A stretch of 64,000 nt of DNA, taken from contig CP047423.1 of NCBI GenBank assembly GCA_014058405.1, positions 1,054,001 through 1,118,000 of the forward strand, in the 5' to 3' direction. This DNA is from Candidatus Nitrospira kreftii (GTDB lineage: Bacteria; Nitrospirota; Nitrospiria; Nitrospirales; Nitrospiraceae). Within the stretch, counting starts at the first letter, position 1; the number at the start of each line of letters is the position of its first letter. Both the position numbers and the translations under genes were made by a program. The notes under the pieces are model-generated. The model had not been told where the DNA came from, did not search any database, and saw only the letters and a list, made by a program, of their open reading frames with translations. Shown here piece by piece: positions 1 to 64,000 of the stretch.

Positions 1-365
1 ATCCGATCCTGAAGCAGTTCTACCTGACTCTCACGGTAAAGGATGCGAAAGGCGAGACGTTAGTGGAAGAAACGAAGCAGTTTGGATTGTCATACGATGA
101 GATCCTTCGCGGTCCGATTCCCGATCCTTTTGTGAAGGGCGGTACGACGAGGAAGGTTCCCTTTGCGCTCACGCTTCCTGCTGGGGCTGTTGCCTCGTCC
201 GTTGAAGCCGTGCTGACGTACGCGCTGATTCCGACGCCGGCACCGGAATTACAGCACCAGTATCTCGCCACGCTGGGGACGGAGGCAGAGCGGGACGAGG
301 CGAAGAAGATCATTCAGGAATATTCGCAACGGCACTTTTTGACGTATCGTGTGAAGAGGCTGTAG
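1..365 (+). CDS. C-terminal part of a probable multihaem cytochrome c (5' end outside window)
   Basis: The frame is open from the first bases to a TAG at 363-365, so only the last ~120 residues are seen. The visible part has no CxxCH motif. It reads as a beta-rich domain (FYLTLTVKDAKGETL... then a segment around PFALTLPAG) of the kind found behind the haem domain in the cytochromes at 524-1771 and 20158-21441, where the order is also a strand-rich segment, an Arg/Lys-rich turn, a LP turn and a final strand pair. It lies 158 bp upstream of another pentahaem cytochrome on the same strand, which favours a cytochrome. The identification is inference from layout and context; the haem domain would have to be seen upstream. 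Confidence 0.5.
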   Translation, partial: PILKQFYLTLTVKDAKGETLVEETKQFGLSYDEILRGPIPDPFVKGGTTRKVPFALTLPAGAVASSVEAVLTYALIPTPAPELQHQYLATLGTEAERDEAKKIIQEYSQRHFLTYRVKRL

Positions 366-371
366 CGCATG

Positions 372-472
372 CGCCGTGAAGCGTGAAATGTATCTCGTAT
401 CTCGCAAGCAAAGATGCGACACATACTCTTCCGTCCCTGCGCTTCACGAGATACGCTTCACAGGGGCATGCT
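372..472. repeat. Intergenic palindromic repeat (GTGAAGCGTATCTCG family)
   Basis: The gap between two cytochrome genes holds an imperfect inverted repeat. The left arm (374-404) contains GTGAAGCGTGAAATGTATCTC, and the right arm (441-463) is the reverse complement of GTGAAGCGTATCTCGTGAAGC. The same words recur at 1785-1803 and 19013-19098, always between genes. It looks like a dispersed non-coding repeat; no coding or protein-binding role can be seen. Confidence 0.6.
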
Positions 473-523
473 TTTATACCATCTCGGTAGGAACAGCCAT
501 TGAGATTGCAAGGTAAGTCAAGA

Positions 524-1771
524 ATGTGCGGCAGGCTGCTACCAAAGTGCATGGCGGTCGGGCTCAGTATTGTCGTCACGATTTGTGCCACTGTGTTTTC
601 TGATGGCGCGGTCACGCCCGTCTCGGCTCAGACTGTCCCGAATCAGTCGGTGATCGAAAAAGCCTTTCCCCATTCCAATAAATGTAAACGGTGTCATGAA
701 CGGGTGTATGAAGAGTGGGAGACCTCGCCCTTGGCAAAGTCCATCCATTCTCCCGCGTTTCGCGCATCCCTGGATGCGTACCTAAAGTCGTCCGGTGGAA
801 AGGACCAGGCGCTGTGTTTCCGCTGCCACGCACCGCATGTGCGAGAATTCTCAGATCATGTGCAGCTCTTTGTCGATCAAGCGAAAGCGGGCGACCCGTC
901 TTTGGATGGGGTTGCCTGCAGCCAATGTCACTTGATCAAGCAGGTGGACCGGGCCAAGCATCCCCCGGAGCCGAAGTATGAGATCGGTGGGAAGACGCTT
1001 TATGGTCCATATAAGGATTTTGTCCAGAACCTGGCGCACCAGTCGATGGAATTGAGCCTGTTCCAGAAGTCCGACCTCTGTCTGAACTGTCATCAGTCGG
1101 TGCCGTCGGCGACGAACTTGGGCAAGGCGAATGATTTGCTCGGGAACTGGGACCAAAGTCGGGCTGTCAAGTCAGGCAAAGAATGCCAGACGTGCCATAT
1201 GCTGCAGCAAGTCGGGGAGTCGGCCAATGGAGAAAAGAAGCGGACGATCGCGAATCATAGTTTCCCTGGGCGCATCGGCAAGCTTCGCCAAGAGGCTGCG
1301 AAGTTGGACGTGCAGACCAAGATTGACGGAGACAACACGACGGTGATGGTCAAGGTCCAAAGCCTGGTACCGCACAATTTACCTACGACTCATCCGGCCT
1401 GGGCCACCGTAGTCTTGAATCTCGACATCAAAGGGAAAAACCTAAAGACCGTGTTTTCCGATACACGTGTCTATGGCCGGACGTATCTGGATGCCAAGGG
1501 ACAGCCAACCATCTTTGACTTTGAAGCGGTGAAAGTGGCGGAAGACACGGTATTGAAACCAGAAGAAACGAGAGAAGAAACCTTCACCTTCCAGACTCCC
1601 AAAGATACCAAGACGTTCGATGTCGAAGTCGCACTCAATTACGCGCCATTGAATGGTCCTTCTTCATTTCTCCAGCGCGTCGAAGCTGAGTCTTCTCAGG
1701 GCTCACAAGATCCAGTCTTCCAGCCGATCGAAATCGTCAAGCGGACGGAGAATGTGCCGGTCGATAAATAA
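524..1771 (+). CDS. Pentahaem cytochrome c (cytochrome c554-like family)
   Basis: A predicted exported electron-transfer protein of 415 residues. After a hydrophobic signal segment (about residues 10-36, ending near VSAQ) it has five CxxCH haem-binding motifs in order: CKRCH, CFRCH, CSQCH, CLNCH and CQTCH, all in the first ~230 residues. A beta-rich C-terminal half without haem sites follows. The order of motifs and the YEEW after the first haem match the cytochrome c554 / multihaem family. ATG at 524 has an AAGG 9 bases upstream; a TTG at 500 in the same frame is a possible earlier start. It probably acts in the periplasm in redox transfer; partner and substrate cannot be read from sequence. 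A paralogue lies at 20158-21441. Confidence 0.85.
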   Translation: MCGRLLPKCMAVGLSIVVTICATVFSDGAVTPVSAQTVPNQSVIEKAFPHSNKCKRCHERVYEEWETSPLAKSIHSPAFRASLDAYLKSSGGKDQALCFRCHAPHVREFSDHVQLFVDQAKAGDPSLDGVACSQCHLIKQVDRAKHPPEPKYEIGGKTLYGPYKDFVQNLAHQSMELSLFQKSDLCLNCHQSVPSATNLGKANDLLGNWDQSRAVKSGKECQTCHMLQQVGESANGEKKRTIANHSFPGRIGKLRQEAAKLDVQTKIDGDNTTVMVKVQSLVPHNLPTTHPAWATVVLNLDIKGKNLKTVFSDTRVYGRTYLDAKGQPTIFDFEAVKVAEDTVLKPEETREETFTFQTPKDTKTFDVEVALNYAPLNGPSSFLQRVEAESSQGSQDPVFQPIEIVKRTENVPVDK

Positions 1772-1784
1772 CGTCGCTCGTCGT

Positions 1785-1803
1785 TCGTGAAGCGTATCTC
1801 GGC
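1785..1803. repeat. Short copy of the GTGAAGCGTATCTCG intergenic repeat
   Basis: TCGTGAAGCGTATCTCGGCG lies just after the stop codon of the pentahaem cytochrome gene. It repeats the core word of the palindromes at 372-472 and 19013-19098. A single arm only, so no hairpin is expected from it alone. Confidence 0.45.
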
Positions 1804-1864
1804 GAGGAAACAGCTGTTATTTGATGAATTTGAGTCTGTTCGGCGCTGAGGTATACATGACCCC

Positions 1865-2083
1865 ATGTCCTTCAACCTCCCTATCAAAGACATGAGCCTC
1901 CACGAGAAACTTGCTGCGATGGAATCATTGTGGGAAGACATTGCCCGTACTCCGGAAGCGATTGAGTCACCCGCCTGGCACAAAGACATCCTTGATGAGC
2001 GACGCCAACGACTTACCCAGGAACAATCTGAGTTCGTCGATTGGGAGACCGCCAAAGCGGACATCCGAAACAAGGTCTCGTGA
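1865..2083 (+). CDS. Orphan antitoxin, putative addiction module component family
   Basis: A 72-residue protein that fits the small acidic antitoxins of the putative addiction module component family (Pfam Unstab_antitox). It has the typical start with an amphipathic helix (MSLHEKLAAMESLWEDI), an HKDILDERRQRL segment and a tail with W and Lys. Such proteins normally precede a RelE/ParE-type toxin gene by a few bases. Here the 120 bases downstream hold no toxin frame, and the next gene is an unrelated broken HNH gene. It may therefore be a solitary remnant or may act in trans. The start ATG at 1865 is the only sensible one; the ribosome site is weak. Confidence 0.7.
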   Translation: MSFNLPIKDMSLHEKLAAMESLWEDIARTPEAIESPAWHKDILDERRQRLTQEQSEFVDWETAKADIRNKVS

Positions 2084-2206
2084 GAACCAAGGTCCTGAGA
2101 TCTTAAAAAGTTCAAGGAGCCAATTTCTCGAAATTGCACTCTGACTCCGATCTTTTCTTTAGCCGATCAGTCTCATTAATAGTTAGATATAAAGAGATAG
2201 GTCGAG

Positions 2207-3005
2207 ATGCCTAAAATCGTCTCACAGGAAGACTGCAGAAAAGTACGAGACCTTCCTTTCTGCTACCTCTGCGGAAAACCATTTGATGGCAGCGGCGAGA
2301 CCAATGATGACCATGTGCCGCCTCAGTCAATTTTTGCGCCAGCCGATCGGAATTTCCCTATCAAATTAAAAGCGCATAAAGTCAAGTGTCATGCTCCCCT
2401 AAACTTAGACGATGAAATCATAGGGCAGCTTATAGCTTTGCGCCATGGAAAGAAACCATCCGAGTCAAACAATCGGATGAAGAATTACTATCGACGAAAA
2501 TCTAGAAATCGGGAGAAGTATGGGGCTATTCAGAGAGCGGAATATCGAATTTCTCCTTCGGCGATGGATCCAAGGATTTCACGCGGCACTCTATAAATCG
2601 TATTTGCCTGCTACCGTTCGATGGGCGATTCAGGGACCTTTCCCTTCCGCGAAGATAACAGAACAAGGCCTTGTTCCCGATCAGATCAGAGAGCAACACT
2701 ATGAATTCGTAACCTGTATCAAGAAAAATCGCCTCGCAGGTAATATCGACCGCCTTGTTACTAACAACGGAAAGCTCATATACGAGTGTGTTTGGGATAA
2801 GTTGAGCGACGGGACGGCATGCTGCGTGTTTGCGTTAGATCTGTATGGGTGGGCGGATCTTGGTGACGTTAATAACTTTCCTCGGCGAGGATGTGCCGGG
2901 CTATATTCCCACCTGAACCAGGCAGTCCCAGAAGATGCGGCGCGGGCAACCAACCTTGTATTCGAAATAGAGCAAAGTGAGCGCGCAGATCCATTCGTAA
3001 TGTAA
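2207..3005 (+). pseudogene. HNH endonuclease gene broken by a frameshift
   Basis: The first frame (2207-2596) starts with a zinc-knuckle-like CYLCGKPF followed by NDDHVPPQSIFAP, which is the usual look of an HNH endonuclease: Cys-x2-Cys, then Asp-His at the metal site. After KYGAIQ the reading continues sensibly only in another frame (2520-3005, ...IEFLLRRWIQGFHAALYK...), which carries a Trp/Arg-rich segment and the natural C-terminus. The two frames overlap, so a single-base insertion or two-base deletion near 2520-2550 splits one gene of about 265 codons. The 3' half is also overlapped on the other strand by read-through of the truncated methyltransferase copy. A sequencing error cannot be excluded. 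Confidence 0.6.
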
Positions 3006-3655
3006 CCACCTCGCCTTGATCTGGTTCGAGCTCGCCCAAAGGGTAATCCCTGGATAATCCCGATGCAGATAGCGTGGGCGACGAACCGGCCGTAGGTTGC
3101 GTCCTTGCATTCATTCCAATCAGACTCCACCCAATAGTTCCGCGTTGAGATCCGCTTGAGAAAGTGCTGTGTGGTGAAAGGGCTCTTGCCGTCACGGAGC
3201 AGTCCGTCAAAAAACTCGTTATGCCCAATTGGCAAGCTCACCACAATCTGTCCGCCGGGGGCGAGGCATCGGTTCCGGAGGTGCGCGATGGCCTGTAGAA
3301 GCTTGTCTGGCTCACGCGGTACTTCATCCCAACCCACGTGTTCCAGGGTCGAAATGCTGAGGATCACATCGTATCGCGCTGTCGGCGCAAACTCGACGAT
3401 ATCCTGATTGAGTACTCCTGGCGCGACCTCGTACTTATCGGCCACGTCGTGGTGGATTGGGACATAGTGCGAGAGTACGTTGCCAACCTCAAGAATCCGC
3501 GCGGTCTGATGGCGAAGCAGGATGTCTCGGAAGATCGGGATTTCGACGCCACGCTCGTTTTTCCATGTCTTGTTGCAAAAGTGATAGAGGTACGAGCAGA
3601 GTTGGGGTCGGATCTTGCTTTGTGTATCACGAATGCAAGTCTTCTCTTCTGGCAC
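2699..3655 (-). pseudogene. Truncated, read-through copy of the SAM-dependent methyltransferase at 4489-5175
   Basis: Residues equivalent to 46-228 of the intact methyltransferase are encoded at 3044-3596 with no indels (constant offset of 1445 bases) and high identity. The first ~45 residues are missing and are replaced by an unrelated read-in (MPEEKTCIRD...). The stop codon TAA of the intact gene is TTA here, so the frame runs on for about 115 meaningless residues, antisense to the HNH gene, to 2699. Motif I (ARILEVGN) and the LSISTLEHVGWDE segment are kept. With no proper N-terminus and a junk tail, it is best regarded as a degraded duplicate, although a folded core could still be made. 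Confidence 0.75.
3044..3596 (-). repeat. 553-bp direct repeat, copy 1 (partial methyltransferase)
   Basis: This block aligns base for base with 4489-5041, without gaps, in the same orientation. The two copies flank the PIN toxin-antitoxin pair at 3685-4345. Similarity stops abruptly at both ends: at the stop codon position on one side and inside codon ~46 on the other. Scattered substitutions show that the duplication is not very recent. Confidence 0.85.
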
Positions 3656-3684
3656 TGCAGCTCCGGAGGAGGAGTTTGATGAGC

Positions 3685-4104
3685 CTATCGGTGTGTGAGT
3701 AGACGCGCAAATTCAGCGGCTGAAAGAACAGGGACGCCGCTGTAGTTCGAGAATTCAAAATCCCGGTCGCCGGTCACGAGGTACTGAGGTTTTGGGGGCG
3801 TGGCCATAATATCAAGGAAAGGGCGGTCGTGTTCGTCACGGATAGGAAGTTTTGTGGAGACAGGATCAACAAATTGGGCTTGGGCATGGACAGTTGTCAA
3901 GAAGTCCTCCAGATTGACCCCAGCTCGGGCAAAAGCGGGTTGGAGTTTAGGCCGGTGGACTACGGCCTCAAGTTCCGCAAAGGTAGCCGCACTCATAATT
4001 GGAATGATACGTCGCCGCAGGAGAGCCTGAACGATTCGCGCCGGAGGTCCCACAGCGGACAATAGGCCGGACACCAACACATTGGTGTCAAGAATGACGC
4101 GCAC
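3685..4104 (-). CDS. PIN-domain toxin of a toxin-antitoxin pair
   Basis: A 139-residue PIN-domain ribonuclease-like toxin. It starts with the strand-and-Asp signature MRVILDTNVLVSGLLS and carries further acidic residues of the PIN metal site: ATFAELEAVV, DEHDRPFLD and VTGDRDF. The layout matches the family annotated as putative toxin-antitoxin system toxin component, PIN family. Enzymes of this kind cleave RNA and are held in check by a partner. The gene overlaps the end of the upstream small gene (4088-4345) by 17 bases, as expected for an antitoxin-toxin operon. The pair lies between the two copies of the methyltransferase repeat. Confidence 0.85.
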   Translation of the reverse strand: MRVILDTNVLVSGLLSAVGPPARIVQALLRRRIIPIMSAATFAELEAVVHRPKLQPAFARAGVNLEDFLTTVHAQAQFVDPVSTKLPIRDEHDRPFLDIMATPPKPQYLVTGDRDFEFSNYSGVPVLSAAEFARLLTHR

Positions 4105-4345
4105 GCTTGCGTCGCACCGCCTCGACTTCGGCGGCGATCCGATCGGGTGTGATTCCTAGCTCGCCTGTCGCGCGGCGGAGTTTGCGCACCATGCGGGCGA
4201 GTCGGGTGCGACTGGCGGCGCGTGCCGGTGATTCTAGGATCAGGATCTCAGCCCCTCGGTATGCAACGACAGGCTTGCCCCAACCTTTCACCCACGCCGA
4301 GGGGATGACCACGTTTGTTTTTGATGTGTGCTTAACCGATTTCAC
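4088..4345 (-). CDS. Probable antitoxin partner of the PIN toxin
   Basis: An 85-residue basic protein with a GTG start at 4345. The first half (KTNVVIPSAWVKGWGKPVVAY) resembles a short beta-rich DNA-binding segment, and the second half is Arg-rich and helical (RMVRKLRRATGELGI, EVEAVRRKRARHS). I do not recognise a firm family. Its role as antitoxin is inferred from position: it is immediately upstream of, and overlaps by 17 bases, the PIN toxin on the same strand. No other gene is close enough to serve as antitoxin. Confidence 0.65.
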   Translation of the reverse strand: MKSVKHTSKTNVVIPSAWVKGWGKPVVAYRGAEILILESPARAASRTRLARMVRKLRRATGELGITPDRIAAEVEAVRRKRARHS

Positions 4346-4488
4346 CGGATCCAGCTTTCATCGGATTGATGCATGGGAGTATAGCACGGTGGGATGCTTT
4401 GGTATATCGCCGGTTAAGCGGGAATCACCAGCGACGCGCGGCATATTGCTGCGATAGCAAATCCATGCTCTTAGGCCTTTTGGCTATG

Positions 4489-5041
4489 TTATCCCTGGAT
4501 GGTTCCGATCACGATAGCATATGCGACGAATCGTCCATAGGTTGCGTCCTTGCACCCATTCCAATCCGACTCCACCCAATAGTTCCGCGTTGAGATCCGC
4601 TTGAGAAAGTGCTGCTGCGTAAAGGGGCTCTTGCCGTCACGGAGCAGTCCGTCAAAAAAATCGTTATACCCAATTGGCAAGCTGACCATGATCTGTCCGT
4701 CTGGGGCAAGGCATCGGTCTCGGAGGTGCTCGATGGCCTGTAGGAGCTTGGCTGGCTTGCGTGGTACTTCATCCCAACCCACGTGCTCCAGAGTTGAGAT
4801 GCTCAGGATGAGGTCATAGCGTGCTGTCGGCGCAAACTCGACGATATCCTGATTGATGACTCCCGGCGCGACTTCATACTTATCGACCACGTCGTGGTGG
4901 ATTGGGACATAGTGCGAGAGTACGTTGCCGACCTCAAGAATGCGCGCGGTCTGATGGCGAAGCAGGATGTCTCGGAAGATCGGGATTTCGACGCCGCGCT
5001 CGTTTTTCCATGTCTTGTTGCAAAAGTGATAGAGGTACGAG
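4489..5041 (-). repeat. 553-bp direct repeat, copy 2 (inside the intact methyltransferase gene)
   Basis: This is the parental copy of the block seen again at 3044-3596. It runs from codon ~46 to the stop codon of the intact methyltransferase gene. See the finding on toxin-antitoxin modules bracketed by partial duplicates. Confidence 0.85.
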
Positions 5042-5175
5042 TAGGTGCGCCCGTTGAAAGCAAAGGTGTTGGCCCTCGTCCAGCGGGTCAGTGTCATTTT
5101 GGCGAAGCGCCAATAGCGCCTTAAAGCACTTTCGTCGCCGGTCTCGGCGCGGGTGTAATCGTACGTGTAGGGCAT
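4489..5175 (-). CDS. SAM-dependent methyltransferase (class I)
   Basis: A 228-residue protein with a class I methyltransferase core. The glycine-containing SAM loop is ARILEVGNVLSHY (about residues 74-86), followed by an acidic turn and the LILSISTLEHVGWDE segment (about 121-135), and then GGQ/DGQIMVSLPIG. The N-terminus (MPYTYDYTRAETGD...RRYWRFAK) is basic and aromatic. The substrate cannot be told; such stand-alone enzymes often sit in glycan or surface-polymer clusters. It follows a small gene (5187-5441) by 11 bases on the same strand, so the two probably form an operon. Residues 46-228 are duplicated as a damaged copy at 3044-3596. Confidence 0.8.
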   Translation of the reverse strand: MPYTYDYTRAETGDESALRRYWRFAKMTLTRWTRANTFAFNGRTYSYLYHFCNKTWKNERGVEIPIFRDILLRHQTARILEVGNVLSHYVPIHHDVVDKYEVAPGVINQDIVEFAPTARYDLILSISTLEHVGWDEVPRKPAKLLQAIEHLRDRCLAPDGQIMVSLPIGYNDFFDGLLRDGKSPFTQQHFLKRISTRNYWVESDWNGCKDATYGRFVAYAIVIGTIQG

Positions 5176-5186
5176 GAAGAAATTGA

Positions 5187-5441
5187 TTACTCGAAGACGA
5201 TGAGGGAGCCCGGGGATTTCATCTTGAAGATCTGCAGCGCGTTATAGATACCCTTGGCGGGATGGTTCAGGATGAGACGAGAGTTTGTGATGTGAGTATC
5301 GAGTAGCTCGTACTGCCCGCCGCTATAGTACAGATCGCAGTCGTCGATCTGACAATTCTTGTAGACGTGATTGTCTAGTGCAAGTTTGGCCTTAGAGAAA
5401 GTTTGCCCGTCGATAATAATGTAGTTCGGTTCGAGTCCCAT
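5187..5441 (-). CDS. Hypothetical protein, possibly beta-helix-like
   Basis: An 84-residue protein of no recognised family. ATG at 5441 was chosen over an upstream start because AAAGGA lies just before it. The sequence alternates short hydrophobic strands with polar turns (NYIIIDGQTFSKAKLAL, KNCQIDDCDLYYSGGQ, LLDTHITNSRLILNH), a rhythm seen in small right-handed beta-helix or pentapeptide-like proteins. No signal peptide is present. It lies 11 bases upstream of the methyltransferase gene and is probably co-transcribed with it. The function is unknown. Confidence 0.6.
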   Translation of the reverse strand: MGLEPNYIIIDGQTFSKAKLALDNHVYKNCQIDDCDLYYSGGQYELLDTHITNSRLILNHPAKGIYNALQIFKMKSPGSLIVFE

Positions 5442-5536
5442 AGGTCCTTTGCCTGGCGAACTATAGCAAAGTAAATGGCAGCCGTAAACCAGTGAAGAGG
5501 AGAGAGGGTTGGTCACCTCGCAGATTGGAAGACATT

Positions 5537-6706
5537 CTAGTTCGGGACAATCCGAGACATGATGCCACCTTGGGTCAGGATATAGAGTTCTCCCAGACCA
5601 TCCTGGCCGAAGCTAGTGATCGAAGACGCCGCCAGCAACGGCCATTCAGTTCGCTCGATGGCTGAGCCGTTGTTGACGCGGAAGCTGCGGACCAAGCCAG
5701 CGCAGAAATCGGCATAAAAATAGGTCCCTTGAATGGCAGGGGCAGCTGAGCCTCGATAGACGAAACCGCCGGTGACTGAGCACGCACCGTCCTCATGTGG
5801 ATAGTCTAGTATCGGTAACGTCAGTCCTCCGTTGTTACAATTGGTTAAGGGATTAAAGCAGATTGATCCTTCCATCAATCGCCAGCCATAGTTGAGTCCT
5901 CGCCCGGCATTGGGGCCGGATGACACGTTGATTTCTTCTCTCGTCGCTTGTCCGACATCGGCGATGTACAGATTGTCTCCATCAAAAGCAAAGCGCCAAG
6001 GATTCCGCAGGCCATAGCTCCACACCAGCTGATTACCTCCGGTGAGGACAAAAGGATTCGCGCCTCCGCTGGTGCAGGCTGCCCCTGGGGTGGCCGGATC
6101 AATTCGGAGAATTTTCCCCAGCCGACTCGTAAGACTTTGCGCGTTGTTGTTCGGATCACCCGAACTTCCTCCGTCTCCGACGCCCGCGTAGAGGCATCCA
6201 TCCGGTCCGAATGCCAACATGCCTCCGTTATGGTTGGCAAAGTTTGGATGGGGAATGGTGACCAAGATCACCTGCGATGTTGCATCGGCCACATTGGCGT
6301 CTGATGCCGACACCAACAATCGACTGACGGTGATAGCGCCATTGATGTCCGTATAGTGGACGTAGAACCGCCCGTTGGCGTTGTAGTTGGGGTCAAAGGC
6401 CAGACCTAACAATCCTTGTTCTCCGCCGCTCGTCATGCCGGTCAGTGTTAGGAATGTGGAGAGCTGGCGTCCGGTTGTCCGATCAAGAATTCTTATCGTG
6501 CCGCCCTGTTCCACGACAAAGAGGCGATTTACATCCCCACGTGGAGCAGTCAGGAATACCGGAGAGTTGAGGTTGCTTGAGATGGTCTGGAGCTTCAGGC
6601 TGGTTGAGGTTGGACTGCTATCCTGAGTCTCACCTTCTTCTCCGCAGGCGGCAAGGATACCGGTGAAACAGATACAAAGGATCGTTCTAAGGATCACAGT
6701 TGTCAT
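5537..6706 (-). CDS. PQQ-dependent sugar dehydrogenase-like lipoprotein
   Basis: A 389-residue protein of the soluble glucose/sorbosone dehydrogenase family, a six-bladed propeller using pyrroloquinoline quinone to oxidise aldoses or similar compounds. It begins with a lipoprotein signal ending in LAAC (Cys21), so it should be anchored in the envelope. Family landmarks are FLTAPRGDVNRLFVVEQGG, GLLGLAFDPNY, HNGGMLAFGPDGCLYAGVGDGG, SYGLRNPWRFAFD and FYADFCAGLVRSF. The HNGG and YGLRNP segments supply the catalytic His and a PQQ-binding Arg in characterised members. ATG at 6706 is preferred because it gives a clean signal peptide; longer in-frame starts exist. It seems to be a single gene. The substrate is not known. 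Confidence 0.85.
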   Translation of the reverse strand: MTTVILRTILCICFTGILAACGEEGETQDSSPTSTSLKLQTISSNLNSPVFLTAPRGDVNRLFVVEQGGTIRILDRTTGRQLSTFLTLTGMTSGGEQGLLGLAFDPNYNANGRFYVHYTDINGAITVSRLLVSASDANVADATSQVILVTIPHPNFANHNGGMLAFGPDGCLYAGVGDGGSSGDPNNNAQSLTSRLGKILRIDPATPGAACTSGGANPFVLTGGNQLVWSYGLRNPWRFAFDGDNLYIADVGQATREEINVSSGPNAGRGLNYGWRLMEGSICFNPLTNCNNGGLTLPILDYPHEDGACSVTGGFVYRGSAAPAIQGTYFYADFCAGLVRSFRVNNGSAIERTEWPLLAASSITSFGQDGLGELYILTQGGIMSRIVPN

Positions 6707-6883
6707 GCGTAACCCATTGTTCTGATTGATAGATAATCCATACCTTATCATCCCATCAGATAGCAAATCTCTAGCCAGCTGACTGTAACTGACTCGACTC
6801 AAGGCTAGGTATTGCCAATTCTTAGCGAATCTTCGTCAAGAATGTGGGTGGAAAACTGCCGGCTATGCGGGCAGTATTTTGTC

Positions 6884-6912
6884 TTGATCCCTTCAAGACG
6901 ACTCTATAGAAT
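6884..6912 (+). promoter_or_regulatory. Likely sigma-70 promoter for hppA
   Basis: TTGATC at 6884-6889 and TAGAAT at 6907-6912 are separated by 17 bases. Transcription would begin near 6919, leaving a leader of about 135 bases before hppA. I see no known riboswitch in that leader. Based on consensus matching only. Confidence 0.45.
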
Positions 6913-7054
6913 AGCCCAGCTTTTCGGGTGGTTAGCTTCGCGTTCGACTCCGCCCGCCTTGGGTTTCTCCACTCGCGCATGTACTTTGGATGGGTTGAAG
7001 CTACGGAGAGCCGTGTGACAAAAGGAGTCCGTTTAACCAGCAGGAGGTTTTCCC

Positions 7055-9109
7055 GTGAGTGACTCAGCGATTATCACGTTTTCCCTCATAGCCGCCGTGG
7101 CAGGTATTGGCTATGGGTTGTACCTTGCGATGTGGGTGTTCAAGCTCGATGCCGGCAATGCAAAGATGCAAGAAATTGCAAAGGCCATTCAAGAAGGTGC
7201 CAGTGCCTACATGAATCGACAGTATAAAACCGTCGGCTATGTGGCCGCGGTGCTCTTTGTCATTCTCTGGGGCGCTGGGGCCGTTTCCGATAAGTTTGGC
7301 TTGCTCACGGCGGTCGGATTTTTGGTCGGCGCGGGAGCCTCATCGATTGCCGGCTATGTGGGGATGATCATCGCCGTGCGCGCCAACGTGCGGACCGCGC
7401 AAGCCGCGCACAGTGGCATGAATGCCGCCTTGACCGTCGCGTTTCGAGGGGGTGCGGTGACGGGTCTCTTGTTGATCGGTCTTGGACTTTTGTCGATTAC
7501 GACCTTCTATATGATTGCGCAATCAATCGCTGGGCAAGAAAAGGCCATTCATGCCTTGCTGAGCCTGGGATTTGGCGGCAGCTTGATCTCGGTGTTTGCC
7601 CGCGTTGGCGGCGGCATCTATACCAAGGCGGCGGATGTGGGTGCGGATCTGGTCGGTAAGGTCGAAGCGGGAATTCCAGAAGACGATCCGCGGAATCCCG
7701 CCGTCATCGCGGATAACGTGGGTGACAACGTCGGTGACTGTGCCGGCATGGCGGCGGACCTGTTCGAGACCTACGCGGTGACGACGGTCGCGGCCATGGT
7801 GCTGGCCTTTACGATGTTTAAGGGGGCGACTGCCCCAATTCTCTATCCGTTGGTCTTAGGAGGCCTGACGATTTTCGCGACGATCGTCGGGGTTCTATTC
7901 GTGAAAGTGAACCCGGGTGAGGAAGTCATGAGGGCGCTCTACAAAGGGTTGTTTGTGGCCGGCGGGATCGCTGCGGTGGCATTTTTACCGGTCACCCTCA
8001 TGATCATGGGCGGGGTAGGGGGCGTCAGCGGATTCAGCTACTACCTCGCAGCATTGATAGGATTGGCGGTGACGCTGGCGCTTGTGTTCATCACCGATTA
8101 TTACACGTCGAAGAACTATGAACCGGTGCAATATATCGCCAAAGCAAGCGAAACCGGCCATGCGACGAACATCATCGCGGGGCTGGCGGTCGGCATGCAA
8201 GCGACAGCGGCGCCGGTGGTGGTGATTGCCATGGCTATTCTCGGCAGTTATTGGGTCTGCGGCGGCGCGGAGTCTGGTGGGTTGTACGGTGTGGCCGTCG
8301 CGGCAGTGTCGATGCTCTCAATGGCCGGGATTGTCGTGGCGATCGATGCGTTTGGACCGATCACGGACAACGCCGGTGGTATCGCCGAAATGTCGCATTT
8401 GGGTAAGGAAGTGCGGGACATCACTGATCCGTTGGATGCGGTTGGTAATACGACGAAGGCCGTGACGAAAGGCTATGCGATTGGGTCGGCCGCATTGGCG
8501 GCGGTGGTGTTGTTCGCGGAATATTCTCGCGAGGTGGCGGCGCACAATCCCGCGCTGGCGGCGTTCGACCTGTCCAACCCGAAAGTGTTGGTCGGTCTGT
8601 TCCTGGGTGGCATGTTACCCTTCATCTTCGGCGCGCTTTGCATGAGGGCCGTGGGTGAAGCCGGTGGCTTGATCGTGGAAGAAGTGCGGCGGCAGTTCCG
8701 GACCATCAAGGGCATTATGGAAGGTACAGGGAAGCCGGAGTATGGCACCTGCGTCGACATTGTGACCCAAGCGGCCATTCAAAAGATGATGATCCCAGGC
8801 TTGATTCCGGTGGTGTCGCCGATTTTGGTGGGCGTGATCCTCGGTCCGCAAGCGCTTGGCGGCGTGCTGGTCGGCAGCATCGTAACCGGGTTATTCGTGG
8901 CGATTTCGATGACGAGCGGCGGTGGAGCCTGGGACAATGCGAAGAAGTTTATCGAAGAGCAGGGGTTGAAGGGCACCGACACACACAAGGCGGCAGTCAC
9001 CGGTGATACGGTCGGCGATCCGTACAAGGATACGGCGGGACCGGCGGTGAATCCGATGATCAAGGTCATCAATATCGTCGCGCTGCTCATCGTGTCGTTG
9101 ATCGTCTAA
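7055..9109 (+). CDS. hppA: Membrane-bound proton-translocating pyrophosphatase, K+-independent type
   Basis: A 684-residue integral membrane enzyme that couples hydrolysis of pyrophosphate to ion pumping, with about 16 hydrophobic helices. The catalytic cytoplasmic motifs are clear: [25 protein letters not shown], then [19 protein letters not shown], and near the C-terminus [21 protein letters not shown]. At the potassium-determining site the sequence is GNTTK (residues 464-468), with Lys where K+-dependent enzymes have Ala. By the established rule this makes it a K+-independent H+ pump. GTG at 7055 has a strong AGGAGG upstream. The gene stands alone, with a promoter at 6884 and a terminator at 9133. 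Confidence 0.95.
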
Positions 9110-9132
9110 TAGAAGATCAAGGGAGAACGACC

Positions 9133-9166
9133 GCGCCGTTTCCCACAGGGGAAACGGCGCTTGTCA
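9133..9166 (+). terminator. Rho-independent terminator of hppA
   Basis: A perfect 12-bp stem, GCGCCGTTTCCC (9133-9144) with GGGAAACGGCGC (9149-9160), and an ACAG loop are followed by TTGTCATTT. It lies 23 bases after the hppA stop codon and separates hppA from pup. Confidence 0.8.
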
Positions 9167-9180
9167 TTTCTGGCCTTGCC

Positions 9181-9210
9181 TTGACGGGTTTCCTTACCGT
9201 GGAGTATGGT
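9181..9210 (+). promoter_or_regulatory. Likely promoter of pup
   Basis: TTGACG at 9181-9186 and TATGGT at 9205-9210 are separated by 18 bases, between the hppA terminator and pup. This would give pup its own transcription start near 9217. Consensus match only. Confidence 0.4.
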
Positions 9211-9275
9211 GAACACATCATCCCAAGTTGCTGATTGACCGCGAGAGTTTCCCCAGATGTACGGGAGGTGCTCGA

Positions 9276-9473
9276 ATGGAAAAGCAGGAACGTAAGCAAG
9301 AGCCGCGACGCGAACCCCAAGGGAAGGAGGAGGTCAAGGCCAATCCCAAGGTCGTCGAGGCGGGTAAGAAAATGAAGGAAGACATCGACAAGCTGGTCGA
9401 TGAGATCGACGATGTCTTAGAAAAGAACGCCGAAGAATTCGTAAAGAATTACGTTCAGAAAGGGGGAGAATAG
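9276..9473 (+). CDS. pup: Prokaryotic ubiquitin-like protein Pup
   Basis: A 65-residue disordered, highly charged protein. Its C-terminal half, DEIDDVLEKNAEEFVKNYVQ then KGGE, is the hallmark of Pup: a coiled-coil-forming helix that binds the Mpa/ARC ATPase, followed by the Gly-Gly-Glu end that PafA joins to lysines of target proteins. The last residue is Glu, not Gln, so it needs no deamidation by Dop before use, as also known in corynebacteria. The N-terminus (MEKQERKQEPRREPQG) is the threading part. ATG at 9276 has GGGAGG 7 bases upstream; the in-frame GTG/TTG-type upstream starts lack this. Pup genes normally lie between dop and prcB, but here pup is about 48 kb from the proteasome operon, between hppA and recJ. 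Confidence 0.95.
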   Translation: MEKQERKQEPRREPQGKEEVKANPKVVEAGKKMKEDIDKLVDEIDDVLEKNAEEFVKNYVQKGGE

Positions 9474-9627
9474 CGCCGCTTCCATTTCTCCACTCTTACT
9501 CGATTCACGCTACGCCGCCTTCCCTCCTTGGTTTGACAAAGAAGAAGCGAGTTATTACAGTCTGCCTCGCTCCCCTGCAACACGTCGGTTCAACGTAGAC
9601 ACGGCCCAGGCCCCTAAGGAGGCGAAC

Positions 9628-11325
9628 ATGCAGCCCAAGCTCTGGGTCATTCGTCAAGTCGATCCCATCCAATGCGGCCGTTTATCCCAGGCCTTATCCA
9701 TCTCTTCCGCCACGGCTTCACTGCTTCTCAATCGTGGCGTCACGAGCTTGGACCAGGCAACCGCCTGGATGTCTCCTATTCACACTCATGATCCCTTCTT
9801 GATTCCTGATATGGAGCGCGCGGTTGACCGTCTGCATCACGCGATGCAACGGCGTGAGCAGGTCTGTTTTTACGGTGATTACGATGTGGATGGCATGTCC
9901 GCCACCAGCATTTACTTGTCATTCTTCCGCACACGTGGGGCTAACGTCAGGGCGTATGTGCCTCATCGCCTACGTGAGGGCTACGGGCTTAATGAGTCCG
10001 CTGTTCGGACCTTGGCGCGAGAAGGAGTATCTCTGTTGGTCACTTCTGACTGTGGTACCACATCGCACCACGAAATCAGCCTTGCCAACCAACTCGGCCT
10101 GGATGTGATCGTCACGGACCACCATCAAACGGATACGGACATGCCGCCGGCGTTAGCCGTCATGAATCCCCATCGGCAAGGGGCCAAGTACCCTTTTAAT
10201 GGGCTGTGTTCCGGTGGACTGGCCTATAAAGTTTCACAAGCCTATGAAGCGAAATACGGATCCGGCTCAGTGCCGTTGGAGTCGCTGTTGGATCTCGTCG
10301 CACTTGCCACCATTGCCGACGTCGTGCCGCTGCAGGACGAAAACCGTCTGTTTGTTCGGGAAGGCCTGGCTCACATCACACGAGGCGCACGCTGTGGCAT
10401 ACGGGCGTTGAAACACGTGGCTGGTGTCAATCGCGAGTGCACGGCGGAAACCGTCGCGTTTAAACTCGGCCCTCGACTCAATGCAGCAGGTCGGCTAGAT
10501 GAAGCTATCAAGGGCGTTAAGTTACTGACCACGGAATCTGAACGAGAAGCCAACGCGTTGGCTGAAGAACTTGACCGGTTGAATCAAGTGCGCCGTGAGC
10601 TTGAAGGCACGATCTTGGAAGAAGCGCTTGCTCAGGCAACGTCTCGAGAATTATCCGGTGGGATTGTCTTGTACGCGCGAGGGTGGCATCTAGGCGTGGT
10701 AGGAATCGTGGCTGCCCGTGTCATGGAGCGTTTCCATCGCCCGACCGTGGTGATCGCGGTCAATGAGGACGGCATTGGAAAAGGATCGGCGCGGACGGTG
10801 CCGGGGTTCGACCTGTACCAGGCCTTAGCGGGTTGTCGAGATCTGCTCGTCGCGTTTGGTGGGCACCCGAGTGCGGCCGGCGTGACCATCCAGGAATCGC
10901 AGTTACCCGCATTTTGCGAGCGGTTTTCCGCCATTGCAGAGAAGTGGATCCAAGACACTCAAAGCACTCCCATACTTCATGTCGACTCAGAAGTTCGGTT
11001 GAATGAGATTACACTCACGCTGCTTCGTGAAATCGGAACTTTGCATCCCTTCGGCGCAGGGAATCCTGAACCGACGTTTGTCGTCAAAGGGTTGAAGGTT
11101 ATCAATGCTCGAGTGGTCGGCGACAAGCATCTGAAGATGACGGTCCGGCAGGATGGGTCCTTGCCGTTTGACAGCATCGGGTTTGGGATGAAATCGCTCG
11201 AGGATCGTGGATTGTCTCCCGCCACCCCCATTGATGTGGCCTGCACACCGGAGCTGAACCATTGGAATGGCTATGACCGGATTCAGTTGCGCATCCGGGA
11301 CATACGAGCGACAGGGTGTGAGTAA
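9628..11325 (+). CDS. recJ: Single-stranded-DNA-specific exonuclease RecJ
   Basis: A 565-residue member of the DHH phosphoesterase superfamily that degrades single-stranded DNA 5' to 3' in recombinational and mismatch repair. The metal motifs are visible: DYDVDG (about residue 85), SDCGT, TDHHQTD (about 164) and the DHHA1-domain motif GGHPSAAG (about 410), then an OB-fold-like C-terminal region (FGAGNPEP...). The length is normal. ATG at 9628 has AAGGAGG upstream. The rel gene starts 6 bases after the stop codon, so the two are probably co-transcribed. Confidence 0.95.
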   Translation: MQPKLWVIRQVDPIQCGRLSQALSISSATASLLLNRGVTSLDQATAWMSPIHTHDPFLIPDMERAVDRLHHAMQRREQVCFYGDYDVDGMSATSIYLSFFRTRGANVRAYVPHRLREGYGLNESAVRTLAREGVSLLVTSDCGTTSHHEISLANQLGLDVIVTDHHQTDTDMPPALAVMNPHRQGAKYPFNGLCSGGLAYKVSQAYEAKYGSGSVPLESLLDLVALATIADVVPLQDENRLFVREGLAHITRGARCGIRALKHVAGVNRECTAETVAFKLGPRLNAAGRLDEAIKGVKLLTTESEREANALAEELDRLNQVRRELEGTILEEALAQATSRELSGGIVLYARGWHLGVVGIVAARVMERFHRPTVVIAVNEDGIGKGSARTVPGFDLYQALAGCRDLLVAFGGHPSAAGVTIQESQLPAFCERFSAIAEKWIQDTQSTPILHVDSEVRLNEITLTLLREIGTLHPFGAGNPEPTFVVKGLKVINARVVGDKHLKMTVRQDGSLPFDSIGFGMKSLEDRGLSPATPIDVACTPELNHWNGYDRIQLRIRDIRATGCE

Positions 11326-11331
11326 CGGACG

Positions 11332-13509
11332 ATGTACGAAACCGTGACGGATATCGATCAATTGCTGACGCGTCTGCAAGCCTACCAGCCGGAGGCGGAC
11401 CTGGGGATGGTGCGAAAAGCGTACGAGTTTTCGGTAAAGGCACATGAGGGCCAAACGCGACGATCCGGAGAACCTTACGTGAAGCATCCCGTCGCTGTGG
11501 CCGGTGTGTTGACGTCTCTCAAAACCGATGTCACCGCGATCGTGGCCGGACTGCTTCACGATACGCTGGAAGATACGGTCGCGACGACCGATGAGCTTCA
11601 GCGGGAGTTCGGCAAAGAAGTCGTTCATCTCGTCGATGGTGTGACCAAGATCGGGAAAATCACGTTTCGCAGTTCGGAAGAACGGCAGGCTGAAAATTTC
11701 AGAAAAATGGTGCTGTCGATGGCCGATGACATCCGTGTGGTCATCATCAAGCTGGCCGACCGACTCCACAATATGCGCACGCTGGAACATCTCAAAGAGA
11801 GTAAACGGCACGAAATCGCGAAGGAGACGTTGGAGATCTATGCGCCCTTGGCGAATCGTATCGGTATCGGGTGGGTGAAAAACGAATTGGAAGATTTGTG
11901 TTTGAAGCACCTGAACCCGGACGTCTACGAGACCTTGCGGGTGCGTGTGGCAAAGCGCGATGAGGATCGACAGCAGTACATTCAGGAGGTGCAAACGCTT
12001 GTCGAAAAAGCTCTGGCGGAAAATGGTTTAGTTGGTGCCGTCTATGGGAGACCGAAACATCTCTATGGCATCTATCAAAAGATGAAGAAACAATCGATCT
12101 CGTTCGAAGAGGTGTACGATCTCACGGCGTTGCGGATTATTACTGATACGAAGATGAACTGTTATGCCTTGCTCGGCGTCATCCATTCGCTATGGCGCCC
12201 GCTGCCCGGACGTTTCAAGGACTACATCGCCATTCCGAAATCCAATCTCTATCAATCGCTGCATACCACCGTCGTCGGGCCGAAAGGCGAGCACGTGGAA
12301 TTTCAGATTCGTACGGAGGAAATGCATCGTGTCGCTGAATACGGCATCGCAGCTCATTGGAAATATAAAGAGCAGGGGCGTGTGCAGGATAAGGACAGCA
12401 AGGCATTCGGATGGCTGAGACAATTCATCGAATGGCAACAGGATCTCCCGGACAATCGCCAGTTTATGGATTCCGTGAAGCTTGAGCTGTTCCATGACGT
12501 TGTCTACGTCTTTACCCCAAAAGGGACCGTGAAAGAACTGCCTAAAGGGGCGACGCCGGTTGATTTTGCGTATGCGATTCACACGGAAGTGGGTGACCAC
12601 TGCGTGGGTGCGAAGGTCAACGGGAAGATCGTTCCGTTGAGGCATGAAGTGTCCAGCGGCGATACCATAGAAATTTTGACTTCGCCAAACCAAACTCCGC
12701 ACAAGGACTGGTTGAAGTTCGTGCGAACGTCACGAGCGAAGACGAAGATCAAGCACTGGATTAAGGCAGAGGAACAGAAGCGAAGTCTTGAAATCGGGAG
12801 ACGTCTGCTCGAAGCAGAGCTCCGTCGCCATGGATTGGCTCCTTCGCAGGTATTGAAGTCGGATGCGCTGCTCGAACTGGCCAAGCAGGAAGGCTATGCG
12901 ACGATTGACGATCTCGCTGTCGCCGTGGGATTCGGCCATATTGCGACCGCTCAGATCGTCGGGCGGTTGATGACTCCGGCAACGGAAAGAAGCGCGCCCC
13001 CTTCCGAGTCTGGTCTTGTTCCGAAAGTTGCCGGCGAGAGAGGGGTGGAGGCGAGTATTCAGGTCAAAGGAGGACGTGACCTCCTGATGCAACTCTCGCG
13101 GTGTTGTAACCCTGTTCCAGGAGACAAGATTTTGGGATACATCACGCGTGGGAGAGGGCTCACGATCCATTCCGTCGAGTGTCCCAACTTAGGCGCGTTG
13201 GATTATGATCGAGCTCGTCTCGTCGAGGTCGAATGGGATACGGCTACACCCGGTCAACATGCCGTGAACATCGCCGTCATTGCTGAAGATAAAACCGGAG
13301 TGTTGGCGAATGTCTCTTCGGCGATCGCCGGATCTGACGCGAATATCAGCCGTGCTGAGATTACGACGAGAGAAGATCGGAAGGCTGAGTTACATTTCGT
13401 GGTAGAGATTGCCGACACGAATCACCTCAATCGAGTGCTGAAGGCAATCGAACGTGTGGAAGGCATCATAACAGCTCGGCGTCTGAGGTCCTGGCGAGGG
13501 AAACCCTAG
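11332..13509 (+). CDS. rel: Bifunctional (p)ppGpp synthetase/hydrolase (Rel/SpoT family)
   Basis: A 725-residue long RSH enzyme that makes and degrades the stringent-response alarmone (p)ppGpp. The hydrolase HD domain is intact, with the HDTLEDT motif near residue 70. The synthetase domain shows KSNLYQSLHTTVVGPKG and EFQIRTEEMH (about 300-330). A TGS domain (VYVFTPKG...LPKGATPVDFAY, about 385-445) and a C-terminal ACT domain (about 645-720) follow. With both catalytic domains intact it should be bifunctional and is probably the only long RSH. It follows recJ by 6 bases, and its stop codon faces the convergent DUF192 gene. Confidence 0.95.
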   Translation: MYETVTDIDQLLTRLQAYQPEADLGMVRKAYEFSVKAHEGQTRRSGEPYVKHPVAVAGVLTSLKTDVTAIVAGLLHDTLEDTVATTDELQREFGKEVVHLVDGVTKIGKITFRSSEERQAENFRKMVLSMADDIRVVIIKLADRLHNMRTLEHLKESKRHEIAKETLEIYAPLANRIGIGWVKNELEDLCLKHLNPDVYETLRVRVAKRDEDRQQYIQEVQTLVEKALAENGLVGAVYGRPKHLYGIYQKMKKQSISFEEVYDLTALRIITDTKMNCYALLGVIHSLWRPLPGRFKDYIAIPKSNLYQSLHTTVVGPKGEHVEFQIRTEEMHRVAEYGIAAHWKYKEQGRVQDKDSKAFGWLRQFIEWQQDLPDNRQFMDSVKLELFHDVVYVFTPKGTVKELPKGATPVDFAYAIHTEVGDHCVGAKVNGKIVPLRHEVSSGDTIEILTSPNQTPHKDWLKFVRTSRAKTKIKHWIKAEEQKRSLEIGRRLLEAELRRHGLAPSQVLKSDALLELAKQEGYATIDDLAVAVGFGHIATAQIVGRLMTPATERSAPPSESGLVPKVAGERGVEASIQVKGGRDLLMQLSRCCNPVPGDKILGYITRGRGLTIHSVECPNLGALDYDRARLVEVEWDTATPGQHAVNIAVIAEDKTGVLANVSSAIAGSDANISRAEITTREDRKAELHFVVEIADTNHLNRVLKAIERVEGIITARRLRSWRGKP

Positions 13510-13533
13510 GAGCATATTTTTCAATGTGAGGCG

Positions 13534-14010
13534 TTAAGGTTGGCCGAATTGAAGCTTCGTTCCTTTCTCGATCCGGTATCCATCAACGGTGCCCCCGGTA
13601 ATTTCGAGTACATACACTGCGTCGGCGTTGTTCGGACGATATTGAGGACACGAGTCATCGCTCTTCGTGCAAATGGGGACATTCCGCTCGATATGCGTGA
13701 CTCGTTTCTTGTCGTCCAGCCAAATGAGGTCGAGCGCAATCTTGGTGTTTTTCATCCAGAAGGTCCAGGCCTGAGGCTCGCTGAAAAAAAATAACATCCC
13801 GTGATCCTTCTTGAGGTGGTCTCGGTACATGAGGCCCTGAGCTCGCTTTCGCGGAGTGTCGGCAATCTCAGCCTGAATGGCGATGCCAGAAGGTGTGCGA
13901 ATTGAGATGAGTTCTGAATCGGTGGCTCCTCGAATCGGCAGGTGGTCGAAGAGCAGTCCCATGATGATCAGGGAGAAAAATATGCCCACTGTGGATGGAT
14001 TCAAAAGCAT
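13534..14010 (-). CDS. DUF192 family exported protein
   Basis: A 158-residue protein of the DUF192 family: a small beta-barrel domain with the characteristic RAQGLMYRDHLKKDHGMLFFF and FWMKNTKIALDLIWLD segments. An N-terminal hydrophobic stretch (VGIFFSLIIMGLLFD) suggests export or a membrane anchor. The start was set at ATG 14010; the frame is open further upstream, but that stretch has no good ribosome site and would overlap the divergent gene's upstream region. The function of the family is not established. It converges on rel. Confidence 0.8.
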   Translation of the reverse strand: MLLNPSTVGIFFSLIIMGLLFDHLPIRGATDSELISIRTPSGIAIQAEIADTPRKRAQGLMYRDHLKKDHGMLFFFSEPQAWTFWMKNTKIALDLIWLDDKKRVTHIERNVPICTKSDDSCPQYRPNNADAVYVLEITGGTVDGYRIEKGTKLQFGQP

Positions 14011-14152
14011 GAGCGCATCGTAATGATCGAGCTGCCCTCCAGTCAAGGCGGTCGGCTCTGAACTGCAGCGATGGCTCGGGTACGGTGCGAGGAATATTGC
14101 AATCTTGTCAGTTGTTGTGCCATCCTCAGCTTCGAGTAGAGAAAAGGATATC

Positions 14153-14338
14153 ATGGAAGAAAAACGGCGAGTGCTGTATAAAAAAGGCGTGTTCGTGTGT
14201 CCCGGATGTCGTCAGTCATACGTTCAGGAAAAGTGGATCGAAGAATGGCGGATTCGCTGCCATCGCTGTACGTATCGTGGTACGTTGACGGAAGTATCGG
14301 TTGAAGAGCATATGGAGGAAGAGACGTTTCGGCGCTAG
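14153..14338 (+). CDS. Small zinc-ribbon protein
   Basis: A 61-residue protein with two Cys-x2-Cys pairs (CPGC at about residue 16 and CHRC at about 37) spaced as in a zinc ribbon. Charged tails flank the ribbon (MEEKRRVLYKKG... and EEHMEEETFRR). AGGATATC precedes the ATG at 14153. No larger domain is present. It might bind nucleic acid or a protein partner, but that is a guess from the fold. It is divergent from the DUF192 gene. Confidence 0.7.
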   Translation: MEEKRRVLYKKGVFVCPGCRQSYVQEKWIEEWRIRCHRCTYRGTLTEVSVEEHMEEETFRR

Positions 14339-14360
14339 GCTCTCACCTGTTTAGCTTTCG

Positions 14361-15038
14361 TTGAATTATAAGGTCGTGTCAGCCCACCTCGTACAAAACC
14401 AATCTTTCAGCCGATTGCGGCGTCTTTTAGCCGTCTCGCTCATGTGCGTCAGTCTAAGCACGGGTTGCGTGGCGTTGTCACGGGCAGGTGATGCCTCGCC
14501 ATCGATCAAGATCCTTGTCACCTACCATTCTCTCTCAGAGAATACTGAACGCATGGCAGAGGCCGTGGTGGCTGGAGCCAAGTCAGTATCTGGTGCTCAG
14601 GTTGTCCTTAAACGTGTCGGCCACGTGACGGCAGATGATCTGTTTGCCGCTGATGCCGTGATTGTCGGCTCTCCGGTGTATTGGTCCAACATGTCAGGGG
14701 AAGTGAAGACCTTTTTTGACAACTGGCAGTTCAAGTTCGGAGTCTTCCCGGAATACAAGATGAAAGACAAAGTTGGGGCGGCCTTTGCCACAGGAGGGCA
14801 AGTCTCAAGCGGGAAAGAAGTCACCATGTTGACGATTCTCGCCGCGATGCTTGAAAATCGAATGATCGTGGTGAGCGACGGGGGAGCGTTTGGGGCATCG
14901 GCAACCACCGAAGGCCACAGCCCAGGGATTGATGATCAAGAGCTTGCTAGTGCCAACGCATTAGGTCGGCGGGTAGCCGAGGTGACAAAACTCATCAGAC
15001 GGGGGCTGAGCAATAGGACACAACGTTGGGCACCATGA
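14361..15038 (+). CDS. Exported flavodoxin / NAD(P)H:quinone oxidoreductase-like protein
   Basis: A flavodoxin-fold protein of about 225 residues. After an N-terminal hydrophobic segment it shows the FMN phosphate loop TYHSLSENTERMAEAV, then GSPVYWSNMSGEVKTFFDNW and ATGGQVSSGKE, a pattern close to WrbA-type flavoproteins. The odd feature is the leader: RLRRLLAVSLMCVSLSTGC followed by a small-residue stretch looks like a signal peptide, perhaps for a lipoprotein, whereas flavodoxins are usually cytoplasmic. The start is uncertain: TTG at 14361 or GTG at 14376. It lies 22 bases after the zinc-ribbon gene. Confidence 0.75.
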   Translation: MNYKVVSAHLVQNQSFSRLRRLLAVSLMCVSLSTGCVALSRAGDASPSIKILVTYHSLSENTERMAEAVVAGAKSVSGAQVVLKRVGHVTADDLFAADAVIVGSPVYWSNMSGEVKTFFDNWQFKFGVFPEYKMKDKVGAAFATGGQVSSGKEVTMLTILAAMLENRMIVVSDGGAFGASATTEGHSPGIDDQELASANALGRRVAEVTKLIRRGLSNRTQRWAP

Positions 15039-15089
15039 ACAGACGGTGGAATCACGTGGCATGAATAGTGTGAGGAGGTGGGAAGGTGT

Positions 15090-15287
15090 TTATCGTTCTA
15101 CAGTGCTGGTTGAAGCCCCTTGGACGGCAAGCTCTACCAACTCATGGATATTCTTTGCGCAGCGACCGCAACTGCCACTCTGCTTGAGACCAAACTTGGC
15201 CTTGAGTTGACAAGGCATCACACATCCCCCTCGCCCTGCCTCACGGACATCTGATTCTGTAATTCCTCTGCACAAACAAACGTACAT
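15090..15287 (-). CDS. bfd: Bacterioferritin-associated ferredoxin-like [2Fe-2S] protein
   Basis: A 65-residue protein with the Bfd pattern: Cys4-Leu-Cys6 at the start (YVCLCRGITESDV) and Cys40-x2-Cys43 (SGSCGRC), which bind a [2Fe-2S] cluster. Bfd takes electrons to bacterioferritin to release stored iron. No bacterioferritin gene is in the window. Two extra cysteines, 22 and 26, are not part of the known cluster site. A Fur-box-like palindrome lies 27-45 bases upstream of the start codon, so iron regulation is likely. Confidence 0.85.
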   Translation of the reverse strand: MYVCLCRGITESDVREAGRGGCVMPCQLKAKFGLKQSGSCGRCAKNIHELVELAVQGASTSTVER

Positions 15288-15313
15288 GAGTTTTCCTGCT
15301 TCTTAAGTATGGC

Positions 15314-15332
15314 GATTATGAGAAGCATTATC
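15314..15332. promoter_or_regulatory. Fur-box-like operator upstream of bfd
   Basis: GATTATGAGAAGCATTATC matches 16 of 19 positions of the consensus Fur box GATAATGATAATCATTATC. It sits 27-45 bases before the start codon of the bfd-like gene, where a repressor would block the promoter. Fur control of bfd is known in other bacteria. Confidence 0.65.
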
Positions 15333-15417
15333 AGTATGCCATGAAATGGATGACCTGTCAAGCGCCTATCCAAGTCATAAAATGCCTAGCGCAGACGGCT
15401 ACTTGTGTCGAGGTCTG

Positions 15418-17217
15418 CTAGGCGATGGTCGCCTCAAGATCATTCACCATCTCGCGAATCGTATCAAAACCTGATTGCCAGAAGCTCTCCGACGTCATAT
15501 CGACGCCTACCTTGCTCAGAATATCTTGAGGAGATTGAGAACCACCTGCGGACAGGAGTTCCAGATAGTTCGGCACGAATGATTCGCCTTGTTCTTTGTA
15601 CATGCGGTAGAGGGCCAGTACGAGCAGGTTTCCGAAGCTGTAGGCATAACAATAGAATGGACTGGCAAAGATATGGGGAATAGTCAGCCACTCCCATTGA
15701 AACTCATCCGGCACCTTCACGTTCTTGCCGAATTGTTGTCGGAGTTCAGATAGGTAGGCCTGTGCCAATTGATCGCCCGTCGCGCCCTCCCTCACCATGC
15801 GGTGCGCCAGAGTTTCAAATCGGACAAAATAGGCCTGTCGGAGGACGGTCGCATAAAGATCGTCCAATTGGTTCAGGAGGAGCCCCTGTCGGACGGTCTT
15901 GTTCCGTTCCTCGGACATCAAAGCATCTGAGAGAATCCGTTCGCCGAAAACGGAGGCGGTTTCCGCAAGCGGAAGCGTTGAATGAAAGGTGAAGATCGAG
16001 TGGTCTTTCGCCATCATGCCATGGACGGCATGCCCGAGTTCATGAGCCATCGTGGCGACGTCTCGCGCCTCCCCCGTGAAGTTCAACATGACGTACGGGG
16101 TCAATCCCGGCGCCACGCTATAACAATAGGCTCCACCGAGCTTGCCGGGGCGCGTCGGCGCATCAATGTGCCGCGCTCGAAAGACCTCTTCAGCCAAATC
16201 GGCCAATCGAGGGGAGAAGCCGCGGTACGCTTCGAGCACCATTGCCACCGCGTCGGCGTATCGATAGTGTTTCGTTTCGGACCGATGGGGAGCATAAATA
16301 TGATATCGGCTCATCGACGTGATCTTGCAGATCTTGGCTTTCAATTTGAAGTAAGTTTGAAAGATATCGGCATTCTTGGCGCAGGTTGCCAAGAGCACAT
16401 CAACCGCTTGATCCGGCACATCATTGCCGAGGTTTCTGGTGGCGATAGGAGAGCTGAAGGCTCGGAGTTCCACATTCTCTGATTTCCAATCGTTCACGAG
16501 TGTTCGATACATTTCTCCAATCAAATCGCGTTGAGCTGAGAACACGCGGTAGAGCTCTTGATAGGCGGCTTGCCGAATTGAAGCCTTCGGGTTCCGTACG
16601 TAGGTCATGAGTTGCTCGCGATTCACGGAGCGTCTCCTTCCGCCAATCGCGATGGTATATGTAAGTCCGTTGGTCACCACATCGTAGAGCGTGTTGACCG
16701 CGCTGCGTCCGGTGACATTCTTGACGTTAATGATTTTCTCCTCGGCTTCCGAGAGCGTATGGGATTTGTAGCGCCTGATGGTTTCTAGGTGATACCGGAA
16801 ATCACCTGCATCGGCCATCAATCGTTCGGCGTTGGACGAATCAACGCCTTGCCACCAGAGCTCGAAGAAAATCAAGCGATTGTTCAATGCCGTGAGGCGC
16901 TCCTCAACTCGGGATTTGAGCGAGCGGGACTTCGCGTCCTTCGTATTCTCCGAGAACCAGAGGTAGGCAAACGCGCCCAGTCGGTTTGAGATCTCGGCTA
17001 TTGATTCGGTCAGTTTAAGGATCGCCAAGAAATCTTGACTGGCCATGGTCGCTTGCAATTGAGCGCGCGCCGATTCTACTTGCCCCACAAGTTTCCCTAG
17101 CTCAACCAGGCTTCGTTCCACATCGATCGGTGCTTTCTTCACGAGATCACTGAGATCCCATCGGTTGTGCGCGAGGGGTGTAGAAGTCTTACGACGAGGT
17201 TGGCGTTGAGTGGCCAT
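15418..17217 (-). CDS. pepF: Oligoendopeptidase F (M3 family metallopeptidase)
   Basis: A 599-residue zinc peptidase of the M3B family that cleaves short peptides in the cytoplasm. The zinc-binding motif HELGH is in MAHELGHAVHGMMA, with the downstream SVFGE supplying the third ligand. It has the usual alpha-helical PepF N-terminal region and ends with a helical tail. The frame is open well upstream, but AAGGAG 6 bases before the ATG at 17217 decides the start. No signal peptide is present, consistent with a cytosolic role. It appears monocistronic. Confidence 0.92.
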   Translation of the reverse strand: MATQRQPRRKTSTPLAHNRWDLSDLVKKAPIDVERSLVELGKLVGQVESARAQLQATMASQDFLAILKLTESIAEISNRLGAFAYLWFSENTKDAKSRSLKSRVEERLTALNNRLIFFELWWQGVDSSNAERLMADAGDFRYHLETIRRYKSHTLSEAEEKIINVKNVTGRSAVNTLYDVVTNGLTYTIAIGGRRRSVNREQLMTYVRNPKASIRQAAYQELYRVFSAQRDLIGEMYRTLVNDWKSENVELRAFSSPIATRNLGNDVPDQAVDVLLATCAKNADIFQTYFKLKAKICKITSMSRYHIYAPHRSETKHYRYADAVAMVLEAYRGFSPRLADLAEEVFRARHIDAPTRPGKLGGAYCYSVAPGLTPYVMLNFTGEARDVATMAHELGHAVHGMMAKDHSIFTFHSTLPLAETASVFGERILSDALMSEERNKTVRQGLLLNQLDDLYATVLRQAYFVRFETLAHRMVREGATGDQLAQAYLSELRQQFGKNVKVPDEFQWEWLTIPHIFASPFYCYAYSFGNLLVLALYRMYKEQGESFVPNYLELLSAGGSQSPQDILSKVGVDMTSESFWQSGFDTIREMVNDLEATIA

Positions 17218-17372
17218 GAACATCTCCTTTAGGTTGATTTCATGTCTACGAGAAGGTGATTTTATCATCAGCGGATGGCGCCAGTGGAGGAAATTGTCGG
17301 GCCATAAAGGGAGCTCGATTGCATTGACTGTCAATCGGTCGAATGCAAGGATGGCTCTGAGCGAGCACCAAG

Positions 17373-17702
17373 ATGAACGATCACGAACTGCAGCGAGTGG
17401 TTCAATACGTGACGGCCAGCACGTCGTATGCACGCGAGACTGTGGGTGATATTCTCCGTACGGGCTTTGCGGAGCTGTCGTCGCTGGCAACGAGTTCGAT
17501 TCAGCCCTTCGAAAGGGAGGCTCTTTTAGAATATGTCTCACAGTGGACCATCAAGCGAACTGGACAGCCGGAGCCATTGGTTCGCGAAGTGCTAAGCTGC
17601 GCCGGCCGATGGTTGGATCAAGTCTACGATGAACTTGCCAAGCGGCAGCCGGAAGCGTTGGGGCTGAAGTCAAATCATGAAGGTGATGCAGAGAGTGACT
17701 GA
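17373..17702 (+). CDS. Hypothetical protein, first of a two-gene unit
   Basis: A 109-residue, probably all-helical, acidic protein that I do not recognise (MNDHELQRVVQYVTASTSYARETVGDILRTG in the ORF start; core motifs YVSQWTIKRTGQPEPLVREVL). No signal peptide, metal site or known motif is visible. The next gene starts 3 bases after its stop codon, so the two are surely co-transcribed and may work together. The base composition is like that of the neighbours. Confidence 0.6.
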   Translation: MNDHELQRVVQYVTASTSYARETVGDILRTGFAELSSLATSSIQPFEREALLEYVSQWTIKRTGQPEPLVREVLSCAGRWLDQVYDELAKRQPEALGLKSNHEGDAESD

Positions 17703-17705
17703 GCT

Positions 17706-18551
17706 ATGGGACGGTTTCGTTCGAAAAAGACGCTCAAGCTGGTCACCCATCTTCGAGGTGGGCGTCCGGGACCGATACCCGCCTGGAAGCGAGAAGAAGA
17801 AGGGTTGTCTCCCGAACTGCACGATCGGTGGAGCACGCTTCATCGGCATTGCGTCGATCAATCGAGTCATCTTCGTCTAGGACGCCTTGTTCGGCGGCTC
17901 ACACACTATGATTACGGGGTCAGGGAATCCGCGCTGGCTGAATTAGATTTAGCCTGCCAGTTGATTCGCGCAGGGGTTCGGGTCACCTTCTTGCCTGAGT
18001 CGCAAGCACGAACAGCGGATCTTGCATGCGACACCGGCCGCAAACCTTTCTACGTGGAAGTCACGGCGATGGTAGGGTCGGCAGAGCGGCAGCAGTTGCC
18101 TCTTCGCGGACTTGATTTCAATGGGGAGCCGGGGGAAGAGGAGGACCGGGGTGTCATCTTGACGCATCGAATTCTCGCGCGGATTCAGCAAAAGGCGAAG
18201 CAACTGGCCGATTATTGTGACCCGGTGGTGCTCAGTATCTCCATCCCACGATCCGATCTTCAGGGCGAAAAACACTCCCGCCCTGAGCGGATTCGGCTGG
18301 ATCTGAAGACCCTTGCGGGTTCGGTGACGGCGCTACTCACAAGAATTCCTACCATCAGTGCGGTCATCATTTCGATCTGGGATGCTGAACCACTCCCATC
18401 CAGATCAGCGGTGAGGTTGGCGAACGTTGAAGTGATCGAACGGGCGAAACATCAGTCGACCCAGCCTCGGGTGCGCATGTTGGTCTTGAACCCGATCGCC
18501 GCAGCCCCGCTCTCCGAATCGCATGATGTGTTGTTTAGGCAAACTTTGTAG
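17706..18551 (+). CDS. Hypothetical protein with a possible PD-(D/E)XK nuclease-like core
   Basis: A 281-residue soluble protein of no assured family. In the middle (about residues 78-120), ESALAELDLACQLIRAGV is followed by RTADLACDT and then KPFYVEVTAM. This order - a helix with Glu, a strand ending in Asp, then a strand with E-V-T - recalls the restriction-endonuclease-like fold, although the usual Lys of the ExK motif is absent. The N-terminus is basic (RFRSKKTLKLVTHLRGGRPG). It directly follows the gene at 17373. A nuclease role is only a suggestion from the pattern. Confidence 0.55.
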   Translation: MGRFRSKKTLKLVTHLRGGRPGPIPAWKREEEGLSPELHDRWSTLHRHCVDQSSHLRLGRLVRRLTHYDYGVRESALAELDLACQLIRAGVRVTFLPESQARTADLACDTGRKPFYVEVTAMVGSAERQQLPLRGLDFNGEPGEEEDRGVILTHRILARIQQKAKQLADYCDPVVLSISIPRSDLQGEKHSRPERIRLDLKTLAGSVTALLTRIPTISAVIISIWDAEPLPSRSAVRLANVEVIERAKHQSTQPRVRMLVLNPIAAAPLSESHDVLFRQTL

Positions 18552-18615
18552 CGTTTGCAGTGAACGGATTACCACGTTCGAAGAGGTGGAGCGGATGGCG
18601 GAAGAAAATGTGACC

Positions 18616-18933
18616 TCACGACCCCAGGGCGAGTTTCAAGGTCTCCAGATTCTTCGTGACCATGGCATCGCCGTTCTTCGTAGAAACGTCAATGCCGGTG
18701 GCACATACTGTTCGGCATTCATCGAGCCGATTGAGTTTCTGGAGTGACTGTGCGAGGGCGAAGTAGGCGGCTGAATAGGTTGGTTTGACCGTCACGCACT
18801 GGCGCAGCGATTTGGCGGCCTCTTCAAAATTCCCATCGTCCATGTAGGCTTTCCCCAATCCAAACCAGGCCACATCATCGTTCGGATCGATGGCGAGGAC
18901 TTTCTTGAGCGGTTCGATTCTTGGATTCGGCAT
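18616..18933 (-). CDS. Tetratricopeptide-repeat protein
   Basis: A 105-residue protein made almost entirely of about two and a half TPR units: LKKVLAIDPNDDVAWFGLGKAY, then EEAAKSLRQCVTVKPTYSAAYFALAQSL, each with the Trp/Gly/Tyr/Ala/Pro spacing of the repeat. It should serve as a protein-protein interaction adaptor. ATG at 18933 is preceded by GGGAGGG; the frame is open upstream to 18981, but without such a site. No signal peptide is present. Its partner is not evident from the neighbours. Confidence 0.75.
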   Translation of the reverse strand: MPNPRIEPLKKVLAIDPNDDVAWFGLGKAYMDDGNFEEAAKSLRQCVTVKPTYSAAYFALAQSLQKLNRLDECRTVCATGIDVSTKNGDAMVTKNLETLKLALGS

Positions 18934-19012
18934 CGTACCCTCCCATTGTTGATCGCAAACGATAACAGCGCTGACGTACATTGTCTATGGTGTTTTCTGC
19001 ATGATAACCTGG

Positions 19013-19098
19013 GAGCGTATTTCGTATCGCGTGAAGCGTATCACGTTTAAGAGGGGATTAATTCGGAAGAACGACGCTTCATATTTCACGCTTCACGG
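19013..19098. repeat. Intergenic palindromic repeat (GTGAAGCGTATCTCG family)
   Basis: Between the divergent TPR and deacetylase genes. The left arm contains GCGTGAAGCGTATCACG, and the right arm has GCTTCATATTTCACGCTTCACG, which is largely its reverse complement. It shares words with the repeats at 372-472 and 1785-1803. Confidence 0.55.
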
Positions 19099-19106
19099 TA
19101 TTTGTT

Positions 19107-20051
19107 ATGGGGAAAACGGGTCTCGTCTATCATCCAGCCTATCTCGATCATGATATGGGACCAGGGCATCCTGAGTCTCCTAATCGGTTGCGTGCGATTA
19201 TGCAGCGACTGGACCAGAGTGGGACGGCCGCCCGCCTGGTTCGGATCGACCCGCGACGAGCGGAGGATGAGTGGGTCACACAGATTCATACTCCTGGTTA
19301 CGTGGCGGCGATTACTCGAGAGTCGCCCTCAAGTGGGCGTGTGTCTCTGGACCCTGACACCTCAATGTCGCCTGGCTCCTTGGAGGCCGCGTATTTAGCG
19401 GCGGGTGGGGCGTTGGCAGCGGTCGATGCCATCATGACGCACCAGGTTGATCATGTGTTCTGTGCCGTCCGGCCGCCAGGTCATCATGCTGAAGCGGCGC
19501 GAGCGATGGGGTTTTGCTTCTTCAATAACGTCGCCATTGCCGCACGGTATGTTCAGAGGAACTATGGTCTGAGCCGAGTTTTGATCGTGGATTGGGATGT
19601 TCACCATGGAAACGGCACCCAGCATAGTTTTGAGCACGATCCCTCGGTATTGTTTTTCAGTACCCATCAGTATCCTCATTACCCGGGGACTGGTCGAGAG
19701 ACTGAGCAGGGGAAGGGAGCAGGAGAGGGGGGTACGATCAATGTGCCGATGGAGGCAGGCGAAGGGGACGAAGAATACCGCGCTGTGTTTCAGAAATCGT
19801 TAGTGCCGGCAGCCGACGAGTTTAAGCCGGAGTTCGTGATCATCTCAGCGGGTTTCGATGCGCACAAAGATGACCCGTTAGCGAGCATGGGCCTGACCGA
19901 TGCCGGGTACAGCGAGCTGACAAGCATTGTGGCCGAGGTTGCGAAGCGTCACGCGAAAGGGCGGATCCTTTCTTCTCTAGAGGGGGGGTATAATCTCAAT
20001 GCCCTCGCTGCCTCCGTGGATGCCCACGTCAAGGCGTTATTGGCCTGTTGA
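19107..20051 (+). CDS. Histone deacetylase family / AcuC-like deacetylase
   Basis: A 314-residue zinc hydrolase of the arginase-deacetylase superfamily, class II HDAC/AmhX-AcuC type, which removes acetyl groups from lysines, polyamines or small metabolites. The catalytic signatures are complete: RPPGHHAEAARAMGFCFFNNVA (His-His pair), DWDVHHGNGTQ (Asp-x-His zinc ligands) and SAGFDAHKDDPL (second Asp). The entry motif HPESPNRLRAI is also typical. The start is ATG 19107. There is no operon partner, and the natural substrate cannot be told. Confidence 0.9.
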   Translation: MGKTGLVYHPAYLDHDMGPGHPESPNRLRAIMQRLDQSGTAARLVRIDPRRAEDEWVTQIHTPGYVAAITRESPSSGRVSLDPDTSMSPGSLEAAYLAAGGALAAVDAIMTHQVDHVFCAVRPPGHHAEAARAMGFCFFNNVAIAARYVQRNYGLSRVLIVDWDVHHGNGTQHSFEHDPSVLFFSTHQYPHYPGTGRETEQGKGAGEGGTINVPMEAGEGDEEYRAVFQKSLVPAADEFKPEFVIISAGFDAHKDDPLASMGLTDAGYSELTSIVAEVAKRHAKGRILSSLEGGYNLNALAASVDAHVKALLAC

Positions 20052-20157
20052 AGCTGTGTTGACACGCTAACAGGCGAGTTGAAGAGACGTTCAGGAGTAG
20101 CGACGTGTCAGCTTGGAACCGGTTCGCTCAGCCGATCAGGTGAGTTAATTACAACAC

Positions 20158-21441
20158 ATGCGCAAAACTTCGATCATCGCCATTCTCGCCGTCGTTCTCG
20201 TCGGTGGAATCTACTTCTACTATACCGAAATCAAACCGGTCGTGATTTTTGGGTTGCGCTCGGATTATGCGAAGGCCCTTCCATTTCAAGACGTCCCTCA
20301 AGGACTGGTAAGTCTGAAGGCCGAGTCCTGTGGTCAATGTCACCGAGAAATTTACGAAGAATGGAAGACGAGCATCCATGCGCATGCCTACGAAGATCCG
20401 TTCTTCCAAGCGTATTGGAAGAAGGATAAGAACATTTGGGTATGCCTCAATTGCCATACTCCACTCGAGAACCAGCAGCCCACGCTGGTAAAAGAGATTC
20501 CACGTGGGCGAGTCGAGCAAGCGGTTCAAGAGCCCAACCTCCGATACGATCCTCAGTATCAAAAGGAAGCGGTGACGTGTGCGGTCTGTCACGTGCGCGA
20601 CGGCGTGATTTATGGGCCATTCGAAGACTCCGTTGCCCCGCACCCCACCAAGTACGATCCCAATTTTAGAACAGCACAGCCCTGTTACCGCTGTCACAAT
20701 GTGGTCTCCGGACCGGCACAGTTTTATAACGTCGGGCCCTGCGGCACATATGCCGAGTATGAGGGTAAGTTCTTCATGCAAGAACGTGGGTTCATTTGTC
20801 AGAGTTGCCATATGCCCGAGATCGATCGGCCGGTGGCGTTGGGGGGACCGGTGCGCAGGGGGCGGCAGCACCTCTGGCGCGGCGGGCATGATCCGGATAT
20901 GGTGAGACGGGCGGTGGCGGTGCAGGTCAAAGCGGATATCGCTTCTCCACAACCGGGCGATCGAATCGGCGTGACACTCACGCTCCTCAACGCTGGAGCC
21001 GGGCACAAGATCCCGACGGGAGACCCTGACCGATTCTTTACGGTGGAGTTTTCAGTCGAGGATGAACAGGGAACTGTATTAGAGCAGCAGCGCACGACGA
21101 TGGGACGTTGGATTCTGTGGCAGCCGGCGATTGTGGAGTTGTATGATAATAGATTACTGCCGTTGGCCAGCCGAGAATATCAGTTTGCGTATCGGTTGCC
21201 GGAGAAAATAGACGGACTCCGTCTCAGGACACGAGTGCGGTACCACATTCTGACGGATGCGCAGCACGAAATGCTACAAACGAAATATGGTCTTACCGGG
21301 GATGATCCCTATCGCTTTGTTGTGTATGAGCGGGCTGTCCCGTTATCCGGCGATATGAACTTTGCTTGGGAGAAGGAGAGCGATCTCTCGCCAAGTTTTG
21401 TGGGCTCACATGAGGTGAACAGTTGTAAAGCACGTGGCTGA
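20158..21441 (+). CDS. Pentahaem cytochrome c, membrane-anchored (c554-like family)
   Basis: A 427-residue cytochrome with an N-terminal hydrophobic anchor (IIAILAVVLVGGIYFYYTE) and five CxxCH haem sites: CGQCH, CLNCH, CAVCH, CYRCH and CQSCH. Haem 1 is followed by REIYEEWKTS, as in the paralogue at 524-1771. The C-terminal ~190 residues form a beta-rich domain with the conserved AGHKIPTGDPDRFFTVEF. It is predicted to carry electrons in the periplasm. It sits just upstream of a rhodanese gene (45 bases), but with no oxidoreductase next to it. The redox partner is unknown. Confidence 0.85.
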   Translation: MRKTSIIAILAVVLVGGIYFYYTEIKPVVIFGLRSDYAKALPFQDVPQGLVSLKAESCGQCHREIYEEWKTSIHAHAYEDPFFQAYWKKDKNIWVCLNCHTPLENQQPTLVKEIPRGRVEQAVQEPNLRYDPQYQKEAVTCAVCHVRDGVIYGPFEDSVAPHPTKYDPNFRTAQPCYRCHNVVSGPAQFYNVGPCGTYAEYEGKFFMQERGFICQSCHMPEIDRPVALGGPVRRGRQHLWRGGHDPDMVRRAVAVQVKADIASPQPGDRIGVTLTLLNAGAGHKIPTGDPDRFFTVEFSVEDEQGTVLEQQRTTMGRWILWQPAIVELYDNRLLPLASREYQFAYRLPEKIDGLRLRTRVRYHILTDAQHEMLQTKYGLTGDDPYRFVVYERAVPLSGDMNFAWEKESDLSPSFVGSHEVNSCKARG

Positions 21442-21485
21442 CAGGTGACCGTCGAGTACGGAATTATGTGGAGAGGAACTGCACC

Positions 21486-22364
21486 GTGATCCATCCTTTA
21501 TTGATCGATACCGAGTCGCTTCAACAGCAGTTAGGCCGACCGGGCCTCATCATCATCGATGTTCGCGGCAAGGCAGCCTACGAATTCGGCGGCCATATTC
21601 CCGGCGCCGTCCATTCAACGTGGCATGAGTACAGTGATCCGAACGCCATACCGAAGGGGCTGCTGAATCCTGATCTGGGTCAGATCGAGCGAATCCTGTG
21701 TCGTCTCGGAATCAACAATGACAGCGACGTCGTCATCTACTCCAACCCCTTCGACAACTGGGGGGATGAAGGGCGGATGTTTTGGATGTTGGAATATCTC
21801 GGTCACACACGCCTACGTATTTTGGATGGAGGGTGGGTGAAATGGACTGACGAGAAACGACCGTTCGAACACGGGCCCATCTCTCCTCCGCCGGGCACCT
21901 TCAAGGCGCATCCGGTACAGCCGTTAGTGACGCTGAAGGAGGACCTCAAAACGATCGTCCGATCTCCGCATCCTCAGACGGCGATTCTGGACGCTCGGAG
22001 TGTCGAAGAATATCTCGGAAAAGAAGTGTCCGGCATTCCCAGGCCAGGGCATATTCCCTCCGCCATCCATGTGGCGTGGAACGGATTTCTGAACAAGGAT
22101 GCAACAGTGAAAGACTCTTCAGTGATCAAAGAAATGTTGCAGGCGAGGGGGGTCCAAGTCGAACAGGAGGTGATTTGCTACTGTACAGGCGGTGTTCGAT
22201 CGGCCTGGCTCTATTTCATTTTGAAACTCATGGGATACCCGAATGTGAGCAATTATCCAGGATCGTGGTGGGAGTGGAGTCGGGACTTTGCAGCCCCAGT
22301 CGAGAAAGATTTGTACGCGCTCCAAAAAATTCTGGGGATCGACCCTGCCGCCAAACATTCTTGA
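21486..22364 (+). CDS. Thiosulfate/3-mercaptopyruvate sulfurtransferase, two rhodanese domains
   Basis: A 292-residue protein with two rhodanese domains. The first (about residues 10-130) has the RGKAAYEFGGHIPGA start but no catalytic Cys. The second (about 160-285) carries the active loop CYCTGGVRSAW, whose Cys takes up the sulfane sulfur. Enzymes of this shape move sulfur from thiosulfate or mercaptopyruvate to an acceptor. GTG at 21486 with GGAGAGG upstream is preferred to the ATG at 21468. No export signal is seen. It follows the pentahaem cytochrome gene closely and might be co-transcribed. Confidence 0.9.
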   Translation: MIHPLLIDTESLQQQLGRPGLIIIDVRGKAAYEFGGHIPGAVHSTWHEYSDPNAIPKGLLNPDLGQIERILCRLGINNDSDVVIYSNPFDNWGDEGRMFWMLEYLGHTRLRILDGGWVKWTDEKRPFEHGPISPPPGTFKAHPVQPLVTLKEDLKTIVRSPHPQTAILDARSVEEYLGKEVSGIPRPGHIPSAIHVAWNGFLNKDATVKDSSVIKEMLQARGVQVEQEVICYCTGGVRSAWLYFILKLMGYPNVSNYPGSWWEWSRDFAAPVEKDLYALQKILGIDPAAKHS

Positions 22365-22447
22365 CAGGCCACGGGGTGCTGTGTAAGGTGAATTCAGGAA
22401 AATAAATCGACGCAAGCGGCGAATTCTCAACCATCAAGGAGGCAGCC

Positions 22448-22795
22448 ATGATGAGCAGAATCCTGCGTAGTGCGATGCTGGTCTGTGGGATCGGCATGTT
22501 GGTCGGAGCACCAGCGCTGAACGGGTTGGCGCTGGCCGGCAACAAACATGTAAGCGAAGCAGTGGAACATGCACAAGGGGCTGTGTCACACGGAAAAGAA
22601 GGGCATGCCGATGCCTGTGTGCAACATGCGGAAGAGGCCCTCAAGCATGCGACCGCTGCTGGAATGAAGAACCCACATTTGGAGGAAGGGGTCAAGCATT
22701 TGACCGAGGCAGTGAAACACGGAAAGGCCGGGCATGCGGAGGCCTGTACCGAACATGCCGAAGGCGGGGTCATGCACCTGGCCGAGGTCAAGTAG
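22448..22795 (+). CDS. smbP: SmbP-like small metal-binding periplasmic protein
   Basis: A 115-residue exported protein: a signal peptide up to about residue 30 (ALNGLALAG), then a mature part that is almost all His/Ala/Glu helix. A heptad-like unit with His about every seventh residue repeats throughout (for example EAVEHAQGAVSHGKEGHADAC and EAVKHGKAGHAEACTEHAE). This is the design of SmbP of Nitrosomonas europaea, a four-helix bundle that binds copper and other metals in the periplasm. Two Cys residues occur in equivalent places of the repeat (GHADAC, GHAEAC), which is worth noting. AAGGAGG precedes the ATG. Confidence 0.85.
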   Translation: MMSRILRSAMLVCGIGMLVGAPALNGLALAGNKHVSEAVEHAQGAVSHGKEGHADACVQHAEEALKHATAAGMKNPHLEEGVKHLTEAVKHGKAGHAEACTEHAEGGVMHLAEVK

Positions 22796-22842
22796 TCGGC
22801 GCTGATCGTCGCGCGGTTTGCCGTGTGAACGGTGATGTAATG

Positions 22843-22880
22843 GAACGGGCAGGGATGACATCCCTGCCCGTTCTTGTATG
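22843..22880 (+). terminator. Rho-independent terminator after smbP
   Basis: A perfect 13-bp stem, GAACGGGCAGGGA (22843-22855) with TCCCTGCCCGTTC (22861-22873), has a TGACA loop and is followed by TTGTATG. It ends transcription of smbP and lies immediately before the ribosome site of the nitrilase gene, which must therefore start from within or after it. Confidence 0.8.
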
Positions 22881-22894
22881 AAAAGGAGCGTCCT

Positions 22895-23686
22895 GTGCGC
22901 ATCGGGTTTTACCAGTTCGATCCGCAGTTTGGTGAAGTGGGCACAAACCTTGACAGGGTCACGGCCAAGCTGGAACAGGCGGATGCCGATCTCATTGTGC
23001 TTCCGGAACTATTTGCGTCAGGCTATCAGTTCGTTTCTCAAGAGGAAGCTCAGCGATTGGCCGAGTCGGTCCCCGATGGCGTAACGGTCCGTCGCTTGGC
23101 CGAGCTCGCGAAGCGGCGCAATATGCATCTTGTGGCAGGCCTCGCCGAACGATCGGGGACACGCTGTTACAATTCCGCCGTGGTTGTGGGACCGTCTGGT
23201 TTTTTGGGCTGCTATCGAAAGACCCATCTCTTTTACGAAGAGACCCAGCTCTTCACTGCTGGAGACTCAGGATTTCTCGTATGGGATATTGGGCCGGCGA
23301 AGATCGGAGTGATGATCTGTTTCGACTGGTACTACCCTGAGGCCGCGAGAACTTTAGCCTTGCAGGGAGCGGACATTATTTGCCATCCCTCCAACCTGGT
23401 GTTACCGAACTGCCCGGATTCCATGCCGGTACGGTGCCTTGAAAATAGAGTCTTCGCCGTGACATGTAATCGCATCGGAACCGAGGCCCGTGACGGGAAA
23501 GAGCGGTTGACCTACATCGGCCAGAGTGAAATCGTCACACCTAAAGGGGGCATCATCTATCGGGCATCTCGTGACCAGGAAGAGCTGAGCCTTGTTGATA
23601 TCGACCCTGCCGAGGCTCGCGATAAAACCTTGAATCGCTACAACGACTTATTTCGCGACCGCCGCACGTCGCTGTACACAGTGTAA
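22895..23686 (+). CDS. Carbon-nitrogen hydrolase (nitrilase superfamily)
   Basis: A 263-residue enzyme of the nitrilase superfamily, which hydrolyses C-N bonds in amides or nitriles. The catalytic triad is clear: Glu in VLPELFASGY, Lys in YRKTHLF and Cys in MICFDWYYPE. The family length is normal. The overall pattern is closest to the omega-amidase / N-carbamoylputrescine-amidase-like branches, but the substrate cannot be fixed. GTG at 22895 is set by AAAAGGAG upstream. It is separated from smbP by a strong terminator. Confidence 0.9.
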   Translation: MRIGFYQFDPQFGEVGTNLDRVTAKLEQADADLIVLPELFASGYQFVSQEEAQRLAESVPDGVTVRRLAELAKRRNMHLVAGLAERSGTRCYNSAVVVGPSGFLGCYRKTHLFYEETQLFTAGDSGFLVWDIGPAKIGVMICFDWYYPEAARTLALQGADIICHPSNLVLPNCPDSMPVRCLENRVFAVTCNRIGTEARDGKERLTYIGQSEIVTPKGGIIYRASRDQEELSLVDIDPAEARDKTLNRYNDLFRDRRTSLYTV

Positions 23687-23759
23687 TGCTCAGTGTCACC
23701 ACCTGACAAGAGAGGCACAGTGCTTGCGCAAGTGGCAGGAGCACGGTAGGATTTCTCTC

Positions 23760-24320
23760 ATGAGTACTGAACTTCGGAAGGGAATTTTTCTCATCGCGGC
23801 GCCGAGCCTTCGCGACCCGAACTTCCGACAAACCGTTGTGTTGCTCTGCGAGCATGGACCGGAAGGGGCGCTGGGGGTCATTGTGAACCGCCCCACGGCC
23901 ATGTCCATTTCGGAGGCACTGCCACAAGTGCCGGTGATTGAGGGATCCGGCCATGTCCTCTACGCCGGCGGTCCTGTGCAGACGAATCAAGTCATGCTGC
24001 TCTACCGTGGTGATACGTTTCCGGACAATGCGCACCATGTGTTTGATGGAGTCTGTCTTGGAGGTGATGTCGGCATGGTCGAACGCATTCTTACCGGATC
24101 CGATACCAAGGAAGCATTTCGCGCCTATCTCGGATATTCCGGATGGGCGCCTGGCCAACTGGAAACTGAGATGAAGACCGGGTCATGGATCACCTTACCG
24201 GCCGATCCGCAGGCGGTGTTTGAGAAAGATCCGACACGTGTCTGGGGAGACATGCTTCTCACATTGGGTGCGGCCTATCATCCGTATGCTGAGATGCCGT
24301 TCGATCCGTCCTGTAACTAG
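23760..24320 (+). CDS. algH: YqgE/AlgH family protein (UPF0301)
   Basis: A 186-residue protein of the YqgE/AlgH family. Conserved blocks are present: KGIFLIAAPSLRDPNFRQTVVLLCEHGPEGALGVIVNRP, then YAGGPVQTNQVMLLY and YSGWAPGQLETEM. The family is widespread; in Pseudomonas AlgH affects alginate genes, but the biochemical role is not settled. ATG at 23760 is preferred over the longer frame from 23724, which has no ribosome site. No signal peptide. Confidence 0.9.
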   Translation: MSTELRKGIFLIAAPSLRDPNFRQTVVLLCEHGPEGALGVIVNRPTAMSISEALPQVPVIEGSGHVLYAGGPVQTNQVMLLYRGDTFPDNAHHVFDGVCLGGDVGMVERILTGSDTKEAFRAYLGYSGWAPGQLETEMKTGSWITLPADPQAVFEKDPTRVWGDMLLTLGAAYHPYAEMPFDPSCN

Positions 24321-24422
24321 CGCCTACCCTCGCTCCTTTTTCGGAATCCACCACGTCATTGTTGAAGCTTGCCGCGCGGGATGCTAGGGTCATCCCTCAT
24401 TCCTGGGGCAAAGAGGAAGCAC

Positions 24423-25793
24423 GTGACTCAATCGAACCCATCTCGATCAGAGACTGAATCATTCTTGAAAAAGTTGCATGAACGCCCGCACCAGCCGATT
24501 GGGCGTTGGCTACGTGCGCCGGCTCATGTGCATTTCAAAGCGTTTCGCATGTCCGATCCTCCGGCGCAGCGGCCGGCAAGTCGGGAGGAATTCCAGTCCC
24601 TGCTGGCGGCGCTCAAGGTGCCGGTGGAGTCAACGGTGCTCAAGGACACGTTTGGGTACGGCATAAAGGAGTCGGTGGGTGGCGATCGGCTGATCGTTGT
24701 CTGGCAGGCCCATACGGAATACTACAACTATCAGATCTGGCATCTCCCGGCCAAACGGGAGGTCTCATTCGGCGCATTGACCTTTCCGGAATACAAAGTT
24801 GCGATTGCGCCGCTCGGGAATGAAGTCTGTCGACTCGATATTCTACTCATGGAGGAGGCATTGCCGACACGTGAGCGGATGGAGTCGTTATTTCCCGGGC
24901 CGGTGCTCTACGGCAGCCGGGTCTTCGATGAGTCGACCAGCTTGGTCACGAGCTTTACTCCGGACGAACAGGGGCGTGAACGCTATTGGGTCAGCCTCGG
25001 GCCGCAGACACTGGCCTCGCGGTTGAAAGATATTGTCGATGCCATTGTGCGGATCGAGACCTACTATCATTTGCTGTTGATGCAGAAGCCATTGTTCTCC
25101 GCCGCAATCGATCATGTCTATAAGTTCGAAAAGGTGCATCTGGAGCAGCGGGAAATCATTACGTCGCATATCGGACATGCGAACTCGGAGACGTTGCAGC
25201 GATGGTTGAACAGTCTGACTCAGGATTTATTGAAAACCAATCGTCTGGCTGGCAAATTGCATTTCGAACTCTCTGCGTCGATTCCATACGACAAGATCGT
25301 GCATACGACCTTGTCCTCCATCGGGGAGCAACGGATGGAATCGTATCGTCCGATCTCAGATTATGTCTTGGGTGGCATTACCGGCGTCGCGGAGGGATAC
25401 CAGCAACTCTTGCGACGCGTCGACACGCTCCGTGGCGGATTCGAAGGCATCATCGCCATCATTCGTACCCGCATCGATTTGATTGTCGAAGCACAGAACC
25501 TTGCGCTGCTCCAAAGTGTCGATAAGACCACAAAGAGCCAGGTCCTTCTTCAACACACTGTTGAAGGACTGTCGGTCATTGTCATTGCGTATTACCTGTC
25601 GGGGCTGGCCGGATATGTGTTCAAAGGCCTTCAGGAAATGGGCTGGCTCAAGAATGCGAACATTGCCTCGGCGGTGTTCGTCCCCCTCGCAATTGGTCTT
25701 GCTTTCGTGGTCACGGCATTCAGCAAAAAGTATCTGCATAAGAAGTTAGGAGAGGAACAGCCAGCGTCGAAGGCCGACAAGCTGAAAGAATAG
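24423..25793 (+). CDS. DUF3422 family membrane protein
   Basis: A 456-residue protein of the DUF3422 family. A large soluble N-terminal part begins with KLHERPHQPI, the family's opening motif, and contains HTEYYNYQIW. Two membrane helices follow near the C-terminus (about residues 383-405 and 418-438), with the loop KGLQEMGWLKN between them and a charged tail. The arrangement resembles CorA-like topology, but no Gly-Met-Asn motif is present. The function is unknown. GTG at 24423 is set by GAGGAAG upstream. Single gene. Confidence 0.85.
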   Translation: MTQSNPSRSETESFLKKLHERPHQPIGRWLRAPAHVHFKAFRMSDPPAQRPASREEFQSLLAALKVPVESTVLKDTFGYGIKESVGGDRLIVVWQAHTEYYNYQIWHLPAKREVSFGALTFPEYKVAIAPLGNEVCRLDILLMEEALPTRERMESLFPGPVLYGSRVFDESTSLVTSFTPDEQGRERYWVSLGPQTLASRLKDIVDAIVRIETYYHLLLMQKPLFSAAIDHVYKFEKVHLEQREIITSHIGHANSETLQRWLNSLTQDLLKTNRLAGKLHFELSASIPYDKIVHTTLSSIGEQRMESYRPISDYVLGGITGVAEGYQQLLRRVDTLRGGFEGIIAIIRTRIDLIVEAQNLALLQSVDKTTKSQVLLQHTVEGLSVIVIAYYLSGLAGYVFKGLQEMGWLKNANIASAVFVPLAIGLAFVVTAFSKKYLHKKLGEEQPASKADKLKE

Positions 25794-26435
25794 CCCACCG
25801 TTCATATACGTTCGCAGTTCTACGATTCTGTTCTAGAGGCTCTACTCGTTTAAGCGACGACATATCATCCCGTCTTTTTCCTGTAGTCGTAACATCTCAT
25901 CTATCGTTTGACGCTCGATCAACGGCGTGTGTACGCCTGGGTGTTTACTAGCTTCACAAGCAGCGGGTTACTGGGACTGACCATGGTTATTACTCGCATT
26001 ACTTCAATCAATCTTCTTTGCGTACGATCAAAACACCGCAATGAACCCTCATGGAAATTATCGGATCGGATACACCTCGTGAATCTGTTTTGATACATGC
26101 GTGTGTGATCAGACGATCTGCACAGCGCGTGTCTTCTTGCTCCGCAATACGTATCGTGCTGAAAGTAAAGAAGTCCTAGACGTTCAGCGATTGTTCACCG
26201 CCCTTGCATCCCACTGGCATCTCACTTGCTGTTGACGCATACAGGTTAGAGAAGAGCTGCGCCGTGAACAATACCCGTCGGCTCAAGCGTTGTCCAAATC
26301 AGAATACATGAATGCGGAAAGGAGGTAGCGCGGTCTCATCTTTCAGTACGCGGTTCACTATTGTGGGTCGTGAGTCGGCCAATATCGGTAAGAGCAAGAT
26401 ATTTACCTGCATCATCAGGAAAAGGAGGTTTTTCT
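25794..26435. other. 642-bp intergenic stretch without a recognisable gene
   Basis: This is the longest gap in the window. It holds several short open frames without good starts or recognisable proteins; a 61-codon frame at 25908-26093 is the best and looks like chance. There is no tRNA, CRISPR or clear terminator. Near the end, AAAGGAGG at 26318-26325 looks like a ribosome site with no frame behind it, followed 100 bases later by the true site of the next gene. Part of the stretch could be a long leader or the remains of a lost gene. Confidence 0.4.
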
Positions 26436-27464
26436 ATGAAAGAAACTAAGACGATGAGAACGGAACCGGCAAAGCTCGAGAATAAAAAGCGACGGCTTGA
26501 ACCACCCAAGACAAATGACCAGGAGCTTGGACCGTTAAAGCTTCTTCCGGGAAAGTGGGCAAACCTGCCAGGTCTGCCGGGCCGCGGCTGGAACATGATT
26601 GCGCTTCCCTTTGTAGCGCCCCCACCGCCCGGGGTTCCCTTTCCCCTCAATTATCGGTTGCTGCTCCACCAATACAACGAAGAGCTTGAGTTTACCCTAG
26701 TCGACAAAGCCGTACCGAATCGTGGTATTCGTCTCGCTCCCGGGACTCCCGCCAATACCGATCAGTTTCTCGTGGCTTTAGACTATCAACAGAGAATCAG
26801 GCAGATCGCTGGGGATGACTTCCCGAAAAGCGGCCTGGCGGGGTCGCCTGGAGATGTCATTCATCACGAACCGGGTTTATGGCTGCATATGATCAATGGT
26901 GTCACGGAAGGTCTCAATATTGGAAGGCTCGCGACCATTCCCCATGGCGACTCCGTATTGGCCCTAGGCCGAAGCAGTGAACACTCAGGCGCGCAAAGCA
27001 TTGCTGATATCAGTGGGTTGCCGATCGGGGTCGATCAGGATCTCAATAATCCCTATCTGGCGCCGTACAAACATTTCAACGACAACTTATTTCAAGGATT
27101 GTTCAATCCGGTCAGCCCGAATGATTTGCTGGAAGCGGCGAATGAAGGTGTCGAGGTCGAGAAGACAACGGTCCTCGATGTTGATTCAACGCTGCCGACG
27201 GGTGGAGTAGTTAATATTCCCTTCATCGTCAGGCAGGCCAACGCGACGGTCGTGAAGTCCACGTTCTGGATTCAAGAATTGAAGGAGAAAGATAAGTATG
27301 GGAAGCCGAAGCTGCGTCTGCAGTATACGCAACTGGTCATGTTGGACTTCTTCCCGCGAGTTGATAATCTCCCTCCAGGCTGTTGCCCTGGCCTCATCCA
27401 ATGGCCGCATGTGAGCATCAATACGCTGGAGAAAGTCGTCGACCCGGAGCCGAAAACCAAGTAG
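26436..27464 (+). CDS. Conserved hypothetical protein, possibly haem-binding-like
   Basis: A 342-residue soluble protein with no signal peptide. It contains LPGKWANLPGLPGRGWNMIALPF, a GKW-type opening seen in lipocalin-like/nitrobindin-like barrels, followed by a long beta-rich region with HHEPGLWLHM and GLNIGRLATIPHGDSVLALGR. I recall similar proteins being labelled haem-binding, but no axial ligand can be assigned here, so the label is tentative. AAAAGGAGG precedes the ATG at 26436. A Lys/Glu-rich N-terminal tail (about 35 residues) is probably disordered. Confidence 0.55.
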   Translation: MKETKTMRTEPAKLENKKRRLEPPKTNDQELGPLKLLPGKWANLPGLPGRGWNMIALPFVAPPPPGVPFPLNYRLLLHQYNEELEFTLVDKAVPNRGIRLAPGTPANTDQFLVALDYQQRIRQIAGDDFPKSGLAGSPGDVIHHEPGLWLHMINGVTEGLNIGRLATIPHGDSVLALGRSSEHSGAQSIADISGLPIGVDQDLNNPYLAPYKHFNDNLFQGLFNPVSPNDLLEAANEGVEVEKTTVLDVDSTLPTGGVVNIPFIVRQANATVVKSTFWIQELKEKDKYGKPKLRLQYTQLVMLDFFPRVDNLPPGCCPGLIQWPHVSINTLEKVVDPEPKTK

Positions 27465-27476
27465 CTGCGGTGGTGG

Positions 27477-27510
27477 GGCGGGGTGAACCACGGTTCACCC
27501 CGCCTTCTGG
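27477..27510. terminator. Hairpin between convergent genes, probable terminator
   Basis: A 13-bp stem, GGCGGGGTGAACC (27477-27489) with GGTTCACCCCGCC (27492-27504), with a minimal loop lies 13 bases after the stop of the preceding gene. The T run is weak (TTCTGG). It abuts the uvrA-like remnant. Confidence 0.55.
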
Positions 27511-27602
27511 GCCGAGATCGGAAATCCAACCTTACGATGCATGACATCGAGATTGTGTTCGACGACCAGTGTGTTATCTGCAGTGACGAGTTTACGGAGA
27601 AC
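27500..27602 (-). pseudogene. Remnant of the 3' part of a uvrA gene
   Basis: On the minus strand this stretch reads LRKLV-TADNTLVVEHNLDVM..., clearly matching LHKLVDVGNTLVVVEHNLDVI of the intact UvrA at 28310-31156. At DNA level it aligns with about 28428-28534, in the same orientation, with only small indels; matching words include CCGCCTTCTGGGCC, AGATTGTG, CCAGTGTGTT and GACGAGTTT. The vapBC module lies between this remnant and the intact gene, so the situation mirrors the methyltransferase duplication at 3044-5041. It is too short to be functional. Confidence 0.75.
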
Positions 27603-27608
27603 ACCGCG

Positions 27609-28043
27609 CTAAGGCTCAACAACTTTGAGGCCTGAGATTTTCGCCGCGATTCGGCGAAATTCCAGCACATTGCTAGTCACGACGGTCGCGCCGATTTCTC
27701 GTGCCGTGAGAGCGATGAGAATATCATTCATAGGTCCCAGGCGGTCGCTCACCCCAGAAGCGTTCCCATACATGGTTCGAAAGAGCTGACCTGCTCGATC
27801 AAGAATTGTCGGTGGTAAGCCAAGCGTTCGGCTGGTTAGAAATGCTTGTTGAAGCCGGTCAACGGCTTTCTTGCGTTTGGGTGTATCAGCTCCAAGCCGA
27901 AGTTCGAGCAGAACAACAGCCGAGATGAATCGCGCGACGTTCCCATGGCCACCCAAGACCCATTCTGCGTGCCTGCCAACTCGTAAGAAATCGATGAAGA
28001 CATTGGTGTCGAGCAGGACCTTGCCTCCTATCGGTAAGGCCAT
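27609..28043 (-). CDS. vapC: VapC-like PIN-domain toxin
   Basis: A 144-residue PIN-domain ribonuclease toxin. The PIN acidic residues are present in KVLLDTNVFIDFLR, SAVVLLELRLGAD and MNDILIALTAREIGATVVTSNVLEF. VapC toxins cleave tRNA or rRNA and are neutralised by VapB. The gene overlaps the 3' end of the VapB gene by 16 bases. It is a different subfamily from the PIN toxin at 3685-4104, so the two are not recent copies of each other. The uvrA remnant begins 6 bases after its stop codon. Confidence 0.85.
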   Translation of the reverse strand: MALPIGGKVLLDTNVFIDFLRVGRHAEWVLGGHGNVARFISAVVLLELRLGADTPKRKKAVDRLQQAFLTSRTLGLPPTILDRAGQLFRTMYGNASGVSDRLGPMNDILIALTAREIGATVVTSNVLEFRRIAAKISGLKVVEP

Positions 28044-28231
28044 GGCCGATCGTCGCCTTTCAGTATTCCTTTCAGTGGCTGCAATGCCTTACTGAGTCGG
28101 TGTTCCTCGATCAGCAGGGACAGGGCCTTGTCAATTGCTTCCTGCTCGGAGGTGACTCCGAAATACCGCTTTGCGGCATTGATCTTGCGCTGATCCAGTA
28201 CCAGGTGTTTGTGTTTCAGTGCAACGGCCAT
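28028..28231 (-). CDS. vapB: VapB-like antitoxin
   Basis: A 67-residue antitoxin. The N-terminal part (KHKHLVLDQRKINAAKRYFGVTSEQEAIDKALSLLIEEH) has the strand-helix-helix spacing of ribbon-helix-helix VapB antitoxins; the C-terminal tail should wrap around the toxin. ATG at 28231 is set by GGAGG 5 bases upstream; a longer frame to 28252 would start inside the operator. A perfect palindrome at 28245-28263 lies just upstream, as expected for self-repression by the VapBC complex. Confidence 0.8.
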   Translation of the reverse strand: MAVALKHKHLVLDQRKINAAKRYFGVTSEQEAIDKALSLLIEEHRLSKALQPLKGILKGDDRPWPYR

Positions 28232-28244
28232 GGATGCCTCCATC

Positions 28245-28263
28245 ATGTACATTGAATGTACAT
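28245..28263. promoter_or_regulatory. Palindromic operator of vapBC
   Basis: ATGTACATTGAATGTACAT is a 19-bp palindrome, perfect except for its centre base, 14 bases upstream of the vapB start codon and next to an AT-rich stretch (AAAATATAAAC on the plus strand). The position fits autoregulation by the antitoxin-toxin complex. Confidence 0.7.
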
Positions 28264-28309
28264 AAAATATAAACTATCGCAGCGTGAAACGGCAAGGTGT
28301 CTCAGCTCT

Positions 28310-31156
28310 TCAGCCTGTTGAGGTTTCCCCCGTTAATGCGGTTGCCAGGAATCGTCCTGTATGGGATGCGGCCACTTTGGCCACTTGCTCCGGCCGTCCT
28401 TCGGCCACGATCTGCCCGCCGGCGGCGCCGCCTTCTGGGCCAAGGTCGATGATCCAATCGGCGGATTTGATGACGTCCAGATTGTGCTCGACCACCACCA
28501 GTGTGTTGCCGACATCGACGAGTTTGTGAAGGACGGCAAGGAGCTTTTTAATGTCCTCAAAGTGGAGACCGGTGGTCGGCTCATCCATGATATAGAGCAT
28601 GCCGGGAGACTGGTTCCCTGATCCTGTCGAGGAGTGCCGGCCCCTCTTCCGGTTGTCACCCGACGTCAACTCGGCGGCAATTTTCAGTCGCTGAGCTTCG
28701 CCTCCAGACAGGGTCGTCGCGGATTGACCGAGGCGCAAATATCCCAGGCCGATAGAAGTCAGCAGATGCAACCGCTCTTGTAATTTTGGCGTTCCCGTGA
28801 AGAAGGCGAGCGCCTGCTCCACGGTCATGTTGAGCACGTCAGAGACGTTCTTGCCACGGTAACGAATTTTTAAGGTCTCCGGTTTGAAGCGCTTACCTTC
28901 GCAGATCTCGCAAGGCGCGTAGATATCTTCAAAGAAGTACATCTCCAGCTTTTCGACACCGCTGCCTTCGCAGCGTTCGCAGCGGCCACCGACGGCATTG
29001 AATGAAAAGTGTCCCGGCGTGAACCGTTGTTGGCGCGCCTCCCGTTCTGAGGCAAACAGCTGGCGGATCTCGTCGAAGGCTTTCAGATAGGTGATCGGGT
29101 TGGATCGTGGTGTGCGTCCGATCGGTTGTTGATCGATCAACCTGATGCCTGTGAGGTGCTCGATGCCTTTGATGGCTTTGAATCGACCCATCGGCAAGGA
29201 TTCCACACGAAAAGCACGGGCGATGGCTCGGTACAAGGTATCTTCGACCAATGTGCTCTTGCCCGATCCTGAGACACCGGTGACACAGATCAACATGCCG
29301 AGCGGAATGCGCACGAACAGGTCTTTGAGATTGTGCTCATCTGCTCCGGCGATGACGAGTGTTTGGCCGGTGCCGGTTCGCCGCTTGGTCGGGAGAGGAA
29401 TGGAGTCTTCGCCACGCAGGTATCGGGCGGTGGTCGCCCGACGGTCACGGAGGAACTCCTGGGTGGGAGCGGCACAGACGATTGCGCCGCCCTTTTCGCC
29501 GGAGTGAGGACCAAGCTCGACGATATGATCAGCCGATTCAATCATGCGGCGATCGTGTTCGACGACGACGACGGTGTTACCGGAAGCAGCGAGGTCGCGC
29601 AGGATGCCGGCCAACAAATCTGTATCACGCGCATGAAGCCCGATCGTCGGCTCGTCGAGAACGTAAAGTGTGCCGACGAGCCGAGAACCCAGTTGGTTCG
29701 CGAGCGCCACGCGCTGGGCTTCGCCGCCGGAGAGGGTCTTAGTTTGCCGGTTGAGCGTCAGGTATCCGAGGCCGACACGCTGGAGAAATTCCAGCTTCGC
29801 CCTGAGTTGCCGGAGAATATCCGCGGCGATCTCCTGCTCGGATTGGCGCAGCGGCAGAGCTTCTACCCATCCTGAAAGACGTTCCACGGTATGTTCCATC
29901 GTCGTATGAATATCGCTGTCGGCAATCTTGACGAACAATGCATCCGGTTTCAGGCGGCTGCCATGGCAACCGGGGCAATCGAAGGGGGTACGATAGCGGC
30001 TGAGCATCACGCGGACATGCAGCTTATAGCGTTTGCCTTCGAGGTACTCGAAAAAGTCATTAATGCCATCAAAGGATTTCTCGCCTTCCCAGAGCAACCG
30101 TTGTATGTCTTGGGGAAGCGACGTGAATGGAGCGGTCACATCAACGCCGTGCCGTTGCATTGCGACGAGCATCTGCTTCTGCCACCATGTAGAGCTGGGC
30201 TTGCTCCAAGGTTCCACAGCTCCTTCAGCGAGGGACTTGGTCTGGTCGGGGATCACGAGTTCGGGATCGTACCGCAGCACATTGCCGAACCCTTTGCATT
30301 CCGGGCAGGCGCCGAGCGGATGATTGGATGAAAAAAGGATCGGTCGCAGGGGTTCGAAGGTGCGCCCGCAACCCTGGCAGAGAAATCTGGTGCTGTAGGA
30401 TTGCCGCCCATGGTCAATGATGTCGACGGAGCAGCAGCCTTCTCCTTCACGAAACGCCGTTTCGATCGCTTCGACAAGACGAGTACGGTTGTCTTCCCGG
30501 ATCACGAGGCGATCGAGGACGATGAAGAGCGAGGGACACGTGTGGAGTGAGGGCGCGGTGACCTCATGCAAATCAATGATGTCCTCGCCTGCTTTGATAC
30601 GAGTCAACCCGCGAGTCAGCAGCGATTGAATCAGGACCGCTTCTTCTTTGCGCGATGGCGCCGCAATGGGGAACAGCACCATCGCCCGGGCATCGGACCA
30701 TCGTGTCAGCAGATCATCAGCGACAGTATCGGGCTGAAAGGAGCGGGCTTCTTGATGACAATCCGGGCATGTGGATTTGCCGATTTTGGCGAAGAGTAGG
30801 CGCAGGAGATCGGCGATTTCCGTCGTCGTGCCGACCGTCGAACGGGACGTGCGCACTTGATTTTTCTGTTCGATGGCAATGGCCGGCCGCACGTTGAGAA
30901 TACGATCCACATCCGGGCGAGCCACCTTGTCGAGAAACATGCGGGCGTAGGTCGAGAGCGACTCGACATAGCGCCATTGCCCTTCGGCAAAGATCGTATC
31001 AAAGGCGAGGGAGGATTTCCCGGATCCCGACACGCCGGTAATGGCTGTGACTTTGTTGTGGGGAATCTGAAGCGAGACGTTCTTAAGATTATTCTGCCGC
31101 GCCCCCTCGATGATGAGGTGATCGGTCGAGAGTTTGGAGGCCAGAGGGTTCGGCAT
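28310..31156 (-). CDS. uvrA: Excinuclease ABC subunit A
   Basis: A 948-residue DNA damage-recognition ATPase of nucleotide excision repair, with two ABC modules. Walker A motifs are GVSGSGKSSLAFDT (about residue 43) and GVSGSGKSTLVEDT (about 620). ABC signatures are KTLSGGEAQRVALA and TTLSGGEAQRLKIA. Zinc-binding Cys groups are CPDCH, CQGC...CPEC, CPGC and CERC...CEIC. It lacks nothing essential. The partner uvrB is at 43476, outside any operon with it. The 3' end lies 57 bases from the vapBC promoter region; a remnant of a second uvrA 3' end lies beyond that module. Confidence 0.95.
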   Translation of the reverse strand: MPNPLASKLSTDHLIIEGARQNNLKNVSLQIPHNKVTAITGVSGSGKSSLAFDTIFAEGQWRYVESLSTYARMFLDKVARPDVDRILNVRPAIAIEQKNQVRTSRSTVGTTTEIADLLRLLFAKIGKSTCPDCHQEARSFQPDTVADDLLTRWSDARAMVLFPIAAPSRKEEAVLIQSLLTRGLTRIKAGEDIIDLHEVTAPSLHTCPSLFIVLDRLVIREDNRTRLVEAIETAFREGEGCCSVDIIDHGRQSYSTRFLCQGCGRTFEPLRPILFSSNHPLGACPECKGFGNVLRYDPELVIPDQTKSLAEGAVEPWSKPSSTWWQKQMLVAMQRHGVDVTAPFTSLPQDIQRLLWEGEKSFDGINDFFEYLEGKRYKLHVRVMLSRYRTPFDCPGCHGSRLKPDALFVKIADSDIHTTMEHTVERLSGWVEALPLRQSEQEIAADILRQLRAKLEFLQRVGLGYLTLNRQTKTLSGGEAQRVALANQLGSRLVGTLYVLDEPTIGLHARDTDLLAGILRDLAASGNTVVVVEHDRRMIESADHIVELGPHSGEKGGAIVCAAPTQEFLRDRRATTARYLRGEDSIPLPTKRRTGTGQTLVIAGADEHNLKDLFVRIPLGMLICVTGVSGSGKSTLVEDTLYRAIARAFRVESLPMGRFKAIKGIEHLTGIRLIDQQPIGRTPRSNPITYLKAFDEIRQLFASEREARQQRFTPGHFSFNAVGGRCERCEGSGVEKLEMYFFEDIYAPCEICEGKRFKPETLKIRYRGKNVSDVLNMTVEQALAFFTGTPKLQERLHLLTSIGLGYLRLGQSATTLSGGEAQRLKIAAELTSGDNRKRGRHSSTGSGNQSPGMLYIMDEPTTGLHFEDIKKLLAVLHKLVDVGNTLVVVEHNLDVIKSADWIIDLGPEGGAAGGQIVAEGRPEQVAKVAASHTGRFLATALTGETSTG

Positions 31157-31377
31157 AGCAATCTTTCAGAGAGAGAATGACCGACCATCGTAGCAACAGG
31201 CGAGGAATGGTTCAATGATCCAACGGCTGCAGAAATTTGCTCGTGATGAGCATGTCGAACCACGATCAGAGTTTGACACGTGCGCCTGAATTCCAAGACG
31301 AGCACGCTCGGGTACTTGCCTTTGTCTGACGAAACGGTAGAATGCGCCCCTACGTATCCACCCTTGAGAGTGCATAG

Positions 31378-34017
31378 ATGACTAAAATTCGCCGTGTATT
31401 CGTGAGCCATACGTCCGAATTTGCTAAACACCCAGAGAAGAAGTCTTTCGTTGATGCCGCAGTTGCGGCGGTGAACCGGGCAGGGTGTGTGCCGTATGAC
31501 ATGGAGTATTTCACGGCACGAGATGAAAAACCGGCTCAATATTGCATGGACCAGGTCCGTGAGTGCGACGTGTATGTCGGGATCATTGGATTTCGCTATG
31601 GATCGCCAGTGCGAGATCGGCCAGAGGTTTCGTATACCGAACTGGAATTTGAGGCTGCCTCTCAGGCCCCTCTGAAGAAACGGATGATCTTTCTCCTGAA
31701 TCCGTCCGTCACAGGAGTGCCATTGGAAGCCTTCACCGATTTAGAGTATGGCGTTCGCCAGAAGGCCTTTCGCACGCGATTGAACAATGCAGGTGTGACA
31801 TGCAAGCCATTTAGCGATTTCCATGAACTCGAAAAATTGATCTACCAGGCGCTGGTAGAAGAAATCTCCATTGCTCCGGAGACCACCGAAAAAACTGAGC
31901 GGATTACATGGCCGGACGGCAAGTCGCCCTATCGTGGGCTGCTCTGGTTTAACCAGGAGTATGCACCGTTGTTCTTCGGACGTGATCAGGAAGTAGCCGA
32001 GCTGATTGCCAAGATGAGCGAGCCGGAAGGGCGTGCATTGCTCGTCGTCGGGGCGTCCGGGTCGGGAAAATCGTCCGTGGTTTCGGCTGGTGTCTGGAAG
32101 GCCGTCATAAAAGAAGGACGCCTGCCGGTAAGTGCGCAATGGCTATGGCAGCGCATCCAGCCCAGCGATGGCGACACACCCTGGGATGCGCTGGCCCGGG
32201 GACTGAAAGAAACGTTCCAGCTCCCAGCCCGACCACGATTGACAGGCACAGGCTCGGCGCTGCGAGACGTGCTCTCTCAGCATCTCACCCAGGGCCAGGA
32301 ATGGATCCTGTTCGTCGATCAATTCGAGGAGTTGTTCACGAGCGGCTTCACAGAGCCGGACATTCAGGCGTTTCTTGAGCAACTGATCGGCACGGCCCAA
32401 GACGCAACCAACCGAGTCAGGGTTGTGGCCACCATCCGCAGCGAATTCCTTGGAAAGCTAGAAGCCTATAAATCCACGCTGAACCTCCTCAATAGCCCCT
32501 ACCGGTATCACCTGGGACCTGTGTCGCCACGGATATTGCAGGATATGATCGAGAAGCCGGCTGAGGCGACTGGATACACGTTTGAGCCGGGACTCGTCGA
32601 ACGGATCTTGCAGGACACCGGGCAAGAGCCAGGGAACCTGGCGCTCGTCGAGTATGCCCTCAAGCAGCTCTTTGAGCGGCCAAAGGGCCGGATGTTTACG
32701 ACGGAGGCGTACACAACCATTGGTGGGGTGGTGGGAGCCATCGCGACGAAGGCCAATGAGGTCTTGTCTGGTTTGGAGGATGAGGTGCGCGGATCGTTCG
32801 ACCTCGTCTTTGCCGAACTCATGCATCTCGAACGGGAACGCCCGCCGACGCGACGCCGCGCGGCCGTTTCGATGTTCAGTTCAAATCAGGCCGCCAAGAA
32901 GCTCATCGATGCATTGGCAGGACAAGAGTGCCGCGTCTTGGTCACGAGCGGGACCGGACAAGAGGGTATCGTGGAAGTCGCTCATGAGCAGCTGTTTAGC
33001 GCCTGGCCGAAACTCAAGGGCTGGATTGACAAGAGCGGGGAAGCCTTGCGCGATATCGATCATGCGGAGGAAGAAGCCAGGCGGTGGCAGAAAGAGGGCG
33101 ACAATCCACAGGAGTTGTGGCTTGGCTCCCGCGCGAAGAAGGTGTTCACGGCGATTGAGCAATTCGGCAAGAGGCTCTCCCCGGAGTTGAGGCGGTTCTT
33201 GAGACCACAAGAGGTATTGATTGCACAATTGAATGAACATGCGCTCACGCATCAGGAGCGTCTGTTGATCGGCCAGAAACTCGCCGAGTTTGGCGACCAG
33301 CGGCCTGGCGTCGGTGTGAAGGATGGCCTGCCCGACATCGCCTGGATCGAGATTCCCGGAGGAAAGGTGAAGTTGGAAGAGGTCGATCCTGTGTTCACGG
33401 TAAAGCCCTTCCAGATGGCCAAATACCCAGTGACGAACGCCCAGTTCGATGCGTTTCTTATGGCAGAGGATGGCTATGGAAACGAGGCGTGGTGGAAGGA
33501 CATCGAACGCCAAGAAGCTGCTCAGCCGTCGTGGCGGGAAGTCAATTGTCCGCGCGAGACGGTCTCCTGGTATGACGCCATCGCCTTTTGCCGGTGGCTC
33601 AGTGGCAAGACCGGAACCAACATTCGTCTTCCCACCGAATGGGAATGGCAACTAGCTGCGACAGGAGGAAATCTACAACGTGAGTATCCATGGGAAGGAG
33701 GGTGGGATAGTTCTCGGTGCAATGGCTATGAAAGCCGGTTGAACCGTACGACAGCTGTTGGGATATATCCAGCTGCATCCACAGAACAGGGAGTTCACGA
33801 TATGGCTGGGAATGTGTGGGAATGGTGTCTGAACGAGCACGACAATCCCGAACGACCGGAGGCCATGCACATCAACAACAGAGGCGGCCGGCGCGTGATC
33901 CGTGGTGGCTCCTGGAACAACAGACCGGTGAACCTGCGTGCATCTTCCCGGAGCAGGAACTCCACCGTCACCCGGAACTACGCCCTGGGCTTCCGTCTCG
34001 TTCAGGACATTCCCTAA
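31378..34017 (+). CDS. DUF4062-STAND NTPase-FGE/C-type-lectin multidomain protein, probable defence protein
   Basis: An 879-residue protein with three parts. (1) Residues 1-~95 are a DUF4062 domain (RRVFVSHTSEFAKHPEKKSF...FTARDEKPAQYCMDQVRECDVYVGIIGFRYG), a TIR-like Rossmann module common in prokaryotic immunity proteins. (2) From about 182 (SPYRGLLWFNQEYAPLFFGRD) comes a STAND NTPase of the nSTAND1 type, with Walker A GASGSGKSSV (about 223) and Walker B ILFVDQFEELF (about 310), followed by a helical arm. (3) Residues ~654-878 are a formylglycine-generating-enzyme-type C-lectin fold (WIEIPGGKV, RLPTEWEWQLAATGG, DMAGNVWEWC, VIRGGSW, GFRLV). The paired catalytic Cys of true FGE enzymes are missing, so this part probably binds a ligand rather than acting as an enzyme. 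The architecture - effector, switch, sensor - suggests an Avs-like defence protein; that role is inference. Confidence 0.85.
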   Translation: MTKIRRVFVSHTSEFAKHPEKKSFVDAAVAAVNRAGCVPYDMEYFTARDEKPAQYCMDQVRECDVYVGIIGFRYGSPVRDRPEVSYTELEFEAASQAPLKKRMIFLLNPSVTGVPLEAFTDLEYGVRQKAFRTRLNNAGVTCKPFSDFHELEKLIYQALVEEISIAPETTEKTERITWPDGKSPYRGLLWFNQEYAPLFFGRDQEVAELIAKMSEPEGRALLVVGASGSGKSSVVSAGVWKAVIKEGRLPVSAQWLWQRIQPSDGDTPWDALARGLKETFQLPARPRLTGTGSALRDVLSQHLTQGQEWILFVDQFEELFTSGFTEPDIQAFLEQLIGTAQDATNRVRVVATIRSEFLGKLEAYKSTLNLLNSPYRYHLGPVSPRILQDMIEKPAEATGYTFEPGLVERILQDTGQEPGNLALVEYALKQLFERPKGRMFTTEAYTTIGGVVGAIATKANEVLSGLEDEVRGSFDLVFAELMHLERERPPTRRRAAVSMFSSNQAAKKLIDALAGQECRVLVTSGTGQEGIVEVAHEQLFSAWPKLKGWIDKSGEALRDIDHAEEEARRWQKEGDNPQELWLGSRAKKVFTAIEQFGKRLSPELRRFLRPQEVLIAQLNEHALTHQERLLIGQKLAEFGDQRPGVGVKDGLPDIAWIEIPGGKVKLEEVDPVFTVKPFQMAKYPVTNAQFDAFLMAEDGYGNEAWWKDIERQEAAQPSWREVNCPRETVSWYDAIAFCRWLSGKTGTNIRLPTEWEWQLAATGGNLQREYPWEGGWDSSRCNGYESRLNRTTAVGIYPAASTEQGVHDMAGNVWEWCLNEHDNPERPEAMHINNRGGRRVIRGGSWNNRPVNLRASSRSRNSTVTRNYALGFRLVQDIP

Positions 34018-34028
34018 CCCTTTACGCT

Positions 34029-34532
34029 TTATTCTTTTACCCTTTGCATCCGAGTCCGAGAGCGAATGGAGCCTTCAAATAAGTTGAGGAGTTGGGTCAT
34101 GCCTGCGACGGTTCCCCAGGCCGTACAATCCTGCCACGAGTTGTTGCTCTGGCTCATCCCGCAGCTTGATAAGTTCCCACGATCGCGGCGCATCACGGCT
34201 GCAAGGCGAGCCGTGATGCGAAGCGCCTCGTCGACTGCGGTCAGCTCTTCGTGGCTCAAGGTGTCGATCCTCGAACGTAATCGTGATTTGTTCACTGATC
34301 GGATTTGGTCGCCCAACACCCGAGCGGGCTTACCGTTGAGAACCACCATCGCTTCGACGGGATACACCGAATCGACATGGCTGGTCAGCGGCAGCACCAC
34401 CACGCGAGTGCCGAAGGTGTGACACGAGTTATTTGACACGATCACCGCGGGTCTAGTTTTCTTGATTTCGGATCCGATCGTCTGATCCAACGCCACCTAG
34501 TAGACGTCCCCTCGACGAGGCAGCTGCCTCAC
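34029..34532 (-). pseudogene. MazF/PemK-like toxin gene with an early nonsense codon
   Basis: From GTG at 34532 the frame reads VRQLPRRGDVY, then TAG at 34497-34499, then VALDQTIGSEIKKTRPAVIVSNN. Family members have RGDVYWVALDPTIGSE here, so the TAG replaces a TGG (Trp) codon. The rest (VVVLPLTS, AMVVLNGKPARVLGDQIRSVNKSRL) is a normal MazF/PemK core, a ribosome-independent mRNA interferase fold. A GTG directly after the stop might allow a protein without the first strand. The 3' end runs about 40 residues beyond the usual length as well. Together with the frameshifted antitoxin gene upstream, the module looks dead. Confidence 0.8.
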
Positions 34533-34561
34533 TTAGACCATCCTTCGCCTTCCGTGTTCTT

Positions 34562-34757
34562 TCAGTCGTCCTCCGGTACGTTCCGCCAGCGCTCTTTCCG
34601 AGCGGCCCGATAGGCGGCATCAAGGGTCTTGGTGTCCGGATGAAGTTTCGCCCGCACGGCGGAGGAGATGAAATGTACTGATCTTCCTAGGCGGTACTTC
34701 CTGCTTGAGTCTCGCGCAAATATCCTCATCCATTGTGATGTTCAATCTGACTGCCAT
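34562..34757 (-). pseudogene. MazE/RHH-type antitoxin gene with a frameshift
   Basis: ATG at 34757 with GGGAGG upstream opens MAVRLNITMDEDICARLKQE-VPPRKISTF, typical of the ribbon-helix-helix antitoxins that precede MazF/PemK genes. An extra base in the run of three T (plus-strand AAA at 34671-34673) then shifts the frame, leading to a stop at 34620 after 45 residues. Removing it restores ISSAVRAKLHPDTKTLDAAY and RAARKERWRNVPEDD up to TGA at 34562-34564, the usual antitoxin tail. The toxin remnant starts 29 bases downstream. Confidence 0.75.
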
Positions 34758-35035
34758 GCCGCCTCCCTGATTTGGGAATACGCGAATGCTGGATCGTATA
34801 TAGCACCAGTCGCCCTGGCAAGACGGTGGTCATCTGGATATCTCTGGTTGAGGCTATACAGCTTCATGATTTCAGATGAGCGGTTGATTGGCAGAGATTG
34901 TCCGGTGAGGCAGTGTTGATGGTTCAGAACTCTGCGCTGGCAAATCGCTGTCGATCATGATATGCGATGCACGCCAGCATGCCCACGCTGTCACTAACTG
35001 TAAATGATCCAACGCTGGGGAAGGAGGGACTCTGC

Positions 35036-35875
35036 ATGGCGCTCTATGCCTTTGATGGTACATGGAATGAAGATGAAGCCGATGAAGCGAAAGAAACCAA
35101 CGTGCTGAAATTCTGCAAGTGCCTCCCGCTTGATATGAATGTGTTCTACTTGGAAGGCGTCGGGACGCGGCTGGGATTTATCGGAAAGCTTCTCGGTGGG
35201 ATGGCGGGCGTGGGAGGGCCGTTTCGGATCGCCAGGGGACTGGAGCAGATGCGTCAGTACTTCGCAGAAGGGGATCGGACGGTCGACATTATTGGGTTTA
35301 GTCGAGGGGCGGCGCTGGCGTTGCATTTCGCCAATCAAGTGTTGGAGGAGCAGCCCGGTGCAGAGGTTCGCTTTCTTGGCCTGTGGGATACGGTGGCCTG
35401 CTTTGGCCTTCCCGGGAATGACTTAAACATTGGCTGGCATCTCACGCTGCCTGACAACGTCAAGCATTGTTACCATGCGATGGCGCTCGATGAGCGGCGC
35501 GGGAATTTTTGTCTGACCCGGATTGAGCCAGGGAAGGGTGGAACGATTGGCGATCGCCTGCAAGAGGTGTGGTTCCGTGGTGTCCATTCCGATGTAGGGG
35601 GTGGACAATGTCCTGGTCTGTCTAACATTGCTCTCTGTTGGATGCTTCGGCGGGCCAAGGAGGCGGGGCTTCCGGTGGACGAGGAGAAACTCCGCAACTA
35701 TGAGGCCTTGTGTGATCCGAACGCCAAAATTTCCAAGAGCTTTGATCCGATCAAAGACCCGAAACGCACGATCAATCCAGGAGATTGGGTGCACCACACG
35801 GTAGAAGCTCGGGCACATTCCGGAGGGAGAGTCCATAATGACCCTCCGGCTGGGGTGCGAATCGTTCACGGATAG
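35036..35875 (+). CDS. DUF2235 family alpha/beta hydrolase
   Basis: A 279-residue hydrolase of the DUF2235 family (T6SS phospholipase effector Tle1-like). The start has the Asp-rich motif YAFDGTWNEDE, and the nucleophile elbow is GFSRGA (Gly-x-Ser-x-Gly); further landmarks are LGLWDTVACFG, FRGVHSDVGGG and a final His. Members act as lipases or, outside secretion systems, as uncharacterised hydrolases. There are no secretion genes nearby and no signal peptide. ATG at 35036 is set by AAGGAGGG; the frame to 34967 is open but unlikely. It is followed by a ybjQ-like gene 28 bases on. Confidence 0.8.
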   Translation: MALYAFDGTWNEDEADEAKETNVLKFCKCLPLDMNVFYLEGVGTRLGFIGKLLGGMAGVGGPFRIARGLEQMRQYFAEGDRTVDIIGFSRGAALALHFANQVLEEQPGAEVRFLGLWDTVACFGLPGNDLNIGWHLTLPDNVKHCYHAMALDERRGNFCLTRIEPGKGGTIGDRLQEVWFRGVHSDVGGGQCPGLSNIALCWMLRRAKEAGLPVDEEKLRNYEALCDPNAKISKSFDPIKDPKRTINPGDWVHHTVEARAHSGGRVHNDPPAGVRIVHG

Positions 35876-35903
35876 AGTGTAAGCCGAACAACCAGGAGGA
35901 CGC

Positions 35904-36224
35904 ATGATTCTGTCGACGACCAACAGCATTGAAGGTAAGAACGTCACGAAGTATCTCGGCTTGGTGTCCGGGGATGCGATCCTCGGCGCGAATATCTTTC
36001 GTGATTTTTTTGCGTCGGTCAGGGACATCGTCGGCGGACGATCAGCAGGGTATGAAAAGGAACTCCGGAAGGCTAAGGATATCGCCCTCGGAGAAATGCG
36101 GGAGCAGGCCAAGAACTTGGGTGCCAACGCGATCGTCGGTATCGATATCGATTATGAAACGATCGGCGCCAACAGCAGCATGTTGATGGTGAGCGCCAAT
36201 GGCACCGCTGTGATAGTCGAATAA
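35904..36224 (+). CDS. YbjQ-like UPF0145 family protein
   Basis: A 106-residue protein of the YbjQ/UPF0145 (DUF74) family. It shows the conserved opening [20 protein letters not shown] and the ending [17 protein letters not shown]. These proteins form pentameric beta-alpha rings; their function is not known. GGAGGACGC precedes the ATG. Probably co-transcribed with the DUF2235 gene before it and the hypothetical gene 8 bases after it. Confidence 0.9.
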
Positions 36225-36232
36225 CCGGACTG

Positions 36233-36808
36233 ATGACACAGCTCACGAAAGCCGAGTATCTCGGACTGGGCCGTCGCATTATGCCGCTGCTCGGTTCGGC
36301 GCTGTGCGGACCCTCGGCTGACGCGCTCCGTGAACTGGCCCGAGCCTATGATCCATCTGCGGACGATTCTCGCATCGGCGCCGAAGTGTTTCTCTTCCAT
36401 AAATATCTTCTGATGCAGGCCTGTGTGGGCGTGTTCCCCGAGGCGCATGTTGACCACATTGTCGGCGGGCTCTTCGCTGCGCTCAGCGAACGGGCCAGTG
36501 GACTGGAGCTTGGCCCAGACCGGCAGCAGGCGATGGATGAGATGTGGCGATTGCGGGCCGGGCAATTCGACGAGCCTTTTTCGCAAGATCGCGTGCAGCT
36601 GCTCGATGAAGCATCAGGGCCGATTCATTGGAAGCAGACGATCAGCCGGTTTTGCCGGAACGTGCATGACACAGTCGATCCACCAGATATCTGGGCCGGG
36701 ACCAACGGCCCGTCCCATCTCGCGAGCCAATCCGTCACAGCAGCGCTTGATCAGATGGTTTCGGCTTTAGAAGAGATGAATCGGCTGCAGTTTGGCGAGA
36801 CCGTATAG
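36233..36808 (+). CDS. Hypothetical protein
   Basis: A 191-residue soluble, mostly helical protein that I do not recognise. It contains short helical segments such as AEYLGLGRRIMPLLGSALCG, VFLFHKYLLMQACVGVF and ISRFCRNVHDTVDPPD. No metal motif, signal peptide or membrane helix is visible. It follows ybjQ by 8 bases and is likely the last gene of that unit, since the next gene converges on it. Confidence 0.6.
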   Translation: MTQLTKAEYLGLGRRIMPLLGSALCGPSADALRELARAYDPSADDSRIGAEVFLFHKYLLMQACVGVFPEAHVDHIVGGLFAALSERASGLELGPDRQQAMDEMWRLRAGQFDEPFSQDRVQLLDEASGPIHWKQTISRFCRNVHDTVDPPDIWAGTNGPSHLASQSVTAALDQMVSALEEMNRLQFGETV

Positions 36809-36814
36809 GCTGGA

Positions 36815-37153
36815 CTAGCGCACCATCATCTTCACCAACCCGATACATCCCATGTACAGGACCAGCGATCCGGCCATCGCCGGCCAGAAGCCAAGGCGGG
36901 GAATGCCGATGATCATGGTGACGACGTAGACGGTCCAGGGCGGGACGAACCACAGCAAGTTCTTGGCATAATCGACGGTGGTTGGTCCGCCGCCGCCGGC
37001 ATACAGCAGAATAAAGGTGACGCCGGTGATGGCGGGAAAGGTGCTGACCATGGCGGCGAGAAACGACTTGCCCTGCGAGCCAAGATAGGTGGAGAAGCTG
37101 ACGATCGAGCCACCCAGCAAAAAGTAGAGCGCATATTTCGCGAAGTCATTCAC
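36815..37153 (-). CDS. DUF3147-like small membrane protein
   Basis: A 112-residue protein with about four hydrophobic helices: YALYFLLGGSIVSFSTYLG, FLAAMVSTFPAITGVTFILLY, NLLWFVPPWTVYVVTMIIG and MAGSLVLYMGCIGLV. Layout and motifs (GGS..S..TYLGS.G, FPA, PPW) match the DUF3147 family. GTG at 37153 is set by AGGAGGACAC. It is the last gene of an operon TolC - CPBP protein - DUF3147, with 16 bases between it and the CPBP gene. Function unknown. Confidence 0.7.
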   Translation of the reverse strand: MNDFAKYALYFLLGGSIVSFSTYLGSQGKSFLAAMVSTFPAITGVTFILLYAGGGGPTTVDYAKNLLWFVPPWTVYVVTMIIGIPRLGFWPAMAGSLVLYMGCIGLVKMMVR

Positions 37154-37169
37154 GATGTGTCCTCCTGTG

Positions 37170-37877
37170 TCACCCGATCGCACTTTTCACGGCACCGTAC
37201 ATCACCATGACTTCAATCGCATGTGCAACGATGGTGATGTAGAGGTTGCGCGTCCTCAGCCAGATGCTTCCCCAGATGAGCCCGTCCCAGAGGGCGATCC
37301 AATGGAGGTGTTGAAACGTATTCACCAAGAAAGGATCGAATGTAAAGGTTACTGCACTGACTGCAAGAGCCACGGGTGTTAAGCGCCTGCTTGACTCAAC
37401 CCCTCGCCAGTGCGACTCCAGTTCTGCCAGACGCCCCAAGAGAAAGCCTCGGAAGTTCAGCTCGACGAACAGCGCGATGCCGCAGATCACCCACGGCATC
37501 ATGAGGAGGATGGGAAGCCGACCGTGAGGCGTGTGCTTCAAGAACGTGATGTCATAGCCGAAAGCAGGATAGACGGCGAGAATGATCCACGTGTTCAGCG
37601 ACCCCAGCAAGAGCCCCGTCATGACTCCCCAACGGAATCCGTCCCAAATCTTTTTCCTTCCCAGACCGAGCTGAGCCTGAGCATGCGACACACGCGTGGC
37701 CCAGAGGCCGAACCCCATGTAGGCCAGGAGTTGTGGAGCCAATTGGATGAGGAGCTGTTCCCGGAGAGGAATGGGAAGCACGTAGTAGCCGAACGTGGCT
37801 CCGATGGGAAGCAGTACCAGTGCTGCCCCCACATGGGGGACGTGATTTGGAGCCAGCTGGTCCGGCTCTGACGCCAT
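37170..37877 (-). CDS. CPBP family intramembrane metalloprotease-like protein
   Basis: A 235-residue membrane protein of about six helices with the CPBP (CAAX protease / bacteriocin-processing) layout. The first motif reads ELNFRGFLLGRL, in place of the usual EExxxRG, so one of the two Glu is missing. The second region FDPFLVNTFQHLHWIALWDGLIWG supplies a His, and the third (NLYITIVAHAIEVMV) another. It could be an intact protease with a variant site or an inactive member. ATG at 37877 lies 7 bases after the stop of the TolC-family gene upstream, so the two are co-transcribed. Confidence 0.75.
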   Translation of the reverse strand: MASEPDQLAPNHVPHVGAALVLLPIGATFGYYVLPIPLREQLLIQLAPQLLAYMGFGLWATRVSHAQAQLGLGRKKIWDGFRWGVMTGLLLGSLNTWIILAVYPAFGYDITFLKHTPHGRLPILLMMPWVICGIALFVELNFRGFLLGRLAELESHWRGVESSRRLTPVALAVSAVTFTFDPFLVNTFQHLHWIALWDGLIWGSIWLRTRNLYITIVAHAIEVMVMYGAVKSAIG

Positions 37878-37884
37878 TGGAGTG

Positions 37885-39444
37885 CTACGAGAGCTCGAGC
37901 TGATAACGGTCCAATGTCGTTGCTTTGTGGCGCGCGAGGTTCGACAAGGACTTGTTGTAATCGACGATCGCCCGTAGCTCATTGCCCTGAGCGGTGGCGA
38001 GATCACGCTGGAAATCGAGTACGAAACGCGTCGTGCTGAGCCCGACTTTTAATCGTTCCTGCTCGGCTTGCAACTGTTTCTCGGCCATGATGCGTGCCGA
38101 TCGGGTGGTTTCAATGCGCTTGAAGTCGGTTTGGACTCGGCGCACGGCTTCACGGACACCGACGATGATTTGCTGCCGGACGTTGGCGAGTGTGACCTCG
38201 GCGTTTTGGGACTCGAGTTTCCTCTTATTGTACGTGCTGATGGCGGAACGATTGCCGAGTGGATAGCTGAAGACCAGCCCGGCGCCATAGTTATAGAAGT
38301 CACCGCTGAAATTTCTGGTGAAGGAGTCGCCGTAGTCTGCGCCCAGCCCGGCGAGTCCCATGGTCCCTTGGAATGAGAGCGTCGGGAGCAATTGATTTCT
38401 GGCGAACCGCCTATTCAGCTCTCCAGATTCAATGTTTTTCTTTGCCTGAGCGACCTCCGGGCGCTGCTCGATCGCCGTATCAATGGCTTCTTGCAGACTG
38501 ATGGGCTCAAGGAACGTCATTGGCGAATCAGCCGGCGAAAGCCGTACGTCCTGGCGCAGCTCGTCTTCCCCTGGGTTTAAAAGGCGTCGCAGCTGATCCT
38601 CTTGATCGTGAATGGCCTTTTCAGCCACCAACACCTGTTCCACTCTCGACGCGACCGCGGCTTCGGCTTGGAGTACATCGACGATCGACATGATACCCGC
38701 TTTTGTCTTGGCTCGGTTTGTCGCAAGGAGTTCTTCCGCAGCCTTCATGGCGGCCTGTGCGACGTGCAGATTTTCATTCGCAAAAACTAGTTCCCAGTAC
38801 GTTTGTTCCACCGTGGCGACAACGGTCATGACGCGGTCCCGAAAGACATGCTGCTCGACCTCGGCATTATTTTGCGCGACCTTAATAAAGGTCTTGTTGA
38901 TTCCGATCCCCGCATTTCTTAGGAGTGGCTGAGTGAATGTAAAGGCCAGTCCGCCTGTCCAAGCCGGATTGAATAAAAATCCTCGCGCGAGATTTTGATT
39001 GATGCTGGTGCGGGACGGACTGTAGTTGATATCGAGATTACCGCCGGTCACGAGGTTTGTCGATGCATCGAAGGTCAGCGAGTGGAGGCGTTGGTCAAAG
39101 ACTCTTATCTGTTCAAGTATAAAGTCGGTGCCTCCGAACACAGGTCGATTAAGCGGATTCACGGTCCTGTTGTATTGACCGTTCACGCTCAGGGTTGGAT
39201 CGAACTTGGATTGTTCAATGATAATGTCGGCCAAGCGGCTTTCTTTCGTGTAACGGCTGATGGTGATGTCCAAGTTGTGCTGCAGCGCGCGAACCGCTGC
39301 ATCGGCCAAGGAGACGGTCTCCCGCCGTTCCGTGGGTATTGGTTGCGTCACGTCCAAGCTCCATCCAATTGATGGAGATGCGATGCCCCACAGGACGACG
39401 AGCATTGTCGCCAAACGCTGAGGGGGCGAGGATCTGACATTCAT
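37885..39444 (-). CDS. TolC-family outer membrane efflux protein
   Basis: A 519-residue outer-membrane channel protein. It has a signal peptide (LVVLWGIASPSIGWS), then two repeated long alpha-helical halves (VSLADAAVRALQHNLDI... and ISLQEAIDTAIEQRPEVAQAKKNIE) with a beta-barrel hairpin in each: the TolC/OEP fold. No inner-membrane pump or adaptor gene is nearby; it heads an operon with a CPBP protein and a DUF3147 protein instead, which is unusual. GGAGG sits before ATG 39444. The substrate is unknown. Confidence 0.9.
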   Translation of the reverse strand: MNVRSSPPQRLATMLVVLWGIASPSIGWSLDVTQPIPTERRETVSLADAAVRALQHNLDITISRYTKESRLADIIIEQSKFDPTLSVNGQYNRTVNPLNRPVFGGTDFILEQIRVFDQRLHSLTFDASTNLVTGGNLDINYSPSRTSINQNLARGFLFNPAWTGGLAFTFTQPLLRNAGIGINKTFIKVAQNNAEVEQHVFRDRVMTVVATVEQTYWELVFANENLHVAQAAMKAAEELLATNRAKTKAGIMSIVDVLQAEAAVASRVEQVLVAEKAIHDQEDQLRRLLNPGEDELRQDVRLSPADSPMTFLEPISLQEAIDTAIEQRPEVAQAKKNIESGELNRRFARNQLLPTLSFQGTMGLAGLGADYGDSFTRNFSGDFYNYGAGLVFSYPLGNRSAISTYNKRKLESQNAEVTLANVRQQIIVGVREAVRRVQTDFKRIETTRSARIMAEKQLQAEQERLKVGLSTTRFVLDFQRDLATAQGNELRAIVDYNKSLSNLARHKATTLDRYQLELS

Positions 39445-39487
39445 AGCGCCTCCGTGTGATCGACAGTCCAACCAAGATCATACTATA

Positions 39488-39973
39488 ATGAGTTCGATGG
39501 AACCTGTCATGAAGATTCATATGCGTGTGTGCAGGAGAGAGCACAGCTTTGTTCTGGGTCAAGTCGGTGCAATCGGCGGTTTCCTGTGTATGGTCGTAGG
39601 AGGAGTGTTCTTCACCGACATTACCGCATCGGCGCAGAGCTTGTCAGGCGCCTCAAGTGGTCAGTCGCTGGCCGGTGGGGTTGCGCCTCAATTCAAATTC
39701 GGTGGAGGGACACTGTACATTGATAATCAGGGAACGCAGGGTTTTCTGTACACGCCGGGCCAGCATTTTGAATCCTATAGCTTTCGAAATCCGACAACGG
39801 GGCAAGCGTGGAGCGGGGCCGTGATGACGTTCGGGCCACAGCTGTCCATCGGACTGATCCAGGGTGCGAATCAACTAGGAAATGCAACCGTGTTGCCCGG
39901 GCCACCGCGCCAAACACCGCCGCTGCCCCCGATTGAATCCACACTCTTTGACGACCATAACCCCCTTCCGTAA
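39488..39973 (+). CDS. Hypothetical exported protein
   Basis: A 161-residue protein with an N-terminal hydrophobic signal (VGAIGGFLCMVVGGVFFTDITASAQ) and a Gly/Ser/Gln/Pro-rich mature part (GGGTLYIDNQGTQGFLYTPG, LPGPPRQTPPLPP). It is probably beta-rich, with a low-complexity Pro-rich tail. No family is recognised. It is divergent from the tolC-like gene and convergent with the M28 peptidase gene. The start ATG at 39488 gives a long cytosolic head; ATG at 39509 is an alternative. Confidence 0.55.
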   Translation: MSSMEPVMKIHMRVCRREHSFVLGQVGAIGGFLCMVVGGVFFTDITASAQSLSGASSGQSLAGGVAPQFKFGGGTLYIDNQGTQGFLYTPGQHFESYSFRNPTTGQAWSGAVMTFGPQLSIGLIQGANQLGNATVLPGPPRQTPPLPPIESTLFDDHNPLP

Positions 39974-40026
39974 CGAAATACACGCAGTGCTCCTCTCACT
40001 CTCGTGTTCCGAATAATGAGCACACG

Positions 40027-41568
40027 TCACGGTTTATAGGCTTGCTGCCAGACCACGGTCAGCACATACCGGGCCACAGTGTGTAGAATTTCCGGGTCGA
40101 TGGTCTCGACGGTATCCGTCGGCTGATGAAAGTGCGGATGCACGCCTCCGCTCACGACGGTGACCGTCGGCACGCCCGCCTCCTTGAATGGCACATGGTC
40201 GCCTCCGGGGAAGAATCCATAGAGATCCACTTTGTCCTGAACCCCGGCGGTCTTTCCTGCTTCCAGAAGGATATCCCTTTCAAAGCCTGTGACGCCGACA
40301 GTGAGCCGTCCGTTCCCAGCACCGGCATGATCAATGTTAATCATGGCCTTCGTTGTGTCCAGCGGAACGATGGGCCGTGACGTATATAGTCGTGATCCAA
40401 GGAGATCGCGTTCCTCGCCGCTGAATGAGATAAAGAAAATCGTTCGTGAGGGACGTTGCTCAACTTTTGTGAGGGCCCGTGCCACCTCCAAGATGACGGC
40501 TGTTCCGGAAGCATTGTCATCTGCGCCGGGAAAGAGGATGCCTCCCGGACGACCAAAGTGATCCCGATGGGCTCCGACGATCACCGTCTCTGGTCCGGTG
40601 CCAGGTATCATTCCGATCACATTGATCAAAGGCCCTTCCTCGCTCACCGTTTTCCACTGGAGCGATGCAAATTGATTGCTCTGCACGGCTTGGGAGGAAG
40701 GCGATTGGTTGAGTCGTTCTTGAAGAGCCTGTAAGTGATCCGGTAGCTCCCCCTTCAACGTGGTAAGAATTTCCTGGGCTAGCGCTGTACTGATCCAGGC
40801 TCCGGGAATCGCTCGCTCGAGGGGTAACTGCCCATAGAAGGCGCTGGGGCTTCCTGTGACGCCGCGGCGGACTTCGTAGGGTTGGAGAATCGGACCAGTT
40901 GCTGTGAGGTAGCCCAGCGCGCCACGTTCTCGTGCGAGCCGCACTTTGTCGGCATGGCTGAAATGGAGGGGGTAGTGCTCAGGTTTGCCGCGCAGAAACA
41001 GGACAATGTTGTTGTTCACGTCCACGCCGGCATAGTCGTCGATGCCTCGAGTTGGGTCGACGATGCCGTATCCGACAAAGACGATCCGGCCGTGGATGTC
41101 GGCGGATGGAGAATCGAAGATGGGAAGGTAATCGGTGCCGGGTTGTTTGGCCGTTAGTCCGTTCGTTTTACCGATCTTAAGGACTGAGCCTGAGGGCATA
41201 GTGGCTGTAGGTACCAGGGTTGCCATGGCCCCAGTCGCGGCACCATCCCTTTCTGTCAGCAAAGGAATGATCAGCGAGCCGTTACGAATGCGTGGTAGAT
41301 GTAACCTAGCCGAAAGAAACTCTTGGGCGACCCACCGTGCGGAGTCGAGATCGTCTTTCGTGCCGCTTTGCCGTCCATTGAATGAGGGTCCGCTGAGTGT
41401 TCGGATATCGGCAAGCATCCGGTCTGAAGAAAGAGATTCACTAGCAGATCGAAGCGGCGGTTCATGCGACTGAGCGAGGATGAATCGCGGGCCCGTTACC
41501 AGCAACACCACTAGACAGATAACTATTCGTGAAACCCATCCATTCATGATGGTCCGGTCGGAATGCAT
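40027..41568 (-). CDS. M28-family zinc aminopeptidase, exported
   Basis: A 513-residue exported peptidase. After a signal peptide (VICLVVLLVTGPRFILAQ) comes a PA-type insert (GRIVFVGYGIVDPTRGIDDYAGVDV) and the M28 core. Zinc and catalytic residues are visible in GAHRDHFGR, PGADDNASGTAVILE, FSGEERDLLGS, INIDHAG and PHFHQPTDT. Enzymes of this family remove N-terminal amino acids from peptides outside the cytoplasm. ATG at 41568 or 41547 may be the start; neither has a strong ribosome site. Single gene. Confidence 0.9.
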   Translation of the reverse strand: MHSDRTIMNGWVSRIVICLVVLLVTGPRFILAQSHEPPLRSASESLSSDRMLADIRTLSGPSFNGRQSGTKDDLDSARWVAQEFLSARLHLPRIRNGSLIIPLLTERDGAATGAMATLVPTATMPSGSVLKIGKTNGLTAKQPGTDYLPIFDSPSADIHGRIVFVGYGIVDPTRGIDDYAGVDVNNNIVLFLRGKPEHYPLHFSHADKVRLARERGALGYLTATGPILQPYEVRRGVTGSPSAFYGQLPLERAIPGAWISTALAQEILTTLKGELPDHLQALQERLNQSPSSQAVQSNQFASLQWKTVSEEGPLINVIGMIPGTGPETVIVGAHRDHFGRPGGILFPGADDNASGTAVILEVARALTKVEQRPSRTIFFISFSGEERDLLGSRLYTSRPIVPLDTTKAMINIDHAGAGNGRLTVGVTGFERDILLEAGKTAGVQDKVDLYGFFPGGDHVPFKEAGVPTVTVVSGGVHPHFHQPTDTVETIDPEILHTVARYVLTVVWQQAYKP

Positions 41569-41770
41569 GGCGATATCTTGATCAGAGCGGGCAACTGCTT
41601 CTCTCGGCGGATCATAGCACAGCCGGCAAACAGGTTGCGGAGCCGCATGGCGCCCAGGTACTATTCAGCGAGCATGTGAGCCAGGCGTTATGGTTCTTTT
41701 TGTCCTCGCGCAGTCTCTTCCGTAACCGGGTTAGGACAACAGGAATTGCTTCGGTCGTAATGGAGTACAT

Positions 41771-42025
41771 ATGGCAAGTGGTGAGCCAGGCAAAGGACTC
41801 TATGATCATTTGTACCGGCGCTTTTTTGAACAACGCGACAGCCACGAAGGCTATTTATTTCAGGAAGCCCCTTCTGGCAGCGCCGGACCGCAGGCGGTGA
41901 CGTTCAGGGAGAAGCTGCGGTGGTGGACGTGGGATCGCTGGGAGCGGAGGAAAAAACTTCTCGAGGAACGCGACCGATTGCAGCGCGAAATTCTCCAAAT
42001 CAAGAAACCAAGAGATACAAGGTAG
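41771..42025 (+). CDS. Hypothetical protein
   Basis: An 84-residue charged protein, GEPGKGLYDHLYRRFFEQRD at the start and a basic, probably coiled helix at the end (LRWWTWDRWERRKKLLEERDRLQREI). No family is recognised. A GGAG lies just before the ATG at 41771. The following exported protein gene begins 7 bases after its stop, suggesting co-transcription. Confidence 0.55.
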   Translation: MASGEPGKGLYDHLYRRFFEQRDSHEGYLFQEAPSGSAGPQAVTFREKLRWWTWDRWERRKKLLEERDRLQREILQIKKPRDTR

Positions 42026-42032
42026 GTGGATT

Positions 42033-42803
42033 GTGTGGCCGATTATGAGACAACACCAGACCATGTGTTCCGTTCTTCTCGTGGCGAGTCTTGGTTGGCC
42101 GGGAGGGACCAGTTCTAGTTACGGCATTCAGACAGAAACCCATGAGGAAAAGGCTACCAATCTCAAGAAACAAGCAACTGGTGGTCTTTTTCAGCGGTGG
42201 ACCTTCGACCAGGATCACATCCATGGCCTACCCGACGGCTTCGAGCAAGGCATTTCCGTTGATGGGTTACCTGCCACGTGGGCTGTACAGGCAAGTACAA
42301 ACGCACCTTCTGTGCCAAATGTCGTTGCCGGCTCATCCATCTGCGCGCAGGGGTGCTATCAGGTGTTGATGGCCAAGGAGTTGGAGTATGAATATCCGGA
42401 TCTCAGCGTTCGCTTTTATGCGCCAGACGGTGCAGGGGCTGGGGGGCTGGTATTAGGCGCCCGTGACGCCAAGAATTTCTATGCTGCGGTAGTCGATCCA
42501 GTTCTGCGGAAAGCACAACTCATTCGTATATCCGATGGACGTGGGACGCTCCTTGCTGAAGCTTCAGTCAACCTCAAGCAGGTCGATTGGCATTCTCTGA
42601 GAGTGCAACGGAACACCATCATCAGTAAAGATTTTATCGAAGTGTATGTCGATGGAACGCTTGTGCTTTCCGTCGAGGACCAAACGCTTGCCTTAGGGCA
42701 GATTGGATTGGTCTTGGCCGGGAAATCCGCAATGTTTTTCGATAGCCTCCATGCAGTTCCCCTCTTTTCCCACCGACCACTTTCTTCACCCCCAGCCTAT
42801 TAG
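42033..42803 (+). CDS. Exported protein with a concanavalin-A-like (LamG/GH16-type) domain
   Basis: A 256-residue protein with a hydrophobic leader (SVLLVASLGWPGG) and a jelly-roll domain. Landmarks are WTFDQDHIHGLPDGF, PDLSVRFYAPDGAGAGGLVLGARDAKNFYAAVVDP, VDWHSLRVQRN and IGLVLAGKSAMFFDSLHAVPL. This is the order seen in DUF1080 / family-16-like carbohydrate-binding lectin folds: W at the start, a D-x-Y strand and the F-D-x-L end. It may bind sugar outside the cell. GTG at 42033. Close after the preceding small gene. Confidence 0.65.
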   Translation: MWPIMRQHQTMCSVLLVASLGWPGGTSSSYGIQTETHEEKATNLKKQATGGLFQRWTFDQDHIHGLPDGFEQGISVDGLPATWAVQASTNAPSVPNVVAGSSICAQGCYQVLMAKELEYEYPDLSVRFYAPDGAGAGGLVLGARDAKNFYAAVVDPVLRKAQLIRISDGRGTLLAEASVNLKQVDWHSLRVQRNTIISKDFIEVYVDGTLVLSVEDQTLALGQIGLVLAGKSAMFFDSLHAVPLFSHRPLSSPPAY

Positions 42804-43056
42804 CCCAAGCCGGGTCTGTCTCAAGCTTGCCTTTTGGGGCGGCCTGGAGTAGCATGACGCTGCCGGTTTGCGAAAGGCCTGGCAAGACCGGCGCTGAGAG
42901 TGACAAGGCCTGGACGAATGTTGTTTTGGCCCAGCCCGGGAATCTGATCGGAAGACAGAGCTAAGTCGCCGTTGTGTTGACGTCTTCGGCCCATCCCTTC
43001 CTCGTTCCTTTCTCGAGTCCAAGACAACATCTTTGTGTCAAAGAAGGAGGAGTCTG

Positions 43057-43356
43057 ATGGGTGCGAAGATCTATGTCGGCGGATTACCCTATTCAACGAC
43101 CGAGCAACAACTGAGCGACTTGTTCGCGGCCCATGGGGCCGTGGCCTCGGCGCGGATTATCACGGATAAGTTTACCGGGCAGTCTCGAGGATTCGGTTTT
43201 GTTGAAATGTCGGCAGACGCTGAAGCGCAAGCAGCGATTACTGCGTTGAACGGCACGCAGTTCGGCGGTCGTACGTTAACGGTGAATGAAGCTCGTCCTC
43301 AAGAGCCCCGTTCCGGCGGGGGAGGGCGAGGAGGATTTGGCGGCGATCGCGGTTAA
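43057..43356 (+). CDS. Glycine-tailed RNA-binding protein (single RRM)
   Basis: A 99-residue protein: one RNA recognition motif with RNP2 IYVGGLPY (residue ~5) and RNP1 RGFGFVEM (about 44), then an Arg-Gly-Gly-rich tail (SGGGGRGGFGGDRG). Such proteins in cyanobacteria and proteobacteria bind single-stranded RNA and are often cold-induced. AAGGAGGAG precedes the ATG, and a strong terminator follows. A 250-bp upstream gap could hold a regulated leader. Confidence 0.9.
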   Translation: MGAKIYVGGLPYSTTEQQLSDLFAAHGAVASARIITDKFTGQSRGFGFVEMSADAEAQAAITALNGTQFGGRTLTVNEARPQEPRSGGGGRGGFGGDRG

Positions 43357-43383
43357 CCGCGAATTTGTCGTTTGTGAGACGAA

Positions 43384-43414
43384 GGGCTGCCGGAACCTCC
43401 GGCAGCCCTTTTTC
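43384..43414 (+). terminator. Rho-independent terminator after the RRM gene
   Basis: An 11-bp perfect stem GGGCTGCCGGA (43384-43394) with TCCGGCAGCCC (43398-43408), ACC loop, followed by TTTTTCTTT. Confidence 0.9.
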
Positions 43415-43475
43415 TTTGTGCTGCCTGATCAACTGTCGTAAATAGATATGCCACTTGATATTCCGGGAGATTGTC

Positions 43476-45473
43476 GTGCCGCCATTTAAGCTAGAAGCTC
43501 CGTTCAAGCCCTGCGGCGATCAGCCGCAGGCCATCGCCAGGCTGACCGCTGGGGTGCAATCCGGGAAACAGCATCAGGTCTTGCTGGGAGTGACCGGATC
43601 CGGCAAGACTTTTACGATGGCGAATCTCATCGAACACTTTCAAAAACCCACGCTGGTGTTGGTCCACAATAAGACCTTAGCCGGGCAACTGTATCAGGAA
43701 TTCAAGCAGTTCTTCCCGCAGAATGCGGTCGAGTATTTCGTCAGCTATTACGACTATTATCAGCCGGAAGCGTACATTCCTCAGAGCGATACCTATATTG
43801 CGAAGGATGCGTCGATCAATGACGCCATCGATCAGATGCGCCACTCCGCCACGACGGCGTTGTTGCAGCGCAATGATGTCCTGATCGTATCGTCAGTCTC
43901 CTGTATCTATGGTCTAGGGTCGCCGGAGGTCTATCACGACATGTTGGTGTACCTCGAAGAAGGCACGGAAACGAGGCGCGAGAAGATTTTGGCGAAGCTC
44001 GTAGAGATCCAGTATGAGCGCAACGATGTCGACTTTCATCGTGGAACCTTTCGTGCGCGCGGAGATGTTATCGAAATTTTTCCTGCATCGTCAGAAGCGA
44101 AGTCGGTGCGTATCGAGCTGTTTGGAGATGTGGTCGATGCCATCCATGAAATCGATCCACTCACCGGAAAATCGCTGGGCAAGCTTCCCAAGATCGCTAT
44201 CTACCCGAATACCCATTACCTCATCGCTCCCGATCGCTATGAGCGGGCTATTACTGGCATCGAGGAGGAGCTCGATGAACGAGTGGGGTATTTCAGGAAA
44301 GCAGGACGACTGGTGGAGGCCCAACGGATTCAGCAGCGCACCAAATTTGATCTCGAAATGATCCGAGCGATGGGTTATTGCCACGGGATTGAGAATTACT
44401 CACGCCATCTCAGTGGTCGGATGCCCGGCGAGGCACCTCCTACATTGCTGGATTATTTTCCGAAAGATTTTTTGTTGATCGTCGATGAGTCGCACGCGAC
44501 CGTTCCCCAGGTCGGGGGGATGTATGAGGGTGACTATTCCAGGAAACGGACGCTGGTGGAGTACGGGTTTAGACTTCCGTCGGCAGTTGACAATCGCCCC
44601 CTGAAGTTTGCCGAATTCGAAAGCTGTCTCAATCAAGTCGTGTATGTGTCCGCCACGCCCGGTACCTATGAGCTGACGCATGCTGGTTCTGAAGTAATTG
44701 AACAGATTGTTCGCCCGACCGGTCTTATGGATCCGCTAATTGATGTGGTGCCGGCAAAGGGACAGGTAGACCATCTGCTTGGTCAGGTTCGTTCGGAGGT
44801 TGCCAAGGGCGGCAGGGTGCTGGTCACGACGCTCACGAAACGGATGGCAGAAGATTTGACGGAGTATTATCACGATCTGGGAATCAAAGTGCGCTATTTG
44901 CATTCCGATATTAAGACGTTGGAACGAGCTGAAATCGTACGCGATCTCCGACGCGGGATATTTGATGTGCTGGTCGGGATCAACTTGTTGCGCGAAGGGC
45001 TCGACCTCCCCGAAGTGAGCCTTGTGGCGATTCTAGACGCCGATAAAGAAGGCTATCTACGGTCGTACCGCGCGCTGATTCAGACGGCAGGTCGAGCGGC
45101 ACGCCATCTCGAAGGACGGGTGATTTTTTATGGAGATTTTGTGACTGATTCGATGAAACAGGCGATTGAAGAAACCAACCGACGCCGGGGGATCCAAGCT
45201 GAGTATAACCGACGGCATGGAATTACTCCGGTTGGGATTACAAAGGATATACCTTCCCTCGAGTATGCGGTGGCCGACAAGGACTACGTACAGCTGGATC
45301 TCGCGGCTGAATCGCTGGAGTCGTACGGGGGATCTGAGTCCATGGATCAGCTGATCGAGCGGTTGGAAGCGGAGATGAAAGCGGCCGCCAAAGAGCTGGC
45401 CTTCGAACGGGCCGCTGAATTGCGCAATCAGATTCGATCTTTGCGGCTTCAAGCTTTAAATGCGAAATTTTAA
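43476..45473 (+). CDS. uvrB: Excinuclease ABC subunit B
   Basis: A 665-residue DNA helicase-like damage verifier of nucleotide excision repair. Walker A is GVTGSGKTF (about residue 37); the beta-hairpin region has [12 protein letters not shown], a UvrB hallmark; helicase motifs include [30 protein letters not shown] and QTAGRAARH; and the C-terminal UVR domain ([18 protein letters not shown]) binds UvrC. GTG at 43476 is set by GGAGATT. Its last bases overlap the convergent DUF4321 gene by 4. Confidence 0.96.
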
Positions 45474-45730
45474 ACGTGTTTGTAGAGGTAGATGCCGATA
45501 AACATCCCGATGATGCTCAAGATGTTGATCTTAATGCTGAACCCAAGCACGAGCTTGAGCAAGACCAGGTCAATGGTGAGGGGTGGGTTAATTCCAGGTG
45601 TGAAATGAGTCGAGAAGATGCTCTGGATAGTCCCTTGGGGTGCCATGACGTGGAGAATCTCTCCAAGGATCCCACCAAGCAGGCCGCCGATCAGCACAAA
45701 CATGAGAAGCACCCAGGGCGATTTTCGCAC
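45470..45730 (-). CDS. DUF4321 family small membrane protein
   Basis: An 86-residue protein with two membrane helices: [21 protein letters not shown] with a Gly-rich middle, and [24 protein letters not shown]. The pattern MRKSPW...GG.LGG.LGE matches DUF4321. Function unknown. Its stop codon shares bases with the convergent uvrB stop (TTAA). Confidence 0.8.
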
Positions 45731-45960
45731 GCGGCCGCTTGTCCTCCTTGCGGATGTGTCTATTCCAGTTCGTAGGGCTTAAAATGCACCATATCCGAAG
45801 GTTTACAGCATGTCAATAAAACTACTGACTTGGTGATGACCTTGACTTGACTTTATTGGTCCTAGTACACTCCCCGATGCTCTTTTTCTAGGATTTTCGA
45901 GGCGATCGAAGGTCTGGTGTAAGGCCTCGATGGCCTCTTTCTTTGTGGCGGTCCGACGTT

Positions 45961-47307
45961 ATGCTTGACGCGCTGAGCGAGAAGTTTGAGAAGATCATAC
46001 GGAAGCTTCGTGGGCAGGGTGTGCTCACCGAGCAAAACATTACCGAAGCGCTGAAAGAGGTGCGGTTTGCGCTGCTCGAAGCGGACGTTAACTTCAAAAT
46101 TGTCAAAGAGTTTATTGATCGAGTCCGTGAAAAAGCCATCGGGCAGGAGGTATTGCAGAGTCTGACTCCTGGACACCAGGTCGTCAAAGTGGTCTGGGAT
46201 GAGCTACGTGCGATGATGGGACACGAGCGGGCGGGGCTCGCCCTAAGCTCCAGGCCGCCGACGATCATGATGATGGTCGGCCTGCAGGGTGCCGGAAAGA
46301 CGACGGCGAGTGGCAAGCTCGCCCGTTTGTTCAAGAGTCAAGGGAAGCGCGTGCTTCTCGTTGCGGCCGACCCTCGTCGACCCGCAGCCGGCGAGCAGTT
46401 GAGCGCCCTGGGTCGAGACCTGGGAGTGGAGGTTCATCGGACTGATGATGCCCAGGCTTCCCAAGCGGACGTCGTGCGTATTTGTCGTGCAGGAGTCGAA
46501 CGAGGAGATGAACAGGGCTTCGATCTCATTATTCTGGATACTGGCGGTCGTTTGCATATTGACGATGAGTTGATGGGGGAACTGATCGCCGTTAAATCCG
46601 CCGTGTCGCCTCATGAAGTGCTTCTGGTCGCTGATGCGATGACCGGTCAGGATGCCGTCACGATGGCCAGTCAGTTCGACCAAAAAGTGGGACTCACCGG
46701 CGTGATTTTGACGAAGGTAGAGGGAGACGCGCGCGGAGGAGCGGTTCTATCCATTCGAGCTGCAACCGGGAAACCCATCAAGTTTCTGGGCGTCGGTGAA
46801 AAGTTAGATGCGCTTGAACCGTTTCATCCGGACCGGATGGCCTCCCGTATACTGGGCATGGGCGATGTGTTGTCGCTCATTGAAAAAGCGCAAGAGAGTA
46901 TCACGCGTGAGCAAGCAGAAGAAGCGCAGAAGCGGCTTACCAGCAACACGTTCACGTTGGAAGATTTCCGGACCCAGTTGGGACAGGTAAGCCGTATGGG
47001 TTCGTTCGAGCAAATTTTGGGCATGCTCCCGGGCGGTCAAAAGTTAAAACAAGCCCTTGATGGCGATAAGCCGGAACGGGAGATCGGTCGGGTCGTTGCC
47101 GTGATCGATTCGATGACCACGCGAGAACGTCGTGATCATACGATCATCAATGGGAGCCGAAAAAAGCGAATTGCCCGCGGGAGCGGGACGACGGTGCAGG
47201 ACGTGAATCGCCTGATCAAGCAATTCTTGTCCGCAAAGAAGTTGGCAAAAGCGATGACCGGTGCGGGGGGGCGTCGACAGCTCGCCCAGCTCTTACGGTC
47301 TCGGTAG
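45961..47307 (+). CDS. ffh: Signal recognition particle protein Ffh
   Basis: A 448-residue GTPase that brings ribosomes making membrane proteins to the membrane. The N domain (LREKF-like start, ALLEADVNFKIVKEF) precedes the G domain with GLQGAGKTT, DPRRPAAGEQL, DTGGRLHID and TKVEGDARGGA, then the M domain (MLPGGQKLKQAL...RIARGSGT...VNRLIKQF) for signal sequences and SRP RNA. First gene of the ffh-rpsP-rimM-trmD-rplS-rnhB-yraN run. The SRP RNA gene is not visible here. Confidence 0.96.
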   Translation: MLDALSEKFEKIIRKLRGQGVLTEQNITEALKEVRFALLEADVNFKIVKEFIDRVREKAIGQEVLQSLTPGHQVVKVVWDELRAMMGHERAGLALSSRPPTIMMMVGLQGAGKTTASGKLARLFKSQGKRVLLVAADPRRPAAGEQLSALGRDLGVEVHRTDDAQASQADVVRICRAGVERGDEQGFDLIILDTGGRLHIDDELMGELIAVKSAVSPHEVLLVADAMTGQDAVTMASQFDQKVGLTGVILTKVEGDARGGAVLSIRAATGKPIKFLGVGEKLDALEPFHPDRMASRILGMGDVLSLIEKAQESITREQAEEAQKRLTSNTFTLEDFRTQLGQVSRMGSFEQILGMLPGGQKLKQALDGDKPEREIGRVVAVIDSMTTRERRDHTIINGSRKKRIARGSGTTVQDVNRLIKQFLSAKKLAKAMTGAGGRRQLAQLLRSR

Positions 47308-47341
47308 GTGGTCTTCACATAGCGGGAGAAGGAGGACAGTT

Positions 47342-47635
47342 GTGGCTGTACATTTAAGACTAGCTCGAACGGGACGACACAAACGACCGATGTATCGAGT
47401 CGTGGCGGCTGATTCGCGGAAGGCTCGCGACGGACGTTTCCTTGAGATCCTTGGGATCTTTGACCCATTGAAAGAGGCCGGTGTTCCGGAGCTCAAGCAG
47501 GAACGTGTGCTCAGGTGGCTTCATCATGGCGCTCAACCCACGGTGACGGTGCGGACATTACTGCGCAGGGCTGGAGTCTGGAAGCAGTTTGAAGCTGAAA
47601 AAGCCGCGCAGAAAAAGACGCCGGCCAAATCATAA
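47342..47635 (+). CDS. rpsP: 30S ribosomal protein S16
   Basis: A 97-residue ribosomal protein: VHLRLARTGRHKRPMYRVVAADSRKARDGRFLEILGIFDP is the S16 start, followed by WLHHGAQPT. GTG at 47342 has AAGGAGGAC upstream. It sits in the usual order after ffh and before rimM; the small KH-domain gene found between them in many bacteria is absent. Confidence 0.97.
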   Translation: MAVHLRLARTGRHKRPMYRVVAADSRKARDGRFLEILGIFDPLKEAGVPELKQERVLRWLHHGAQPTVTVRTLLRRAGVWKQFEAEKAAQKKTPAKS

Positions 47636-47647
47636 CGACGTCGTTGT

Positions 47648-48166
47648 ATGGCGATTCAGCCTGAAACCGTGACGGTGGGACAGATTGAGCGTCCGTTCGG
47701 AATCCGAGGAGAGGTGAAGGTGCGGCCGCTCTCGGATGTGCCTGGCCGAATTGAGGGTCTGAGGCGTGTCAGTCTTATGGGACGGAATGGACAGACCCTT
47801 GAGACCAGCGTCACTCATGTGAGACGGGCTGGTGCCCGGTTTATACTTGGATTGACCGGCCTCACCACACCGGAAGAAGCGAGTCTCTGGCGTGGGGGAT
47901 ACATTCAGACGATCCGTGGGACAGTGCCTGAACTTCCGGATGGGCACTATTACGAATGCGATTTGATCGGCTTGGCCGTCCGTACGGACGAAGGGCGGTC
48001 AATCGGCATACTGGAAGAGATTTGGAATTTGCCGGGGAATCCGGTATTTGTTGTTCGACAAGAAGAGAAGGAACTGTTGATTCCGGCAGCAAAGGAACTG
48101 GTCGTAGCAGTTGATCTCCCCGCTCACACGATGACGGTTCGGATGATCGATGGATTGGATGCCTAG
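47648..48166 (+). CDS. rimM: Ribosome maturation factor RimM
   Basis: A 172-residue 16S rRNA processing factor that binds S19 in 30S assembly. The N-terminal domain has the VGQIERPFGIRGEVKVRPLSDVP motif, and the C-terminal PRC-barrel has YYECDLIGLAVRT and VVRQEEKELLIPA. Starts 12 bases after rpsP, and trmD follows at once. Confidence 0.95.
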   Translation: MAIQPETVTVGQIERPFGIRGEVKVRPLSDVPGRIEGLRRVSLMGRNGQTLETSVTHVRRAGARFILGLTGLTTPEEASLWRGGYIQTIRGTVPELPDGHYYECDLIGLAVRTDEGRSIGILEEIWNLPGNPVFVVRQEEKELLIPAAKELVVAVDLPAHTMTVRMIDGLDA

Positions 48167-48167
48167 C

Positions 48168-48953
48168 ATGTTGCGGTTCGAAGTGCTGACATTGTTTCCT
48201 GGGATGGTTGAGCCGGTCTTGGCTCACAGCATGCTGAAGCGTGCACAAGAGAAGGGCCTACTCTGTGTGAACGTGCGCAACTTGCGGGACTTTGCGTCGG
48301 ATCGCCATAAGATGGTCGACGACACACCGTATGGAGGCGGGGCCGGTATGGTCATGAAGGCCGATCCGATTCTTCAAGCGGTTGCCCTAGTACGGAGAGA
48401 CGCACAGTCGAATGGAGAGGATATTCGGGTTGTGTTTCCCACTCCTCAAGGTCGGCCAATGACGCAGTCCTATGCGCAAGAATTGGCTGGTGAGCGTCGT
48501 CGAATCGTGATTCTTTGCGGGCATTATGAAGGAGTGGATGAACGTGTGCGTCTGGCGTTGACTCCGGAAGAGGTCTCAGTCGGGGACTATATATTGACCG
48601 GAGGCGAATTGCCGGCTCTTGTGTTGATTGATGCCGCAGCGCGCCTGGTTCCTGGTGTCTTGGGAGACCCACGGTCTGCGCTGGAAGAGTCCTTTTCTGA
48701 ATCGCTGCTGGAGTATCCGCAGTATACGAAACCGGCTGAGATCGGCGGAATCGGGGTACCCGAAGTCTTGCTGTCCGGCCATCATGAGGCGATCCGGTTG
48801 TGGCGTCGAAAGCAAGCGTTGCGCAGCACGTACCTCAGACGTCCCGATCTGTTGCATGATCGGTCGTTTACGAGTGAAGACCGACAGTTATTAGATGAGT
48901 TGAAAAGCGAAGGCCTATTGACGGTTCCGATATCACGCCGGGAGGAGGGGTAA
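48168..48953 (+). CDS. trmD: tRNA (guanine-N1)-methyltransferase
   Basis: A 261-residue SPOUT methyltransferase that makes m1G37 in tRNA and so prevents +1 frameshifts. Diagnostic parts: [38 protein letters not shown] and the knot [16 protein letters not shown] at 48168 was preferred to in-frame ATG 48150, which lies inside rimM. Confidence 0.97.
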
Positions 48954-48957
48954 GAAT

Positions 48958-49368
48958 ATGAATCAGTTGGAACGCATTCAGCGGTCGTTGACGAAGAAGT
49001 CGGTCCCACATTTTGAGATTGGGGATACTGTCAAGGTCCACGTCAAAGTCGTGGAAGGCGAGAAAGAGCGTATTCAGGTTTATGAAGGAACGGTGATTGC
49101 CCGCAAGGGAAGCTTGAATACGGAAATGTTTACGGTCCGAAAGCTTTCGTATGGAATCGGAGTTGAGCGAATTTTTCCGGTCCATTCTCCGATTGTCGCC
49201 AAGATTGATGTGGTTCGACAGGGAAAGGTTCGACGCGCAAAACTCTACTATCTTCGTGGCAAGAAGGGAAAGTTTGCAAAAGTCGAAGAGCGTGAGTTTG
49301 TGGGGGGAGGAGAGAGTAAACCGTCCACACAGCCCACTACCTCGGAAGCAGCAGCAGTCACGGCGTAG
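48958..49368 (+). CDS. rplS: 50S ribosomal protein L19
   Basis: A 136-residue ribosomal protein with the L19 core [30 protein letters not shown] and [20 protein letters not shown]. The tail ([19 protein letters not shown]) is longer than in E. coli and low in complexity. Starts 4 bases after trmD. Confidence 0.96.
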
Positions 49369-49436
49369 ATCACTCCTCGGAATTATGTGTGCAATTATGC
49401 GAGATGATCGCATAATTGCCGGAGAGGGAGTGTTCA

Positions 49437-50099
49437 ATGGGGCCCACCCAAGAGTTCGAACGGGTAGCCCGCCTGTGTGGCTATCGACGTATCGCTGGAA
49501 TCGATGAAGCTGGGCGTGGCCCCTTAGCTGGTCCTGTGGTTGCTGCAGCCGTCATCTTGCCATCCCGATGTCGACTGTTGGGAATCAATGATTCGAAACA
49601 ACTGCCCGCAAAAGACCGAGAGGAGGCCTATACCGCGATTCTTGAGCAGGCGGTGGGGGTTGGAGTCGGGTCGGCGGACGTTGGTGAGATTGACCAGCTC
49701 AATATCCTTGAAGCGACTCGGTTAGCGATGCGCCGAGCCGTTGATCAATTGGCTCCTCCTCCTCCAGATTACTTGCTGATCGATGCCGTTGTGCTCCTAG
49801 GGTTCAAAGTACCTACGAAGCCTATCATCAAAGGCGATTCCTTATCTGTGTCGATTGCGGCGGCTTCCATCATTGCAAAAGTCACGAGAGATCGCCTAAT
49901 GGCAAGGTATCACGAGATATTTCCTGAATATGGCTTCCTGTCCCACAAGGGGTATGGCACGGCCGAACACTTAGAGCGACTTGCTCGCCATGGCCCTTGT
50001 TCCATTCATCGTCGTACCTTCGCCCCGGTTCAGGAAGTGCTGAGCGCGACGAAGATGGCGTATGCTCCACCCGAGAGCCAGAGGCTCTTTAATCTGTAA
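49437..50099 (+). CDS. rnhB: Ribonuclease HII
   Basis: A 220-residue enzyme that cleaves RNA in RNA-DNA hybrids and single ribonucleotides in DNA. The catalytic acids lie in GIDEAGRGPLAGPV (Asp-Glu), LLIDAV and KVTRDR. Also present are NDSKQLPAKDRE and YGFLSHKGYGTAEH. ATG at 49437 is preceded by GAGGGAG. Part of the trmD-rplS cluster. Confidence 0.96.
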   Translation: MGPTQEFERVARLCGYRRIAGIDEAGRGPLAGPVVAAAVILPSRCRLLGINDSKQLPAKDREEAYTAILEQAVGVGVGSADVGEIDQLNILEATRLAMRRAVDQLAPPPPDYLLIDAVVLLGFKVPTKPIIKGDSLSVSIAAASIIAKVTRDRLMARYHEIFPEYGFLSHKGYGTAEHLERLARHGPCSIHRRTFAPVQEVLSATKMAYAPPESQRLFNL

Positions 50100-50103
50100 G
50101 CGC

Positions 50104-50484
50104 ATGGCTGTTCCGGATCAGCGGCATGTGTTCGGTCAAACCAGTGAAAACTTGGCAGAACAGCTCCTGCGTGCCAAGGGCTATAGAATTCTCGATCGCA
50201 ACGTACGGACTTCCATCGGAGAATTGGATCTCGTGGCGGAAGACCGTGGAGTTGTGGTCTTTGTTGAAGTCAAAGGTCGAGCCACCCAAGCATTTGGTGG
50301 GGCGCTGCTGGCGGTGAACCATCGGAAGCGGGCTAAGCTGACCAAATTGGCGGCGCAGTATTTGGCTCGACGACACTGGTCTGACAAGGTCTGTCGATTT
50401 GACGTTGTGTTGGTCCACGGGCGACCTTCCGCCCAGGGACAGATCGAGCACTTCCAGAACGCGTTTGACGTCACGGAACGGTGA
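50104..50484 (+). CDS. yraN: YraN family (UPF0102) endonuclease-like protein
   Basis: A 126-residue protein of the YraN family, with the PD-(D/E)XK-like core: AEQLLRAKGYRILDRNVRT, then GELDLVAED and VVFVEVKGRA. The E-V-K is the nuclease motif. Its cellular role is not well known. It starts 4 bases after rnhB, a conserved neighbourhood. Confidence 0.93.
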   Translation: MAVPDQRHVFGQTSENLAEQLLRAKGYRILDRNVRTSIGELDLVAEDRGVVVFVEVKGRATQAFGGALLAVNHRKRAKLTKLAAQYLARRHWSDKVCRFDVVLVHGRPSAQGQIEHFQNAFDVTER

Positions 50485-50513
50485 CGGTTGTTACCCTTTG
50501 GTACGGGAATTCA

Positions 50514-51203
50514 GTGGACGCAATTATTCAATTGATCCATGTGTCGAAATGGTACGACCGGCGTGCGGCGCTCTCCGACGTCACGATCGAAATTGAGAAG
50601 GGAGAGTTTGTCCTTCTCATGGGGCCAAGCGGAGCAGGAAAGTCCACCTTGTTGCGGATGCTGATTGGTGAGGAACAGCCCGATGAGGGACAGGTGTTTG
50701 TTCATGGCAGAAATGTGACCAAGCTCAAACAATCAGAGATTCCCTATCTCCGACGAAAGGTTGGATCAGTCTTCCAAGACTTTCGTCTCTTGTCGAAAAA
50801 ATCCGTGTTCGACAACGTGGCTCTTCCATTGGTCGTTCAGGGTGTGTCTGAGAAGGACATCCGGCGTAAAGTGACGGAGGCGTTGCGTGCCGTGGGTGTC
50901 GACCACAAGAAAGATCAATCGCCGAATAGTCTTTCGGCTGGAGAGCAACAGCGTGTGTGTATCGCTCGAGCGATTGTCAATGGACCGGTCGTGCTCCTCG
51001 CCGATGAGCCAACGGGGAACCTCGATCCCGAGCGCACCGGAGAAATTATTGACTTGTTCAAGTTGATCAATGCTCGTGGGACAACCGTCATTGTTGCCAC
51101 GCACGACCCTCATGTGATGAAACAGATAAATCGACGAGCACTGACCTTGGTGCAAGGAGTCTTGGTACAGGAAGAGCGACTCGCGGAGCGAGTCGAAGTA
51201 TGA
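50514..51203 (+). CDS. ftsE: Cell division ATP-binding protein FtsE
   Basis: A 229-residue ABC ATPase that works with FtsX at the division site to switch on peptidoglycan hydrolases. Walker A GPSGAGKSTLL, signature NSLSAGEQQR and Walker B VVLLADEPTGNLDP are present. The frame extends upstream to 50481, but GTG at 50514 with GGGAA upstream fits the family start (IIQLIHVSKWY). The stop codon overlaps the ftsX start (ATGA). Confidence 0.95.
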   Translation: MDAIIQLIHVSKWYDRRAALSDVTIEIEKGEFVLLMGPSGAGKSTLLRMLIGEEQPDEGQVFVHGRNVTKLKQSEIPYLRRKVGSVFQDFRLLSKKSVFDNVALPLVVQGVSEKDIRRKVTEALRAVGVDHKKDQSPNSLSAGEQQRVCIARAIVNGPVVLLADEPTGNLDPERTGEIIDLFKLINARGTTVIVATHDPHVMKQINRRALTLVQGVLVQEERLAERVEV

Positions 51204-52099
51204 GACGGTTATTGTATATCGTTCGTGAAGCCTGGGCCAATATGCGGACGAATCGCACGACGACCATTGTCGCTATTTTGACCACGGCCTTTACGTTAGC
51301 TTGCGTCGGCATTTTTCTGCTTCTCTACGTAAACTTGCGCAATGCGGCCGGATGGCTTCAGGAAGACGTCAAGATTATGGTCTATCTGGAAGACACGGTT
51401 CATCCTGCGAGGAGGCAAGCGCTTGAGCAGGAACTGAAGTCGGATCGTATGGTATTCGGCGTGCTGTTTATTTCGAAAGAGCAAGCGCTCGGAGAATTTC
51501 GTGCACAATTCCCTGCGGAGTCCCACTTGCTTGAGGGACTCGGAGAGAACCCGTTACCGGCGTCATTCGTCGTGACTCTGGCCCCGAACTATCGCTCTCC
51601 GCAGTCGATGAAGGGCTGGGCTGAACGGGTGCAGATGATGGAAGGTGTCGCCAAGGTCGACTATAATCAAGAATGGATCAATGTGCTGGCTGAGCTGATC
51701 GGCTACATCGAGCTGGTTGCAATTGGGGTGGGGATGCTGCTCTCGGCCGCCTCGGTGACGATCATCGGAAATACGACGCGACTCGCGCTGTTTACCAGAC
51801 GAGAGGAAATCGAGATCCTTCGTTCCGTAGGAGCGACACGCACCTTCATCCGTATTCCGTATTTTCTTGAAGGGGCCGTGCTTGGCGCCTTCGGCAGTGC
51901 ATTGTCTTTGGGGATTCTGAAGATTGGTTTTGAACTCTTTCGTCAGCAGATGCAATTGGCTGGCCGTTTCAGCGGGATTGAAAGCTTGCTATCTTTCTTC
52001 CCGCTCTCTCTTTGCGTTGCCCTAGTGATGGCTGGTACAGGGTTGGGCCTCGCAGGAAGTGTGGTCTCACTGCTTCGAGTCGGCGAGGGACGCGCATGA
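51200..52099 (+). CDS. ftsX: Cell division protein FtsX
   Basis: A 299-residue four-helix membrane protein: first helix TTIVAILTTAFTLACVGIFLLLYV, a periplasmic loop domain (VKIMVYLEDTVHPARR...), then LIGYIELVAIGVGMLLSAASVTIIGNTTRLAL...REEIEILRSVGAT, the FtsX coupling motif, and two more helices. It passes the FtsE ATPase signal to the periplasmic EnvC-like protein coded next. Confidence 0.95.
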   Translation: MRRLLYIVREAWANMRTNRTTTIVAILTTAFTLACVGIFLLLYVNLRNAAGWLQEDVKIMVYLEDTVHPARRQALEQELKSDRMVFGVLFISKEQALGEFRAQFPAESHLLEGLGENPLPASFVVTLAPNYRSPQSMKGWAERVQMMEGVAKVDYNQEWINVLAELIGYIELVAIGVGMLLSAASVTIIGNTTRLALFTRREEIEILRSVGATRTFIRIPYFLEGAVLGAFGSALSLGILKIGFELFRQQMQLAGRFSGIESLLSFFPLSLCVALVMAGTGLGLAGSVVSLLRVGEGRA

Positions 52100-53292
52100 A
52101 AAGCTCTTTCTCCATCCTGCTCTGTTGTGCTGCGCTCGGTGGAGTGGTGACTGTTGCGGAGGCGGCTGATGATCCTATTTCGGAAAAGATTGAACGCCAA
52201 CGAAAGACACTCGAGGCGTTGAAGGGCAGGATACAAGAAAAACGGAAACGGGCCGATGAAGCGGAGAAGAAATGGGAATCGGTTCTCCAAGGCATCCAAT
52301 CGTTGGATGAACGGCTGATCCGTCATCGACAAGATCATCGTGACATCAACCAGAAACTTCGGCAAAAAGATCAAGAGATAGGAGAGATTACAGAACAACT
52401 TGTGGCGATGCGAGCCGGTATCCAAGCCCGACGCGAGGCAATTCTCTCCCGGCTTCGAGCGCAATATATGGAGGGGCGGTTTGGGTATGTCAAGGCGCTC
52501 TTGACGTCCGATTCATACGGAGATCTTCAACGTCGCGCACAATATCTTTCCACTGTCTCACAAAAGGACTTCGATCTACTCGAGACGTTTAAGACCGATA
52601 TGGCTCGTACGGAGGAAGCTGAGCAGCAACGTGCGGAGGCCAGAACCGGAATGGTTGCCATCAAGCAAAATATTGAAAAGAAGCTAGCCGATATCCGCGT
52701 CCTTCAAAAAGAAAAGAAAGGCTATCTGGCTAAGATCAAGCATGAGAAGGATTCATATCATCGCGCCGTCAAGGAGCTAGAACGATCCGCCTCGCGACTG
52801 GATAACATCTTGCATGAATTAGAAACGCGTCGACGCGCAATGGCCATGAGCCCACCGACGGCTTCGTCGCCGACGTTACCGTTGCCGCGTGTCGCCAGCA
52901 GGGGAATGCTGCCATGGCCGGTCGAGGGGAAGGTTGTCTCATTCTTCGGACGCCAGAAGCATCCGACGTTCGATACCTATGTTCAGCGGAAAGGAATTGA
53001 GATCCGCACCTCAGAAGGAAGCCTCATTCATGCGGTCATGCCGGGGAGTGTGGTCTATGCAGACTGGTTGAAAGGGTACGGACTCGTTATAATCCTGGAT
53101 CATGCCAACGGCTTTTTCTCACTGTATGCACACGCTTCGAAGATCCTTGCCAGCGTGGGTGAACAAGTTGTCGACGGCCAAGCAATCGGAGAAACCGGGG
53201 ATACGGGCATGATCGGAGAAAATACATTATACTTTGAGTTGCGGGAAGGCGCCGAACCGGTCGATCCGCTCCATTGGTTGGCGAAGCGATAG
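52096..53292 (+). CDS. envC: EnvC-like murein hydrolase activator (degenerate LytM domain)
   Basis: A 398-residue periplasmic protein: signal peptide (ILLCCAALGGVVTVAEA), a long coiled coil (about residues 30-250), then a LytM/M23 domain (about 273-395). The metal site is degenerate: the HxGxD-type motif reads QRKGIEI, and the final HxEIR-type motif reads LYFELR, with only YAH kept. It therefore cannot cut peptidoglycan itself, exactly like E. coli EnvC, which activates amidases under FtsEX control. It overlaps ftsX by 4 bases, in an ftsE-ftsX-envC-ctpA run. Confidence 0.9.
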   Translation: MKSSFSILLCCAALGGVVTVAEAADDPISEKIERQRKTLEALKGRIQEKRKRADEAEKKWESVLQGIQSLDERLIRHRQDHRDINQKLRQKDQEIGEITEQLVAMRAGIQARREAILSRLRAQYMEGRFGYVKALLTSDSYGDLQRRAQYLSTVSQKDFDLLETFKTDMARTEEAEQQRAEARTGMVAIKQNIEKKLADIRVLQKEKKGYLAKIKHEKDSYHRAVKELERSASRLDNILHELETRRRAMAMSPPTASSPTLPLPRVASRGMLPWPVEGKVVSFFGRQKHPTFDTYVQRKGIEIRTSEGSLIHAVMPGSVVYADWLKGYGLVIILDHANGFFSLYAHASKILASVGEQVVDGQAIGETGDTGMIGENTLYFELREGAEPVDPLHWLAKR

Positions 53293-53349
53293 GTCTCAGC
53301 TCGTCAGGGTTGGTAGCCAGATGTTCGGATAACCCAGGAAAGAAGGGAT

Positions 53350-54714
53350 ATGACAATGATGGAACAGCAGCCGCGGCGGAAGTCTTGGGTGGTTGGACCG
53401 ATGATAGCACTCGCCCTGCTCTGTGGAGTCGTCATTGGAAAAGGATGGGAGCCCACCGGACATGCGAGTGAGACCTACGAGGAGCTCAAGACATTTTCCG
53501 AGGTCCTGAATCAAGTTCAAAAGCATTATGTTGAAGAGACGAAGCCGAAAGACCTCATTCAAGGTGCTATTCGTGGCATGCTGGGGACGCTTGATCCACA
53601 CTCGGCCTACATGACGCCTGAGATGTACAAAGAGATGCAGGTGGAGACGAGAGGTGAATTCGGAGGAGTCGGCATTCAAATCGGTGTCAAGGATAACCGG
53701 TTGTCGGTCATCGCGCCGATTGAAGGCACGCCTGCCTATCGGGCCGGGATTAAGGCCGGCGATTTCATCACCAAGGTGAATGAAGACTCGACAAAGGATC
53801 TGAGTTTGATGGATGCGGTCACGAAGATGCGAGGGCCGAAAGGCAGTAAAGTCAACTTGACCATTCAACGAGACGGCACACCAGAGCCGTTAGTATTCAC
53901 GCTTCTCCGTGATACCATCAAGATTGAAAGTGTGAAGTCGAAGATGATCGACAATCTCGGCTATGTTCGGTTGACGCAGTTCCAGGAGGCGACTGGACGA
54001 GATCTCTCCAAAGCGATCAAACAGTTTCGCGACCAGAAAGTACAAGGTACGATTCTCGACCTCCGAAATAATCCTGGCGGGTTACTGACTGCGGCCGTCG
54101 ATGTCTCCGAGCAATTTCTTCCCAGCGGTAAGTTGGTGGTCTACACCAAAAGCCGGGAAGGAAAAAAGGATGAATGGTTCGCCAAGTCTAAAGACCAGCT
54201 GGAAGATCTTCCGGTGATTGTCCTTGTTAACGAAGGGTCAGCAAGTGCCTCAGAGATCGTAGCTGGGGCGCTGCAAGATTGGGGTCGGGCTGTCGTAGTC
54301 GGGACCACATCGTTTGGAAAAGGATCGGTACAGACAATCTTGGCCTTGGGCGATGGCTCAGGTCTTCGCCTCACGACCGCCAAGTACTATACGCCAAAAG
54401 GTCGGTCGATTCAGTCGACCGGAATTACCCCCGATATTGTGGTGAAGCTTCCCAATGCCTCCACGGCCAAAGCCGCTGATGGGAAACCCAATGAGAAGGA
54501 GGGAGAGGGGAAGACAGTTAAACCACCGGTCGGTAAGGATGCCTCCCCACATGATGGAAAGTCCCCGGACGAACCTGGTTCGAAAAATGGAACACCTCCC
54601 TCGTCTTTGCAAGAACTGAGCGGGGAGCTTTCGCTCGAACAGGATATCCAGCTGCAGAAGGCGGTGGAGCTGTTGAAGAGCTGGAAGATATTCAAGGAAC
54701 TGAAGGTGTCCTAA
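53350..54714 (+). CDS. ctpA: Carboxyl-terminal processing protease (S41)
   Basis: A 454-residue S41 serine protease with an N-terminal anchor (GPMIALALLCGVVIGKG), a PDZ domain (GVGIQIGVKDNRLSVIAPIEG...PAYRAGIKAGDFITKVNE) and the catalytic core: nucleophile Ser in NEGSASASEIVAGAL and Lys in TTSFGKGSVQ. A Lys/Pro/Gly-rich linker (about residues 385-430) precedes a final helix. It trims or degrades periplasmic proteins; ftsEX-envC-ctpA is a common gene order. Its stop overlaps a convergent gene by 4 bases. Confidence 0.94.
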   Translation: MTMMEQQPRRKSWVVGPMIALALLCGVVIGKGWEPTGHASETYEELKTFSEVLNQVQKHYVEETKPKDLIQGAIRGMLGTLDPHSAYMTPEMYKEMQVETRGEFGGVGIQIGVKDNRLSVIAPIEGTPAYRAGIKAGDFITKVNEDSTKDLSLMDAVTKMRGPKGSKVNLTIQRDGTPEPLVFTLLRDTIKIESVKSKMIDNLGYVRLTQFQEATGRDLSKAIKQFRDQKVQGTILDLRNNPGGLLTAAVDVSEQFLPSGKLVVYTKSREGKKDEWFAKSKDQLEDLPVIVLVNEGSASASEIVAGALQDWGRAVVVGTTSFGKGSVQTILALGDGSGLRLTTAKYYTPKGRSIQSTGITPDIVVKLPNASTAKAADGKPNEKEGEGKTVKPPVGKDASPHDGKSPDEPGSKNGTPPSSLQELSGELSLEQDIQLQKAVELLKSWKIFKELKVS

Positions 54715-55181
54715 GGCTCCGGTTTCTGCATCCGTTGTCGGACGGCTTGCAGTAACTGCTCCTCTGATCCTGAGAAGTTCGGCAGCGTTCGAATCAGATG
54801 TGATCGAAGGAGTTGCTCGAGGTCCAAAAGCGTCCGTATGCCGAGCCGGAAGTAGAGATAGGTCACGAGTGAATCGGAGAGCCCTGGAAGTGTCGACCAG
54901 TCACGGACGTCCGTTGGGAGAGGGGTTTTAAGCTCTTCATAGGCTCGGATGGTTCCCGTCGCGAGGAACTCTTCGATCTTTTTCGCGAGATCAGTCCCAA
55001 TCCCGTCAATCTCCTCAAGCCCATGGCGACTCGCTATGGTTTCCACATCTTCTTCGATAGCCAGCAAGGCATCCGCGGCCCGTCGATAGGCTCGTACGCG
55101 ATAGGGGTTGGCTCGTTGGGATGACAAGAGGTCAGCCATTGATCGGAAGATCGTGGCGAGTTGTAGGTTATTGTGCTTCAT
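54711..55181 (-). CDS. Helix-hairpin-helix protein, Pol X N-terminal-like
   Basis: A 156-residue protein that looks like the N-terminal 8-kDa plus fingers region of family X DNA polymerases without the catalytic palm. It opens LATIFRSMADLLSSQRANPYRVRAYRRAADAL, then has the HhH segment LEEIDGIGTDLAKKIEEFLATG, the usual DNA-binding hairpin, and a second one near WSTLPGLSDSLVTYLYFRLGIRTLLDLEQ. It may bind DNA at gaps or ends. Stand-alone proteins of this kind are known, but their role is not clear. Convergent with ctpA. Confidence 0.8.
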   Translation of the reverse strand: MKHNNLQLATIFRSMADLLSSQRANPYRVRAYRRAADALLAIEEDVETIASRHGLEEIDGIGTDLAKKIEEFLATGTIRAYEELKTPLPTDVRDWSTLPGLSDSLVTYLYFRLGIRTLLDLEQLLRSHLIRTLPNFSGSEEQLLQAVRQRMQKPEP

Positions 55182-55270
55182 TGAGTGCCTATTGTGCGGT
55201 CTTCACAAGGTTTCAGGCAAGAGCCACTTTATTGACAAGCTGAATTCCGGTCTCATAGGATGACCCGATA

Positions 55271-55489
55271 ATGGATAGTGAAATTCAAATCCATCTGAAC
55301 GGACAAGTTCGGACTTGGCGCAGCGGCACAACAGTCGCTGATCTGTTGCACGACCTCGACATCAAGGCAGAACGAGTGGCAGTCGAGTTAAATCTTGAAG
55401 TGCTAGATCGGGCGAGGTTTGATCAACGGTTGCTCAAAGATGGCGATCGGCTCGAAATTATCGGCTTTATCGGCGGCGGATCCTTATAA
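55271..55489 (+). CDS. thiS: Sulfur carrier protein ThiS with a two-residue tail
   Basis: A 72-residue ubiquitin-fold sulfur carrier for the thiazole half of thiamine (QIHLNGQVRTWRSGTTVADLL, RVAVELNLEVLDR, LEIIGFIGGG). In the standard protein the last residues are Gly-Gly, and the terminal carboxyl becomes a thiocarboxylate. Here the end is GGGSL, so two residues should be removed before use. Directly followed by thiG (10 bases). Confidence 0.88.
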   Translation: MDSEIQIHLNGQVRTWRSGTTVADLLHDLDIKAERVAVELNLEVLDRARFDQRLLKDGDRLEIIGFIGGGSL

Positions 55490-55498
55490 GAGGGCACT

Positions 55499-56272
55499 AT
55501 GGCGGACGATCGATTAATTATCGCAGGGCGAGAGTTCAAGTCCCGGCTATGGGTTGGAACGGGAAAATACAAAGATTTTGTCGAAACGCAAAAGGCGATT
55601 GAAATATCCGGCGCTGATGTGGTGACGGTCGCAGTGCGCCGGGTGAATATCACCGATCGGTCGAAAGAGAACCTCCTTGATTACATCGATCCCAAGAAAT
55701 ATACGATTTTGCCGAACACAGCCGGATGCTACAGCGTGGAAGACGCCGTTCGCTATTCACGCTTAGCGCGTGCGGCCGGCGTTTCGGATCTGGTAAAGTT
55801 AGAGGTGCTTGGCGACGAGAGGACCTTGTTTCCGGATACGGCGGGGTTGATCGAAGCGGCGAAGATTCTCGCCAAAGAAGGCTTTATCGTATTACCCTAC
55901 ACGAATGACGATCCGATTGTCGCTCAAAAACTCGTCGATGTTGGATGTCCAGCCGTCATGCCGCTGGCGGCGCCGATCGGATCGGGACTCGGAATCCGCA
56001 ATCCCTATAACTTGAAAATCATTATGGAAATGATCAAGGTGCCGATCATCGTGGATGCTGGTGTTGGAACCGCGTCCGATGCCGCATTTGCAATGGAATT
56101 AGGAGCGGATGCGGTACTCATGAATACGGCTATTGCCGGCGCGCAGAATCCTCTTGCCATGGCGGAAGCGATGAAGTACGCCGTTCACGCCGGTCGGCTA
56201 GCTTACAGAGCCGGCCGTATTCCGAGGAAGCTGTATGCCACGGCCAGCAGCCCGATCGAAGGAATGCTGTGA
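55499..56272 (+). CDS. thiG: Thiazole synthase ThiG
   Basis: A 257-residue TIM-barrel enzyme that builds the thiazole phosphate from deoxyxylulose phosphate, a glycine imine and sulfur from ThiS. Landmarks: [57 protein letters not shown] and [31 protein letters not shown]. Normal length. In the thiS-thiG-thiE run; no TPP riboswitch is seen upstream. Confidence 0.96.
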
Positions 56273-56289
56273 AAACAGTACCGAGGACC

Positions 56290-56365
56290 GAGCGCTGAGT
56301 TTGGTCAGTAAAAGAGAAATGGAAAAAATTGGAACAGCGCTGGTTTTCTGGTTAACTCAGCACTC
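56290..56365. repeat. Inverted repeat between thiG and thiE
   Basis: GAGCGCTGAGT (56290-56300) and ACTCAGCACTC (56355-56365) are near-perfect inverted copies around a 54-base AT-richer loop, and ACTCAGC is repeated directly after. It resembles other intergenic palindromes of this genome in position, not in sequence. Confidence 0.45.
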
Positions 56366-56374
56366 AGCACTGCA

Positions 56375-57004
56375 GTGATGCCTCCGATAGATTTTCGTCT
56401 GCTTCTGGTAACCGATCGTCACCAAATTCACGGACGCTCCCTTGTGACGGTTCTCAGTCACGCGATCCACGCCGGTGTGCATGCCATTCAGTTGAGAGAG
56501 CGGGATCTCTCCACGGGCGAACTCCTTTCATTGGCAGGAGACCTCCAAGCGATAACAACGCCTGGAGGAGTTTCGTTGATCATCAATGATCGTGTGGATC
56601 TCGCAATGGCGCTGGGTTTGGACGGCGTTCACTTGCGAGCGGATAGTTTGCCTTCCCATTCGGTGCGTCAGATCATCGGTCCGCGCCGATTGATCGGTGT
56701 CTCCGCACATTCGGCTGAAGATGTGCGTCACGCGAATCACGGCTGCGTCGACTATGTAGTCCTTGGTCCCATTTTCGATACCCCATCCAAGCGCTCCTTT
56801 GGACCTCCCCTTGGGCTCGATCTGTTGGCCGATGTCTGTCGTAACTCGTCTATCCCGGTCTTTGCCATCGGAGGGATCACGTGCGAGCGGGTCTGTGAAG
56901 TCCGCCAAGCCGGTGCACATGGAGTTGCCGTGATCGGAGCGCTGTTGACACGCGACGATATCGGTGCGGCTGTCAGAGAATTCACTTGCGCGTTGGAGAT
57001 GTGA
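56375..57004 (+). CDS. thiE: Thiamine phosphate synthase ThiE
   Basis: A 209-residue TIM barrel that joins the pyrimidine and thiazole parts into thiamine phosphate. Key segments: LLLVTDRHQ, AIQLRERDLS, SLIINDRVDLAMALGLDGVHL, GVSAHSAEDV, DYVVLGPIFDTPSK and IPVFAIGGIT. The start is GTG 56375 or ATG 56378. It is separated from thiG by a 102-bp palindromic gap but probably follows it in transcription. Confidence 0.94.
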   Translation: MMPPIDFRLLLVTDRHQIHGRSLVTVLSHAIHAGVHAIQLRERDLSTGELLSLAGDLQAITTPGGVSLIINDRVDLAMALGLDGVHLRADSLPSHSVRQIIGPRRLIGVSAHSAEDVRHANHGCVDYVVLGPIFDTPSKRSFGPPLGLDLLADVCRNSSIPVFAIGGITCERVCEVRQAGAHGVAVIGALLTRDDIGAAVREFTCALEM

Positions 57005-57056
57005 GCCGTTGAGTCATGCGGCGTGCACGCAAGTCGCGTGAGATCGTCTGTTGGTG

Positions 57057-57085
57057 TTGACCACCCCTAGGTCGAGTGTTAGAAT
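57057..57085 (+). promoter_or_regulatory. Likely promoter of the proteasome operon
   Basis: TTGACC (57057-57062) and TAGAAT (57080-57085) with a 17-base spacer, 61 bases before the mpa start codon. The best sigma-70-type match seen in the window. Confidence 0.55.
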
Positions 57086-57145
57086 CCAAAAACTAGGTTT
57101 ATTCGCGGTCAAATCAATATCGCGAAACACTCGTGTCGTCTCGAT

Positions 57146-58915
57146 ATGGCGGAAAGTAAAGGTCAGCCAAATCGACTCCGGTCTCTCCGAGATTCTGTCA
57201 AGAAGATTACGAAGCGGCTATCTGAGGGTGATGGAGAGATGATCCACAAGAACGACGAACACGCGCGGGAACTGGACAAACTTCGCGTTCAGATTCAGTC
57301 GATGGAAGAAGAGATCCGTCGACTGTATCAATCTCGGCACCAACTCGATCAAGCTAATAAGCAGAATGAAAAGCTTGTAGCGACGCTGCAGGAAGCGAAG
57401 GCTCAGATTGAGGCGCTACGGACCGAGGTCGAAAAACTGACGGCACCGCCGTCCGCCTATGCCATTTTTTCAAGCATGAATGCGGACGGCACGGGAAATG
57501 TCTACGTGTCCGGACGGAAGATGAAGGTCAGCCTGCATCCCTCAATCAGGCCGACAGAGTTGCGTAAAGGACGAGAAGTTGTCCTCAATGAAGCGCTCAA
57601 TGTGATTGAGGTAAAGGGATTTGATAGCCAAGGAGAAGTTGTTCGGCTCAAAGACGTGCTGGAGGGAGGACGAGCTCTCGTCACACTCCATTTTGATGAG
57701 GAGAAAGTGGCTGAGTTGGGTGATCCACTGCTGACGGAACGGCTGAGCGTAGGGGATCATCTTTTGTACGACTCTCGATCAGGTTATGTGATTGAGAAGC
57801 TGCCGAAGTCCGAAGCGTCAGAGCTCGTGTTAGAAGAAGTTCCGGATGTCGACTATGAGCATATCGGCGGTCTCCAAAAAGAATTAGACCAAGTGCGTGA
57901 TGCTGTCGAACTCCCATTTTTACATCCACAGGTTTTTTCCGAGTATAAGCTCAGTGCTCCAAAGGGTGTCCTGCTTTATGGTCCGCCCGGCTGTGGGAAG
58001 ACACTGATTGCGAAAGCCGTGGCCAACTCGATCGCTAAGAAATTGGGCCATCGAGCGGGTAAGGAAATTCGCAGTTACTTTCTGCACGTCAAAGGCCCGG
58101 AGCTCCTGAATAAATATGTGGGCGAATCAGAACGGCAGGTGCGAGAGGTCTTCAAAAAAGCTAAGGAACGAGCCGATGATGGCCATCCGGTCATCGTCTT
58201 TTTCGACGAAATGGACGCACTTTTTCGGACCCGTGGGACGGGGGTGTCATCGGACATTGAGTCTACAATCGTTCCTCAATTCCTTTCGGAGATCGACGGG
58301 GTGGAACGTTTACGCAATGTCATCGTCATCGGAGCGAGCAATCGCCAGGATCTGATCGATCCGGCCGTGCTTCGTGCGGGTCGATTGGACGTCAAAGTGA
58401 AGGTGGGAAGACCGGATGCCACGGCCGCTCGAGATATTTTCTCAAAATATATCTCCACGGATCTTCCGTTCGCCCAGGAGGATATAGAACGTCACGGAGG
58501 GGATCGCCAGGCACTCGTAGATCGCTTGACCGCCCTGACGGTCGAAACGATGTACGCGGCTAGCGAGGAAAATAAGTTCATTGAAGTGACGTATGCCAAT
58601 GGTGAAAAGGAAGTCTTGTATTTCAAAGACTTTGCCAGTGGGGCATTGATCGAGGGGATCGTCTCACGAGCGAAGAAGTTTGCCGTGAAGCGCGTAATCG
58701 CGCATGAAGGTTCAGGCCTGCATTCGGATGACTTGATACGGGCCATTCGTGAAGAGTTCAAGGAACACGAGGACCTTCCGAATACGACCAATCCAGACGA
58801 TTGGGCAAAAGTTGCTGGGAAGAAGGGCGAAAAAATCGTTCATCTTCGGACCATCAGCGGTGGACCGACAGAGCATCGGCAAATTGAAACCATCAGTACT
58901 GGCCACTATCTCTAG
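57146..58915 (+). CDS. mpa: Proteasome-activating AAA ATPase Mpa/ARC
   Basis: A 589-residue hexameric AAA ring that unfolds pupylated proteins and feeds them to the 20S proteasome. N-terminal coiled coil (about residues 36-100) for Pup binding; OB domains (AYAIFSSMNADGTGNVYVSGRKMKV, LVTLHFDEEKVAELG); AAA core with Walker A GPPGCGKT (about 280), Walker B IVFFDEMDALF (about 350) and arginine residues in NRQDLIDPAVLRAGRLD. The C-terminus ends GHYL, comparable to the GQYL tail by which actinobacterial Mpa docks on the proteasome. First gene of the operon; dop starts 8 bases after it. Confidence 0.95.
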   Translation: MAESKGQPNRLRSLRDSVKKITKRLSEGDGEMIHKNDEHARELDKLRVQIQSMEEEIRRLYQSRHQLDQANKQNEKLVATLQEAKAQIEALRTEVEKLTAPPSAYAIFSSMNADGTGNVYVSGRKMKVSLHPSIRPTELRKGREVVLNEALNVIEVKGFDSQGEVVRLKDVLEGGRALVTLHFDEEKVAELGDPLLTERLSVGDHLLYDSRSGYVIEKLPKSEASELVLEEVPDVDYEHIGGLQKELDQVRDAVELPFLHPQVFSEYKLSAPKGVLLYGPPGCGKTLIAKAVANSIAKKLGHRAGKEIRSYFLHVKGPELLNKYVGESERQVREVFKKAKERADDGHPVIVFFDEMDALFRTRGTGVSSDIESTIVPQFLSEIDGVERLRNVIVIGASNRQDLIDPAVLRAGRLDVKVKVGRPDATAARDIFSKYISTDLPFAQEDIERHGGDRQALVDRLTALTVETMYAASEENKFIEVTYANGEKEVLYFKDFASGALIEGIVSRAKKFAVKRVIAHEGSGLHSDDLIRAIREEFKEHEDLPNTTNPDDWAKVAGKKGEKIVHLRTISGGPTEHRQIETISTGHYL

Positions 58916-58922
58916 CGATTGT

Positions 58923-60422
58923 ATGCAAGAACACACTCCCACGAATCGCGCACGGGTGCTGGGCACTGAAACCGAGTTTGGCATTGTGTCGAAAGATGCC
59001 ACCACTCTGGATCCTGTATCCGGCTCGTTTGCCGTGATCGGCCACTATCCTGGCTTGCCGGCGCCTAGTGCAATTTGGGATTACGAAAATGAAAATCCCC
59101 TCCTGGACGCGCGGGGCTTCGAAGTCAATGGTGAGCGAGAGCGTCCCAACCCAGACTATAACCGACAGCTGAATAAGGTGCTCGCGAACGGAGGGCGCTT
59201 GTACGTTGATGGAGCCCATCCAGAGTACTCGACGCCAGAATGTTCAAGTGCTCGAGAGGTTGTGGCGTTTGAGCGTGTCGGAGAAAGAATTCTCGCGAAA
59301 AGTCTCCAGGAGATGACTCGCGTACGGAGAAGCGAACAGTATCTCTTATACAAGAATAATTCAGACGGCAAAGGCAACAGCTATGGGTATCACGAAAACT
59401 ATCTGGTCTCGAGGGCTGTGTCGTTCGACAAAATTGCACGTGTATTGACACCATTCCTCGTGACTCGACCGATTTTTGCCGGAGCAGGAAAAGTCGGTGC
59501 GGAAAATCAGACCAGTCCGGCGGAATATCAGATTTCCCAGCGCGCCGACTTCTTTGAATGTCTCATGGATCTCAATACGATGGTCAAGCGTCCGATCATC
59601 AACACGCGAGATGAGCCCCATGCTGATTCGGCACGATTTCGAAGACTGCATGTCATCACGGGTGATGCCAATATGGCTGAGGTGTCTACCTATTTGAAGG
59701 TCGGAACCTTAGATGTTGTCTTGGATTTGCTCGAAAGCGGAGCCGAGGTGCCTCAGTTGGAACTCGATGAACCAGTTCGAGTGTTCAAGCAAGTGTCGCG
59801 TGACTTGGAGGTGAAGCAGACGGTGAAGTTGGCCGGCGGAAGGCCGACCACGGCGATTTCGGTCCAGCGGGCCTACCTGAAAGCGGCTCAGACTTTTTAC
59901 GCCGCTCACGGATGTCCCTCCACCATCCAAGATGTGCTGATCCGGTGGGACGGAGTGTTGAACAAGCTGGAGCGCGATCCGCGGCTACTGGTGAAGGAAT
60001 TAGATTGGGTGGCGAAACGCCATATGATCGAGTCCTACATGGATAGGAAAGGGTGTGGATGGGACGACTCGCGAATGAAACTGATGGACCTCCAATACCA
60101 TGATGTCCGCCCTGAGAAAGGGTTGTTTTATACGTTGGAGCGCGGGCACCTGATCGACCGAATTGTGGAGGAAGACGAGATTCAGCGGGCTGAACTCAAC
60201 CCTCCGATCGGCACACGGGCCTATTTTCGAGGGCGCTGTGTTCGGAAGTTCGCGAAGTCATTGTATGGAGCGAGTTGGACATCCGTCCTGTTCGATGCCG
60301 GCAATAACACCATCAAAAAAGTGCCGCTGATGGATCCGCATCGCGGTACGCAATCGTTGACACGAGAGCTGCTGGATACCGCAGATTCCATTGATGAGTT
60401 GCTTGAAAAGCTCAAGGTTTGA
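58923..60422 (+). CDS. dop: Depupylase (deamidase of Pup) Dop
   Basis: A 499-residue enzyme of the glutamine-synthetase-like Pup ligase family that cleaves Pup from proteins. It is told from PafA by the early region TETEFGIVSKD...WDYENENPLLDARGFEV, absent in PafA. Nucleotide and catalytic parts: LYVDGAHPEYSTPEC, LYKNNSDGKGNSYGYHENY, INTRDEPHAD and RLHVITGDANMAEVSTYLKVG. As this organism's Pup ends in Glu, the deamidase step should not be needed. ATG 58923 was chosen; the frame upstream lies inside mpa. Confidence 0.92.
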   Translation: MQEHTPTNRARVLGTETEFGIVSKDATTLDPVSGSFAVIGHYPGLPAPSAIWDYENENPLLDARGFEVNGERERPNPDYNRQLNKVLANGGRLYVDGAHPEYSTPECSSAREVVAFERVGERILAKSLQEMTRVRRSEQYLLYKNNSDGKGNSYGYHENYLVSRAVSFDKIARVLTPFLVTRPIFAGAGKVGAENQTSPAEYQISQRADFFECLMDLNTMVKRPIINTRDEPHADSARFRRLHVITGDANMAEVSTYLKVGTLDVVLDLLESGAEVPQLELDEPVRVFKQVSRDLEVKQTVKLAGGRPTTAISVQRAYLKAAQTFYAAHGCPSTIQDVLIRWDGVLNKLERDPRLLVKELDWVAKRHMIESYMDRKGCGWDDSRMKLMDLQYHDVRPEKGLFYTLERGHLIDRIVEEDEIQRAELNPPIGTRAYFRGRCVRKFAKSLYGASWTSVLFDAGNNTIKKVPLMDPHRGTQSLTRELLDTADSIDELLEKLKV

Positions 60423-60445
60423 GAGATGGTGGCTCTAAAATCACG

Positions 60446-61261
60446 ATGAAGCTGCCGTATCTTCCTAATCACGACGACTCCAGTTTTTTTGACTTTCTCA
60501 CCAAGCAGTATCCAGGATTGACGTTGGGTAGTCATGGCATGGCTCCGGCATCGGAGCCGATGCGAAGCGCTGGGCCGATAGCCGTGCCCTATGCGACGAC
60601 TGTCCTCGCGATCAAGTATCAAGATGGAGTCGTGATTGCCGGAGATCGTCGAGCGACAGAAGGATTTCAGATTGCCGATCGCCGTATCGAAAAGGTTTTC
60701 AAGATCGATGAATGGTCGGCGATGGCGATCGCTGGAGCGGCCGGGCCGTGCATCGAGATGGCCAAATTGTTTCAGACCGAACTGGAGCACTACGAGAAAC
60801 TGGAAGGTATAACGCTGTCATGCGAGGGGAAGGCCAATAAGCTTGGGCAGATGGTCAAGGCGAACCTCCCGATGGTGTTCCAGGGCTTGGTGGTCATGCC
60901 GCTGTACGTCGGGTATGACGTGACACGTGCCGAAGGGCGCATCTTCAAGTACGATATTACAGGTGGGAGATACGAAGAGTCCGACTACCATGCAATCGGT
61001 TCAGGCGGGAAAGATGCCCGCAATACGATGCGTGAGCATTTTCGGAAGAACCTTTCCGAGGCTGATGCACTCAATCTCGCCCTGTTATCGCTGTACAATG
61101 CAGCCGATGATGATGTCGGAACGGGTGGACCGGATCTCATTCGTGGAATTTACCCGACTGCCAAGTTTGTGACAGCCAAAGGTATCACCGATGTCGTCGA
61201 CGAGAAGCTGAAAGCGGTGTACGACGAGATGATGACCGCACGCCGTTCGAGGGAGGCGTAA
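60446..61261 (+). CDS. prcB: Proteasome beta subunit
   Basis: A 271-residue subunit carrying the proteolytic sites of the 20S core. It is made with a propeptide of about 50 residues; cutting before Thr51 in VPYATTVLAIKY exposes the catalytic Thr. GVVIAGDRRAT supplies conserved Asp and Arg of the site, and Lys is in IEKVFKIDEWSAMAIAGAAGP. The gene starts 23 bases after dop, where pup is usually found; no small frame fits there. prcA follows after 2 bases. Confidence 0.95.
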   Translation: MKLPYLPNHDDSSFFDFLTKQYPGLTLGSHGMAPASEPMRSAGPIAVPYATTVLAIKYQDGVVIAGDRRATEGFQIADRRIEKVFKIDEWSAMAIAGAAGPCIEMAKLFQTELEHYEKLEGITLSCEGKANKLGQMVKANLPMVFQGLVVMPLYVGYDVTRAEGRIFKYDITGGRYEESDYHAIGSGGKDARNTMREHFRKNLSEADALNLALLSLYNAADDDVGTGGPDLIRGIYPTAKFVTAKGITDVVDEKLKAVYDEMMTARRSREA

Positions 61262-61263
61262 TC

Positions 61264-61953
61264 ATGGTCATGCCCTATTACGTGTCCCCTGAGCAGATGA
61301 TGCAGGATAAAGCTGAGTATGCCAAGAAGGGGATTGCCAAAGGCCGTTCGATCATCGCGATGGAGTATGTCGACGGCATTCTGTTGACCGCGGATAATCC
61401 AAGTGCCTCGCTGCACAAAGTGTCGGAGATCTACGATAACATTGCGTTTGCCGGGGCCGGCAAGTATAGCGAATTTGAGAATCTTCGAAAGGCTGGAATC
61501 CGTCACGCCGATCTCAAAGGGTTCATGTACAGCCGTGAGGATGTCACAGGCCGTTCTCTGGCGAACGGCTACTCCCAAAGCCTCGGAACCGTATTCAGCC
61601 AGGAAATGAAGCCGCTTGAGGTGGAGATTCTGGTCGTACAGGCTGGTACCAACAACGGTTACCCGAACGAGATCTATCGTATATCGTTTGATGGCAGCAT
61701 CATTGATGAGAAAAATTTTGCGGTCATCGGGGGAAGAGCCGAAGCGGTGCAGACGATCTTGAAGGACAAAAGCTCCGGCCAATCTCCGTCGCTCGATGTC
61801 GCGTTGAAACTGTGTGTCACGGCACTGGAACAGACGGCAAATCAAAAGCTGCAACCCGAAGGCTTGGAAGTGGCGGTCTTGGACAGGACCCGTACCGGCC
61901 GAAAGTTCCGTCGTATCTCGGTGAGTGACATCAGACGAATCCTCTCTCCTTAG
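61264..61953 (+). CDS. prcA: Proteasome alpha subunit
   Basis: A 229-residue outer-ring subunit of the 20S proteasome that forms the gated entrance. It has the alpha start YYVSPEQMMQDKAEYAKKGIAKG, no catalytic Thr, and the family parts AMEYVDGILLTADNPS, NIAFAGAGKYSEFENLRKAG and ISFDGSIIDEKNFAVIGG. The C-terminus ends RRILSP. Directly behind prcB and surely co-translated. Confidence 0.95.
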   Translation: MVMPYYVSPEQMMQDKAEYAKKGIAKGRSIIAMEYVDGILLTADNPSASLHKVSEIYDNIAFAGAGKYSEFENLRKAGIRHADLKGFMYSREDVTGRSLANGYSQSLGTVFSQEMKPLEVEILVVQAGTNNGYPNEIYRISFDGSIIDEKNFAVIGGRAEAVQTILKDKSSGQSPSLDVALKLCVTALEQTANQKLQPEGLEVAVLDRTRTGRKFRRISVSDIRRILSP

Positions 61954-62042
61954 TCTTCATCTTCGTGAAGGCTCCCTTTGTTGCGGATCCGAGAACGGGC
62001 GTGTAACCTATCTCTAGGTCTTTCATGATGTCGTCGGGTCCC

Positions 62043-63419
62043 ATGAAACAACGAATATTCGGCCTCGAGAATGAGTACGGCCTTATTTTCTCTCCTAATG
62101 GCCGGATTTACCTTCCCATGGAAAAGGTTCTCGGGTACATCTTTGAGGGGCTGATTCCCAACAGCTGGCCATCGAATGCATTCTTGGTCAATGGGGCGCG
62201 ATTTTATCAGGATACCGGCTGTCACCCCGAATACTCGACTCCGGAATGCGACAACATTACTGACCTTGTGGTCCATGACAAGGCTGGAGAACGGCTATTG
62301 GAAGCCTGTTTGCCGGCGGCGGAGGAGCGGCTCCGCGAGGAAGGACTGTCCGGGGAGATCTATATTTTCAAGAACAACACGGACTCGCTGGGCAATACGT
62401 ATGGATGTCACGAGAACTTTCTCATGCGACGTGACGTCGATTTTTGGAAAGTCACCGAACAACTGATCCCGTTTTTTGTGACTCGCCAAGTCTTCAGCGG
62501 AGCGGGGAAAGTCCTGAAAGTGTCTGGAAAACCCCAGTACTTCATTTCGCAACGGGCTCAGCATATTCATGAAAAAACATCGTCCTCCACGACATCTTCC
62601 AGAAGCATCATCAATACGCGCGATGAACCCCATTCGGATGCTGAACGCTATCGACGACTCCACATCATCGTTGGGGATTCCAATATGTCTGAATACGCGA
62701 CCTACCTCAAGGTCGGGACAGCTGCGTTGGTCCTTTCGATGATCGAGGAAGGGTATACCGTGCATGGGATGGAGCTTGAAGACTCGGTGAAGGCCATCAG
62801 GGAGGTGTCACGCGATCCGACGTTGAAAAAAAAGGTCAAACTTGATGATGGTCGGCAAATGACTGCGATCGAAATTCAACGAGTCTACGTGAAGAGAGCT
62901 CGAGAATACTTGGCCCAAGAAGATCATGAATCGACCATGGATGATGTGTGCGACAAATGGGAAGCCGTCCTGCAGCAGTTGGAAGAGGATCCCATGCAGC
63001 TCACACATCAGATTGATTGGGTCACCAAGAAACATGTGATCCAATCGTACGTGGATAAGCGACATTGCGGTTGGGACGACCCACGCGTGTTCTTGTTGGA
63101 TTTACAGTACCATGATGTGAAGCGGACACGGGGCTTGTATTACTTGATGGAGTCTCGTGGGCTGATCGAACGGGTGGTAGAGGAAGAGACCGTCCAACGA
63201 GCGATGTCCACGCCGCCACAAACGACGAGGGCCAAGGTCCGTGGAGATTTTATCCGGTTTGCACGAGCCAAAAACCGGTCGTATACCGTGGACTGGACCT
63301 ATCTCAAGCTGAATGGGTATTGGGAAGAGACGATTCTCTGTATGGATCCTTTCAGTGCGGTGAATCGACGGGTTGAAGAATTAATCTCCCAGGTATCCGG
63401 AGGACGGTTCTACCGATGA
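62043..63419 (+). CDS. pafA: Pup-protein ligase PafA
   Basis: A 458-residue ligase that uses ATP to join the C-terminal Glu of Pup to lysine side chains. The opening MKQRIFGLENEYGLIFSPNG is short and PafA-like, lacking the WDYE..DARGF segment of Dop. Catalytic and nucleotide parts: FYQDTGCHPEYSTPEC (base Asp), FKNNTDSLGNTYGCHENF, INTRDEPHSD and LHIIVGDSNMSEYATYLK. ATG 62043 fits the family start; an in-frame ATG at 62025 is possible. The next gene overlaps its stop codon. Confidence 0.94.
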   Translation: MKQRIFGLENEYGLIFSPNGRIYLPMEKVLGYIFEGLIPNSWPSNAFLVNGARFYQDTGCHPEYSTPECDNITDLVVHDKAGERLLEACLPAAEERLREEGLSGEIYIFKNNTDSLGNTYGCHENFLMRRDVDFWKVTEQLIPFFVTRQVFSGAGKVLKVSGKPQYFISQRAQHIHEKTSSSTTSSRSIINTRDEPHSDAERYRRLHIIVGDSNMSEYATYLKVGTAALVLSMIEEGYTVHGMELEDSVKAIREVSRDPTLKKKVKLDDGRQMTAIEIQRVYVKRAREYLAQEDHESTMDDVCDKWEAVLQQLEEDPMQLTHQIDWVTKKHVIQSYVDKRHCGWDDPRVFLLDLQYHDVKRTRGLYYLMESRGLIERVVEEETVQRAMSTPPQTTRAKVRGDFIRFARAKNRSYTVDWTYLKLNGYWEETILCMDPFSAVNRRVEELISQVSGGRFYR

Positions 63420-64000
63420 GATTGCTGTACGATCTGAAAGTTCGATATTCTACCACGGAGAGACGGTTCTGGATTAGGGCGATGGTTCTTCTCGCTGTTG
63501 CCTTTCCCATCGGTTGCATTGCGATTTCCCTGCCGAGCGTGCAAGCTGGTGATGCTCACTATACGGGCAAGCAAGGTCAAATTTTGGTGGTCAACGTTCC
63601 AACCGATGGTGGTGTCACCGGCGTAGAGGGAACGTTTCTAGGCCGTTCCCTCAGCTTCTTCCCTGATCCCCGATTTGAAGAACCGAAAGGATTTGTTGGT
63701 TTGCTCGGGATCGACTTGCAAGATGAACCGGGAATCCATGAACTGACCGTCAAAGTACAGGCTGTGGAGCAAAGCCAGACGTTGACGTACCGTGTCCAGG
63801 TTCTCAAGGAGAAATTTCAGGTTGAGCGCCTCACGCTGCCGAAAAACAAAGTCGATCTTGATGAAAAACATTTGGCTCGATGGCAGGCGGAACAAGCACA
63901 GGTAAAGGACATGCTGGCCCACGATTCCCGCATGAAGTTCTGGCAGGCGGGTTTTGTCGAGCCGGTGAGCGGCAAGCGAACCGGAATTTTCGGGAGTGTC
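63416..64000 (+). CDS. M23-peptidase-family exported protein, 5' part (runs off window)
   Basis: A frame open from ATG 63416 (overlapping the pafA stop as ATGA) to the end of the window: 195 codons. It has a signal segment (AMVLLAVAFPIGCIAISLPSVQA), an N-terminal beta domain (GQILVVNVPTDGGVTGVEGTFLGRSLSFF) and the beginning of a FVEPVSGKRTGIFGS stretch, the usual lead-in of an M23/LytM domain. The metal site lies beyond the window. It may cut or remodel peptidoglycan. The translational overlap with pafA suggests it belongs to the proteasome transcription unit. Confidence 0.75.
   Translation, partial: MRLLYDLKVRYSTTERRFWIRAMVLLAVAFPIGCIAISLPSVQAGDAHYTGKQGQILVVNVPTDGGVTGVEGTFLGRSLSFFPDPRFEEPKGFVGLLGIDLQDEPGIHELTVKVQAVEQSQTLTYRVQVLKEKFQVERLTLPKNKVDLDEKHLARWQAEQAQVKDMLAHDSRMKFWQAGFVEPVSGKRTGIFGSV

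Follow-up and report, generated by a model that had tools for sequence, protein, structure and literature searches.

Pup, a tag of 50-90 residues, has been stated to be encoded invariably adjacent to the PafA gene (PMC2588565), and all pupylating organisms have been stated to share a rigidly conserved gene order (PMC3511204). In the Actinomycetota, pup was near dop, prcB or pafA in all 50 of the loci examined here, two of which have larger gaps. Variations on the system have been described elsewhere. In C. glutamicum, Pup ends in Glu and deamidation is not needed, yet dop is kept (PMC3511204). Leptospirillum ferrooxidans carries two loci, L1 and L2, and one of its tags lacks the GGE end (PMC3511204); this tag is probably UBact. 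The arrangement found in the order Nitrospirales is a clear exception to both published statements about gene order. A search of the open literature found no report of an unlinked pup, and a mention in the UBact paper (Lehmann et al. 2017) is possible. Each of the proteins is ordinary; the novelty is in the arrangement.

The window, which is the whole stretch of 64,000 nucleotides analysed here, corresponds to C1:1054001-1118000 of the one-contig genome of Candidatus Nitrospira kreftii (4,125,728 bases). It contains pup within the order hppA-pup-recJ-relA, with the following features:

7055-9109, plus strand: hppA, membrane pyrophosphatase (name taken from the original prediction), open reading frame, upstream neighbour of pup
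9133-9169, plus strand: terminator-like inverted repeat GCGCCGTTTCCC / GGGAAACGGCGC, 3' of hppA, with a T-poor tail
9181-9210, plus strand: predicted pup promoter, -35 TTGACG (9181-9186), 18-base spacer, -10 TATGGT (9205-9210)
9263-9268, plus strand: Shine-Dalgarno sequence GGGAGG, inside a nearly invariant GGGAGGTGCTCG block 5' of the start codon
9276-9473, plus strand: pup, 65 residues with a Gly-Gly-Glu end, identified by PF05639 and TIGR03687 matches, alignment and dN
9533-9561, plus strand: predicted recJ promoter, TTGACA (9533-9538), 17 bases, TACAGT (9556-9561)
9628-11325, plus strand: recJ, open reading frame, adjoining pup in most Nitrospirales loci
11332-13509, plus strand: relA/spoT, open reading frame, next to pup where recJ has been lost (L048, L050, L057, L059)

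The machinery lies downstream on the same strand, 49 kb away as measured from pup to dop. The operon mpa-dop-prcB-prcA-pafA spans 57146-63419, and all five products exceed the NCBIfam equivalog cut-offs:

57057-57085, plus strand: predicted mpa-operon promoter, TTGACC, 17 bases, TAGAAT
57146-58915, plus strand: mpa1, proteasomal ATPase, TIGR03689 at 734 bits (cut-off 505), C-terminus GHYL
58923-60422, plus strand: dop1, depupylase/deamidase, TIGR03688 at 539 bits (cut-off 492)
60423-60445, plus strand: empty pup slot, 23 bases from the dop stop to the prcB ATG; in sister families (L062-L069) pup occupies it
60446-61261, plus strand: prcB1, proteasome beta subunit, TIGR03690 at 297 bits (cut-off 192)
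61264-61953, plus strand: prcA1, proteasome alpha subunit, TIGR03691 at 304 bits (cut-off 139)
62025-63419, plus strand: pafA1, Pup ligase, TIGR03686 at 569 bits (cut-off 551)

The window set thus resembles the actinobacterial Pup-proteasome system in having the same six genes and families and an Mpa that ends in GxYx, but no gene fills the slot between dop and prcB, and the single pup gene stands 49 kb off with a promoter of its own. Since only 23 bases separate the dop stop from the prcB ATG, there is no room in the slot for pup or for a remnant of it. The five Pup-type enzymes and subunits are together, and pup is beside none of dop, prcB and pafA, as the original prediction had claimed when it described the gene as unlinked from its machinery. 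It is very likely that this sole Pup is the tag of the window operon, that its gene was relocated in the ancestor of the order, and that it now forms a one-gene unit with a sigma70-like promoter.

The identity of the gene is secure. The reading frame runs from an ATG at 9276 to a TAG at 9471-9473, and its 65 codons end in KNYVQKGGE. The product matches PF05639 at 77.5 bits (cut-off 27) in a Pfam profile search and TIGR03687, the only NCBIfam family that it matches, at 62 bits (cut-off 41.45); it does not match the UBact models NF033388 and PF20513. Its 65 residues and GGE end agree with a Pup of 50-90 residues ending in G-[EQ]. The earlier assignment as a true Pup is therefore well founded, but the suggestion that the gene is easily missed in annotation is doubtful, since the Pfam and NCBIfam models both match it far over cut-off. 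A longer frame beginning with TTG at 9228 was dismissed, because conservation in relatives begins at MEKQER. Across the phylum, the E, I-D, N-A, F-V, Q and G-G positions of Pup are invariant. Against fourteen relatives dN is 0.01-0.16, with synonymous sites at or near saturation, indicating strong purifying selection and hence a protein in use.

A second pup would have contradicted the original prediction, but the PF05639 profile search of the whole one-contig 4.13-Mb genome matched the off-locus gene and nothing else. It could still be argued that the window operon is served by a different tag, or by a pup concealed in its slot, the off-locus gene being a copy that has degenerated or been repurposed, given how unusual its position is relative to published gene orders (PMC2588565, PMC3511204). 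This is very improbable. In the window, dop and prcB are about 23 bases apart, and in the other loci mapped the distance is mostly about 20 to 140 bases, with no Pup match; the slot of L078, at about 400 bases, also lacks one. The off-locus gene, besides being the sole match in the genome, is under strong purifying selection and its relatives retain intact GGE or GGQ ends.

The genome contains four Dop/PafA homologues, two in the window operon and two at C1:3632953-3639670 (minus strand). The latter belong to a second complete locus, L032, with the order mpa2-dop2-UBact-prcB2-prcA2-pafA2. Its tag matches PF20513 and NF033388, occupies the slot, and at C1:3636128-3636253 is the sole PF20513 match of the genome. 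Nitrospira thus carries two parallel tag-proteasome systems, like Leptospirillum ferrooxidans, in which two complete loci also occur in one Nitrospirota genome; in Leptospirillum L1 (and here in L073/L170) pup is inside the operon, whereas in Nitrospirales it is outside. The original prediction had assumed that the off-locus Pup belongs to the window operon and had missed the second locus, whose presence meant that the machinery served by this Pup had to be tested.

Phylogeny, family cut-offs and the co-occurrence of tags and enzymes agree that Pup pairs with the type-1 enzymes of the window and not with the UBact-type machinery, so that the assumed pairing was right. In a joint tree, Dop and PafA of the window group with their Pup-linked counterparts from other Nitrospirota, Actinomycetota, Poribacteria and Myxococcota, while those of UBact type form separate clades (SH-aLRT 97); the trees of Dop and PafA are quick trees, with SH-aLRT values and no bootstrap. 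The window enzymes exceed the Pup-type NCBIfam cut-offs, which Dop2, PafA2 and Mpa2 do not reach. Both tags occur in 78 of 246 sampled Nitrospirota genomes, and 73 of the 78 have exactly four Dop/PafA homologues. Pup without a detected UBact is found in 36 of the 246, with exactly two homologues in 28 of those 36, and UBact alone in 7, with exactly two in 5; the genomes that depart from these counts are mostly drafts.

It is conceivable that the off-locus gene works for both systems, the UBact-type machinery charging Pup or sharing it. The coexistence of the systems in those 78 genomes would favour such sharing, as would the likeness of the two tag ends, Y-x-Q-[KR]-x-G-E. We regard it as improbable, since the 36 genomes with Pup and no detected UBact mostly have one enzyme pair, the two enzyme types fall in separate clades, and the GxYx tail of Mpa1 is absent from Mpa2. 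This docking motif, described for the C-terminus of Mpa (PMC6466877), is present as GHY[LFV] in all Mpa1 proteins examined. Its absence from the Mpa2 proteins raises the question of how Mpa2 is coupled to its own 20S core. The C-terminal pattern Y-x-Q-[KR]-x-G-[EQ] common to Pup (window:9449-9470) and UBact (L032:10128-10316) hints at distant homology or at convergent ligase recognition. The window locus itself is not the UBact locus, which is complete in the same genome but has its tag in the slot and its enzymes in clades of their own.

Because the window Pup ends in Glu, deamidation is unnecessary, and the earlier proposal that Dop acts only as a depupylase fits this protein. It does not describe the lineage. 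The terminal codon is GAA in the window and CAA, giving a GGQ end, in a congener (G027); GGQ ends occur in 10 of 63 distinct Nitrospirota genomes (70 loci before removal of duplicates), including G027 and several of family f2. Terminal Glu is not fixed, and since one base separates the two states within a genus, a purely depupylating Dop is an unsafe conclusion. The resemblance to the PupE-type pupylation of C. glutamicum, which likewise has a Glu end and a retained dop, is limited in other respects as well: the window genome has 20S subunits, its pup is not beside pafA, and its close relatives end in either E or Q.

The separation of pup from its machinery extends throughout the order. Among 77 Pup-bearing Nitrospirales genomes of two families, f1 and f2, pup is beside type-1 dop in none: the two genes are on the same contig in 34 (39 kb to 1.4 Mb apart) and on different contigs in 41, and dop is unlisted in 2. 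Drafts with pup and dop on different contigs make up about half of the unlinked genomes, and the flanking genes seen in them match those of complete genomes. The dop-prcB slot is without pup in 20 of 20 Nitrospirales dop loci, and in the loci mapped no Pup remnant was found in it. One such slot, in L078 (G202), holds about 400 bases of filler. According to gene maps, the new site reads hppA-pup-recJ-relA in f1; in f2 it is either pup-recJ-relA or pup-relA. The order hppA-pup-recJ, set beforehand as a check on the original prediction, holds throughout f1; hppA is 5' of pup in every f1 locus with sufficient flank and in some f2 loci. In four Nitrospirales loci (L048, L050, L057, L059) recJ is absent from the interval between pup and relA, so that pup adjoins relA.

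Many of the relatives are metagenome drafts, which might suggest that the separation is an artefact of assembly or binning. The chance of this is negligible, since the separation is seen in one-contig genomes (G000, G055, G081, G110, G141, G145, G147, G177, G187, G202, G208, G245) and the neighbours at the breakpoint are consistent throughout the order.

Related lineages reveal the older state of both sites. In nine genomes from sister families within the class, 147-238 bases separate pup from dop, and the full order mpa-dop-pup-prcB-prcA-pafA is present in those families (L062-L069) and in other Nitrospirota classes. G183, a seeming exception among the sister families, is due to a broken contig, and its pup lies next to prcB (L070, L071). 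Since recJ and relA are adjacent without pup in the sister families (5 of 5 found), this arrangement is taken to predate pup at the new site. In Nitrospirales, Dop1 and PafA1 are each monophyletic (SH-aLRT 100 and 99) and nested among pup-linked relatives, which argues for one relocation. The simplest account is that pup moved once, in the ancestor of Nitrospirales.

A second detachment is found in Methylomirabilota/Rokubacteria. Their pup genes (L149-L154, L156, L157 and others) have no proteasome genes in the fetched flank of up to 8 kb, and the same genomes carry mpa-dop-prcB-prcA-pafA with a pup-less slot on another contig (L195-L202, L209-L214). Further off-operon pup loci in this group (L148, L158, L179) have varied contexts. 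A common origin with the Nitrospirales event was considered and dismissed: Dop and PafA of Methylomirabilota group with Actinomycetota (SH-aLRT 95 and 99), and their pup neighbours differ from those in Nitrospirales and vary among themselves, dcd being present in L150 and absent from the others tested. The two detachments are therefore independent. The gene-order rule is thus broken throughout an order of nitrifying and related bacteria and, independently, in a second phylum, and searches for pup that depend on its neighbourhood would overlook the relocated gene. As a separate observation, a candidate-phyla bin (L160 in G257, Candidatus Sungbacteria) contains Pup together with five divergent PF03136 matches: one open frame of 1071 residues (C9) has two, and another two stand in tandem (C24). 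The bin may hold a novel arrangement, or a contig may have been mis-binned.

The predicted promoters of pup, recJ and the mpa operon are separate and conserved. In the 160 bases upstream of pup, TTGAC-N16..19-TANNNT occurs in 37 of 38 f1 loci and in 12 of 14 loci of the sister family f2, where shuffles predict 0.14 and 0.12 loci; many f1 loci are close relatives and not fully independent, but the f1 genera and f2 nevertheless agree. The upstream region has otherwise diverged, leaving, near -95, TTGACG (or TTGACC), 17-18 bases and TA(A/T)GGT or similar. The window contains the strict form once. These results bear out the claim that pup has its own promoter, and the start predicted near 9217 fits the conserved element at 9181-9210. 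The terminator that was proposed alongside it fares less well: the inverted repeat is present, but similar hairpins are confined to the nearest relatives, and a conserved terminator between hppA and pup was dismissed. A conserved hairpin hiding the ribosome-binding site was likewise dismissed. Single sequences fold in this region, but the alignment gives no support (consensus energy -0.5, with 7 of 100 column shuffles as low).

The pup element is distinct from those of its neighbour and of the machinery. TTGACA-N17-TANNAT precedes recJ in 35 of 35 f1 loci (expected 0.24), and a TTGACC-N17-TAGAAT-like element precedes mpa in 20 of 22 (expected 0.18). Co-transcription of pup with recJ-relA is unlikely, as recJ carries its own invariant promoter. 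Because pup and recJ have separate conserved promoters, pup is most likely a single-gene transcription unit, as far as promoter sequences can indicate. Inspection of the two alignments by eye revealed no regulatory element common to the pup and mpa promoters beyond TTGAC/TANNNT.

From these observations a working scheme can be drawn. Pup would have left the dop-prcB slot in the Nitrospirales ancestor for a site upstream of recJ-relA, and would have been kept there since. By analogy with the actinobacterial pathway, Pup, made already with its terminal Glu, could be ligated to lysines by PafA1 without prior deamidation and taken off again by Dop1, while Mpa1, attached to the 20S core by its GHYL tail, would feed tagged proteins in. 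The tag would act in trans, from a promoter different from that of the enzymes, and the UBact-type machinery, with its tag in place, would work in parallel. We infer that the pathway is active and, from the separate promoters, that tag and machinery are separately regulated.

The original prediction had proposed that the supply of the tag is set apart from that of the machinery. Separate conserved promoters show a separate start and agree with that proposal, but independent regulation is a deduction from the promoters, and a shared factor may exert common control over pup and the mpa operon. The relocation could thus have been neutral, gene order having drifted once, with no regulatory effect and with pup and the mpa operon still co-regulated. 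This is a substantial possibility, though not the one we favour. Both promoters are sigma70-like, the recJ-relA order is itself old, so that gene order here changes slowly, and the distance from pup to dop ranges from 39 kb to over 1 Mb with no apparent effect; against this stand the two separate detachments, in Nitrospirales and Methylomirabilota, and the differing conserved -35 and -10 sequences of the two promoters. More tentatively, and in our view rather doubtfully, detaching the tag gene may be an adaptive, recurrent solution that makes the tag level independent of the ligase, the depupylase and the proteasome. If so, the Pup and UBact pathways of Nitrospira would be separately adjustable in one cytoplasm. 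In any event, natural cases in which tag and machinery have separate promoters make it directly testable whether the level of Pup limits tagging.

Elsewhere in the window, two methyltransferase-like open reading frames at 2699-3655 and 4489-5175 (both minus strand), about 1.5 kb apart, are 91% identical over 183 residues. The frame at 2699-3655 has a divergent C-terminal extension, as though one copy were broken.
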